Positions 1-64,000 of a DNA stretch of 64,000 bases are shown piece by piece (the first letter of the stretch is position 1; each line of letters starts with the position of its first letter). The stretch comes from Dermatophagoides farinae. Taxonomy: Eukaryota; Arthropoda; Arachnida; Sarcoptiformes; Pyroglyphidae. The notes beneath the pieces are model-generated. The model was not told the origin of the DNA. It saw nothing but the letters and a program-made list of their open reading frames with translations, and searched no databases. Where the stretch lies: assembly GCF_024713945.1 (NCBI RefSeq), contig NC_134682.1, forward strand, positions 1,922,001-1,986,000, given 5' to 3'. The position numbers and the translations under genes are program-made.

Positions 1-1709
1 CAATTGAATATTATACATTCTGGATGTTTAATTTGATAATTCTGTTGGTATTGCTCGTCATAATGGCCATCTTGGTACCAATTTTGGCTCTGTTCTATCT
101 GGATAAACGTAATCATATTAATAACGATAAAAAGACATTAATATTATCAACATCAAATGATAGCCAAATTAGTATCGGTAAAATAACATTCAATCTAAGC
201 GATATAATTGGTCGTGGCTGTGCCGGTACCTGTGTATACAAAGGACTATTCGAAGGTAAACAACAAATTGCTGTTAAACGTATCGTATCCGATTGTTTTC
301 GATTGGCTAATCGAGAAATTGACCTATTGAGACAATTACAACATCCAAATCTAATTCGTTATTTTGCCACTGAATGTGATGATCAATTCACTTATATTGC
401 AATCGAATTGGCCGAAATGACATTAGCCGATTATATTGATGAAATGAAAAAAGGCGCCGTTGATTCATCATCACAGCTGGATAAAATAGATGTATTGAAG
501 CAAGCATGTTCAGGTCTTCATCATCTACATTCATTGGATATTGTACATCGTGATATTAAGCCGGCAAACATATTGATATCATCGATTCAATCTACCAAAA
601 ATGTTGTTCGACGAAGAAAAATAATGATCACTGATTTTGGTGTATCGAAAATTCTATCTTCAGAATCAATGTCTACGGCTGATAATCGTTCGGCCGGTAC
701 CGAAGGCTGGATTGCTCCGGAAATATTGATACGGAAAGTAAATGGAGAGTATGAAAAACCATCAAAACCAAACGATATCTTTTCGATGGGATGTTTAATC
801 TACTATGTCCATACAGATGGTGATCATCCATTTGGCAATCTAATCAATCGACAGACAGCAATATTGAATGGTCAGGCTGATCTAAATCGACTAAATAACG
901 AAGATGATATATGTCTTCGATCATTGGTCGAACCAATGATTGATCAAAAGGTGGATAATCGTCCACCAATCGATGCTATTGTTAGACATCCATATTTTTG
1001 GAATGAACAACAATCATTGCAATTCATGCAAGATGTTTCTGATCGATTCGAATGTGAACAATCGGATTCAGAATTAATACGTACACTGGAACAAGGTTCA
1101 TTAGATGTATGTCGTGGTGATTGGCGTCGTTGTATTACGATTGAATTACAAGAAGATCTACGAAAATTTCGTTCATATAAAGGACATTCCGTACGAGATC
1201 TATTACGAGCCATACGAAATAAACGTCATCATTATCATGAACTTGATGCCAGTGTACAACGATCACTTGGTTCGATACCGAATGAATTTTCACGTTATTT
1301 TACATGTCGTTTTCCAAGACTCATCATACATTCATACATAGCATTACAATCATGTTCAAATGAAGATGTATTTCGACATTATTATTATACAAACACACAG
1401 CATGATCAAATGAGTAATGTGCATTCATTTCGATTTAAGCCATTATCAAGAGCAACAATTCGTTGGAATGAACGATGGAAAGAAGAAAATGGTATGCATC
1501 CATTTGTTTTTAATCTAAGACAACGTAAAAAACAGCCACCATCATTATCAACAATTCCTTTTTCTCTTCCACAAAAACAACACGAACAACAACAGTCAAT
1601 ATCTACAACAGCAAAAACAACGATAGATTCAATAAATGAACCAATGGATTCAAACATTGAAACAATAACGACTGATTCCCATTTCTACAATGATGTATTC
1701 AAGATTTAA
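1..1709 (+). CDS. ERN1: IRE1 (ERN1) kinase/endoribonuclease, 3' part
   Basis: This is the C-terminal half of the ER stress sensor IRE1, which senses unfolded proteins and splices XBP1/HAC1-type mRNA. The frame is open from base 3, so the gene enters from outside the window and the lumenal domain is missing here. Counting from the Met at 24, a membrane segment spans residues 2-26. A kinase domain follows with the ATP lysine at K85 (AVKRI), HRD catalytic Asp D177 (HRDIKPANIL) and DFG at 204-206. The KEN RNase domain follows; its SYKGHSVRDLLRA stretch and NKRHHY motif keep the residues known to matter in human IRE1 (Tyr892, Lys907, His910). About 100 residues of low-complexity tail end the protein. 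No intron is seen in this part. It converges with RPF1, with 168 bp between the stops. Confidence 0.95.
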   Translation, partial: IEYYTFWMFNLIILLVLLVIMAILVPILALFYLDKRNHINNDKKTLILSTSNDSQISIGKITFNLSDIIGRGCAGTCVYKGLFEGKQQIAVKRIVSDCFRLANREIDLLRQLQHPNLIRYFATECDDQFTYIAIELAEMTLADYIDEMKKGAVDSSSQLDKIDVLKQACSGLHHLHSLDIVHRDIKPANILISSIQSTKNVVRRRKIMITDFGVSKILSSESMSTADNRSAGTEGWIAPEILIRKVNGEYEKPSKPNDIFSMGCLIYYVHTDGDHPFGNLINRQTAILNGQADLNRLNNEDDICLRSLVEPMIDQKVDNRPPIDAIVRHPYFWNEQQSLQFMQDVSDRFECEQSDSELIRTLEQGSLDVCRGDWRRCITIELQEDLRKFRSYKGHSVRDLLRAIRNKRHHYHELDASVQRSLGSIPNEFSRYFTCRFPRLIIHSYIALQSCSNEDVFRHYYYTNTQHDQMSNVHSFRFKPLSRATIRWNERWKEENGMHPFVFNLRQRKKQPPSLSTIPFSLPQKQHEQQQSISTTAKTTIDSINEPMDSNIETITTDSHFYNDVFKI

Positions 1710-1877
1710 TGTGATGTGATTATCAATTATTATATTGGCCTTACATATTAAGAATTTATTTAATTGATTAATTGTTATTATTATTATATTGACCATTTTT
1801 TTATACATTAAAAAATATAATATGATATATGATAATATATGATATAATTATTCCAATTTCAATCATATTAAATTTAT

Positions 1878-3020
1878 TTAAAGAAAAAATTTTCTTCGAT
1901 TTACACCCTGTTCATGACGTTGCAATTTCCATTCATATTCTCCGTGTTTAGAATCGAATGTTCCATGTTGTAATGATTGTAATTTCATCGTGAATCTTGG
2001 ACCAAGTTCACGAATAGCAACACGTTCACTCTGTTTGAATTCATATAAATGATGACGGAAAAAAATGTAATCACGTTGATTATGAAATGTAACCACTTTA
2101 CGGCCACGAAATTGTGGTTCAAAATGAAATAATGATGCTAACATTCGACCGATTGAATGGCCAAGACGTGTAGTCATATTATTGACAATAATTTCCGGGT
2201 GGCTATTGTTGTACGAGGCCCGATTTTTAATCTCTTTACAATAACGGATACTACTAAGTCTATAAAAAGCGGTAGGTCCATTCGGTAGATGTATATGTAG
2301 TAATCCATCTGAGTAATCCAACATAGAATCGTAATGTAAGTCAATTTCGATTTACTCAATTAAAGATATCAAAGTACTCACTTGGTTTGGACCAATCTTC
2401 ATTGACGACCAAAATGTCAGTATAACCACGATCATTGGCACATTTAACAAGTTTCTTCATGGGACATTTTTTTCGCCACCTTAATTCAGATGCTGTGATC
2501 GTATCACGTAATTCACGACAAAATCGGATTGTTCGTCGATGTGAATTATGGCTAGATGTGATCAAAACTTTGGGTGGAATTTGTTTGCTAAAATATGTGG
2601 CCATTTCATCCAATGATTCATCCAGATGAATCTCTTCATCATCGGCATCAACTTGGTCATCATTCGGTGTTCGAGTGTTTTCAATTGTTCGTGGTACTTG
2701 TTTCGGTAATCCTAATTCCTATGTGAATGATTATTTTCAATTTTTATAGCAATAAATTACCACTAGTTTACCTTTTTACGTTTTCGTCGTAAGCGTTTTT
2801 CTTTGCCACGAATTTTTCGGCATTCTTCCCGATGTAATCGTTTAGATTTGGTCAATTTTTCTAGGTTTGTAACTAGTTTATTTTTTGGTGGATCGTTTGC
2901 CATTGACATTTCTTCACATTTATCATCGATACCAACAACATTAGCTTCATCATCATTATAATCATCGAATGAATGACCATCATCTTCATCAAGATCATCG
3001 TAAAAATCTTCGTTATCCAT
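1878..3020 (-). CDS. RPF1: RPF1, Brix-domain ribosome production factor
   Basis: Three exons on the minus strand, 3020-2772, 2718-2382 and 2308-1878, join in phase to 338 codons, close to the 349 residues of human RPF1. The acidic N-terminus and a basic stretch lead into the Brix (IMP4-like) domain. Diagnostic pieces are [26 protein letters not shown] and [13 protein letters not shown], followed by [10 protein letters not shown] and the end [10 protein letters not shown]. In the family this protein acts in the nucleolus in 60S subunit assembly and 27S pre-rRNA processing. Introns are 53 and 73 bp with GT-AG ends. It is divergent from TAF1 and probably shares its promoter. Confidence 0.95.
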
Positions 3021-3278
3021 GTTGCAAAAGTTTGGAATTTTTTATCGAAAAAAAATATATAGAAATTCCTGAATTTTCACGTGAGCAAACATGTGAAATA
3101 TTAATAAACACCAGCACCATCTAGAATCAAAAGATTAATTTATTCCATTCAATATATTGAGCTCATCATCATTCTCCATTATTCTGTTTACAATTTTAGT
3201 GTTTATTCTGTATAATACTGAAATAATACTTAAATTTGTGGTGAAAATTTTCAATTTATCAATCAATCCGACATAATA
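3021..3278. promoter_or_regulatory. Bidirectional promoter, RPF1/TAF1
   Basis: The 258 bp between the two start codons must hold both promoters. No TATA box in a credible position is visible for either gene. A perfect E-box CACGTG lies at 3078-3083, of the type MYC/MAX proteins use at ribosome biogenesis genes. AGCACCATCTAGA at 3113-3125 reads TCTAGATGGTGCT on the minus strand and resembles the CTCF core. Function of either site is inference. Confidence 0.6.
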
Positions 3279-6200
3279 ATGATGTCGTCGGACGAAGAAG
3301 ATAATGATGATTTGCCGAGATCATCTTCATCGGCAAGCCGAATAGCAAGCGCCATTTTGTTCGGTAACATTGATGAAAATGGTGAATTAACCGGCGATAT
3401 ATTTGATGATGAATGTCGCCGTCATCTTGATTCATTGCAACCACATCTATCATCGATTATTCCCTTTGAAGAATTGATTGAAGATGATGATGATGATGAT
3501 TCATCTCAGCAACGACAATCCGATAATGACAAACGTTTATCGGACGATGATGATGGTAAAGGTATGAATGTATGATGATTATTTCTAAACTTATAAATTG
3601 ATTTATCCAATCTATACAAAGGATCTGATTCTGATTTAGATATCAAATCTGAAATTGCAGTCGATTATTCTGATATTAATGAATTCGTTGCCGATGAGGA
3701 ACAATCATTTGTTGAAGATTTGCTAAACAACATCATTCAAACGAATAAAAATGATAATTGCGACGATGATGATTACGATGATGATAAAAATCAGAATTTA
3801 GGTTCACAATCTGATGGCAAACAGAAAGATAACCAGATAGAAATTCAAAAAGATAAAGATGGATTTGTTATACCACAACAACCGATTCGAAAGACTGATT
3901 CATTAACCGTTAAATCGAACAACATTCAAATCGAAGAACAACAACAGGATCATATAGATGGTGATAATGAAAAACTGTGTGAAGGTAGTGAACATCAATC
4001 TCAAACATGCAAAAAACGTCTAGATACACCATTGGCTGCAATGTTACCATCAAAATATGCCGATCTTGATGTTACCGAATTATTTCCAGAATTTCGTCAT
4101 AATCAAGTTTTACGATTTTCGCGCCTATTTGGTCCAGGTAAATCATCGTCATTGCCACAGATTTGGAAATCAGTCCGTAATAAACGACGAAATCGTCATA
4201 TATTTGAAAATAAATTATTCATTGTACAACAAACAAAGACACCACCAATTGATAAGAACAATAGAGATATTTGGGAATTTGATGCCTGTCCAGTGGAAGA
4301 CATACCAGCCGATATGATTGAAATGGATGATGAAATTCGTTTGATGCAAAATGATTTTATCGATGATGAACACGGTAAAAATAGTGCCGGTGAGAATGAA
4401 GATCGTAATAAGATAGCTGAATGGCGTTATGGACCGGCAAGATTCTGGTATGATCGTATGAAAGTACCAGAAAATGGCGATGGCTTTGACTATGGATTTA
4501 AACTGAAAAATCAAGATTCATTCATTGACGGTGACGATGATAACGGTGATGAGAACGATGATAACAACAAAGATGATCATTGCTCATCTGCTACAAAGTC
4601 GAAACAATCACCATTAGATAATCAGCCATTATCAAACGATGATGATGATGCTTTTCATTTAGTCACACAATTAAATTGGGAAAACGAAGTAATCTGGAAT
4701 GCTGATGAAGTAAGGCAGAAAATTCTGGCCAAATTAAATGACAAACATCTGGCATCTGGATGGTTACCATCAGGACATAACCGTACGGCTACAGCATTCA
4801 CACAGCAAATGCGTGGCTCAGCAGCACCAAAATCGATACCAATACCATCGTCCTCATCATCATTTAAGAAAAATGATGGTAAAAAAAATACTGCTGATAG
4901 TTCTAAAAATGATGATCACGATGATCAATGGTTCTCGATTTTTCCGATTGAAAATGACGATCTTGTTTATGGACTTTGGGAAGATTCAGTCATCTGGGAT
5001 AGTGAAGCTATGGATCGTATACCCGAACCACCGCTTCTTGTATTGGATCGAAATGATGAAAATATTATATTGGAAGTGCCTAACGATGAAGATCCAAATG
5101 AAAGTAATAAAAATCAACCGACAAAAGAAAAGAAGGAAGGTATACGTAAATCTCGATTATTATTGGGTAAGGCTGGCGTTATAGCCGAACCAGAAATTCT
5201 ACAGCCGCCATCACCACCTTCGGGTGAGAAAGATCCATATAACATATCAAATGATGAATATTATGCACAAAAAACAACCACCGATGCGACACTCAAATCC
5301 AATGTTGGCAGTAATCTAATACAGCATTCGATTCCAGCATTGGAATTGCGGCAACCATTTTTCCCAACATTCCTAAGCTATCAACGATTACGAGCATTTC
5401 ATCGTCCTTCATTGAAACGATATTCACATGGAGCTATTGCCGATACATTACCGCATGGCGTTCAACCATTGGTCAAACATATCAAACGTAAAGCTAAACA
5501 ACGTGAACAAGAACGACAAGCATCTGGCGGCGGTGAAATGTTTTTCATGCGCACACCTGAAGATCTTACCGGAAAAGATGGTGATCTTATATTGACTGAA
5601 TATTCTGAAGAACATCCACCATTAATCATGCAAGTTGGTATGGCCACAAAAATTAAAAATTATTATCGAAGGGTATGTTTTATTGTCATTCTTGTAAATT
5701 ATTTAAATTAATTAATTGTATTGTTACAGAAACTGGGTAAAGATAGTGGAGCACCGAATTATAAATATGGTGAAACTGTCTATTGTCATACATCACCATT
5801 TTTGGGCAATCTGCAGCATGGTCAATCTCAACAAGCACTTGAAAATAATCTTTTTCGTGTACCGATATACGAACATCAATTACCGGAAACTGATTTTCTT
5901 GTCATTCGCACCAGAGATAATTATCATATTCGAGAAGTGGAAACTATCTATACTGTTGGGCAGGAATTACCACTGTACGAAGTTCCGGGGCCAAATTCAA
6001 AGAAAGCGAATAATTTTATGCGTGATTTTCTACAAGTTTTCATTTTTCGCTTATTCTGGAAAAACAATGATAATCCACGACGAATCAAAATGGAAGATAT
6101 CAAAAAAGCTTTCCCATTGCATTCAGAAAGTTCAATTCGTAAACGATTAAAACAATGTGCTGATTTTAAACGAACTGGAATGGATTCAAATTGGTGGGTG

Positions 6201-9200
6201 CTGAAATCAGATTTTCGTTTACCATCCGAAGATGAAATTCGTGCTATGGTATCACCCGAAGCTTGTTGTGCATATTACTCGATGTTGGCAGCCGAACAAC
6301 GTCTCAAAGATGCCGGTTATGGTGAGAAATCTATGTTTGCACCGGATGATGCTGAAGATGAAGATCTACAAGTCAAAATGGATGATGAAGTGAAAGCGGC
6401 TCCATGGAATACAAGCCGAGCATTTGTATCAGCCATGAAAGGCAAATGTTTATTACAATTGACTGGTGTTGCTGATCCAACTGGTTGTGGTGAAGGATTT
6501 TCCTATGTTCGCATACCAAATAAACCACAACAGTCAAAAGAAGAACAACAGAAAGAACCGTTGCCTAAAAAAACAGTAACCGGTACGGATGCCGATCTTC
6601 GTAGACTACCGTTGAATGCAGCAAAGCAATTGTTGCGAAAATTCGGTGTACCTGATGATGAGATTAAAAAATTGAGTCGTTGGGAAGTAATTGATGTGGT
6701 TCGTACGCTATCGACCAAACAGGTGAAACAACAAACCGGCGATAGTAATGGTGGACAGGGTGAAGATGATGCTATGAGTAAATTTGCCCGTGGTAATCGA
6801 TTTTCAATTGCTGAACATCAAGAACGATATAAAGAAGAATGTCAACGTATATTTGATCTACAAAACAGAGTACTTGCCTCAACCGAAGATCTTTCCACCG
6901 ATGAAGATGAAAGCGAAGAAGAGGAAGATTCGGAAATTGAAGAATTGGGCAAAAATATTGAATCAATGTTGGCTAATAAGAAAACGATCAATCAAATATC
7001 ACGTGACAGAGAGGAAGAGGAACGAAGAGAATTGAAAAAATTAATGTTACGTGAAGAATCATCGAATCAAGGAATGAGTGGTGATTCGAAAAAACGTAAA
7101 AACGATTCGAATGCCGATGATAATGATAATAATGATGGAAATGCTCTGATGTCTTCATCATCATCAACTGGTCGAATCCTGAAAATATATCGAACGTTTA
7201 CGGATTCGGAAGGAAAAGAATATGTTCGTATTGAAACAGTACGAAAACCGGCCGTCATCGATACCTATGTTCGTATTCGTACGACTAAAGATGATGCATT
7301 CATCAAACAATTTGCATCGGCAATGGATGAACAACAGAAAGAGGAGAAACGTAAAGAAAAACGCCGAATACAGGAACAGTTACGACGTATGAAACGTAAT
7401 CAGGAACGTGAAAAATTAGCCAATTCTTTACGCAATAGTTTTGGTATTACGACAACGCTCAATTCAACGATGAATATTGGTTCGATTAGTGGTGCTATGC
7501 CATCACAACCACCACTCATTGCAACATCTACACCTGCTAGTTTGGCTTCACCATTTTTGTTTAATCCCAATCTGAATCCTATGGGTGTTGGTGGTACACC
7601 ACTTGGTACGCCCACCACACCTATCGATTTAATATCTTCATCATCATCATCATCGAAAGTGACTAAAAGATCTAGCCGTAAAGATAAAGAGACGAATTTG
7701 AAATTAAAATGTGGTGCATGTGGTAGTGTTGGCCATATGCGTACAAATCGTGCATGTCCATTGTATGGAAATCCGGAAGCTGGTTCGATAACATTTGGCA
7801 ATGGAAATGACTTATCTGCCGACGATAGTATTGGTGGTGGTGGCGGTGTAATTGGTACTAATCTTAACCAATCATCAACCATTTTGAATGAAGAGAATCT
7901 GGTCAAATTGGATGAAACGAAATTGGTTCTTTCGAAATCCGTTATGAAACAATTAGATTTAGAGCAACAAAAACAACAACAATTAGAACTAGAACGACAA
8001 CAAAAGAAAGCGGCTTCAATCAAATTAAAGATACCGAAAGATGTACTGAAGAAACGGAAGAAACGTTCAGCTACACAGGATAATAATGATCGATTGGATT
8101 ATCTACAGAAACCTGATTATAAATCAGCTAATCGTCGTCGTACCGATCCATTAGTCATTTTATCTGATATATTTGAAGAAATTTGGAATGAAATGCGTTC
8201 CATGCCCGATTCTGAACCATTTCATCAACCGGTCAATGTAAAAACAGTGCCCGATTATTATAATATAATCACTCGACCAATGGATCTACAATCGATAAGA
8301 CAGAATATTCGTAATAAACGTTATAAAAATCGTGAAGAATTCTTGAATGATGTAAACATGATTGTGAAAAATTCAGAGATTTATAATGGGCCAAATCATG
8401 TTCTCAGTACAATCGCTCGACGATTAATGGAATTGTGTGTGTTGAAAATTCAACAAAAAGAAGAAGAACTTATCAAATTGGAAAAAGTCATCAATCCATT
8501 ATTGGATGAAGATCAAACAGCCTTTTCCTACATACTCAAAACGATTGTGGCACAAAAATTGAAAACCATACCGGATACATGGTCATTCCATAAACCGGTG
8601 AATAAAAAAACGGTTAAAAATTATTATGATATTATTAAAAATCCAATGGATTTGGATACTCTCGAACAGAATGCCACGAATCATGTATACAAAACACGTG
8701 AAACATTTCTCCAACATGTTGGCCTTATCTATGAGAATAGTGTTCGATTTAATGGTCCAGACAGTGAATTTACACGTAAAGCAGCACAAATTGTTGAAGT
8801 GGCAAACATCGAATTAAAACAATATGAATCACAGTTAATCGTATTGGAAAAAGCTATTGGTGATCATAATATTACCGGATTAGATGATGATATGATTGAT
8901 GATGAATCGAATATGGCCGAAGAATATGATGATGATCAACAACAACAATCAATGCAACCACCACCAGCTAAACAGGCTAGATTATTTCAAGATGTTGATA
9001 TGGATGAAAATCAACAAGATACAACCGATATTGTTGCTGATGATTTACAGATTGAAAGTGGTGATGAAAGTGATGATGATGATGATGATGATCATGATGA
9101 TCCTGAATCATTATCCGGTTGGCATGATGCTCATCATCATCAACAACAACAACAACATTCATTTATATCCGAACAACAATCATCATCATATCATCAAAAT

Positions 9201-9518
9201 GTTGATGATTTTGATGAAAATTATGATCCATCTGAATTTCTATTGAAAAGTTCATTTGCCCAACAATCATCATTGTATCATCATCAACAACAACAACAAA
9301 AGCAATCGTTTGAATCAAATCGACAAATGGCCATCGATGATGATAATATTGATGATGATGATGAAAATGATAATGATATGGACCATAATAATCAACCAGT
9401 TGTCGATGTATCACAGGATCTAGATGTATCCGATTCGGATGATGATGATGATGATGATGGCGATGTTGCTGAACCAAATGCTGATGATGGTGAAGAAGAT
9501 AATGATTTATGGTTCTAA
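3279..9518 (+). CDS. TAF1: TAF1, largest TFIID subunit (full-length copy)
   Basis: Three exons, 3279-3561, 3622-5672 and 5730-9518, give 2040 residues, between human (about 1870) and Drosophila (about 2130) TAF1. It scaffolds TFIID in the nucleus and reads promoter chromatin. In order: an N-terminal TAND-like segment ([13 protein letters not shown] near residue 28) that in the family binds TBP; the large DUF3591 core, roughly 300-1040; a charged linker; a CCHC zinc knuckle starting at C1439 ([10 protein letters not shown]); bromodomain 1 about 1583-1682 and bromodomain 2 about 1708-1802, both with a PxDYYNII/NYYDII-type loop and a conserved Asn (NGP); and a very acidic His/Gln-rich tail ending DNDLWF. 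The start follows the acidic TAF1-like N-terminus [16 protein letters not shown] lies at 9575-9580. A shortened tandem copy follows directly. Confidence 0.96.
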
Positions 9519-9881
9519 TAATTATTTGCATTTTTTTTTTGTTTATGTATATGAAATTTTTTAATAATCATCAAAATAAATAAAATTCGTAATAATGTAA
9601 AACGATTCTCATCATTGATTCGTCGAATGTTAAAGTTGAAATAGTTATCTGACCAATAGGCCATTTTTCACGATTACAAGTTTGATCTTTGACCAGTGCC
9701 CAGTAACCACAATATAGCGAAAATTGTTCACAGATTGCAAAGTTATGCAAAGTTACTTCCAAGCTACTAATTTGGTTCATTTTTCATGAAACATTAGCAT
9801 CATCAGTTAAGCTCCTCCTACAACTTGACTGTTACTGTACAATCTTTTCCCCATTTTGATGGTGGATTTTTTTTCTGTGTA
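9519..9881. other. Spacer between the TAF1 copies
   Basis: The first 120 bp or so (to about 9641) are 3' flank repeated behind copy 2 at 14204-14341, with the polyadenylation signal. The next 250 bp (about 9642-9893) match nothing else in the window. They must hold the promoter and 5' end of copy 2 unless its first exon lies elsewhere. On the minus strand about 9640-9780 reads as 45 protein-like residues (CEQFSLYCGYWALVKDQTC and neighbours) with no recognisable family, possibly an exon carried in at the breakpoint. Confidence 0.6.
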
Positions 9882-12800
9882 ATGGACATTTTAGATGGTG
9901 ATAATGACAAACTGTGTGAAGGGAATAAAAAACAACCTCATACATGCAAAAAACGGCTAGTTACACCATTGGCTGCAATGTTACCATCAAAATATGCCGA
10001 TCTTGATGTTACGAAATTATTTCCAGAATTTCGTCATAATCAAGTTTTACGATTTTCACGCTTATTTGGTCCAGATAAATCATCGTCATTGCCACAGATT
10101 TGGAAATCAGTCCGTAATAGTATATTTGAAAATAAATTATTCATTGTACAACAAACAAAGATACCACCAATTGATAAGAACAATAGAGATATTTGGCAAT
10201 TTGATGCCTGTCCAGTGGAATACATACCAGCCGATATGATTGAAATGGATGATGAAATTCGTTTGATGCAAAATGATTTTATCGATGATGAACACGGTAA
10301 AAATGGTGCCGGAGAGAATGAAGATCGTAATAAGATAGCTGAATGGCGTTATGGACCGGCAAGATTCTGGTATGATCGTATGAAAGTACCAGAAAATGGT
10401 GATGGCTTTGATTATGGATTTAAGCTGAAAAATCAAGATTCATTCATCGACGGTGACGATGATAACAAAAAAGATGATCATTGCTCATCTGCTACAAAAT
10501 CGAAACAATCACCATTAGATAATCAGCCGTTATCAAACGATGATGATGATGCTTTTCATTTAGTCACACAATTCCATTGGGAAAAAGAAGTAATCTGGAA
10601 TGCTGATGAAGTAAGGCAGAAAATTCTGGCCAAATTAAATGACAAACATCTGGCATCTGGATGGTTACCATCAGGACATAACCGTACGGCTACAGCATTC
10701 ACACAGCAAATGCGTGGCTCAGCAGCACCAAAATCGATTCCAATACCATCGTCCTCATCATCATCGTCATCATTTAAGAAAAATGATGATCACGATGATC
10801 AATGGTTCTCGATTTTTCCGATTGAAAATGACGATCTTGTTTATGGACTTTGGGAAGATTCAGTCATCTGGGATAGTGAAGCTATGGATCGTATACCCGA
10901 ACCACCGCTTCTTGTATTGGATCGAAATGATGAAAATATTATATTGGAAGTGCCTAACGATGAAGATCCAAATGAAAGTAATAAAAATCAACCGACAAAA
11001 GAAAAGAAGGAAGGTATACGTAAATCACGATTGTTATTGGGTAAGACTGGTGTTATAGCCGAACCAGAAATTTTACAGCCGCCATCACCACCTTCTGGTG
11101 AGAAAGATCCATATAACATATCGAATGATGAATATTATGCACAAAAAACAACCACCGATGTTGGCAATAATCTAATACAGCATTCGATTCCAGCATTGGA
11201 ATTGCGGCAACCATTTTTCCCAACATTCCTAAGCTATCAACGATTACGAACATTTCATCGTCCTTCATTGAAACGATATTCACATGGAGCTATTGCTGAT
11301 ACATTACCGCATGGCGTTCAACCATTGGTCAAACATATCAAACGTAAAGCTAAACAACGTGAACAAGAACGACAAGCATCTGGCGGCGGTGAAATGTTTT
11401 TCATGCGCACACCTGAAGATCTTACCGGAAAAGATGGTGATCTTATATTGACTGAATATTCTGAAGAACATCCACCATTAATTATGCAAGTTGGTATGGC
11501 TACAAAAATTAAAAATTATTATCGAAGGGTATGTTTTATTGTCATTCTTGTAGATTATTTAAATTATTAATTAATTGTATTTTAATTGCATTGGAAATGT
11601 TACAGAAACTGGGCAAAGATAGTGGAGCACCGAATTATAAATATGGTGAAACTGTCTATTGTCATACATCACCATTTTTGGGCAATCTGCAGCATGGTCA
11701 ATCTCAACAAGCACTTGAAAATAATCTTTTTCGTGTACCGATATACGAACATCAATTACCGGAAACTGATTTTCTTGTCATTCGCACCAGAGATAATTAT
11801 CATATTCGAGAAGTGGAAACTATCTATACTGTTGGGCAGGAATTACCACTGTACGAAGTTCCGGGGCCAAATTCAAAGAAAGCGAATAATTTTATGCGTG
11901 ATTTTCTACAAGTTTTCATTTTTCGATTATTCTGGAAAAACAATGATAATCCACGACGAATCAAAATGGAAGATATCAAAAAAGCTTTCCCATTGCATTC
12001 AGAAAGTTCAATTCGTAAACGATTAAAACAATGTGCTGATTTTAAACGAACTGGAATGGATTCAAATTGGTGGGTGCTGAAATCAGATTTTCGTTTACCA
12101 TCCGAAGATGAAATTCGTGCTATGGTATCACCCGAAGCTTGTTGTGCATATTACTCGATGTTGGCAGCCGAACAACGTCTCAAAGATGCCGGTTATGGTG
12201 AGAAATCTATGTTTGCACCGGATGATGCTGAAGATGAAGATCTACAAGTCAAAATGGATGATGAAGTGAAAGCGGCTCCATGGAATACAAGCCGAGCATT
12301 TGTATCAGCCATGAAAGGCAAATGTTTATTACAATTGACTGGTGTTGCTGATCCAACTGGTTGTGGTGAAGGATTTTCCTATGTTCGCATACCAAATAAA
12401 CCACAACAATCAAAAGAAGAGCAGCAGAAAGAACCGTTGCCTAAAAAAACAGTAACCGGTACGGATGCCGATCTTCGTAGACTACCGTTGAATGCAGCAA
12501 AACAATTATTACGAAAATTCGGTGTACCCGATGATGAGATTAAAAAATTGAGTCGTTGGGAAGTAATTGATGTGGTTCGTACGCTATCGACCAAACAGGT
12601 GAAACAGCAAACAGGCGATAGTAATGGTGGACAGGGTGAAGATGATGCTATGAGTAAATTTGCACGTGGTAATCGATTCTCAATTGCTGAACATCAAGAA
12701 CGATATAAAGAAGAATGTCAACGTATATTTGATCTACAAAACAGAGTACTTGCCTCAACCGAAGATCTTTCCACCGATGAAGATGAAAGCGAAGAAGAGG

Positions 12801-14203
12801 AAGATTCGGAAATTGAAGAATTGGGCAAAAATATTGAATCAATGTTGGCTAATAAGAAAACGATCAATCAAATATCACGTGACAGAGAGGAAGAGGAACG
12901 AAGAGAATTGAAAAAATTAATGTTACGTGAAGAATCATCGAATCAAGGAATGAGCGTTGATTCGAAAAAACGTAAAAACGATTCGAATGCCGATGATAAT
13001 GATAATAATGATGAAAATGCTCTGATGTTTTCATCATCATCAACTGGTCGAATCCTGAAAATATATCGAACGTTTACGGATTCGGAAGGAAAAGAATATG
13101 TTCGTATTGAAACGGTACGTAAACCGGCCGTCATCGATACCTATGTACATATTCGTACGACTAAAGATGATGCATTCATCAAACAAAACAGTGGTAGTAA
13201 TTTTAACCAATCATCAACCATATTGAATGAAGAAAATCTAGTTAAATTGGATGAAACGAAATTGGTTCTTTCTAAATCTGTCATGAAACAATTAGATTTA
13301 GATCAACAAAAACGACAACAATTGGAACAAGAACGACAAAAGAAAAGAAAACAAAAGAAAGCGGCATCAATCAAATTAAAGATTCCGAAAGATGTACGGA
13401 AGAAACGTTCAGCTACACAGGATAATAATGATCGATTGGATTATCTACAGAAACCTGATTATAAATCAGCTAATCGTCGTCGTACCGATCCGTTAGTCAT
13501 TTTATCTGATATATTTGAAGAAATTTGCAATAAAATGCGTTCCATGCCCGATTCCGAACCATTTCATCAACCGGTAAATGTAAAAACAGTGCCCGACTAT
13601 TATAATATAATCACTCGACCAATGGATCTACAATCGATACGACAGAATATTCATAATAAACGTTATAAAAATCGTGAAGAATTCTTAAATAATGTAAACA
13701 TGATTGTGAAAAATTCCGAGATTTATAATGGACCAAATCATGTTCTCAGTACAATTGCTCGACGATTAATGGAATTGTGTGTATTGAAAATTCAACAAAA
13801 AGAAGAAGAACTTATCAAATTGGAAAAAGCTATTGGTGATAATAATATTACCGTATTAGATGATGATATGATTGATGATGAATTGAATATGGCCGAAGAA
13901 TATGATGATGATCAACAACAACAATCAATGCAACCACCACCAGCTAAACAGGCTAGATTATTTCAAGATGTAGATATGGATGAAAATCATCAAGATAGAA
14001 CCGATATCGTTGCTGATGATTTACAGATTGAAAGTGGTGATGAAAGTGATGATGATGAAAATGATAATGATATGGACCATAATAATCAACCAGTTGTCGA
14101 TGTATCACAAGTTCTAGATGTATCCGATTCGGATGATGATGATGGCGATGTTGCTGAACCAAATGCTAATGATGGTGAAGAAGATAATGATTTATGGTTC
14201 TAA
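9882..14203 (+). CDS. TAF1-like tandem paralogue, shortened, open frame
   Basis: Two exons, 9882-11528 and 11606-14203, encode 1414 residues that align throughout with the TAF1 gene just upstream. The intron sits at the same place (77 bp against 57). Similarity begins at residue 207 of TAF1, so the TAND region is absent. Residues about 1306-1488, including the zinc knuckle, are replaced by about five residues. The segment with bromodomain 2 is missing exactly, and about 100 residues of the acidic tail are gone. All changes keep frame, and exon 2 starts with 450 residues identical to TAF1 779-1228. The ATG at 9882 is the first in frame; a splice acceptor ending at 9893 (TTTTAG) would be an alternative with an upstream first exon. 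AATAAA is at 14273-14278. Likely a functional paralogue (inference); a collapsed or duplicated assembly haplotype is the main alternative. Confidence 0.85.
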
Positions 14204-14978
14204 TAATTATTTGCATTTTTTTTTGTTTATTTATATGAAATTTTAATAATAAAAAATTTTAATAATCATCAAAATAAATAAAATTCATAAACGATTCTCA
14301 TTCATTTATTGATTTGTCGAATGTTAAAGTTGAAATAGTTTGAATGATGATGATTAGATTTCGTAAATTTTACAAGTGAGAACAGAACATTCGATTATTT
14401 TTGTGTAAAAATTTTTTTTTTCAATAAATGATACAAACATGGTGATTGGTACCATGTGATCCAAAAAAAAAAAAAAAATGAGTTCAATCAATCAAACAAT
14501 AGTGTAATGACGTAACATGACGTAACGTAATCAATATATATGCGTGTGTTTGTTTGTTTGTGTTTATATATTTACGACGGAGATTCTTTCTATTTTTTTT
14601 CAATTTATTAATGGCTATAATACCGCCACCAAATGGCTGCTGATGTATACAAATATACAGCATGCCCATGGCCACACCATCACCGCCACAACCACCAACA
14701 CTCACACGTGTATATTTAGTGCTAAATAAAACTGGAATTTTTATTCGTTTCTGAAATTTTCTTTTCTTTTCTGTTTTGATCATATATGAATTTTTTTTTT
14801 TTTGTAAACAAACCTAGAGATAGAGAAAGTATTCATTGATCCAAATGAAATCAAAATTAACTGATTGATTGAATTTCATCAACAAAAAACTTTGAAAATT
14901 TTCTTTCATCCTGATTCGACGATCAATAAATCATCAAGTTTTTCGTTGTTTGTTTGTTTTCATTGGACAAAAAAAAAC
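14204..14978. other. TAF1-like 3' flank and XPOT upstream region
   Basis: After the duplicated 3' flank (to about 14341) there is no coding sequence. An imperfect palindrome (ACATGGT, 7-bp gap, ACCATGT) lies at 14437-14457. Two TGACGTAA sites follow at 14507 and 14517. The rest is AT-rich with poly-A/T runs. Confidence 0.6.
14507..14524. promoter_or_regulatory. Two tandem ATF/CREB-like sites
   Basis: TGACGTAA occurs at 14507-14514 and again at 14517-14524, spaced exactly 10 bp, one helical turn. This matches the bZIP (CREB/ATF) half-site family. It lies about 455 bp upstream of the exportin-T start codon. Binding is inferred from the motif only. Confidence 0.4.
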
Positions 14979-17900
14979 ATGAATTTAGAAATTTTCAACA
15001 AATTTTCCCGTATACAATCGGAAAATGCTTTACAGCAGAAAGAAGTTCTTGATTATTTTCAATCATTAAAATGTAATCCAATTGGTTGGAAAATATGTGC
15101 TGAAACATTATTGACTGATTCGATAAACGATGAAATGGGAATATTTTTCTGTTTTCAAGTAATCGAAGATTATATAAAATCACGTTATAATACCGATAGT
15201 GATGATGAACGAATCATACTCAAACATTTTATAATTACAATGTTTGAAAAAAATTTACTCATTACAAATTATTTACAGAATAAATATGCTCATTTGGTCA
15301 ACACATTATTCTTGATTGATTTTCCTCAACAAAAATGGCCAACATTTTTCAAAGATTATCTTGGCCGATGTGAAAGTCGTATAAAATGTGAATTATTTCT
15401 TCGTGTTTTGATTCAAATTAATCTTGATATAGCTGATCGTGAAATTCCAAAAACGACCAAAGTAAGCTAAGAAAAATTGATGAATAATTGATTTTCATAA
15501 ATGTATTTTGTTTGTATTCATAGGAAATGCAACGAAATACGTTGATCAAAGATATGATGCGTGAATCATGTCTAATGGATTTGGCTCAATTCTGGTTCAA
15601 TATTATTGTAATAATAGATATAAAATTATTGTTTTTGTTGACATTAATTGTTGGTTTTTTTTATTTCTAAAATAATATGCAGAATACATATCGTGACAAT
15701 TGTCCACAGGTTGTTTGTCTTTGTCTCGACGTAATTGGTGCCTATATATCATGGATTGATATTAATCTCATAACAAACGATTCCATTATGCCCGTTTTAT
15801 TCATGTTATTTTCAAATGTACAATATCGTTGTTCAGTTGTCGAATGTTTTGGTTGTATATTGAAAAAAGGAATGGATCCATTGGCTAAAACACAGTTGAT
15901 TGAAGAATTTCTGAATTTTGAACTAATTAAAACAACATTGGTCGAAATATTTACCATTCATAATGATATTAATGTTGGTTTTGTCGAAAAATTTGCATCA
16001 CTAATCAATACAATTGGTATTGAATTGATTGAAGCACAGAAAAAACTTCGTTCACGTATGACATCGGTCGATCCTCATGATCCTAATCATCGTACATCGG
16101 CAATAATGTCTGAAGCAATTGAATCAAAATTTCCATTACTTTGTCAATTTTTATCACATAAAATTCTTACTGTATGCATTCGAATACATAGTTTCACAAG
16201 AGATTATATTCAATGGCTAAAATCGAATGTTAAGGATTCAACTGAAACGGCTATTATGACTGCAATTGTTGAAGATCGAACACAAACATTAATATCAATC
16301 ATTGTTGATCGTAATAAAATGTTAGCCGCTTCATATAAACCGGAAGATGAATTTTTTACCGAATTTCGTAAATCAAGTAAAGTTTTATTCGATAATCTAA
16401 TCCTATTGAAACCGGTGGTAACGCTCAATTTTATTTGTGATAAACTTGTACTACCTACATTCATTAATTGGAAATCTGGTTCGCTAACATTTGCCGAAAT
16501 TGAATGTGCACTGTATTATTTTCATGTGATTGGTGAAAATCTAAATATTGTGGATGATATTAAATGTTTGGAAAATCTTTTACAAGCATTGGTTACTTCA
16601 TCGATTTCAATGTTTGAACATCCGATCACACAATCACTATATTTTGATCTTATTGTTCGTTATGAAAAATTTATCAATTCAAATCTAAATCAATTATTAT
16701 CGCAGATTATTGTTTCATTTTTGGATAACCGTGGTCTTCGTAATACCAACATTAAAATTCGAAGTAAAGTTTGTAAACTTTTCAATAAATTCACTAAATC
16801 ATACATAAGATCGAAACATAATTCACAAGAAAAACAGCAACATTTTATTGATGATATTCTGAAACGAATTCAGGATTTCCTCGAATTGGACATTGTTTTC
16901 GATTCACCGGAAGATCTTATTGAACAAGATTTAGAACATCTAGTTCATTCTAGCTATTTAATGCGTCGAGAACAGATTAAATTCGCATATCCACTATCAG
17001 CTTCTGATCATCTACAAATCTATGAAACGGTCGCCTTTTTAATCATATCCAATCATCATGATGCATTGCATAAACGAGAATCACTTAAAGAATTATTTCA
17101 GAAAATATGGAAAAAATATCAAGAATATCGGGATGAATCACAATCGATTGGATTATATTTAAATCAGAATGGTTTTACTGATTCGATGGCAGCACAAAAA
17201 ACATCGCTTCTCGAGAAACGTTCAATCATTCATTATCATATGGCTCATTTAATTGATATAATATCGGCAACATCAAAATCATTTTCAACAGTAAATACGG
17301 TGAAAACGATCGGTGTACAGCAGCTATTTCTTTATTCATTTGAATTGTTTACTAAATCCGTTGGACAAAATCTGGCCACTGTTGATCCGGAAGCACAACA
17401 TATTCTACAATCATCTATTCGACTATTTCTACACAGGTTAATTGTATGTTTGGGTGAAGATGAAATGATACCAATGTTACCAGATGCTATACAAACATTG
17501 TTTCTTTCATCATCGGAGATAAGTGCAAAATCCGTACAAGAATTGATACCATTATTTAATCAGATTATGCCGAAATATAAACATTCATGGCTATTTCAAC
17601 GTGACATTCTACCATTTTTAGATCGAATTTTTTCACCGTTAATCAATCTATATTTTCGATTGATTATTGAAGCTAATATTGATAGTGAAAAGATTTCATT
17701 ACAGAAATCATATTATTCATATTTACATTTGATCACTGTTCATGGTTTAATGCCAAATTTTTTCGATATTGGTATGTTGCTTTATATTGATTAATTGATT
17801 TATTCATTAATTAATTGTTTAATTGCCATTTTTAATTATAAACAGAATCACAGTTGATTGAAAAAATAATCACTTCTCTTATTGAAGGTATCGTACATTC

Positions 17901-18420
17901 ACCCGATTCACAGATTCAACGTACCTGTTGCCAGGTGATGGCCAATCTGATCGATATCTATGGTTTGTGTATTTTTTATATTATTGTCATTGAAATAATG
18001 TTTGTTTAACGTTAATTTTTTTTCTATACACAAATAGTGAACGATATGACACAGGTGGATAAACAAAATCGATCTATTAATCAATACTTTATTCGCTTTA
18101 TCTATGATCAGCTAATTCTTGCTTGCCTTCTTTGTACGGCGAAAAATTGTTCCGATGATTATGGTACTAGTCAAGATGCCATATCATTGTTGAGGAAATT
18201 AAAACCATTACTAGGTGACGAACAATTGGTAGCATTTTTTCGACAGGAAATTGTACCGAAATATTTTCCTTCCATCAATAATAATCCTGTTTTCAATAAT
18301 AATAATACTAATAATCATCAATCGAATTGTAATGATGATATTATTGCAATGTTTTTAACATTGGACACGAAACAATATCGTAAAAGAATTCGTCACACAT
18401 TTCAACAGTTTAAAAAATGA
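14979..18420 (+). CDS. XPOT: Exportin-T, tRNA nuclear export receptor
   Basis: Five exons (14979-15461, 15524-15607, 15683-17771, 17846-17962, 18038-18420) join in phase to 1051 residues; human XPOT has 962. The family carries mature tRNA from nucleus to cytoplasm with Ran-GTP. Recognition rests on NTLIKDMMRESCL, the stretch CLCLDVIGAYISWIDINLI, KKGMDPLAKTQLIEEF and the early FFCFQVIEDYIKSRY, all in the family order. The protein is all alpha-helical HEAT-type throughout. Introns are 62-75 bp with GT-AG ends. The start is the first Met of the frame, after a stretch without family similarity. The extra length lies mainly in loops near the C-terminus (Asn-rich run about 18270-18330). Confidence 0.93.
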
Positions 18421-19893
18421 TATGATATAAACGGGATGAATGGCCATTTCCGTTTTTATTTTTATTTTCTTTTTCTATATTATATGCCCAAAACACTGTC
18501 AATACAATTCCCTGTGATATTATTATTGTTGTTAATTCTTTTTTTGGCAAGAGAAAAAAAAATTTTTAAACGGAAACGATAAAATGATCAAACCGGAAAA
18601 ATGAAAAAAAATTTATTGATTTTATACAAAGAAAGTAATGGAATTCGCCCAAATAAAACTATCAATGTATAAACATTGATTATGATGCTGATGGATGCAA
18701 TACTGATAGTAGCATTGACTATGGTAGATGGAAAAAATCATCGTCCACGAGGTAGTAGTATGAACGGAATGAATATTGCAGCAATTCGAACGTCATCAAC
18801 ATCAACATCAACAGCAGCATCATCATCATCATCAACAGCAACAGCATCAATTATTGTTAGAAAAAAAAATCTGATTAAAACCGGAAAATATTGAATAAAT
18901 AAATTGCTGAATTTAATCGTCAAATATCGATCCATTAAAAATTACCAATACATTTCTATTCAACCCAAATAAATACCAAAAATAACAACAACAACAACAA
19001 AACATTCGAAAGTGGAACAAATTTTTTTTTTGTGACAATCGGTTCGCTTCGTTGTTTATCATCCTTTAGCAAGAGAGAGAGAGAGAGAGAAAAGAAAAAA
19101 AAACGAATATTGCGCCGTTATAATCAACAACAACAACAAAAGTCAACAATTTAAATTTTTCTTTTATAAATCAGAATCATCAATGGTATGATTAATAAAC
19201 GATAATGATGATGACTATAATCATTATTTGTTTGAATGAATTGTCAATTTTTTCAACATTTTTATGCTGCTTTTTCATCTCATCAAAACGAAAAAATCGA
19301 TAAATCATTTCAACGACAACCAAAATCAACAATAAACGATAATCAATGAATGAACGATTATTTGAAGCAACAATTGAATTCATTTTGTTTGGGTTTTTTT
19401 TCGAAATTCCTTGAATCATCATCATTGGATTTTGATTAATTGTTAATATTACCTGTATATTATGTGTTGTTTTTTTATAACAACTTTTTTCGATTGATAT
19501 TTGTATTACACCAACATCAACATCATCATCAATCAGTTAATCATTATCACCTTGGTTGTTTGTCATTTGGCTCTCTCTCTCTCTTTCTTTCTTCTCTGGA
19601 ATCTTCTGGATTTTCAATTTCGGTGACACAAGCCAAACCAATGTGTATGTGTGTGCATCGTATATTATCTGTCTCGTCTTTCCGTCGTCGAAATTATTAT
19701 TATTGCTCAAATTATTTTAGTTTTCTATCGATCATCATAAACACAAATACATACTCTCTCTCTCTCTCACACACACATATATACTACATACTCTCAAATA
19801 AATAAATAACGAGATAACGACAAATTGTTGCATTCGTCTGCTTTTTTTATCATAATAATTGGATATTATCATAAAAATAATATAATAATATAT
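18421..19893. other. XPOT 3' region and OTUD7 upstream region
   Basis: AATAAA at 18652-18657 is a plausible XPOT polyadenylation signal. An (AG)n tract lies at 19072-19090, CT-rich tracts near 19571-19585 and 19755-19768, and many CAA runs. A small Ser/Thr-rich open frame at 18676-18894 looks like low-complexity UTR, not a gene. No other coding signal is seen. Confidence 0.6.
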
Positions 19894-22801
19894 ATGAGAA
19901 TTGCAATGGAAGTTACGTTATCGGAATTTATAGCCAAAACTTCATGCGATCCCGGTCTAGCACAAGATTTATTAAATCGTAAGTTAAAAATTGAAAATTT
20001 CATTTTTTTTCCGTTACTTATATTTATTTATTTATTATTGTTATAGATCATGGCTGGAATTTAGCAGCAGCATTGAAAAGCTATTATCCAATGAATGATA
20101 TAATTACATCGACGTCTTTGACGGATCATAATGATGATGATGATGATAATTGCTGTTAAAATGAATGGTTCGAATTCAAAAGAATCATTAGCAACAACCA
20201 TACCGCCCCTAACAACATTGAATGAAATAAATGGCCATTGTTGTAATCATTTAATGACAAATGTTAAGGATACGTTTCTAATACCGAATAAATGTACATC
20301 CGAACCATCACTATCATCACAATCATCCGATGCATGTGATTCATCTGTGCTGTCAACACCGACTAAATTTACATCGTTCAAATATCATCGTAATGGAGAT
20401 TCTTTTCCAGATAAAAAACTAAGCCGCGGTATATCACGAGCTTCGGATAATGAAAATCTCATTTCGAAAGCACGATTAGAAGTAGCCGAAGATTTCAAAA
20501 CATCACATCGTGGTAGTCGCCTGTTGAATATTGATAAATTGATTGAAACACCAGAATTTACTTTTACATTACCCGATATACATAGACATGAAGATGAATT
20601 CTATGAATTTCTTCGTAAAGATTTGATTGAAAAATCTGCTAAAGCTTCGTTGGAATCATCTAAAAGACTGAATTGGTGGTCAGATATATGTCATCGTTTA
20701 TATCCTCTAGTCACTACAGGTGATGGCAATTGTCTGTTGCATGCTGCTTCATTGGGTAAATAGCAAAATGTCAAACATTCACAATTATTCATGCATTTTT
20801 ATTTAAAAATAGGAATGTGGGGCTTTCATGATCGTGGTCTCATCCTACGAAAAGCGCTTCATCTTATGTTGGCCAACAGTTCATATACACAAGCATTTTA
20901 TCGTCGTTGGCGTTGGCAAACACATTTTCAGAATTCCAAAGCCGGTCTATCATTATCCGAACATGAATGGGAAAAGGATTGGGATTCAATCGTACGTCTG
21001 GCGTCGACTGAACCAAGATCGAAAAATTATGATTCTAGTAATGAAATTACCGGTGCTGGTGGTAAAAAAGCACCACAGGATGAATATGAAGAGAAATCCT
21101 ACATATATGAAAGTTTGGAAGAAATTCATATATTTGTATTGGCTCATGTATTACGAAGGCCAATCATTGTCATTGCTGATACGATGCTCAAAGACTCAAA
21201 GGGTGAAGCATTTTTCCCTATACTCTTGGGTGGAATCTATTTACCGCTTGAATGTCCTGATGATTGCCTGATGAAATCACCGCTCTGTTTGACATTTGGT
21301 AAGTATAATGATTTTAATTTCAAAAAATTTTGAGATATTCATTGAGTATCAATTTGCAGATGCGGCACATTTTTCAGCGCTAGTAGCAATGAACATTGAA
21401 TCACCATTGATTAATTCGAAGGAATGTCTACCATGGGCAATACCATTAATGGATGTTGATCACAATGTTCTTCCATTACATTTCGCTATCGATCCGGGTA
21501 AAGAAGTTTTCATCGAAAATAATAAATCAAACATTGATACCACTCTCAATGATCTGGCCAAGACATTAGTGTTAACCGAACAGGATAAAATTGAATTATT
21601 GAAAAAATATTTCGACATTCTGACACTCGCACATAAGAAAGAAAATTGTATTGAAAAAGAAATACCCATCATTGTTACATCGGCTGCCTCTGATGTTGCA
21701 ACTGATTCTTCAACTTCAATTCCTGCAAGTCTTCCAAAAACAAGCACAACAAAACAATTAACTGAAAAATCGCAAACACTTCCATCTAATTTTGGTCGTA
21801 AAAATGGTGAATTTTCCTCATTGATCAATGGAGGTGGTGGTGGTGGTGATGAGCGATATAAATCTCGAGCCAAACAATTATTACAGAAACCATTTCAAAC
21901 ATTTGGAAAAATGGGTAAGAAAATTAAACGCAATCTTGGCCATCTGGCACGACGGTCAACATCATTTCGATTGACAGGAAAATCCTCTACGGAAAATGGT
22001 CCAATCGAAGTGATTGAAGAAAATGAACATAATAATGACGAATCAAATACTGCCAATGATAATCAATCTACTATGAACAGTAACAACAAAATCAATCGAA
22101 TCGAATCGATAATCAATACAGATAATTCAATTTTTTATTGCGATACAAATGTTTTAGCTGCCAAATTATATATGAACAAAAAATTATCCTATCATGATGA
22201 ATTAATCAAGAATTATCTAACTACAGCACGTGTACGGTTTGAAAATGAACGTGAACAACGACGATTAAAAGAAGCGGAAAAAGCATCGACAGCAGCAGCT
22301 GAAAAACAAACAGCATCTAAATCATCGATTACATCAACAATAAGTTCAGCCTCTTCTTCCTCATCATCATCGTCATCTTCCGCTTCATCGCTTTCGGATG
22401 CTGAATCTATTTCAAAACTTGATCAAATCGATAACTCATCATCGAATTATTATTATAATTGTGTAAACAATGGCTGTGAATCTAAATCAACACCGGAAAC
22501 AAATTATCTTTGTCGATCATGTTTTGATGAACAGAAAAAAGCTTTGCTCAGTAATGGTTTCGGTTCAAAGTCATCAGACATTATCGATGATAATGGAATA
22601 AAACAACCACAAGAAAAACATGTTAATGTTGAAAAACCACCGAAACTTGAAAAAATCAACAAAATAATGGAAGGTGATGATGATGATGATGATGATATTA
22701 CAAGACAAAAATTATCGAATCAAATTTCAACAAAAACTACCGCTGCTGCTGTTGCTGCTGCTACCGCCACTACAAACGATCGTTGCATCACGAATGTGTG
22801 A
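19894..22801 (+). CDS. OTUD7: Cezanne-type OTU deubiquitinase (OTUD7 family)
   Basis: Proposed exons are 19894-19978, 20047-20154, 20192-20755, 20813-21298 and 21360-22801, 894 residues. A UBA domain opens the protein (EVTLSEFIAKTS to GWNLAAAL). The OTU domain follows with catalytic Cys C245 in TGDGNCLLHAAS and catalytic His H418 in AHFSALV, plus the Cezanne-like stretches MWGFHDRGLILRKALH and PIIVIADTMLKDSKGEAFFP. An A20-type zinc finger sits near the C-terminus (NNGCESK, then YLCRSCF). Family members cleave Lys11-linked ubiquitin chains and damp NF-kB signalling. The link between exons 2 and 3 needs a 37-bp intron (20155-20191); without it the frame breaks at a stop just after a GAT run. 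This join is the one weak point of the model. Confidence 0.88.
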
Positions 22802-24047
22802 TATTTATCCAAATTCATCATAATCGAAAAATTTTTATTTTTTTTCAGGAACCGAAACACCCTCCTCCTCATTTGCTCGATAAACATAAACACAAGTACA
22901 CAATTGATACAATCAATCAAAACAACAACAACAACAACAAAAACAAAAGATATTCACACCCTGTATTTTGTTCAACCAATTAATATACAAACATCCACTA
23001 ATGAGGATCAATTTCATATTATATAATTAATAATAATGACCATATACTATATATTATTTACAGAACAACAACCACATATATTTACAATTTTTTTTCTGTT
23101 TGTTATATTTTTTTTTTTCATCAACATCACAAATTCATAATTTTCATTCATCATTTAATATATATATATATTTTCTTCATTATTATGCCTGTTTGTTATG
23201 AAAGACGACGACAACAACAACAACAACAACAAAAACAACAAAAAAGGATCATTTTTTATTATTATTATTTAATTCAACAACAAAAAAAAGGCACTCCATA
23301 TATTCTATTCATTGTTGAAACTTCATTCATTCATTCATTAATTCAATGAATATTATTATTTTTTTATTTTTTATTTCGTAAAATTTCAAAAAAAAAATAA
23401 AATAAAATTTTAATCAACTTTGTTTTCCGTCTCATAGATGGCATTATTGGTTATAAATGTACGCATCAATTCAATTTGTATATATTGAAAATGAATGAAC
23501 GGACGAAAGAAAAGGAAAAAAATCTGGTCCTCGATGGATTGGCTATTCGACGACGACGACGACGACGACGACGACAAGAATAATTCGATGTGACAATTTG
23601 TACTGAGCCGGCTCAGTTTGGTTTTTTGTATATCTGTGGTCTGTCTGTCTTGTATATGTGTGTGTGTATGTAATATTCGGTTCCTTCGTTTGTTCGTTCG
23701 ATTGTTCTCGTTGTTTTTTTTTTTTTTTGTTAATGATGATGATGGTGTATTATTGGTTAAATTCTGTTTGATCCATATTTTTTTTTTTTGGTTTTTATCT
23801 TGATTCTTGATCATATCTTCAGTTTTTTTTTTGGTTATTTATACTTCATGGAATTTATTACGAATATTGATTTATTAAATAAATGAATGATTTTTTTTTA
23901 TTTGATTGCCGAATTCATCAGAAAAGTCCTTATTTTCCGTATACAATATGCTTTATTTTATCAAACAAATCGAATTGATCTCTTTACCATAATCGTAAAA
24001 TCGTAATCGTAGAATTTTTTTTTCTTTGAATTTTGTCCATTGAAATA
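22802..24047. other. Non-coding stretch with simple repeats
   Basis: CAA repeats near 22921-22940 and 23208-23240, a (CGA)n tract at 23548-23576, a TG-rich tract near 23652-23668 and several long poly-T runs. Short open frames here are repeat-derived. No gene seen; it should hold the OTUD7 3' UTR and the 53BP1-like promoter. Confidence 0.6.
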
Positions 24048-27000
24048 ATGAATATAAATTCAGTTACGAAAACAGCAGCCGTACCAGTATTAAATATGGA
24101 TATGATGGATGATCATCATCATAATCAACATGGACATCATCATCATCATCATCATCAACATGGTAATCATCATGGCCATCAATATGTACATAATCATCCA
24201 TCGACAGCATCTTATTATCAATCGAATGCCGATCCATATATGGTATGAAAAAATTTAAAATTTTTTCTCAATTTTTTTCACCCTTTTTTTAAACTCAAAT
24301 AGACCGAATCACATTTACCATTACCAAGTCCACTACATTCATCAACAATAACAACTAGTCATCAATCTGCGATTAGCGATAATAATAATAAAATACAGCA
24401 ACAAAAACAACAAAAATCACTTGGTTCACCATTATCAACACAACCACAACCATACTCATTGTCAATATCGATGTCACCAGCGATATCACCTGTTCTACAT
24501 CATCATCATAATAATAACCATCTAACACCATCTCCCACAACATGTGCATCATCGGCAACTGTAAATGATTTGATTAGTTCTCAAAATAACAATAACAATA
24601 ATAATAATCGACAACAACAACAGCCACAGATTCAATTTATCAATAACAATAATACAAGCAACACCAGTAGTGGTAATAGTAATCATCATTTTGAATCACC
24701 ACCATTGACAACTACAACATATCTACCTGGAAATTCATTAGCCAGATCATCATCATCATCCGCAACCGATGTAGCTACCGGATCGATCATGTTGAATCAT
24801 CATCATCAACCCACTTTTATCAATGAAAGTATATCAACATCATCGACGCACATATCGGAAACAACATCGGATGCAAATACTAATTATGCCATTACACCTC
24901 CTTTACCACAACAATCGACCAATCTAAACCATCAACATCATCATCAACCACATCTTGGTCACGGAAATCATCATTTATTGAAGAATTCCACACCACATAA
25001 TTATCATGGTTCAATGGCCGGATGGAATCATCATAATCAACAACAACACCCAATTACCCCTGATTCACCACTGCCATCGTCAAATTTGAATGCTCGGCCT
25101 CAATCACGAATTAAATCATCGTCATCATCAAATCAGGCATATTCATCACAACAACAGCATCAACAACAGTTAGAAAATGATTGTTACCCATATATGGAAC
25201 TACAGAATTCGGATTCATATCTAACAACATCGATAAATCCGATTCACAACAATAATAAGAACGATGCATCATTCATGGTTAAAACGGCTATAATGAATCG
25301 AAAAATTCTGAACAATAGTACACAGATTCATAATCATCCAGAGCCGAAACAGCAGCAGCCCTTGAACTCTAATAATAATCAGATACAGCGATCAAAAATC
25401 GTAGACAAGCTAGCAAATGATGACAATGTGAATGAAACAAAAAATCGTCCATTTGAACGAAGAAATTTAATTATTTTCAAAATTATCGAACAGCTAGTCG
25501 ATCCATTAACAAAAACGGTAGTGAAAGAAAGTGTTCAAAAAAATGAAGAATTCGCTATTGATATTGGTCTTACCTCATTCGATGATTGGAAAAGTAATCA
25601 TAAAAACAATAATAATAATAATGATAATCTAAGTAATGTAAACAGTACAATGCTTAGCAATCGATCTCATGCCGGAAGCTCTGGTCTTTTAGCCGATGTT
25701 AGTTGTTTAACCGCAAATACAAAAAGTTCATGTTCAAATTCATTAATAGAATTATATGGTACAACTGATTCATCCATGGTCAATTCAACTTCATCAATTG
25801 ATATGATTGATGAAGATATGAAACCAATGGTCAAAAAATTGGATCAAACAGTGAAACAATCTAAAGATTCGAAAAAATCATCAGATAAAATCAATGTTGA
25901 TCAATTAGTGGATGAAAGTAAAGATAAGGAAGCAGCATCGGCATTATTATCATTACAAAAGACACCGATTAAAACACCTAAATCATCGACGATTAATCTT
26001 CATTCAACGACAAAAGGGAAAACAGTGGCTAATGATCAGTCAAAAACAATGGAAACAAAAAAATCAAATGATACTGATAATATTGTGATCGAACGACTTA
26101 AACCAGGTATGAAAATTATGGCCAAATGGAAGGATAAGAATTTTTATCCAGCCGAAACAGTAAAACAAAATGATACACATCGATGGATGGTACGTTTCGA
26201 AGATAATGCAACCAGGAGTCTTTTTGAAAATGAAATCATCCGAATCGAACATCTTGGTGAACCCAAACAAGAATTAATGGTAAAAATATCCGATGATTTA
26301 TGTAAAGCATCAGTGGTGAAAAAGATGGTCAAATTTGATAATAAAAATTATCGTTTCGAACTTGAACATTCGGATGAAGATGATCGTACCAAAGTGATTA
26401 AACAATATCAATTAAAAGATGTATTCCTTTATGGTGAACAAGGAACCATACTGTTGAATCGTTTCTCTAAACCAGCGATGATGGCAGCCGTTTTTGCTGA
26501 TGTTGATCTCGATAATATTGTTTCAGGTAAACGATCACGGAGTAAAAAACAAGAGGAAAAAAAGAAGCCATCGACGGATAAATCTGTCCCTTCCGATAGT
26601 TCGTCCGATAATATGGCCACAACAAATCAGACGAAAAAACGAAAAACCGCTAACAATATCAACAAGGAAGATCATGATCATCAATCTATAGTAACATCGA
26701 ATAATTCGATAACATCAAACCGAACTTTAAAAAATCATAACCTTACCAATTCATTGAAAACGAATCGATTAACATCAACAGTAGGACATTATCATGAACG
26801 ATCACTATCATTATCACCACCACCGATACGATCAGCCCGATCAATTGAATTGACAATACCGAAAAATGAATTGGAAAAAATTTTTGGCCCAATACCGAAA
26901 CTCGGTTCACGGTTATTTCAAAATCTGGCATTCATTCTGACTTGTGGAAATAATATCAACAACAATATTAACAATGATAATAATAGTAATGGTATGCTTG

Positions 27001-27850
27001 ATTCGAATGATTCGGATTCTAATCCTGAATGTTCCACGCCTTTCGACAAGACATATCTGATAAAACAGATTATCAATGGTAATGGCAAAGTTTATGAATC
27101 CTATGAAGAAATGAAGGTTTGTATCATATTAATTGTGTCGATATTTTTTTTAATTATTATTTTGAATTTGTTGTTACTGATTTTCAGAAATCATCATATG
27201 AATGTGTTTGTATAGCGGACACATATTCACGGTCGATTAAATTTATTCAATGTTTGGCCGGTGGTGTATCGATTGTTAGTCATCAATGGATTATTGAGTG
27301 CTGCCGTCAGAATCGAATTCTTGATCGTGAATCATATATATTACCAGCTGGTTATAGTATCATTACGAATGCATTATCATCGGATAAGTAAGTAAACAAT
27401 TTTCACAGTCCACCTCATTTACATTAATTTGTTATTGATTTTTTTTTCAAGGAGTACATTCAAAAGAAGTTCGGTTCTATTTAAAGGAACAAAATTTTAT
27501 TTCGGTTCAGAAACGCCTGAGAAATTGCAACAACTATGGTCGCCAGTATTGTTGGCTGCACAGACAACCATTGTACCAAATGATCCAAATATTCATAAAT
27601 CACTACAACGTAAGTACATTCGAACTATACATTCATTTATTTCAAAATCATATCATTTTGTCAAAAAAAAAAAACAGGTGGCCAAATCGAAATCGTGATT
27701 GGTGATGCTAGTTGCCCAGCCGCTTTGGTTTCAAAAATCAAACAGCTAAAAATACCAATCGTTGCCAGTGAATATATTGTACAATGTTTAATCAATGGCC
27801 GTAAATTACCATACGATGCATCGCCATTGTTTTCCTACTTACATAAATGA
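24048..27850 (+). CDS. TP53BP1: 53BP1 homologue, Tudor plus tandem BRCT
   Basis: Five exons (24048-24242, 24303-27116, 27188-27387, 27452-27609, 27678-27850) give 1179 residues; human 53BP1 has about 1970. The N-terminal half is low-complexity, rich in His, Gln, Asn and Ser. A tandem Tudor fold begins near residue 665 (PGMKIMAKWKDKNFYPAETV). It is followed near 799 by DLDNIVSGKRSRSK, close to the human stretch next to the ubiquitin-dependent recruitment motif. Two BRCT repeats close the protein (IKFIQCLAGGVSIVSHQWI; then IVASEYIVQCLINGRKLPYD). The human protein reads H4K20me2 and H2AK15ub at double-strand breaks. Introns are 60-71 bp. The Met at 24048 was taken as the first ATG of the frame; the N-terminus has no family support. 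Confidence 0.85.
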
Positions 27851-28546
27851 CACACCCATCATCAACTACATACAAAATACGCTCGACGATTCCATTCAAA
27901 CAACACACCACGATTCGAAGCAAAATAAATAAAAAAAAAATTTCCCTCTTTTATGTTTGCATCTAATACTTTCTCTCTCTCTCTCACCATTATATAAAAA
28001 TAATCGATTAAAAATAATTAGGAATTTGCAAATAATTAAAAATTTGTAAAAAAAAATTTAATAAGCAAAACTTCATTCCACAATATATTCCACATCGATG
28101 AATATTGAACCCTATAGAAAAAAAAATCAAATTCATGACAATGATGTTGGGTTTTGTTTGAATCACGTGATGAATATCTAAATCATTAATTGGTATATCA
28201 GTTGATGGATCAGTATATGAAATAATCAAACAATCGAAAAAATCACAAATCAGTACGAGAAAAAGCAGCGTCGGAAGCTATTTATGAATAGGAAGCTTGA
28301 ACACGACCACACACACACAACAACAACAACAACAACATCCAAAATGACGATGGTCATAGAAAAAGGTTTTGATGTGAGAAAAATATCTTCTTGGATAAAA
28401 TAAACAACAATAATGAATGTGAATCTCAGATTCAGTCACATGGGTTGTGATGGTAGTGTGTTGTCCATGATTATTTGTGAAATCGAATTGCTATGTTTGT
28501 TTCGTTTTTATTGCTTGATGATGACTCGGTAAGATTTATATTAATT
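27851..28546. other. Gap between convergent genes; two candidate exons inside
   Basis: Holds the 3' ends of the 53BP1 homologue (+) and ARIH1 (-). AATAAA occurs on the plus strand near 27925. CT-rich (27971-27985) and CA/CAA (28308-28335) repeats are present. A possible minus-strand exon pair at 28073-28277 is listed separately. Confidence 0.6.
28073..28277 (-). other. Candidate 3' exon pair of an unknown gene
   Basis: On the minus strand an acceptor (AAATAG) at 28278 opens 37 codons, 28277-28167, reading hydrophobic then acidic (CDFFDCLIISYTDPSTDIPI). A GT donor follows, a 55-bp intron with a pyrimidine run ending CTATAG, and 12 more codons with a TGA (28111-28073; GSIFIDVEYIVE). Both exons are in phase 0. 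I do not recognise the protein and could not find its upstream exons, so it may be an alternative end, a fossil exon or chance. Confidence 0.3.
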
Positions 28547-30570
28547 TCAAAGCTGATATTCCCATATGTCTTTATCATATCCTTCTTGAACATGGTCCAA
28601 TAAAGCTCGTCGTCGTGATTCACAATATCTACAATCAAGGAATTATCGATAATCAAATTTTGAAATTATTATAGTGAAGCTATGCTTACCTATGTTTATC
28701 TTGTACTTTTTGTTTGATCACTGTTATATTATCGCCTGTGATTTCTCGTTCGAGATATTCGGATAATTTTTCGGTGGCACTTTCCAGATCTCTTTGATTA
28801 TCTTCAAATATGATCGATTGATTATTTTTGATCAGATAATATGCAAATACATAAGTGTACATTAATGTTTGCCGACATTGACAAAGAACATCAACCGCTT
28901 TCTTTAGGAATTGTACTTCGATCCAGGACATGTTATGCTGTTGCATTTCCTCCATTTTCGCTTTGACCAATTCGTATAGTTTATGTTCAAATTTTAAACT
29001 TTGCATATGGTTCATATAACGATTACAATAAAACAGATATCGTTGTAATGCTGATCGAGATCTTTCCTGTGCATCACGAGCTGCTTTTGCTTCGTCTTCA
29101 TCATATCGATTACAGTTATACCATGAAGATCCATGTGGTTCCCAGGGTCCAAGACAGACCCAACAAAAGTCGGCTCGACAAGATTGATTTTTGCATATCT
29201 AAATTAAAGGAGTTATTACTCAATCAATTAAATTAGAATAAAAGATTCCTGCCTACCATATGATTACATCCACCATCTTTTTCGATTGTAACCTGACATT
29301 TTGGACATTCTTTCGTATTGGCCGCTATCCAATTCGATGTTTCACTATCATCATCGCATTTCTTTTTCCATTTTTTTAATAGATCACATTTTATTGGCTC
29401 ATGCCAATCTTCGCTGCATAAAACACTGAATGTTCACATAGATAATTAAGAATTAGCCATATCAATAGAATTGTGACTTTTTGTTTGGACTTACCAGAAA
29501 ACTTTACCACAATAGCATTTAACTGGCCTAAATGCTACATATTCAACTTGAATGACACGAGAACATTCAGGTTTTGGACACCAACGAAGTAGCCTGTTAC
29601 ACTGTATGTTATCAATCATTATCATCATCATTATTATTTAAAATTCTAAATGACGAATAAAAAATGGCAACTTACTTCGACAAAGCTATTAGTTATGAGA
29701 TGCTGATATCGCAATTTGACTTTGGGATCGTTAACCAGATTAAAAACAGTTTGATCATCGACCAAAATATCGCAATTATGTGCCGCACAACAAATTGATT
29801 GTCCTTGACCTTCTTCCATGATTTTCGTTGTCAGATAATTTGTCCAACATTCACGACAGAAACGATGTTCACATCCTAATCCAGTCATTAACTATTTAAT
29901 CGTACAACAACAAAAAATTATAAGCAAATGACCAACGCAAGAGCAAACCAAAAATATCACATACCGATGATGGATATTCCACACAGCAGATAATGCAAAA
30001 TTCATTTGCATGATATATTGGCTTCTGTTGTGAAAAATTTTAAATCAATTTAAAAATCAAAATCAATAACACACACACACAAATACCTTGATGGGACGAT
30101 AATTAGGGTTGACAATATGAGCATCATGAAATAATTGCGTTTGATCACCATCATAATATTTTTCATATAATTTTTCTTTATCCCATTTGAAATGATTCAA
30201 TAAAATTCGGGTGATCGTTTGAGGAAGCTAAACAAATATAATAAATCGATTAATTTAGAAAATTGAATTGATTAAAATATTTTATTACCTGAACAACAGT
30301 ATTGACTTCTTTGATCGTATCGTTCATATATCTCATTATATCTTCTGTGGTTAATACTTTAAATGGATAATCATCATCCATATCCATACCATCCGGCCGT
30401 TGTCGAATGGAATTACCGACATTAGTATCTAATGCTAATAATACACTATCATCATCAAGATCTTCATCATCATCATCGTCATCATCATCATCATCATCGG
30501 TGGTTAATGGTGGTGATGATTCATTAATCGAATCATCATCATCACAATGTTCATAATCGGACATTATCAT
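28547..30570 (-). CDS. ARIH1: Ariadne-1, RBR E3 ubiquitin ligase
   Basis: Eight exons on the minus strand (30570-30289, 30227-30087, 30024-29965, 29891-29676, 29601-29495, 29425-29257, 29198-28690, 28628-28547) join in phase to 521 residues; human ARIH1 has 557. An acidic Asp-rich N-terminus leads to a UBA-like region, then RING1 ([11 protein letters not shown] to [11 protein letters not shown]), the IBR domain, RING2 ([18 protein letters not shown]) with catalytic Cys C322, and the Ariadne domain ([19 protein letters not shown]). The family works with neddylated cullin-RING ligases and UBCH7 to attach the first ubiquitin. Conservation with the human protein is very high over RING2 and the Ariadne domain. 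Introns are 58-73 bp. Translation may start at 30570 or at the second Met at 30564 (MSDYEH). Confidence 0.96.
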
Positions 30571-32006
30571 TGAAAAGAAGAAATAAAAAATTCACAGAAA
30601 TAAATATTTATAAAAACAAAAAAAAAACTAAGAGATTCCTTTTTCCACGTTGTGATAAGACAAACAAAATATAAAAAATAAGAACTCGAACACACACACA
30701 CACACACAATGAGTAATGTTCCTATACTACACGATGAATTTGAAAATCAAAATCATCAAAGTAAAAATTGAATTGAATGAATTTATAATGATGATGAAAA
30801 CGAAATGAATTTCTTTTTTTTCAAGGATCAATCAGCCGTTTTTTTTAATATTATTTTCAATGATAACCACCAGTGGCCATTCAAAAATCAACGAACACAG
30901 CTCAAAATGTGATTGATTTCTCGATGATAATAAAATCGAAATATATATATATATATGGCAGCAATTCGAATTTTGAATATAATATATGTGATTTGATGAT
31001 AGAATATTCTTAACGATTTAATGCGATTCTATATTTGCTAATGTCGTTGTTTGTTGTCGATGATTTTAAATTTTATAGTAGTAAATATAGTTTATTTATC
31101 TTTACTGGATGTGATTGAGGTTCTTGTTTTTTTCTTCGCGTTGTAAAGGCAAAAAAAAAAGGACTACGAACTTGTTTCATTCGTTTACTGGTTGCGAAGA
31201 AGAATGATTGGATGTTGCGGAGAGGAGAAAAAAAACACATCACCATCACCATCACCATCACCACAACAATGACAATAACAATTCTCAACTATTCAGTTGA
31301 CTACTACACACAAACTATTAAGCGGCAATAGTATTTCTCAATGTTATTCATATATTGTTATATTCTGGCTCAACATACACAAACACACACACACACACAG
31401 ACAGACAGACAGACGTACATACATAATGTCAACATTTTTATTTGAATTCTGCTAGCAGTAATTTTTTTTTTTCAAAAAGTTAAGATTTCATCCACTAGAT
31501 GTAGCGTTAAACATTAATTTTTTTTAATATTTATAAAAACTATACTAATCTCATTTCATTTCATTTTTTTTCCCATTTTGAATGATTGAATTATTCATCG
31601 GTTTTATCAATAATCAATAATAATAACAATTTTAATTTCAATAGCTGAATTTTTTTTTGCTATAATGAATCGAAAATTGAAAATAATGCATGTGAATATA
31701 AACAGTTAATTTTATTTGGGTTCCAGAAAATTTGTATACAAGGAAAAAAAACAATTCTGGAGAAGTGGTATACGTCATAGATGACGGAAGGAAATTGTTC
31801 CAACACTTTTTTTTTCTCTCTCTCACGCATACTTGAAAAAAAATATTGTTCGAACGTCGAACTTATTCTACATCACTATAGAACAATAACATTTGCGATT
31901 ATTGATCCAGAAAAAAATTCACATCATGTGTTTTGTCATGTGAAATTCTTTATTTATTTATTTTTTTTACTTTGTTCATTAGCGAATTCTGTTGTTCATA
32001 CAAACA
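30571..32006. other. Divergent upstream region, ARIH1 and rhomboid gene
   Basis: No coding sequence seen. It holds CA repeats at 30690-30709 and 31383-31399, an AGAC repeat at 31398-31414 and an AT repeat near 30942-30956. CCACTAGATGTAGCGT at 31492-31507 resembles a CTCF-like motif seen at other promoters in the window. Any 5' UTR exons of the rhomboid gene would lie here. Confidence 0.55.
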
Positions 32007-34993
32007 ATGTTTGTCAGAAAGAAAAAATTGTCAAAAGAAAAAATTTTCACCAAGAAAAATGCGGTGAGTTTTTCTTTATTCATATATATGTTCTAGGTTA
32101 ATTTTAATTTTCTCATTATTATGACAGAAATGGATAAGATTATTTGAAAAGGTAAATTTTGTTCGTCAATTTGTTGCATAATTTTGACAGTTTTTTTTAC
32201 ACAGTTCGATCCGGAAGGAGCCGGACGAATATCTACAGAAGATTTTCTCATTGCAATTGATTCCAAAGATTTTCGTCAAGATCCTCGTGTGGCTCGTAAA
32301 CGTGCTGCACTTAAATCCAAAGTTCTTGAATATGGAACCAGTTTCATTACCATTGAAGAATTTATCGAAGTGGTAAGTGATGCGTGTTTTAATCACTTTT
32401 AAGTGTTACATTAATCGTCGGTATGGCTACACAATCTTTTGTGATTGGCATATTGTTGACCAACATTTCTTGTAATGGATCAACGATCCTAAGGGCTTTG
32501 AATTGAAATTCTTGTCCATTGAATTTTATTCTATAATCCCTGAGATATGGTTTGAGTATTAGCAATGAATCACCCGGTCTTGGGCCTTTGTTTTTGACCA
32601 GATCATAAACAAACAATGTTATTGTATGGCCCCGGGAATCAATCGTAATGTAAATGGAAGAGAAAAATAAATTATGCGGATCTGCAATATACGATACAAT
32701 TCGACAGACTAGTAGACAATCATTTGGTCCTTCACATAATTCGTCAATTAATTTTGTTTGACCATTGAAAAATTTTTTTTCATTTTGAAATTGACATTTC
32801 AATCTTGATTCTTCCGATTGTAGTTGTTCTTTAATACTGGCCAATTTTTTCGCTTTAATCACAGTCCTGTCCAATTTATTGCCCTGACAAATATCGGCAA
32901 ATAGATTAAGTAGTTGTTGTTTTTTATTCGAAAGTTCTAGCCATTCTGGATCATATCGATATGCATCATGTAAACATTTGATGGCTTGTTCAAATTCTTC
33001 ATCATATTGTAATACTGTACTATAGTTGAATAGAACATCCGATTTTGTGCGTACAATCGGATCATTTATTGCTTTTTGATAGGCTGATTTACAGCGGACC
33101 AATAAATCCGTTCTTGATCCAATAGATGACATGAAAAATAATGTTAGATAAGCATTGCCTAAAATTGCCCATGAATGATAATCATCCACATCATATTCAA
33201 GAGCTTTTTTAGCCAATTCAATACTTTTGACAATATTTTGATGTTTTTCTTCCATTGAATCACATCGATTTGATCGTAACATAATCGATAGATTGCGTAA
33301 GGCTCGTTTTTCCATCGGATTCATTTGTACAACTTTTTCAAAACAATTTTGTGCTAGATTTAGTTGACCTTTTTTAAAATAACATTCACCTAATTCAAGC
33401 CATGCTTGTTGATTATCTGGACGAAATTTTATCGATTTTGTCAATGTTTCAAATACGTTCGAATCATATTGATCACGTATGTTTAATAGCCATCCTTTTA
33501 GGAAATAATATTCTGCTTTGTCCACACCATCCGAATGATTTTCAAGTTCATCACAAATTACCTGTGTATAATTGTAGAAATCAATGTATTAATTGTCCAA
33601 AATGATTCAGAAAAAAACATACCTTGATTTTTATTTCAATAGCTGCCTGTTTTTGTGGCCATTCATTTTCGTTAATTTTTAGAAAATATTCATCACGATA
33701 CCGATATAGATCGGTAATTTTTTGACGTATTATTTCGAGGTCAGTTGACATTTTAATGTATTATTCTTTTCGTTTTAATTTTGACATGGAAAAAAATTCA
33801 ATTATTCAGGATGGGTCATTTTTTCATTGGCCATTTGTTTCACATCTAGAATTGTGAGCTCACGTTTAAGTGCCAATCATCTTCTCACTAGATGGTGCTA
33901 TGTGTTTTATTTTGAAAAATTCATAATTCTATATCGATTAAAGAATTTGAATTCGGTCTTTGAACCCATATCATCATTATTTAAAGATCCTGGCAATTGA
34001 TCATAATGTAACATATTTTAGTTGCTTATTTTTTCGAATTAATATTTACATAATATAATATAATCGAAAATTATTACACGCCAGAAGCTGCATAATTTTT
34101 TTAATTATTACGCATAAAAACAGCGATGAACTTTGAAACAAACAAACAAACAAACAGAGAAATTCATTGTTTGTTGTTTTATTAGACCTAGCTTATTATT
34201 TTGCCGACCAAGAATGCCAAAAATGGCTTTTTATTCATTCATGTATTTGGATGATTTTCATTTGCCTGCATCATGAATTGTTGGTTTCCTGTGCGACCAT
34301 AATCATCATTGATGATGACTTTTGTACGGTTTTTTTGTGTGTGTGTGTGTAGATGTGTGATATATGACTTTTTTTTCTTGTTTGACATGAACATGACATG
34401 TAATGGTTCTATCTGTCTGTGTGTGTGTATGATATGACCATATTTGTATAGTTTGTAATCATTATTACAAATATGGTGAATTGGTGTTTCATTTAGAACC
34501 AAATGCTATTTTTGAGTAGTTTTTGTTGTAGCTAAATAATAATGAATTGGCTAAATTGATCATTTTGTTGTCTAAGAATAAAATGAGATCATCATCATTA
34601 TTATCAATGGGAAGCCGAATTTTTCTAATTTTAATCGTTGATCACATCACGAATAATATATCAATGTTGTTGTTTTGTTATTTTCAAGATTTCTGACTGA
34701 CAAACAAACAACTAATCATAATTCCATCCAGAAATGATTAATGATAAATGTTTTCGAATGAGAGACCATAAGCCACTTTTTTTTCTCGATATTTTATTCA
34801 TCCATCCATATAAGTAGGATAATAAATGTTGCTGTTGGCACGTGTTTATCCTATGATGATGGTGATTGAAATTTATATGAATTTTTTTTCATATTTCTAA
34901 TTTCAAAATTTATCATCATCCATATTTTTTTCAATATAAATAGCTTACCATTGAAATATTTTCAATATTCAGTTTATTGTTCAGACTACCCGC

Positions 34994-35024
<31 letters not shown>

Positions 35025-38000
35025 ATGCATGAATGGCATACACATCCAGTTTCGAATGATTTTGAATTGTGAATTATCGTGTCAAATGAATAAGAGAAAA
35101 TTTTAGGGTTAAATTGGCTACACTAGTTAACCATAAATATAACTAGCTATAGCTAATTTATATTATGAATGAATAGATCCATTTCAAACAAACAAAACAT
35201 AAGCATAATCATTTTTTTTGTAGCTCAACAAAACTATATATAGTCATCATCAATGACTGATACTAAAAAGGGTTCATTGTTTTTGTTGTTGAAAAATTTT
35301 CTTTTTTTTTCTTTACTAACTACCTGTTGATATATTCATTCTATGTTCATTGGTTGTCTGTTGTTGTTGTTGTTGTTGGACCACACAGAATTTTTTTTCA
35401 ATGAAAACAATATAAATAATCAGAACAACCCTTTTTTGTTTTCTATGGAGAAATAAATGAATTTTTAGAAAAAAAAAACAAATGCCGCACAAAAAATGGC
35501 CCCTAGTTATTCTTTTTCTCTTATTATTCGATTTTTGTTTTCAGGTTGATTGGCTAAAGTTTATTTAGTTAGTCATATCTTTGATGGTTGTATGATGATA
35601 ATAATAATGATGATGATGATGATGATATGACCTTACCTGTCAAAACTCAATCAAACTGCATGTGATTTTTTCCTTTTGCTTAAGCAAAAAAGTTTTTAAA
35701 AAAATTAATTTCACCTGACTTGTATTTTTTTTTTGTTTTGTTTTATGGATTTCTTTATTTATTTTTCCAAACAAACGAGTGTATGTTTTTGTGATCGATA
35801 CTCCAAGTTTTCCTTTATTTTATTTTGCAATATGATCCAAGGTGTTCAGTATATCTATAGTGTGTTAACCCTTTTCAACAGAATGGTTTTGTCGACTTGT
35901 GTGGTTTATCTTTTTTTTGACATTATCATTAAAATCATTTTTTTTCTCAGTCTTTATTGTTTTGCTTGAACCAATTTTTTCCTTATTTGTTCATTATATA
36001 TATTTTGAACAATAAGCATCTGGTTGTTTGTTTGTTTGTTTGTATGCCGACAAACAAGAGAAAAAGAAAAAAAGGAAATTATCGAACAAAATTATTGAAT
36101 GTCTGATCGAACAATCAGAAAAGAATCGAATCAAAATCGATAAGGCGTGTCTTGTATGTATGTTACATGTTATTTGCTAATACCATACATCATGTATCTC
36201 GATTATTTTGATTTGATTTCTGATCAATCATCACATTCTTTTTTACATTCACATTAAACAACAACATTTGTCTTCAGGTTGTTGATTTCCATATAATCTT
36301 CTCGTTGTGAGCGATAATTTGCCAAAAAAAACAGAAATAATTCAAGACACACACATACACACAAAATACGAATGAATCAAACAACAAGGAACTACAAAAC
36401 CATTATCTTTGTATAATAATAGTAGTAGTAGTAGTAGTAGTATCTAGCCTATCTAAGTGTTTAGAATCATTTCGATCAATTCGTATTTGGCCGATAATCA
36501 TCATCAAGGTGATGATCATAAAAACGACCAAGAAGAAAAAGAAAAAAGATCCGCCAAAAGAATGAGGGAGAACTTAATTTTATTCGCTATATCTGATCTG
36601 ATTTTTATTCTTTTTTTTTTGTCCAGAAAAAAACTGCACCTTGTTTTTTTTTCGTTGTTGTTGTTGCCTTAGTTACAAATTCATTCATTTCTTTACTACA
36701 CACACACACACAAACATATATTGAGGCTGTCATGTATTACAGCATTCAAAATGATTTCAATCTTGTAATTGCAATTGGAATTTTTTCCTCCCCCACCACC
36801 ACAATTAACTTAACCGAAAAAAATCATCACCATAGATCGTGTTTTGGTTTTCTTTTTTTTCTGAAGTTTTCATTTGGTCACTTCATTTGCAGATGCAGTA
36901 GTACAGAACCATCTGATCGAAGATGAATTGGATCATCAAATAAACCAGAAAAAAATATCTAAACTAATCGATTCATTTGTTTGATACATTTGGCTATAAA
37001 CAATCTTTTTTTTCTGGTTTTGGTTTTTTTTTGTCCATTTGTTGTTTATGTGAACACATGGCCCATATGTACATGTCTATAGCCCTTGATGTTCGGTTGG
37101 TTGGATGGTTGATTTGATCGGTAATGATGGTGATGATGATGGTTTTTCAATGATGATGATGATGATCGTGTGTGGTATACATCTGTATGTTTCAAATGAC
37201 CAGAAGTCTGGCCATTCGTGTGTGTGTGTGTGTGTGTTTGAGTGTCTGGAAACATTTTTTTTTTTGGACCTAACCAATCAACCAACAGAGCAACAACTGG
37301 TGTTTTTATTTTCGTTCCTATTTTGTTCAAGAATTGTGTATCGAGTAAAAGAGAGAAATAGAGAAAAAAAAGTTCAATTAACTGGCCTCTTGACCGTTTT
37401 TTTTATTTCAACTTTTGGTCGGTCTTTTTGTTTTGTTTAGAGTTCAAATATATGTGTATGTAAACATTTGTTTGCGCCTTTTAATTTTCATTGATCAAAC
37501 TTTATTTTTATTTTTTATTTTATTTTTTTTTTTGATGTTTGCAAATTGGTAAAGAATTTTTTTTTTCATTATTATAATGATTTTCAGGTCCAATCGATCG
37601 TATCGATAATGTTCCAACTATTTTCATGATAATAATGACCATAATTCAAAAATGGCCATGCCTGTTTTTTCTTCTTACCATAGGTAATTGTAGCCAATGA
37701 TTGAAGATTATTGTACCGATGATGATAAAATTGGCATGCACACACACACACACACAAACACATCTGTTGTTATATGAACATCGATAACAAGGATGAATTG
37801 AGTGTTGATAGGTTGATGATAGAATATATAGATAATAATGATAATAATAATAATGTTGTTGATGTCTATGAATGTTCATATTTTCTTTTCAAGAAATTAT
37901 CGATATAAATAATAATGATGATATAATTCTATTTCGTTAGTAGTTGAAAGAAATAAAACTAGCCGCCACTGTTGTTGTATATATTGTTGTTTATGTTTAT

Positions 38001-41000
38001 TATAATAATATATCGTGATCATTGATCCAATCGATCGATGAATTGATGATCAAATGAATTGGGTTTGTCTCAATCTAAATACAATATATGTTTGTTGTTT
38101 ATTTGATACACACACACACACACACAAATTGATTGAGACAAATCCAATATAATAATTGAGATTTCAACATGAAAAACAACACACACATGAAATGATTGTA
38201 TGTGAAGGTACCTATTTCAATATGTTTTTTCATTGTCTTATCTGATCAACCATTTTTCGGCTTTTTTGTTGTTCATGTTTCAATATTCAAAAAGCCGCAT
38301 GATTTTTTTTTGTTGTTGTCTTTATATTCTCATCATAGATTATAATCCTTTGTCTCTTTCAATAGAATATTCATGATAAAATATTGTCATGTCCTTGATC
38401 AATTGACAATATTATTTTTTAAAATGATACAAAAATACATTATGTCATTGTTACATTTGTATGACGATTTTTTTTCTTGAGAAAATAAAATATTTGTTTC
38501 TCATGGGACAAAATTGATTGTATAATCACCTCAGAATGATCATCAATAAACCATAGATATATATTGGCCACCTGAGGGCAATAATATAATGACCATCACT
38601 TATTTGTCCGCTATATATTGTTTGATTGCCATTTCTATTGATTTTTTTCTTGGTTTTTCAAAATTGTATAATGACAATAATAAACGAGAAAAAAGAATTT
38701 GTAAACATTCGTAAAATTTTGTCACAAAAAGAAAATGCTGTCGGCTTTTATTTGGAATAGCATGATGATGATCTAATAAATTAGAAATAACTATAGTTGT
38801 TGTTTATAATGCTGTATGAGCCAGGTACAAGGTTAAATTATTTGATTCAAAAATTATATTGTATTCAGTTGTTTAGCTCTGTTAAATGATAAGATATCAA
38901 TTGATGGGATCATCGGCAAATAAAATTGGCTCCCAGAATCGACAATGATCTACATATTCATTGGTAATGATAAGATGATGTTCACTATTGATAACCATTT
39001 GTTTCCATACTATACTTTTACCAATTTTGTTGGTATTTTTTCCGGTTTCCGAATCAATTGACATGAATTTGGGCCATTCCTTTCCATCCATATATTGACC
39101 GGGTTCACCATTTTTTGCAAAATGAGTAATTGTTCTTATTGTTTTTTCGCTTAGTCTCTTATCTTCATTGGTGAAAAATAATGACAAATATCGAGGATGG
39201 ACGGCCAAACCTAACATTATAGGAAGTTCCATTCCATGACAAGGACCCATCCAACTTAGACATGCTAAAAGATTCATATAAAATGAATGATGATCAAAAC
39301 GATATGAAAATACTTGATTACGATTTGAAGAATTTCTAGCCAAAGCACGGGCATATTTCTGTGTGAACAAATATGTTGGACATATTATACTACCATCAGA
39401 TAACAGATTGATAATTGTACGACGAACTTCAGCTGTACTTGAATTTTCATTCATATCTTTTGTATAGAAATCTAATATTTTTTGTTTCAAATCTTCATAT
39501 TTAGATATACCTTTTATGGAATCTATACTATTGTTGATCAATCGTTTGACATCTTTAATATTATAATTCTTGAAACCATTTATTAATTCCGGATTGATCA
39601 AAAGGCCTATGGTTCCATATTCTCCATAATTAAATCCACTGATCAGATCAACTGAATTATAAATGCCTTTTTTTAGCATTGTGCTTGGTCGTTCGGGTAA
39701 TAATCCTTCTTTATCACCATACATCATTGGGAACATTTGTGCTTTCATGATGGCTGGAATATTTGCTGAAAATCGTAAGTTGGCCAATTCACTGGCTGAC
39801 TTATTTTGCATACAATCCACCATATGATTCAAATTATCGACTGGACATTCACATTTCTTGGCAACTTCTTTTGAATAATTCAGCAAATTTTCGGGTGAAT
39901 AAGCATAAAATTCGTTGATAGCGCCGGAACTCATAATAGCCCGTTGAAATAATCCATTGGCTAATGGTGATATTATCATGGCCGATATGGCGATTGATCC
40001 TGATGATTCACCATACACAATGACATTGTTTGGATCACCACCGAATCTTTCGATGTTTTCTTTCACCCATCGAAGAGATAATAACATGTCATGTACACCT
40101 TGATTACCGGGTGCTCGTTCAGTACCCGTATACAGAAAACCAAATGCTCCCAAACGATACTGCACGCTGACAAAAACCAAATCACCAAAATCTATGAAAT
40201 TACTTCCATCGATTAGTTGTGTGTAAAAATAATTGATATCACCAAATTCAAATCCGCCTCCATAAAAGTAGACAATGACAGGCTTAAGATGATGGCTTGA
40301 ATTCACTGGTTGCCAAACATTAAGGTAGAGACAATCTTCGTTGTACGAAATAAAAGGTAAACTTTGTGGACATCCATTGCGATAATGTGTAGCATCATAG
40401 ATATCATTCCATGGTTTTGCCATCTGTGGCAGGCCGAATCTTACTGGTACTTCACCATAGCGAATTGTTTTGAAAAAATACGTTGGTTTTTTTTCTGGAC
40501 TGTTTTCATAAGTACCAAGAACACGTGCCCCATTTTTTAATGTTACAATCGGTAATTCTGATTCTGATCGATGCCTATTGTTTGTCGAAATATTTTCACT
40601 TTCATCGTATATTAATTGTGCTTGTGATGATAAAAATGAGCACATTAACGTGATCATTAATATCGAAATTAAATGAATGATTGAAATCATTGATCGATTG
40701 TTGAACATTTTTCACATTCGAATGACAAATCTTACTTTTGTATAATTTCCATTCGATTACCTGGTCTTTTATAATTGATTTATCAAATCTCTATACGACT
40801 GAAACTATGATTTTTTTTTATTAATTGTAAAAAAGACGTCATTATATTTTTTTTAATTGAAATAAATCATTTGATAGAATCATCAGCAAATAAATTTGTT
40901 GTAGTGATTGATGCTTAGATTCTAAACAAATTATTCAGCATAATAATGTGCCACAACATTGTTATGCTGTCAAAACATGTATCTATGAAATCATTATTTC

Positions 41001-44000
41001 ATCGATTCCAAAACTAAATACATCTTTTGTTTTGGTATTTAAACATGCCATTATAAATATCCAAATTATCACTGATTCGCGTGAATTCCGTTGTCTCTTG
41101 ATCAAAGTTGACAATTTCCACTAATTGTCCATTTTGATACAAAATAATTGTGTATGTGGATTTTTTTTCTTTTTTTTTCGTTGGTTCGTTTTTGTTTGAT
41201 TTTTTTTATATATTATTTACCTTTATCAAACCTTTAAAAAAAATTGAACTGAAACTATTTTGTTGTAGAAAATATTTTTCTTATTTTTTCAAACTCATCA
41301 TCAAAGGTTAAGGCAATTGCCGACATACACATACGCACACACACACACACAATATATGACCTAATGAATTGAATTGAATTTGAAAGAATTTTTGTCTTGG
41401 TTAAAAAAAAAAATTACCGATCGATCGATCGATCGATATGAACAGTGAATTTTTTTTTTGCCACCACTACCACCATCAACTTCACAAACCAATCAATCGT
41501 ATCGTAACAATTCAATTGTTATGGTTGAAAATTTCGTTTTTTTTTCTCATTTATTGACAGGTCGATCCTAAACAAATAATATAGATTATTTATTTGAAAT
41601 AAGACCTATCCCGCTATCAATTCATTCATCTATCCAATGTGTAACCCACTCGCACAACAAGGCTTGGCCAGGACGGTGTGTGGTTCGAATTTTTTTTTCT
41701 TTATTGTTGTTGAAACATTTTTCAAGTGTCATTTTTTTTTTGAAAATTTTCAATTGAAAATAAATGTGTGTGTGTGTGTGTGTGTGTCTATGTGATTCAA
41801 TTGTGAATTGCAATTTTAAACAGCAAATATAACAACAACAACAACAGTGAAATTTTCAAAGAAAATTATTGCCCTTGAAAATTTAGAGATTCATTCAAGT
41901 TTTCTATTCTTAAAAAATATTTGTTCATTAGATGAAATGAGAATTTTTCTTGTATTGTTTGTTCGTTTTCATATTTGTTGTTGTTGTTGTTCTTGTTGTT
42001 GAATTACAATTTCAGTAGCAAGTTTTGTTCATTTTATTTTGTTATTTTTTTTTCTCGTTTCTTAATTAATTGACATGTTCATGAACCGAAACGAAATGTA
42101 AACGTTTTTTCTCTCTTTCGTAAATAAGTTCAGGTTATTAACTTTTTTTTGTTGTTGTAGCTGCTGTAGTTGGTTATCTCATCATCAATCTGTTGATGAC
42201 ACCCTATGATCACATTTGCATTTTTCATCATCATCATCATTATCATACACGAGACGCACACGTGTTTCGTATGTTCTTATTTTTTTTTTTGCTTTGACTC
42301 CGGAAACACTGTTCTTTCACAATCATTATTGGATATCACAGTAGACATACGCATGCAGTAATCAGTTTAATTATTTTTCTGGAAAAAAAATTTTAAATTT
42401 CAAATTGTCTAGAATCCGAAAATGAAATGTTTGTCTAAATTTAGATCAGTCAACCATAAGAAATGAGGATTATTTTGTAAGTAAAACAAAAAAAAATTTC
42501 ATCTTCATTAGAATGTCAGGATGAAAATGATGAGTTTTTTTTTGGAGAATAAGAAAAAATGCCATGACATTTTGTCAATCTTAACGATCTTTTTTCATTC
42601 TCTCTCATTTTCATATCCTTCTCTTCATGTTATTCAATGACATTAAGAATTGTCAATGTTTCATACTTGAATTGAAACGTTGACACGTGCCACACTTACA
42701 CACAAACACACACACACACACATCCGCTAGACTCGTGCTTATATTTGCACCAAAATAATCATCATTTGAACATACACGCACACACCATATGTCGTTGTAA
42801 AATTGAAAATTGTCGTTTCTATATAGATTATTTATGATAATAATAATTTACAGGCAGGCAATCAGCAGCAGGTCTTTTTGGAAATTTAGATTTTTTTTTC
42901 ATCAGATATTGTTGTTGCTATTATTGATAATGATGATGGTTTCGGGTACTACTGAGACACGCAACGACAATCAGGCCAGGCTATTCAAGCCAAGTCACAC
43001 ACACACACAAACACCCGAATACAGTAGCCTAATCTATTAATAAAAAGCTCATTTTGGAGTCTGTTGAATGTCATTTGGTGTGTGTGCAGTCAATCATCCC
43101 ATTTTGAATTTTTTTTCTTCAGGGGAAAATTGAAAAAAAAATTTACCCATGGTTCATGTTTTTTTTTTGTTATTGATGGTGACAATAATAAGCAACAAGT
43201 TGGCTAAGTTTGAACCGTTTGGTTCAATTTTCCTTTTTTTTGGATTTAGATTGTGAGCAGATGTGTGGATGATGATGGTGTTGACCTGAAAGGCCTGATC
43301 GAAGGGTCGTCGTGCCACGAGCCAGCGTTTCTCTTTTTTTTATTGTTGTTGTTGTTGTATGAATGATAATACAATTTTCAATTGAATTTCTTTTTTTTTG
43401 TCGTTCAATCAGCACGTGCTTATTCAACAGACCTGTTGTCTACAATGATCAGCCAAACCTGGATGATCAGATTTCAGTGTCTCGAGGCCTCAATGTGTTT
43501 TTATGCTGTTGTTGGTTGGTTGAACGGCTTTATCCGATTTTCTATGGTTTCTGGTCTGGTTTGATTCCACTGCCAAATTTATAACGATGGTGACACACGA
43601 CGACCTTTTTTTGTGAAAAAATAAAAAAACCTCTTTTTTTCAATATTTGTTGGGTAAATTCTGGTTTTCGATGTATTTTCTAGCCAGCCAACAGCAGCAG
43701 CTGTTTGATTGAAGTGTGCCATTTGTGTTTTGTTTGATTTTTGTTTGTATGTTTTGGGCGAAAGTTCATTCGAATATTTTGTCACTATGTTTGTCCACGC
43801 GTCATTGAAATAAAGCAAACTTCCTTTGTTGTTGTGTTTCTATGTGTCACCCCAAATCCAATACACACAAGTGACAATTGACAGGTACGATAGACGGTCT
43901 CTATGTAGATTGCCGACATCATTGGTGATGCTTGTGCTTGCAATAATAATAATAATGATACACCCGAAGAACCGAAGTAAATCAAAAATCAACAAGCAAA

Positions 44001-47000
44001 CACATACATAGTGGTAAATATAATTTTTATTTCTTGGAAAGAAAATGAAATTTATATTAAATGTCATAGTGTGTATGGCCAAATGTGAATGATGATGATA
44101 ATTGGTGACATGCAACAAGCTTCACAACATTATTCAGTAAACCGTGACCACTACGGATGTTCATGTTTTGTGACAAAAGCTTTCCAGCCATATTGACCAG
44201 ATGGTCTATGTTTGTGTGTGTGTGTGTGTTTGCAGTAGAATGAATGTCGTTTTGGTATGTTTGTTTGTTGTTTGTTATTATTGATGATCAATTGGCCCGT
44301 GTCGTCTGAAATGACATTTTTGTAGAAATTTGGTTTTTTTGTCATTAATTTTTTTTCAATTAGCCATCACTATCATTTGATTTTTGAAATTCGAATTTTT
44401 TTGTTTCGTATTTTTTTTGATAATTCTAATTATTTTCAAATCTGTTGTTGTCGAATTGTAAATCGGTGATAGTGATTGATTTATCTTGAACAATTTTTTT
44501 TTTTGATATAAATTTGTTCGATACACAAACATCCTCATCATTATCATCATTGAATGATTAATAGGGGCGGTACTATTCATCAATCAATGATATTACCAGT
44601 GGGGGTGGGGCTTATTCGTTACCAACAAACCAAATATTGGCTAACGTAAATGAATGAATGAATGAAAAAAAACGGTGGCAGAATACCTTTTGAATGGTTC
44701 GTTTTTTTAATGCTATTCATCAGGATTCAGCATACAGCGAAAAAGACTATGAGAGTTACAAGCACACAAACAATATGCAATACACAGACAAGGCAAATTT
44801 CTTTCTCTCTCTCTCTCTTTTATCGCTATTTTAGCTGAAAATTTTTTTTTTGTAGTCGAATGAAATGTTAGAGACATTATGATGGTCCATGCCATTCAGT
44901 TTTGATCATCTGTTCAGTGAATACCACAACCATCTGTGTGTTTGTGTTTGAAAAATAATAAACAATTTTTCAATTTTGAATTTGAATTTTTTTCTATACC
45001 ATTATTTTTAAAAATCAATTCAGCCAAGCCTATCGTTATCATCATCATCATCATCGACAACATTCAATAGGTAAATGATGAATATCCGGTGATTTTGAAA
45101 AGTTGTTTTTTTTCCATTGCAAAACGGGGACAAATGACATTTCCGTTCGTTTGTTCCGGTTTGTTTTTTTTTTGATTCATTACTGATTGTCACATAGTCA
45201 GAATAGTTAAAGCTAACGCCCTTTTTTCTCTTGTTAAAAATGTTCCAATCATATTTTTTTTTGTTTGTTTGTTTGTTTGCCCAATGTGACTGTTTTTCCG
45301 GTTTTTCAGCAATCAAAATTTAAAAAAAAAATTTATTACTCAAAAAAGACACCCACGTAGTTAATTTCATCGCTATTCATCATCAATTGTTGATCATCGT
45401 TAAAGTTTGATGACATTTCCATCAAAAAAAAAAACACCCACTCTATCAACATATTCATTCATTCAGCCGACATTTTATTTGTCATCACAATAACACATTC
45501 AACAGGTGAAACAGTGTTCAGTGATTGAATGAACCAGATCGTTTTGGTTATTGTCCAGTTATTCTTATCAATCATGATGATTGTCCAATTTTTTTTTTGA
45601 TACAAATGAATTTTTTGAATTATGACACCATATGTCGTGATGATCATTGCAATTTTTATTTTTGCATGTGTGAATATTACCTGTCTGTTTATGTATGTGT
45701 GTACTACATACCTGACATATGGACAATTAATTTTCCCATGTCACAGGTATGCACACACACACACACACCAGGGTCAACTAACAAAAAAATGATGATGATG
45801 ATGATCTAGTCATTTTCTCAATTCTCATTTTAGAAAAAAAAATTATTTTTTACCTGACTAACGTTGTTGTTGTTGTTGTTGTATACAACAGTCATTGTCC
45901 CGTAGATGAGAAATTTATCTACCTACTTATTTCAGGATTTATATCTCATCATCATCATGGCCATGGCCAATGCCAACCACCTCCACATTTTGAATTTATT
46001 TTTTTTCTAGTGTTACAGTGAATAATAGTGTATCATAGGTTACAAATATTACATCCTGAATTTCATATCTAGAAAAAAAAAATGCTGTAGGTTTGGGTTT
46101 GATTCGGTTGTCGTCATCAAATGATTATGAGGATATGTGATAGGTGTGTTTGTGTGTGTGTGTATGAACATATCATCACAATGACCCATCAAATATTTTG
46201 ATGATAACTAATGAATGATGATGATGATGATTATCTGACAAAATGTATGTAACAATGTTTTCTATAGGGGGAAAAAGGAAGAAAAATATTTTTGTCTCCA
46301 AGTTTTTTTCTCTGCATTGAAAAAAATCCTAGCGGGAAAAAATGGCAAATTTTGTACAGCAACAGTAAGGCAGGGGATGGAAAAGTGTCCGTAAAATGCG
46401 TGGCTTACATAGACTTTTTTCCCCATTTTTTTCAATGTGTCATCATCATCGTTTGTTTTTATTTGATGTAAATATTTGATTAAATTAAATTTTTGCAATC
46501 TAAAAATGATAACAATTTGTCATTTTTGTTGTTGTTGTTGTTGTATTTTTCAAATATTTGACATTATCGATTTCTTAACATCATTTAATCTCTATCGAGA
46601 ATCGAATAAAAATCTGGAATTTCTTTTTTTTTTTGTTTTCGAAAAAATTTGATTTAAATTGTATGATGTAATGAATTTTCAAATTTTAGCCTCATTTAGC
46701 CTCTTTTGCTTTCTTTTTGGGTTGATTTTTTTTTTTTTTTTGATAGGTTAGTTGTTTGTATGTGTACAATCATACGTTACTATATGGCTATATATGAAAT
46801 AATCATAATCTACAACTACTACTATCTATCTAATATTATTATGACGATAATTGCTCTTCAGGAACAGGATCCGTTTGCTTTTTCTTTCTATTTTTTTGGT
46901 TGATCTAAAAACAAAAAAAAAATCATTCACTTTAACTACCATATATACCTCAGTATATCTCAGTTCTTCTCAAACTGTGGTCCTTAAACAAAAAATACTG

Positions 47001-49631
47001 GTCCACGAGAAAAATTTAAATTTTTTTGTAGTAGTTTGAGAAACGCTGCCATATCTGAATGATGATTATGATTACGAACACATTTATAATCATCATTCTG
47101 TTTATAACGTTCATCCATTCATCCATAGTGGTGGTGGATAGAAAATTGATTTTTTTTTTCTGTTTTTCATCTCTCTTACAAACAAACAAAACCGGATAGA
47201 TAATAGTTTTTCAGTATAGGCATTATTATTATTATTATTATCCATTCTTGAACGTTTGTGTGTAGGGGGGGGGTTGGATTGAAACAAATCAAAAAAAAAA
47301 AAAACAAAAAAAAAATAGAGCAATCATCAAAATCCTGGTCTAATATGTCGATGATGATAGTGGATTGCTCGAATGATTTAGATTCATAGAATTGGTAATT
47401 GTAAAATTGATCGATAAAACAATTGTAGAATTGAATTTAAAATTGAATTTCAATCGATCAAAAAAAAAAAAAATCAATGATGATAATAATTGATGAAGTG
47501 TTGAATTCAAGTTTATCAAATTGTGCCACTTCTCTTTTTTTTGGTATACAAGATTGAATCTTGTATCCCGAAGTTTATTCTTTGTTTTCCCGCACTTGCA
47601 TTCATCTTATCTTTGTTTTTTTTTTATTTCGATGATCATTATCATTGAATCGAAACGATCATCATCATCATCATCATCCATTAATTTTAAACGTCCACAA
47701 ACTTTCAATCTATCCATCGTAATTCAAAAAAAGCTACTAGACTGGCTGGTTTCACTTCATTTCAATTCTATTGTATTATTTAACTTGACAGTTCACACTT
47801 GGTGTTAATTATCAATTGTCTTTTACATTTTGTCCTATCTACTTGGAGAGTTGAAATTTTTTTTTCTCTTTTCAAATTAAAAAAAAAATAAAAATAAATA
47901 ATGAATGAATAATGATTATTATGGCCATTGTTGTTGTTGTTGTTCATTAAGATTGGTGAATCAAGATAACATTTGAATAGTTTGGTCGGTTGGTTGGTTG
48001 ATTGTCTGGTTGATTGTCTGGTTATAGTTAGTTTTCTATAGTCATCAACGAGTTTTATTTGGCCATGGACATTTTACATTATTATGTCAACCCATTTGCA
48101 TGTTTTATTCCATTATTGTATATATCATTTTAAATATTTATAATATAATATATCTGTTTGAATCTAATCATTTCTTTCATTATTATTGTTATTTTTATAG
48201 CTAAATCAGAAACCAAATTTGAATGAAATATTTCGTATATTGCCTACATTTCGTTCAAATATGCCTAGTGCCTATCATAATTATCTTTATAATTTTTCTG
48301 GTGATCTTTATCGATCACATCACTATCATGAAGATGTTATTAGCCGACATCGACAGATAAATAATTGGACTAAACAACAACAACAACAACAACAGCAGCA
48401 GCAGCTGCAGCAGCAACAACAACAACAACAACAACGACAACAAATACAACACCCTTCTGTATCATCACCAATGATGGAAAATTCAAATTTTGATGTAGAA
48501 AAATCTCTAAATCCATCACAATTTGGCGATTTTAGCCTACCAAGTTATTCAGCTGTACCAGGTATTAGTCCAACACCAATTACAATGACAGCAACAACAT
48601 CAAGTAGTCGTCTTGCTGAATCTCAAGATTTTCAGATTATGCCCAACACTACCAATACGGTTACAAGTCATTCACCACTTTGTCATTCGATTCATTTCCA
48701 TCCGAGTGATCTACGTCATCATCATTATTCTTATCATAATAATGCAGATTTTGTTGAAAATCCCGTGCAATCGATGCAATTACCACCACCATCATTACTA
48801 CCACAGACATCATCATCAATATCACATTCATCAAATAATTCATCAATGAGACGAATATTCAATAAAATGACACGCACGGTAGCCAAACATTTTCTTGAAG
48901 ATGAACGTGATAGGAAATATTATGCCGATATGTATTCTTGTATGCCACCACCGTTTTTCATTTTGACCATCACTTTAGTTGAGCTTATTTTTTTCGCCTA
49001 TTATGCTATCGTGAATCAAGTTGAAGTGACCACTTCGGGTCCAATACCCGCTGATTCGATATTCATATATCGTCCAGATAGAAAGAATGAAGTGTGGAGA
49101 TTTTTTCTATACATGGTGCTACATGCTGGATGGCTACATTTGATTTTCAATTTACTCGTTCAATTATTGGTTGGTTTACCATTAGAAATGGTTCATGGAT
49201 CCGTAAGAATCGGTGTCGTATATATGGCCGGTGTATTGGCTGGATCATTAGCTACTTCAGTGTTTGATCCGAATTGCTTTCTGGTTGGTGCTTCAGGTGG
49301 TGTTTACGCATTACTTGCTGCACATTTATCAAATGTATTGCTCAACTATAATCACTTGGAAATGGGATTATTACGTGTGATAGGCGTATTTCTAATTGCA
49401 TCCGTTGATGTTAGCATTGCCATCTATCATCGTTATGCAACGCCTGATCTACAGCAAGGATCCATTTCTTATGTCGCACATTTAGCCGGCGCTCTAGCTG
49501 GACTTACGATCGGTTTGCTAGTGTTGAAGAATTTTGAACAAAAACTTCATGAACAGCTTCTATGGTGGATGGCATTGGGCGTCTATACAGCCTGTATCGT
49601 TCTGGCATTATTATTCAACATTTTGAATTGA
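32007..49631 (+). CDS. Rhomboid intramembrane protease with EF-hand-like N-terminus
   Basis: Four exons are joined here: 32007-32063, 32128-32151, 32205-32372 and 48201-49631, all in phase 0, 559 residues. The first three encode KWIRLFEKFDPEGAGRIS and the following EF-hand-like pair, matching the N-terminal EF-hands of vertebrate RHBDL1/3 and insect rhomboid-4. The last exon has a long Gln run (48377-48440), then CMPPPFFILTITLVELIFF, the WRFFLYMVLHAGWLHL loop and seven membrane segments. The catalytic dyad is S448 in GASGGVY and H510 in AHLAGALAG. Such proteases cut membrane proteins, for example EGF-type ligands, in secretory membranes. The intron 32373-48200 (15.8 kb) contains two antisense genes. 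The strong GTAAGT donor at 32373 and the TTTTTATAG acceptor at 48200 support the join; the exact first exon is uncertain. Confidence 0.88.
32389..33751 (-). CDS. TTC5: TTC5 (Strap), tetratricopeptide repeat protein 5
   Basis: Two exons, 33751-33623 and 33561-32389, give 433 residues; human TTC5 has 440. TPR units fill the N-terminal two thirds (QQAWLELGECYFKKGQLNLA, then DDYHSWAILGNAYLTLFF and YDEEFEQAIKCLHDAYRYDP). A C-terminal OB-fold-like domain ends with GDSLLILKPYLRDYRIKF, aligned by eye to the human end GDSVAIPEPNLRLHRIQ. In mammals it is a p300/JMY cofactor and also recognises nascent tubulin to trigger autoregulated tubulin mRNA decay. The gene sits antisense inside the large rhomboid intron, its stop only 16 bp from the rhomboid exon end at 32372, so its 3' UTR probably overlaps that exon. 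A CTCF-like TCACTAGATGGTGCTA lies 134 bp upstream of its ATG. Confidence 0.92.
33752..38896. other. Rhomboid intron, part 1: non-coding, repeat-rich
   Basis: About 5.1 kb with no supported gene. Simple repeats: (TG)n at 34994-35021, GAT units near 35608-35626, TAG repeats at 36418-36442, (TG)n near 37219-37238, (CA)n at 37738-37757 and 38108-38126. CCACCTGAGGGCAA at 38568-38581 fits the CTCF consensus at 12 of 14 positions. Short open frames are AT- or repeat-driven. Confidence 0.6.
33885..33900 (+). promoter_or_regulatory. CTCF-like motif upstream of TTC5
   Basis: TCACTAGATGGTGCTA matches the consensus CCASYAGRKGGCRS with two mismatches (T for C at positions 1 and 12). It lies about 134 bp upstream of the TTC5 start codon. 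Related copies occur near other gene starts in this window. Insulator or promoter function is inferred only. Confidence 0.35.
38897..40708 (-). CDS. Secreted type-B carboxylesterase, intronless
   Basis: One open frame of 603 residues, in the usual length range for carboxylesterase/cholinesterase-family enzymes. A signal peptide covers about residues 1-30. Family signatures are EDCLYLNVW (124-132) and the oxyanion-hole YGGGF. The nucleophile is S235 in GESSG, the acid E363 in GFNYGEYG, and the base H491 in GPCHGMELP, so the triad is complete and activity is likely. Such enzymes hydrolyse carboxylic esters; in arthropods they act in digestion, xenobiotic breakdown or signal inactivation, and the substrate cannot be told here. 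The gene lies antisense inside the rhomboid intron and has its own TATA box. A tail-like remnant lies just upstream (40865-40895). Confidence 0.93.
   Translation of the reverse strand: MFNNRSMISIIHLISILMITLMCSFLSSQAQLIYDESENISTNNRHRSESELPIVTLKNGARVLGTYENSPEKKPTYFFKTIRYGEVPVRFGLPQMAKPWNDIYDATHYRNGCPQSLPFISYNEDCLYLNVWQPVNSSHHLKPVIVYFYGGGFEFGDINYFYTQLIDGSNFIDFGDLVFVSVQYRLGAFGFLYTGTERAPGNQGVHDMLLSLRWVKENIERFGGDPNNVIVYGESSGSIAISAMIISPLANGLFQRAIMSSGAINEFYAYSPENLLNYSKEVAKKCECPVDNLNHMVDCMQNKSASELANLRFSANIPAIMKAQMFPMMYGDKEGLLPERPSTMLKKGIYNSVDLISGFNYGEYGTIGLLINPELINGFKNYNIKDVKRLINNSIDSIKGISKYEDLKQKILDFYTKDMNENSSTAEVRRTIINLLSDGSIICPTYLFTQKYARALARNSSNRNQVFSYRFDHHSFYMNLLACLSWMGPCHGMELPIMLGLAVHPRYLSLFFTNEDKRLSEKTIRTITHFAKNGEPGQYMDGKEWPKFMSIDSETGKNTNKIGKSIVWKQMVINSEHHLIITNEYVDHCRFWEPILFADDPIN
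40766..40773 (-). promoter_or_regulatory. TATA box of the carboxylesterase gene
   Basis: TATAAAAG on the minus strand, about 58 bp upstream of the ATG at 40708. With the usual 25-30 bp spacing, transcription would start near 40738-40742, leaving a short leader of about 30 nt. Confidence 0.6.
40865..41265 (-). pseudogene. Possible coding remnants upstream of the esterase
   Basis: Two protein-like pieces on the minus strand. At 41160-41018 a 48-codon open stretch ends in a stop and reads like a real domain (ILYQNGQLVEIVNFDQETTE). A donor-like GTAAAT at about 41220 and a further open piece upstream (FSSIFFKGLIK) suggest a second exon. At 40895-40867 nine codons, NLFADDSIK plus stop, resemble the esterase end ILFADDPIN, with an in-frame stop shortly before. 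Neither piece has a start codon. They may be decayed copies of neighbouring genes; family of the first is unknown. Confidence 0.3.
41266..46960. other. Rhomboid intron, part 2: non-coding, repeat-rich
   Basis: No supported gene in 5.7 kb. Repeats include (CA)n near 41338-41352, (GATC)n at 41418-41437, (TG)n at 41764-41787, (CA)n near 42703-42722, a TG run near 44213-44229, CT-rich 44802-44818, (CA)n near 45752-45767, and many TTG and poly-T runs. Open frames here have repeat-type composition. Confidence 0.55.
46961..47048. mobile_element. Small hAT-like MITE
   Basis: An 88-bp element with terminal inverted repeats. The left end CAGTTCTTCTCAAACT and the reverse complement of the right end, CAGCGTTTCTCAAACT, agree at 13 of 16 positions. 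The CAG...TTCTCAAACT form is typical of hAT (Charlie-like) elements. Flanking octamers GTATATCT (46953-46960) and CCATATCT (47049-47056) agree at 6 of 8, as an aged 8-bp target duplication would. It has no coding capacity and lies in the rhomboid intron. Confidence 0.6.
47057..48200. other. Rhomboid intron, end
   Basis: No gene seen. AT-rich with a TTA repeat near 47222-47241, TTG runs near 47929-47945, GGTTGGTT/GATTGTCTGGTT repeats at 47983-48022, and the TTTTTATAG acceptor ending at 48200. Confidence 0.6.
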
Positions 49632-49769
49632 CACCTGTTCGCACCTGACATGTATGTTTTTTTCAACACTCAAAACTAGTCCATTTGTGATTGATAAAAT
49701 GGTAAGTAATTTATCGTAAAATTAAATTTTATTATAATTTAAATAATTTTCATTTTTTTAAGAAATTTT

Positions 49770-49982
49770 TCAAAATACAGGCAATGGTGGACATTTTTGA
49801 CCAGGACTTGGATTAGTCAAACATTCATGATAGCCATTTAATGGACCACTGATGCAGCATTCTTCTGGATTATTCTTATCGACATGTTTACAATCACCAT
49901 GATCACCACAGAATCGATGCATCTCACCAAAAGCCATTGCGAGCACTGCAAATAATAGGAATAAAACTTGGAAGATTTTCAT
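49770..49982 (-). CDS. Small secreted six-cysteine peptide
   Basis: Seventy residues. A clear signal peptide (MKIFQVLFLLFAVLAMAFG) precedes a mature part of about 50 residues with six cysteines in the order C-x5-C-x10-CC-x10-C-x9-C. A C...C...CC...C...C order is the pattern of knottin-type disulfide peptides, though the loops are longer than average. I do not recognise the family; it could be an antimicrobial, inhibitory or signalling peptide. It appears to be a single exon, with its own TATA box about 90 bp upstream of the ATG and a possible AATAAA just past the stop on the minus strand near 49728-49733. It converges with the rhomboid gene (stop at 49631). Confidence 0.75.
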   Translation of the reverse strand: MKIFQVLFLLFAVLAMAFGEMHRFCGDHGDCKHVDKNNPEECCISGPLNGYHECLTNPSPGQKCPPLPVF

Positions 49983-50988
49983 TTTGTTTTCAATGTGTCT
50001 TTGATTATAACAAAAATCTAATCATAAAAAAAAGTGAAATTGGAAACATCCAATCAATAGCAAATATCGATGCTTTTATACCTGTGTGTATTTTATTATC
50101 ATTAATCAAAAAAAAAAAAAAAAAAAAATGGTCACATGAGATTATTATTATGATCAAATCTAATCCAAATCCATATTATTGTTCCCATTGAAACCAGTGA
50201 ATTTTTATATTAATCTTTAATAATATATTATTATTGCAAAGTCTTGAGATTATATATTATCACTAATAATCATTGTACCAGTGACAATATACATATATTA
50301 TTTTTAAAACTCTATCTATTTCAAGGTTCAATTAAATATCATGAAACAATTGATAACTATTCAATCCAACTATTGATTATGATCTATGCAATTATTTTGA
50401 TTTTGATTGATATATGGAAATACTACGAAAATTAATTTTAAAAAAATGTTGAAATTATCATTGATCAATACAACGGTAAAAATTTTTTTTTTTTTTTGAA
50501 AATTAAAAGATTAATCTAGTGCTGCCATCTCGGGCATATTAACTGATTAAAAATTAATGAATTTGTAGCTATAATTCCAAAATTATCAAATTCGAAATTA
50601 CTTATCCGGATCACCAAAAGATGGAGATAATGTCAAAATGTGGTTTTTTAAAATTTTACCAATTTTTTCTAATGCAGACGTCATCCTTTTGTGCGTGTGT
50701 GTGTGCGGCCTGTTTTTTTTTCACTTTCAATGAGTTTGGTCTCTGTGTATGTGTGTGATGTGTTATGTGATTGATTGATGAGTTGGTTCATGCAATTAGA
50801 TTCTGTTGTTGGATAGTGATCGATATAAATTTTTATTCATAACAACCAAATAAACAACAATCCATATCTATCTTCAATTAAACAAAACACGCCTGAATCT
50901 GCTAGTGAATTGTTCGCCTGACATTTTATCAAATTCTTCATTTATAATTTTATTTCTTTAAAAAAATATCCATTAACATCGATTCTTG
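49983..50988. other. Upstream region of the Cys-rich peptide and STT3B
   Basis: About 1 kb between divergent starts. It holds the TATA box of the peptide gene (50073-50080) and, towards STT3B, the element GTGCTGCCATCTCG at 50519-50532 that resembles the CTCF-like motif. A TG tract lies near 50697-50705. The open frames seen here are AT-rich chance frames. Confidence 0.6.
50073..50080 (-). promoter_or_regulatory. TATA box of the Cys-rich peptide gene
   Basis: GTATAAAAGC on the minus strand (core TATAAAAG). Transcription would start near 50045, giving a leader of roughly 60 nt before the ATG at 49982. The core is identical to that of the carboxylesterase gene. Confidence 0.6.
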
Positions 50989-53871
50989 ATGGTAAATGAT
51001 AGTAAAGCCAGTTCATCGAAATCATCAACAATATCGAAAGAGATGATTTCGAATGAACAACAACATGCCGGCAAACCAAATGGTACAAAAAGTCGTTTAT
51101 TATTATTACAAGTAACGGTATTGGGCCTTGCATGGTTAGCCGGTTTTTGTTCACGTTTATTCGCTGTGATACGTTTCGAAAGTATCATTCATGAATTCGA
51201 TCCATGGTATGTAATTGTTACATTCTTAATGTTTGTTTGATAATAATGTCATCACTTTATCTTTACATCATTTCCATGAAAAAAAAGGTTCAATTATCGT
51301 GCTACACATTATATGGTGAAGCATGGATTCTATAATTTCCTAAATTGGTTCGATGAACGAGCTTGGTATCCATTGGGTCGTATTGTCGGTGGTACAGTCT
51401 ATCCTGGTCTAATGTTGACATCCGGTCTTATACATTATGTATTGGATACATTACACATTCCCATTCATATTCGCGATATTTGTGTATTTCTTGCACCGGT
51501 TTTTTCTGGTTTAACAGCTATTGCAACCTATTTACTTACAAAAGAACTTTGGAATGAATCGGCCGGTCTATTTGCAGCATGTTTTATTGCCATTGGTTTG
51601 TTATTTATTTTTTTTTACAAGAATTTTTTCTCACTAATCAATTTTGTCAATAGTTCCCGGTTACATTTCACGTTCGGTTGCCGGTAGTTATGATAATGAA
51701 GGCATAGCTATATTTGCATTAATGTTCACATATTATCTATGGGTAAAAACGGTTAAAACTGGCTCGGTATTCTGGGCAACATTAACTGCATTATCATATT
51801 TATATATGGTTTCCGCATGGGGTGGATATGTATTCATTATCAATTTGATTCCATTACACGTGTTTTTTCTCCTATTAATGGGTCGATATTCCAATCGTAT
51901 CTATGTTGGTATGTAGTCTATTGATAAATATACTCGAAAACTAAATATTTACATTTTTTTCAAAAATTATTCAGGTTACAGCGTATTTTTCATATTGGGT
52001 TTATTATTTTCAATGCAAATTCCGTTTGTTGGTTTTCAACCTGTCCGTACTAGCGAACATATGGCATCGGCCGGTGTATTTGCTTTGCTGCAAGCATATG
52101 CTTTTCTTAAATATCTTCAAGGATTTGTATCGAAATCACAATTGAAAACATTTTTCATTACCGCTATCATTGGTTTCGCTGGTCTTGTATTCTTAAGCGT
52201 TGTTGCTCTCACATATGCCGGTTATATTGCTCCTTGGAGTGGACGTTTCTATTCACTATGGGATACTGGTTATGCAAAGATTCATATACCAATTATTGCA
52301 TCCGTTTCGGAACATCAACCAACTACTTGGTTTTCATTTTTTTTCGATCTACATGTACTTGTTACAGCATTTCCGGCCGGTCTTTGGTACTGTATTCGTG
52401 AAGTTAATGATGAACGTGTATTCAGTAAGTTTTTTTCCAATATTTTTTTTCCATCTAAGCTTATCCTAAACTTTATATCCACAAAAAAACAAACAGTTAC
52501 CTTATATGCGATCACTGCTTCTTATTTTGCTGGCGTTATGGTACGTTTGATGCTTACATTCACACCTGTTGTATGTGTTCTTAGCGCCATTGCATTTTCT
52601 GAATGTTTTTCTGGTTGTCTGATGGATAAAGATAAAGAAAAACCATCATCGACAAATAGTGGATCATCATCAACATCGTCCAAATCAAAACAACAAATTG
52701 ATGATGATCAGAAAAATGGTCAGAAAAATCTTTATGATAAAGCTGGCAAAATTCGTAAAATACGTTCCGAACCAAAAGAAACCGATTCATTAAGTGCTAA
52801 TCTACGAACAATTGCATCGGTTCTATTGATTATGTTATTAATGTTATTTGTTGTTCATTGTACTTGGGTTACTAGTAATGCCTATTCTAGTCCTAGTATT
52901 GTTCTAGCCAGCTATGGTGGCGATGGGTATGTGTTCTGTATAATATCGATTTTCATATTGATTAATCAAATTATTTAATTCAGATCTCGTGTTATATTGG
53001 ATGATTTTCGTGAAGCATATTATTGGCTATCACAGAATACTGATGATGATGCACGTGTTATGTCTTGGTGGGATTATGGTTATCAGATTGCCGGTATGGC
53101 TAATCGTACAACATTGGTCGATAATAATACCTGGAATAATAGTCATATTGCATTGGTTGGAAAAGCGATGTCATCGAATGAAAGTGCTGCATATGAAATA
53201 ATGAAAGCTTTGGATGTTGATTATGTTCTGGTAATATTCGGTGGTGTAATCGGCTATTCGGGTGATGATATTAATAAATTTTTATGGATGGTTCGTATCG
53301 CCGAAGGTGAACATCCAAATGATATACGTGAAAGTGATTATTTCACTGATCGTGGGGAATTTCGTGTCGATGCCGGTGGTTCGCCAACATTGCTCAATTG
53401 TTTAATGTATAAATTAAGTTATTATCGTTTTGGTGAGCTACAGGTATGATAATCATTTTCATTAATCGGTAATTGATTGAATGACTATCAAATTTTTTTT
53501 TATCATATAATAGACTGATTTCCGTACACCACATGGATATGATCGAACCAGACAGACTGAAATTGGTAATAAAAACATTAAACTTGAACATCTTGAAGAG
53601 GCATATACTACTGAACATTGGCTAGTACGGATTTATCGAGTGAAAAAACCATCAAATCGACAAAAATTACCATATTCACAACGGAAAATTAAACCATCTG
53701 GATTTGTAACGAAAAAGGTAAGAATTAATTCATTGACTATCCCAGTGGATTAATAAACAAGGATATTATTGTGTTCATATATAGAATTCAAGAAGAAAGA
53801 AGGGTACGATTAAAACGAAACCACAAGTTAATCGTGGCAAACGAATGTCATTATTTTCCAAATCTCAATAA
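50989..53871 (+). CDS. STT3B: STT3B, catalytic subunit of oligosaccharyltransferase
   Basis: Eight exons (50989-51206, 51288-51595, 51654-51908, 51975-52424, 52497-52926, 52984-53443, 53514-53717, 53785-53871) give 803 residues; human STT3B has 826. It transfers the preassembled glycan from dolichol to Asn-X-Ser/Thr sites in the ER lumen. Conserved stretches include [47 protein letters not shown], the [10 protein letters not shown] loop and the catalytic signature WWDYG at 582-586 ([20 protein letters not shown]). Many membrane segments fill the N-terminal 480 residues. The start fits an N-terminal Ser-rich tail and gives the usual length. The similarity is closer to STT3B than STT3A. Introns are 57-81 bp. 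Confidence 0.96.
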
Positions 53872-54674
53872 ATGAATGGACTGACCAAAAACAAACGCCA
53901 TGAGAATTAGTAAAAATATCGGAACAATCATTATTTTTCAATGCTGCTCATTTTCTTCAAAACATCTATTGAAACATGTGCCTATAAAAGATAATGTTAA
54001 TATTGATTTATAGAAAACAACAAAAAAACCATCTTCATCTCCATCAAACAAATGCCCAGATTTTCTCAAAAAAAATATTCAAAATCGTCCTTTTGGTGTA
54101 TTGTTGTTGATCGATTCGTCATTCTTGCCATCATCATCATTTCAATTATATATGCTCATTTTTCGAACGATTACCATCATCTTGTCCGATCCGAATGAGT
54201 AGCTTTTTGTTGCAATAATAATTTTCCTGAATATGGTTTGTGTGTGTACAAAACAAAAAGAAAAAGAAATGATCCAGAATATTACTTGAACCAAGAATCG
54301 ATTTTTTAATGAATTTTTTTTTATTTCTGTTTAAATTGTCTTTGTTTTTGCTAGTGCGTTCATCTTTATAAGTTCATCTAAATTTAAAAAAAAAATTTGA
54401 TACGCGCTGAAATTTTTCATAATTTAATTTGTATCAATATTGATAATGATTTAAATCTATACATTCTATATGAACGATCATTTTTGGATCATGTGTCGCC
54501 GTCTGATGAACAGCGTGGAAAACTTTCATCAATTGATCCTCATCATCGATGTGTTTACATAAGCACAGAACGAACAACTTACACGTGTTAATATTTTTAC
54601 TCATTACAAATAGCTTTTATCTTTAAGAAAAAAATTGATTACAATATCATCATTATCAATTACCATAATCGGTC
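53872..54674. other. STT3B 3' region and AIMP2 upstream region
   Basis: No coding signal beyond an AT-rich chance frame at 54397-54591. No clear TATA box or polyadenylation signal stands out. Confidence 0.5.
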
Positions 54675-55658
54675 ATGTATGCTATAACACCCGTATATAA
54701 ATCAATACATCATTTCGATTCGAATGTGATACAAACATCAATGTATTCAATGAAACCATATTATTCGGGTATAATGGAAAACGATCAACAACAGTTATCG
54801 TCGTCATCGATTGATTTACCATCCGGACCGTTACCAATTCCTACCGATTTAGATCTGGAAAAAGATCATGATGCACGTATGGCATTGGAAGATTTACTTT
54901 CAAGACAAATGTTATTATTATGTCGATTAAATGATCTGGAACGTAAATTGATCGATGTTAATGACATTCAAATTAAACAAGAAAAATTTGTATCAAAATT
55001 ATTAAAACCATTGACCGAAAATTATGAAGATATTGTCATCCATTTTGATCTGGATCATCCGCCAACAACATTGTTGACAGTATTGAGTTTTATGATTAAA
55101 GATTCACCGGAATTATTTCTAATCAATTATCATGTTCATTCATCATTGCATGGTTCATCAATTATCGTTAAACAATTTCAAATGAAACAACAAGATCTTA
55201 ATGCTAAACTTGAACAAATTAATTTTCGTTTCAATACTTTGCAAGATAATAGTGATCGATTGAAACGAAAGATTATTATAAAATTTATAGCCAAAAAATT
55301 TTATGATGATAATAATCAAATGGAAGCTATATTTAAATCCAATCAACCATCAATCAAAGGTGAATTGAATATTATTCAACATTTATGCTTGATGATTTCG
55401 GCTAATGATTCGAATGAATGTGATGAACTATGGAAACTATTACAACCACCAAATGATATACAATCCGATCGATATTGTATTGAAAAATTGGGCCGATATT
55501 TTATGGGTCTTGGTGAACGACGATTTTTTTTCAATCATCCGCAACCACAATTGATTGATATTATTATCTGGAGTTTAGCTAATCGATCACGTGCATTACG
55601 TTCATTAATGGATGCTAAATGGTACAAGGTGATCGAATCAATGTTAATGTCTGTTTAA
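54675..55658 (+). CDS. AIMP2: AIMP2 (p38), multi-tRNA-synthetase complex scaffold
   Basis: A single exon of 327 residues, near the 320 of human AIMP2. The family holds lysyl- and other tRNA synthetases together in the cytoplasm. Visible features are an N-terminal MYSMKPYYSG (23-32), like the human MYQVKPYHGG that binds lysyl-tRNA synthetase, and a leucine-zipper helix at about 67-93 (LEDLLSRQMLLLCRLNDLER). A thioredoxin-like part follows (DIVIHFDLDHPPTTLLTVLS) and a GST-C-like helical end (QLIDIIIWSLANRS). Sequence drift from vertebrates is large, so the call rests on order and length of these parts. AATAAA at 55704-55709 fits as its polyadenylation signal. Confidence 0.78.
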   Translation: MYAITPVYKSIHHFDSNVIQTSMYSMKPYYSGIMENDQQQLSSSSIDLPSGPLPIPTDLDLEKDHDARMALEDLLSRQMLLLCRLNDLERKLIDVNDIQIKQEKFVSKLLKPLTENYEDIVIHFDLDHPPTTLLTVLSFMIKDSPELFLINYHVHSSLHGSSIIVKQFQMKQQDLNAKLEQINFRFNTLQDNSDRLKRKIIIKFIAKKFYDDNNQMEAIFKSNQPSIKGELNIIQHLCLMISANDSNECDELWKLLQPPNDIQSDRYCIEKLGRYFMGLGERRFFFNHPQPQLIDIIIWSLANRSRALRSLMDAKWYKVIESMLMSV

Positions 55659-55914
55659 TATTCAGGAAAAAAATGTTTTGATTTTAAATTTAAAAGAAAC
55701 CCAAATAAAATAGAAAAATGTTAAATTTAATCTTTTTCTCTGAAAAAAAGAAAATTTTTTGAAATGTGAAAAAAAAATTTTGCTTATAATTATCATTACA
55801 AAACAGTTTCAATTACAATTAAATGAACATTTAATGAAATGGAGGGGGTAAGAATTTTCATTATACACCAAACACAGATTTATATCGTAGTCGTATATAT
55901 ATAGCAATCATTCA

Positions 55915-57669
55915 TCATTGATTCGAAGGACCATCAAGACGATCATATTCAATAAGCATTTCTTTCTGATTTTTGGACCATGTATTTAAATCGAAATAGA
56001 TGTATGAACCACGTTCAAAATTCGAACTCTGTTCCAATGGTTGGCTACCTTGTTTTCTTGTAATCCAGATGCCTTCATCTTTATGAAACCTCCATTCACG
56101 TGAATATCTGAAATTTTTCGAAAGAAAAAAAAATTTGATTTAAAATTGATGATAAAAGAAAAAAATTTCAATCACACATACAACTCAGCACCAACTTCCG
56201 CTTGCATATGTTCACCAGATAAACAATAGAATAGGTAAAATAATAAATCTTCACAATAACTGGTCAGTTTAATCTGAGCCAATTTATCACGAATTGAATT
56301 GAATATAAGATATTCCGGTGGTACAGAATAATCTATCGGAATTAATCAATAAATTATTATTATTATCAACATATAGATTTTATTTTCAATTTTTACCAAT
56401 TTCATGTGGTTTCAATGGTTTATCATTCCAAGGACCGGGAAACGTATGATATAACCGGCTGTGAAATGAATAAAAATAATTTGATGAATTTTAAAATTTC
56501 GAAAAATATACAAATAATCATTGCTTACTCTTTAGTGCCGAGATTCATATTGAGAGCTGTAACATCATAACCTATGGTCAATGCAAACAGATTTGGATTC
56601 GAATTTGCTTGATGTAACATTGCCATAAGTCCTGCAATACCATATTGATCAGTTAACATCCCTGGTGGTATATTGGTAACCATTCCATCTTTGGATACAT
56701 TAATGGCCGGTATTTGACTGTTTGATGATGATGTTTTGGCTCCATTATTATTATTATTTGCAGAATTTGTTGATTGATGCGATGATAGTGATGAAAATAA
56801 TGATGATGTTAATGATGATGCTGACATTGCGGCTACAGCAGCTGCTGTTTGTTGTGTTGTCCCAACCAATGTTGGTGGTGTTGTAACCGAACGATTATTT
56901 TCCTGATGATGATGATGTTGTAAATGTTGATGATCTTGTTGTTGTTGCTGACCACCAGAATTATTACCATCTAAATTCTGTTGTTGCTGTTGAAATTGGT
57001 TAAATGCTGCAGCAACAGCTGCTGCTGATGTTGCTGTTCCACCTGGTGAAGCACCAGGTAATGCAGGAAAATCTTCACTTTGAATATTAAATTCATTAGA
57101 TCCGGATTGATTTGTAACATTATCTTTCATTATTCCAACATATGCAGGACGACCAATCGCTGATGATTGTTGAGAAAACTAGTTGGTTGAAAAAAAAGAA
57201 ATGAAATTCAAATTAGACTTGAATTTTGAATGAAAATAAAAAAAATAAATTTTGAATGAATAAAAAAAATTGTCATCTTTCATGATTAATGTTCAAAAAA
57301 AGACAGCAAACTTTTGCATTTGAGTTTTTTATTTCGTTCACCTACAGTATTGATTGATACAGCCTGGCCGGTTAATGATGGAAATTCATTCAAATCAAGC
57401 GTTGGAGGCCCACTAATACCACCACCTCCAATATGACCACTTCCAATATTTCCGAATGCATTATGCATCAATAAATTCGTGGCTGATGATGATATTGATC
57501 CGGATGAACCTGGTGATTGTCCTGTTAATGAAGTGGATGATTGACGAAATATTGATGACGCCGTTGTCGATGATTGAGAATTGGATGATGATGAAGAATT
57601 TATCCCCGAAATTGATGTGGCTGCTGATGGTGATGTAGCCGCTGTTACTGTCGATGAATAATCAATCAT
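55915..57669 (-). CDS. CNOT2: CNOT2, CCR4-NOT complex subunit 2
   Basis: Five exons on the minus strand (57669-57346, 57178-56529, 56458-56397, 56332-56182, 56107-55915) give 459 residues; human CNOT2 has 540. The complex shortens poly(A) tails. Markers in family order are LDLNEFPSLTGQ, RPAYVGIMKDN, SEDFPALPG, VTNIPPGMLTDQYGIAGLMA, then the C-terminal NOT box (IRDKLAQIKLTSYCEDLLFY and REWRFHKDEGIWITR). The middle is rich in Ser, Gln and Asn. The start is the first ATG of the first exon; much of the human N-terminal region is absent or lies in an exon I cannot see. The first donor reads ACT|GTAGGT, chosen because it keeps phase. Confidence 0.9.
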
Positions 57670-57809
57670 TTTGTTTTTTGTTTGATTCAATAAGATTTGT
57701 TTCAACAATTTTGGTTGTGATGTTGAATAGCCAAAGAAATTTCAATCTGACTATTTTAACTCACATGCACACAAAAAAATTTTTGCAATTGCAATCACAA
57801 TTTTAATGT

Positions 57810-58484
57810 TTAACAAGGTGGTTGAAAATTTTCCAAACACAATGATTCGGGCAATGCCGAATTTAATTTAGCAAATGTTGTCAATAATTGTTCAATATCG
57901 TTTTCACAACGATCAAGTAGTGATCGTATATCATCGAATTTTCCAAAGTTTTCAACCGCTTTATTAAAACGTCGCTGTTTATCTTGAGAATATTGTTGTG
58001 ATAATTTCACCGATTGTTGTTCAAATAAACGGATACGATCGATAATTTTTTGTTGCTCCGTGGCAACCGTTTCGGCTGCTTGTTTTAGATTCTGATCAAA
58101 TGATTTACCAAGCTCAACAAATGGCAATACTGATAATCGTGGTTGATCAAGAGTAACGATAAAATTTGATGATAATTGTCCCAATGGTATCAGTGGTTTT
58201 AATAATGGTTCCGATGGTAATTTTGAATAAATATCTTGGCTATTTGTATCTTTGTTTGGTCCACGATTCACTATGACAATATTCTTTGGAATTGATCGTT
58301 GTTGTTGTCGTTCGATTCGAATTATAGACGATTGTTGTTGCTGTTGTTGGGCAGTATGAATTGGACTCGAACGTAAAGATTGATAATTCGATGAGGATTG
58401 TTGTTGTTGTCGATGATGAAATTGATGATGATGTGATGATGATGATGATGATGATGATCCAGTTTTGGTCAATTGACTTCCCAT
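57810..58484 (-). CDS. BORCS5: BORCS5 (myrlysin), BORC lysosome-positioning subunit
   Basis: A single exon of 224 residues; human BORCS5 has 196. BORC sits on the lysosome surface and recruits ARL8 for kinesin-driven movement. The ATG at 58484 was chosen because MGSQLTK is an N-myristoylation signal, which anchors the human protein. A Ser/His/Gln-rich insert follows. Family markers are EPLLKPLIPLGQ, a helical coiled region (about 130-200) and the end LNSALPESLCLENF, close to human LNSMLPEGERLEPF. It lies 140 bp upstream of the CNOT2 start in the same direction, so the CNOT2 promoter must overlap or be very short. Confidence 0.87.
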   Translation of the reverse strand: MGSQLTKTGSSSSSSSSHHHQFHHRQQQQSSSNYQSLRSSPIHTAQQQQQQSSIIRIERQQQRSIPKNIVIVNRGPNKDTNSQDIYSKLPSEPLLKPLIPLGQLSSNFIVTLDQPRLSVLPFVELGKSFDQNLKQAAETVATEQQKIIDRIRLFEQQSVKLSQQYSQDKQRRFNKAVENFGKFDDIRSLLDRCENDIEQLLTTFAKLNSALPESLCLENFQPPC

Positions 58485-58966
58485 TAAAAAAAATCGAAAT
58501 GAAAAAAAAATCAAATTATTGGCAGGTCGATAGAAATGTCCAGAATTTATTAATAATCCAAATAAATGACCATTAATGATTTAGAATTCTTTTTGTGTTA
58601 TCGTTTGTTTTTGTTTTGCATAAAAAAATATCAACAAAAGACAGTTGAGTAATATGAGTGTTTGTGTGTGTATTTGTGAAAATGGGTAAAAAAGCGAGAA
58701 ATTTTCTCGTATATACATGAGATAGAAAGAAAAAGAGAGAGAGAGAGAGAGGGGTCAAGCACATGTATGAATGAGCAACAAAAGAATTTTCTCGGAAACT
58801 TTTTTTTTCTCTTTATTTCATTTCATTTCATTCATTCATTCATTCCTGTCCGATGGATGGCGTTGATGTTTGGTTGATTATTATTACTTTCATTGTTATT
58901 TTTATAAAAAATTTTTTTATTTTATTTTTTCAAATTCAAGAACAAAAAAAAAAAAAAAAAAAGAAT
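58485..58966. other. BORCS5 upstream / channel-gene 3' region
   Basis: An (AG)n tract at about 58735-58751, CATT repeats at 58817-58844 and a poly-A run before 58964. No gene seen; a small minus-strand open frame at 58573-58764 is repeat-derived. Confidence 0.55.
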
Positions 58967-60639
58967 TTACACACAATTCAATTGATACACTTCCCAAATG
59001 AATGAGATTAATTGTAAAAATTTACAAATCAACCACCAGATTATTAGATGAAATGTAAGAAGGCCACCAATGTAACCAATATATTGAATCGATGTAATCC
59101 ATGGCAATTGAATTAATAATTTATCTGGCCTTATAGCACGTTTTATTATGATCATTGTTTCACCACGATCTTCATATTCAGATTCTTCTACATTCAATTC
59201 AACATCTGTTTCTCGACAATCTTCTGGACATTGGCCATTACAATCGATGGCTATTTTTTCAATCATATCATTTTCATTATTATGGCAACGATTATGTCCA
59301 TAATCATATTCTTCATTCACAGCATTTGAACAAAATCTATCCTGTATATGGATTAAATCTTTACGTAATGAAACAGATGTTGGAAAACAGTGGCCACATA
59401 AACGACGCCATTCATCCATACAACAACGATTATAGCATTCTTGTCGTGAGATCATTTGTCCAAGATTTAATGATGATGATGATGATAATGATTTTGTTCT
59501 AGATGATGACCATCGATTTGATGAAACACTTAATGAATGATATTGGCCACTATAATTACGACAATCAAAAAATTCCGTATTCGCTACAAATGTTTTACGA
59601 AGATTGAAATTTAAATTATAATTACGACCCATAGATATGGTGAGTGATTCTTTCATTAAATCTATTGGTATCTGATCGATTTGATGTAGATATAACATTA
59701 TGGAATTACTGCTTCTACTTTCCTGAAATTGGAAATGATGACCAAATGGATTTGATTGAATTAATATCTGTACATAGAAATCATTATAATCAATAATCGG
59801 TACCATAAATGGATCTTGATTCGAACGAAATAATGTTATTTCACTTAGATATGTATAACAGCGATGATTTTGATAATAATTTTCAATTATTGGTGAAATA
59901 TTGGCACAATATATCATCGATGGTGATCGATTGGATTTTATCTTACATTGATGACCAAATGTTGACATTGATTGATTGAATATGGTTATAAGTGGTATAT
60001 GTAAACAGTCCTTATTACGACGATGATTATCATCATCACCATTATTATCATCAGTATGATTATCATTATTAACGGAAATTGAATCATCAAAACATCGATT
60101 ATTAAATGGTATTATAATCGGTATGCATATGGTCAATGCGGGGAATTCAATTTGTTCAGGTAGCTCATAGGAAACGGATGTTTGTTTATATTCTCTGTTT
60201 GAATAAAGATTTTTTTTTGTTTTATTGACAATTTCAATATAAAATTTAAATATGATAAAAATTTGATTTACTTTTTATATATTCGATATAGCCGAAAACA
60301 TTGCCAAAAACATTGAAACATAAGCAATATGAATGTAATGAATTGTAACCATTGTTTAATGGTTATCTGCTGCAGCAACCATCGTAGCATATCCATTCGA
60401 TTTCTTGGATACATTATTGATTCTTTTTTCGTTTTGTTTTGTGAATTTTTATTTTCATCACCCGGATGTTTAGAATATTTAACCTGATAGGCAATTGTAG
60501 CTGGACCAAATTGTACTTTACGATTCGTTTGACCATTAACAATCGTCGATGCTGGTGCTGGTGCTGGTGATGATAATGTTTGATTCTTTTTATTATTGTT
60601 GTTGATAAAATTATTCAATTTTGGTTGAACGCGAGACAT
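58967..60639 (-). CDS. DEG/ENaC-like channel protein, divergent pore
   Basis: Two exons, 60639-60272 and 60194-58967, give 531 residues, in the range of DEG/ENaC/ASIC channels. A cytoplasmic N-terminus leads to a membrane segment at about 96-115, followed by TSVSYELPEQIEFPALTICI, the typical post-TM1 motif. A large cysteine-containing extracellular part follows, with CNGQCPEDCRETDVEL where the family has its CPLPC-type palm motif. The second membrane segment begins YIGYIGGLLTFH near the C-terminus. The Gly-Ala-Ser selectivity filter expected nine residues after IGG is replaced by Ile-Ile-Trp. Such channels carry sodium and respond to peptides, acid or force. The exact subfamily cannot be told. 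Confidence 0.75.
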
Positions 60640-61366
60640 TATTCACAACAACAATGATATTCAAAATTTCAATTCATTCATTTGATCATCATACATTTGA
60701 TCATTGAATCATTGTGGAATTTTTTTTCCTTTATTTCGGGCAATGTTCATATACACCATCAGCACACATTAATCACTATGGATTTGGATATGTAATAAAA
60801 AAAAAATTCGGCTATTTTTACCGTCGATTATGATGAAAAACAACAACAACAACAACAACAAGATTGTGGCTTGTGTTTCATTAACATTCGAAAGAACAGA
60901 GAAAGAAAAAAAAATCGTTTTGTTTATGAACAATTTGTAATTTAGCTAAGCATTAATTATTATGACCATATGATAGTTAATTTGTGTGCGTATACCACCA
61001 TTTTGTAATGACTGACGTAATTTATGTAATTTTTTTCTTTACTGGGAATATTCCACTTTTCTTCTATCAACAACAAAAACGAAATCCATATCATTGTTGA
61101 TGTTGTCTGGTATTGTATTGTATCTATCTAAAACAACGATTTATCATTCTCGAATGTATTTTGAGAATGAAAGTTTTTTCATTTACACACCACCATTTAC
61201 CAAACATACAGAATCATGTACACACATAATTGAAACCGGATAAAATCGTATTAAGCATACAATGAAACATATATCATGTTTAGGAATTGTCCGAAAATCG
61301 AAATTTTTCTGTAACAATTTTTTTTGTGGTCAAATAATCGTTGATAAAGCTAGAAAGATAGGTTGG

Positions 61367-61406
<40 letters not shown>

Positions 61407-63093
61407 GGTTATATGTAATGATTTGTATTCATGAGACGTGTTACACTATGGTGCTATGATGTTGGATTGTCAAAAAGTTCTAAATTTATCCATTCTCTGA
61501 TGATCATTTTGTTGATGATGATGACTATATATCTATGGATAGATAGTAACGGTGGAGGTGGAGGTGGAAATTATGAATGCTTCATTAATTAACTCTTCTC
61601 CGTTGTTTTTTTTTTTTGTTGTTTTGATCATAGAATCATTGGACTAATGTAATTTTTTTTCCAGTTTCGTCTCGATTATTCTGTGTATGTAGAACGTTGA
61701 TCTTTTTTTTCTGTTTTGTTTTCGAATTGGTTCGATTCTTTCCGGAATTTGTTTTATATTTGCTTATCAATTGCTCTGGTAAATGAATATTTGATGATTT
61801 ACGATGTAGTATGAGAATGTGAATGTGAGTAAATCGAATCGTTGATCATTATTTATTGAATGATGATAATAAATTTGGATAAAGATCGTTGTTGCTGGAA
61901 TCGTTATGACCTCAATTTTTTTTTGTATTTCGTTTCAAACATTAACAAAATATATGTAATAGTGGAAAGTGAAATGAAATGTCAACTCATGTGAAATTGT
62001 GTATAAATCAATCAAACATGGAAATGCTTTTCATATATATCGTAATGATAATCAAACAATGACAACAACGACAAAACTCGATGACAACCATTTGTAATGG
62101 ATTGATTTGATTCAAGATAAGATAAAAAGCAAAAAAAAATTATTATTCCGGTATATTATTCATATGGGATACTATGTAATAATGATTCTGAGGAAAAAAA
62201 ACTCGATATTATATAATGAATGCGTGTGTAGGTTGAAATGTATATTTACAAAATAAAAAATCATGAATGGAAATTTGAAATTAATCAGGTAATACACACA
62301 CACAAAATTGATAAATTGAAACATACAATGAATTTTTTTCTGGACAAATTAATTTAAAAAAAAAAATTTTTTCATTTCAAACAGATGATTATGATGCTGA
62401 TGATGATCTGGGGTATCGTTGCGTGTTATACATTTTTAATATGGCAAGAAAAAAAACTTTCGATAATTCAATTCATTAAGAATTGTTGTGAATAATAGTT
62501 GTGTGCGTGTCATTAATCAATCAAGAGAGAAAGCGAGAGAAAAAATTGATTTCGAATGATGAGTATCTGCTATTTACAATTACGAATCGATTCTGTATTG
62601 GACGAAAAAAAAATCATCACTAAATTAGCCAATGTTTGTGGCGGTTTGGTATTGGTGGGTTGTATGATGAATATTGTGCGATATTAGGGACCACACCTTG
62701 GACGAAAAAAAAAACAAGGGTTGTCCATTTTTTTTTCAGAATGAATTTTTTCTTTTCTAAATTGCGAAATTCAACCGACCACCGCCCGTATCAAAAACAG
62801 AGAAAATTCGTGACGAATTACTGTGTGGGAATAATTTGTTTAAAAAAAAAATTACTTTTATAATTTATGAATCATGTGTGTTTGTGTGTGTGTGGATTAT
62901 AAAAAAAAAATCAAATAATAATTGAGAATACCTGCAGTGTGAATTTAAAATTTAAATTAAAATTCAATTCAAAAAACAAAGTACATGTGGTAGGTGGTTG
63001 ATTTTTTTGTTGTGTTGAATATTTTGATGATGATGATGATGATGAAAAAAAAATTTTCATTTCATTTGCTGAATGTTTTTTTTTCATTTTCAT
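60640..63093. other. Non-coding stretch before the Wnt gene
   Basis: About 2.4 kb with no supported gene. A CAA run at 60841-60860, (TG)n at 61371-61403, a GTGGAG repeat near 61551-61567 and GAT units near 63027-63044. The part next to 63093 is Wnt 3' UTR. Confidence 0.55.
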
Positions 63094-64000
63094 TCAATTA
63101 CAACGATGTTCAATCATTCTTGTACGACATTGATCGCATTTAACCTGACAACACCAGACAAATTTACAATTACATTTTGTATCAACATCACGTTCAATGG
63201 TACGGTAACCACGGCCACAGCAAAGATATCGACATCCATCTAGACCATAACTGGTTGCATTACATATACGATCCGTTGTTCCAAATGATCCATGTCTATG
63301 ATATTTTTTTTTTTGTTTTGTTTTGGTCAAATTAATTTCAATGAACAATAAAGAATATTAATAGAAATAATACATACGATGCATTATGGAAACAGAAATC
63401 AGGTGAATCTTCCAAATAAACTAGATCACGTTTTGATGGTCTTTTAACATTTTTCTGTGCCGGTTTCAAACGGCTACGTTTTTTTCTACTTTGAACTATT
63501 TTTACATGTGTAGCACCATCAAATTTTTGTGCCAATTCCTGTCCAACTTCACGAAATGGTTTCAAACGACGCCAACAAACTTTTGCTGTACATGAACCGG
63601 ATACCCCGTGACATTTGCATACTAATTCCATTTTAGATTTGATAACCTTTGTTTTTTTTTTGTATGAATGTCGATTTTTTATATTCATTATGATTTATGA
63701 TGACATGACACACACACACACACACATACACAGTCGTAAAACAGATCAGAAAAAAAATTATAATCAAAATTCAAGGCCAACAAACAAACGATAAACTTAC
63801 CCGCCGTCCAACTTCATTATTATGTAAATTCATAACACCTTCGGATGTGTTTGGATCTTCAATCGAATCAATAAAACGTCGTGTAAATTCTGCACCATAA
63901 TAGATATCATCCGAACAACCGCCCCAATCCCATTTGCCTTGTACATCTTGACTTTTAACCTTATCATCACAACCACATTGGCTTAATTCACCTTTGGTAC
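63094..64000 (-). CDS. Wnt4: Wnt ligand, Wnt4-like, 3' part
   Basis: Three exons on the minus strand are visible: 64000-63801 (continuing outside), 63646-63378 and 63295-63094, in phase, about 222 residues. It is a secreted, lipid-modified signalling ligand for Frizzled receptors. The Porcupine acylation site is present ([10 protein letters not shown]), as are [25 protein letters not shown] and the cysteine-rich end [12 protein letters not shown] to [31 protein letters not shown] and [12 protein letters not shown] are closer to vertebrate Wnt4 (GELEKCGCD, KFDGATEV, DLVYLEPSPDFC) than to Wnt2, Wnt11 or Wnt16. A basic insert ([17 protein letters not shown]) lies in the linker. The start codon and signal peptide are outside the window. 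Confidence 0.93.

Follow-up and report, generated by a model that had tools for sequence, protein, structure and literature searches.

A tandem duplicate of TAF1 in Dermatophagoides farinae, probably under reduction to its scaffold core

TAF1 is the essential scaffold of TFIID, the universal gene-switching machine. The window analyzed here, a stretch of 64,000 nucleotides of DNA from D. farinae, the American house dust mite (C6:1922001-1986000 of the 22 contigs and 62.4 Mb searched), carries on its forward strand a complete TAF1 gene, designated gene A (3279-9518), which consists of three exons and encodes 2040 amino acids followed by a single terminal stop. The spliced open frame starts in exon 1 (3279-3561), which contains the TAND at about 3351-3458 (PF09247, E=4e-11), and continues through exon 2 (3622-5672), intron 2 (5673-5729, 57 bp) and exon 3 (5730-9518). 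The domain scan of exon 3 revealed the rest of DUF3591, a zinc knuckle (PF15288) at about 7701-7772 and two bromodomain stretches (bromodomains 1 and 2), which are followed by an acidic tail; the DUF3591 piece in exon 2, an exon outside this single-exon scan, is known from a whole-genome DUF3591 search. When the 5' region of gene A (3080-3960) was used as a genome query, it matched only itself. Upstream of gene A, an IRE1-like frame with kinase and ribonuclease 2-5A domains is located at 24-1709.

A second TAF1 gene, copy B, lies on the same strand at 9882-14203, its ATG separated from the gene A stop by 363 bases. It has two exons and encodes 1414 amino acids with a single terminal stop, and it is identical to the NCBI D. 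farinae protein P0001, whose start is the same ATG at 9882. Exon 1 (9882-11528) is homologous to gene A from about A codon 203, the 77-bp intron (11529-11605) occupies the position of A intron 2 and differs from it by gaps of 3 and 17 bases, and exon 2 (11606-14203) encodes the rest of DUF3591, one bromodomain (about 13517-13762) and an acidic tail. A and B are much more alike than chance would allow (95% over 3.3 kb with E = 0 in a DNA search of the genome), and the retained intron distinguishes copy B from a processed pseudogene or retrocopy, which would be intronless. The two spliced open frames and the intron at the A-intron-2 site thus agree with a preliminary description of this DNA that had announced an intron-bearing tandem TAF1 copy of 1414 codons behind the complete gene. 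The domains of copy B above cut-offs are DUF3591, whose TAF7-interaction core is present (PF12157, E=1.4e-156, positions 1-443 of 444), and one bromodomain; B residues 24-1141 align to the human TAF1 chains of TFIID with 1530 bits.

A protein search returned 1308 proteins at E<=1e-20, the best 120 of which were listed as clusters at 90% identity. The mites among these 120 were three D. farinae rows (P0001-P0003), D. pteronyssinus P0005 and Euroglyphus maynei P0004; the P0003 row stands for 8 sequences, and the record of gene A itself was seen as no separate row. P0002 (1806 aa, marked low quality) is A-like, with 8 differences in 1805 residues, and its model starts at an internal Met downstream of the TAND and includes the zinc knuckle and two bromodomains. 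P0003, annotated as D. farinae "TFIID subunit 1-like isoform X2" (1880 aa), retains the TAND (PF09247, E=1.6e-9), the zinc knuckle (E=2.3e-7), one bromodomain and most of the tail. We infer that P0002 and P0003 come from another assembly.

Neither the TAND (PF09247), the TBP-binding part of TAF1, nor the CCHC zinc knuckle (PF15288) was detected in copy B at E<=0.1, and the double bromodomain of animal TAF1 is reduced to one stretch in B and P0003, in contrast to two in A and D. pteronyssinus P0005. By eye, copy B is the only one of the best 120 of the 1308 proteins without a zinc knuckle, whereas 10 of the 120, including copy B, have no PF09247 call, and therefore the absence of TAND from a predicted protein is on its own weak evidence; in copy B this absence is visible in the DNA itself. 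Relative to A, copy B is missing 202 codons from its start, 179 in the zinc-knuckle region, 122 that span bromodomain 2 and 94 of the acidic tail; six further small losses of 3 to 9 codons and 4 extra codons at one place are added to these. One of the small gaps, of 7 codons, is more likely a gain in A, to judge from the two nearest mites, which also lack those codons. All 10 internal coding gaps between B and A comprise whole codons. Hence, the domain scans and gaps confirm the claims that the copy lacks TAND, zinc knuckle and second bromodomain and that it has stayed open through in-frame losses; the loss of the TBP-binding region, given there as 206 residues, measures 202 codons.

The joints of the three internal losses, all on the forward strand, were found close to where they had been placed (near 13187, 13829 and 14055). 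The 179-codon loss, which removed A 7317-7853 with the zinc knuckle, is joined at 13185-13200 (about 13193) and is not found in P0003. The loss of bromodomain 2 (A 8478-8843) is joined at 13815-13832 (13820-13829), between the two copies of TTGGAAAAAG, a sequence that occurs once behind each bromodomain, and is common to P0003. The loss of 94 tail codons (A 9072-9353) is joined at 14045-14058 (about 14048) between GAT runs and is not found in P0003. Bromodomain 2 would have been lost first, probably by deletion between the 10-base repeats, and the TAND, the zinc knuckle and part of the tail would have followed later, in this B lineage only.

The 3' flank of A (9519-9646) is copied behind B at 14204-14340, as detected by BLASTN and alignment, with 4 substitutions in 118 aligned bases and gaps of 1, 14, 9 and 5; the duplicated unit therefore extended beyond the gene end. 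The intron and flank pairs together differ at 5 of 175 non-coding bases, which is less than at fourfold sites (34/504), albeit in a small sample. Between this flank and copy B lie 77 bases of unique filler (9647-9723), for which a query of 9640-9730 matched only itself in the genome at E<=1, and a forward-strand stretch of 158 bases (9724-9881) that is 81% identical to C1:1219377-1219533 and ends exactly at the copy B ATG. This stretch constitutes the new upstream sequence of copy B, and the search for the origin of the B 5' end yielded that one relative in the genome, which is non-coding (L017 378-534). Promoter capture from a gene was set aside as the source, because no gene was seen by eye to read out of the C1 stretch; about 0.9 kb from it there are frames that by eye resemble a broken transposase. 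An Rfam scan of the junction (9400-10000) gave 4 matches, all below the gathering score. Downstream of copy B, an exportin-T frame is located at 15677-17794.

The short distance of 363 bases between the A stop and the B ATG raised the question of whether B is a downstream exon block of A, with A exon 1 splicing to the TTTTAG ending at 9894 to give an A/B hybrid with TAND. A T-rich sequence ending in AG indeed precedes 9895, and A exon 1 ends in phase 1, the phase needed by B from 9895. Nevertheless, such a phase match arises by chance in one of three cases and any AG would serve, the NCBI model starts at ATG 9882, and P0003 does not resemble such a splice product but reads through the B start region, and this reading appears improbable. 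The unbroken reading of P0003 through that region also led us to reject P0003 itself as a splice chimera of an A start and a B body.

The relationship of P0003 to copy B dates the duplication. Both share the deletions of bromodomain 2 and of two small stretches, one of them RRNRH, together with K247, D267, S282, I301 and H1293 (A numbering), which are derived by the outgroup, and E1248 and F1253, whose polarity the outgroup leaves undecided. At the 44 aligned A/B residue differences P0003 agrees with B in 15, with A in 28 and has a third residue in one; by outgroup polarity, the derived residue belongs to the B side in 31 and to the A side in 8, with 5 undecided, and at four of the 8 A-side changes B and P0003 have their residue in common, one other being the position of the third residue. 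In the protein tree the D. farinae sequences form a group apart from the other mites with 100% support; within it, A pairs with P0002 at 98-100% and B with P0003 at 90-94%. On these shared changes P0003 is assigned to the B lineage, and from the grouping in the tree the duplication is dated after the divergence from D. pteronyssinus and E. maynei but before the D. farinae sources separated, unless gene conversion misleads. In P0004 of E. maynei, residues 1787-2326 match the exportin-T frame downstream of copy B at 87%; we read this protein as TAF1 and exportin-T fused by annotation, which would reflect the single-copy order with no second TAF1 between them.

As P0003 keeps TAND and zinc knuckle, the loss of bromodomain 2 is the only large loss that is shared, and the others occur in this B alone. 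In the species, the paralogue is therefore not characterized by the absence of TAND and zinc knuckle, and the preliminary description is not supported as stated on this point. Besides the losses of the zinc knuckle and of tail codons, the changes found in B but not in P0003 are a six-codon indel at A 5286, a gain of 4 and a loss of 3 codons, and three extra serines. The first exon of P0003 differs from that of A by 5 residues and one deletion, all within the first 65 residues, and A residues 66-210 are unchanged in P0003, an identity that would fit either conversion or a shared start.

Near-identical multi-kilobase repeats can be misassembled, and P0002 and P0003 combine A-like and B-like bodies with the N-terminus differently, as might be expected if there were one TAF1 locus whose second allele had been set in tandem by the assembly or by haplotype. 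However, A and B differ over 1410 codons with dS 0.082 and dN 0.018, and a dS of 0.08 with many private indels contrasts with the 8 differences in 1805 residues between A and P0002. Furthermore, the junction contains unique filler and the C1-like stretch, and A-like and B-like bodies are both present in other D. farinae records. We therefore consider an artefact very unlikely. In the whole-genome search DUF3591 gave five matches, four of them the exon pieces of A and B and the fifth a divergent gene on C18, and 3900-9700, used as a DNA query for which 40 of 46 candidates were scored, recovered A, B as four pieces, and another 40 short matches, almost all of which fall in the acidic-tail part of the query.

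To what extent copy B is under selection was analyzed by comparing its codons with those of A. The core, 542 codons of the TAF7/TAF2-docking region (11253-12955 on the forward strand, across the intron; B residues 458-999, A residues 687-1228, A 5397-7079), has 17 silent and 0 replacement codons with respect to A, and the remaining 868 aligned codons have 46 silent and 51 replacement codons, all counted pairwise between A and B. This difference is significant by the Fisher test (P=2e-5), also when ten doubtfully aligned outside codons, half of them at the extreme start and half in a run of serines, are left out (45:43, P=6e-5), although the core P values are flattered by boundaries that were set after the replacement positions had been seen. 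The replacement:silent ratio expected in the core under neutrality is 2.5-2.9 at kappa 2-4, and with a neutral B and purely silent change in A, the probability that all 17 changes in the core are silent would be 2e-7 to 1e-6; under the same model, the 51 replacements among 97 changes outside the core fit a neutral B (P 0.2-0.6). In agreement with this, P0003 is unchanged in the core with respect to both B and A (0/542 each), and its differences from B in the rest of the protein number 45 in 859 residues (11/450 and 34/409; four start codons excluded). Between A and P0002, 1 of 542 residues differs in the core and 7 of 1263 outside. Constraint on copy B is thus confined to the central core, that is, most of DUF3591 and the stretch behind it, and the changes of B outside the core would fit near-neutral drift.

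The indels point in the same direction, since 10 of 10 internal ones in coding sequence are in frame compared with 2 of 6 in non-coding sequence (intron and flank gaps of 3, 17, 1, 14, 9 and 5). Three of the ten lie in GAT runs, which favor whole codons, and the chance of the remaining 7/7 is 5e-4. Copy B thus has neither the broken frame nor the overall lack of constraint of a pseudogene, even though its changes outside the core are near neutral.

Less probably, in our view, B may be a duplicate in decay, a nascent pseudogene whose frame has been kept so far with occasional gene conversion from A. Such decay would account for the near-neutral 51 replacement and 46 silent changes outside the core, for the loss of conserved modules one after another together with the loss or replacement of the 5' end, and for the 48 differences in 1405 residues between B and P0003, far above the 8 in 1805 between A and P0002. 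Moreover, the longest run without silent change spans 149 degenerate codons (P=0.024), which may reflect conversion of some of the core by A. On the other hand, the 17:0 ratio of the core includes silent changes, which show that time has elapsed without conversion; the P0003 core is likewise unchanged; and the coding indels are all in frame, whereas 4 of 6 non-coding ones are out of frame.

Taken together, the duplication, the losses, the intact frame and the core-confined constraint of copy B suggest, at about even confidence, that B is a young tandem TAF1 duplicate of the D. farinae lineage and encodes a scaffold-keeping protein whose production continues or ceased only recently. Judged from sequence, B is probably a functional, D. 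farinae-specific TAF1 under reduction to its scaffold core. Its upstream region, which consists of the filler and the C1-like stretch, counts against this explanation. In a search for short B-like fragments, a 454-aa fragment of B gave 64 matches, none of which was named D. farinae, and their identity was at most 62% except in four that span 10-14% of the query.

The predicted activity of the B protein can be derived from human TAF1, in which, according to PMC10442232, the TAND binds TBP, Lys249 contacts TAF11-TAF13, three motifs bind two TAF6 copies, and DUF3591/RAPiD binds TAF7 and, loosely, TAF2. The B protein would accordingly dock TAF7 and TAF2 through its core and probably TAF6 through upstream motifs, and it would lack the TAND-based hold on TBP. 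It would meet TAF11-TAF13 through an altered motif, since B and P0003 carry TKLFPEF and FGPDK in place of the TELFPEF and FGPGK of human TAF1, E. maynei and D. pteronyssinus, human Lys249 being the K of FGPGK as counted by hand in an alignment to chain 6mzl_A. The human zinc knuckle is a DNA-binding module on which full promoter occupancy by TFIID depends (PMC5854669); without it the B protein would lack this promoter contact, and acetyl-lysine would be read by a single bromodomain. Human TAF1 is also reported to appear limiting for TFIID assembly, and TAND removal to abolish the co-translational recruitment of TBP (PMC10442232). Because TAF1 is reported as such a limiting assembly driver, B may form a variant TFIID without the TBP lid or compete with A by drawing building blocks from it, the two roles, alternative TFIID or competitor, that had been proposed for it.

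A more speculative reading, which we consider rather doubtful, is that within one species the TAF1 modules are becoming divided among a pair of tandem genes, differently in each lineage. The module sets would then be the complete one of A, the core and one bromodomain of B, the TAND, zinc knuckle and single bromodomain of P0003, and the zinc knuckle and two bromodomains of the P0002 model, whose start lies beyond the TAND. If true, this would be a natural, segregating dissection of the TBP lid, the promoter contact and the histone reader of TFIID, in which selection would maintain just the TAF7/TAF2-docking core of each copy. What the single TAF1 modules are needed for has mostly been probed with engineered deletions and mutations. 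A natural copy that is young, has its selective constraint limited to the core and has a conspecific relative at an earlier stage would reveal the part of TAF1 that merits retention alongside a complete copy, and copy B bears on the question of whether a TFIID variant lacking the TBP lid can work in animals.

TBP and TAF7 were also located. The mite TBP lies on C1 (9065113-9065692), and C2 carries two further loci (C2:3216391-3216960 and C2:6117955-6118629), one TBP-like with both repeats present and the other a weaker TBP-family locus; that a TBP paralogue exists beside a TAND-less TAF1 may be a coincidence. No sign of TAF7 duplicated in step with TAF1 was seen, the genome search giving 2 matches, on C2 and on C18, the latter taken as belonging to another organism. 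The small contigs C18 and C20 carry divergent TAF1, TAF7 and TBP sequences (C18:286500-296000, or L018, C18:75010-75318 and C20:65950-66471), the TAF1 on C18 having one bromodomain in a single frame of 1551 codons, and these genes probably derive from another eukaryote (a symbiont, parasite or food organism) in the mite assembly.

Concerning known systems, nothing on TAF1 in Dermatophagoides was found in the open-licence PubMed Central literature, and in the part of it surveyed no tandem TAF1 paralogue in an animal is reported by title. Copy B accompanies a complete TAF1 as a second, TAND-less gene, and in this it resembles, by functional comparison and not by descent, Arabidopsis TAF1b (HAF2) beside TAF1 (HAF1). 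In TAF1b the N-terminal 90 residues, which contain the TBP domain, are missing and with them most of the TAND; it has its own specialized role, and plants mutated in it are viable although TAF1 is essential (PMC4949998). Given this pair, the statement that TAF1 is normally single-copy is not a rule, and a TAND-less TAF1 paralogue has a precedent. In contrast to the Arabidopsis genes, which by their locus codes are on two chromosomes, the mite B is young and in tandem, it also lacks the zinc knuckle and one bromodomain, and its B-lineage relative keeps the TAND. Human TAF1L is likewise a lineage-specific second TAF1, proposed as a TAF1 stand-in in spermatocytes, but it is intronless, probably a retrocopy, on another chromosome and about 95% like TAF1 over its length (PMC11423858), whereas B has an intron, a tandem place and lost modules. 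The Drosophila testis TAFs Can, Nht, Mia, Sa and Rye and the vertebrate TAF4b and TAF7L are also duplicated TFIID subunits in variant complexes (PMC4200853); none of those named is a TAF1. A further close likeness is P0003, which shares with B the bromodomain-2 deletion, two small deletions and substitutions but, unlike B, has kept TAND, zinc knuckle and most of the tail. Therefore, a TAND-poor TAF1 paralogue is known from Arabidopsis, and what is new in D. farinae is a tandem, intron-bearing one that is variable within the species and cut towards the core.
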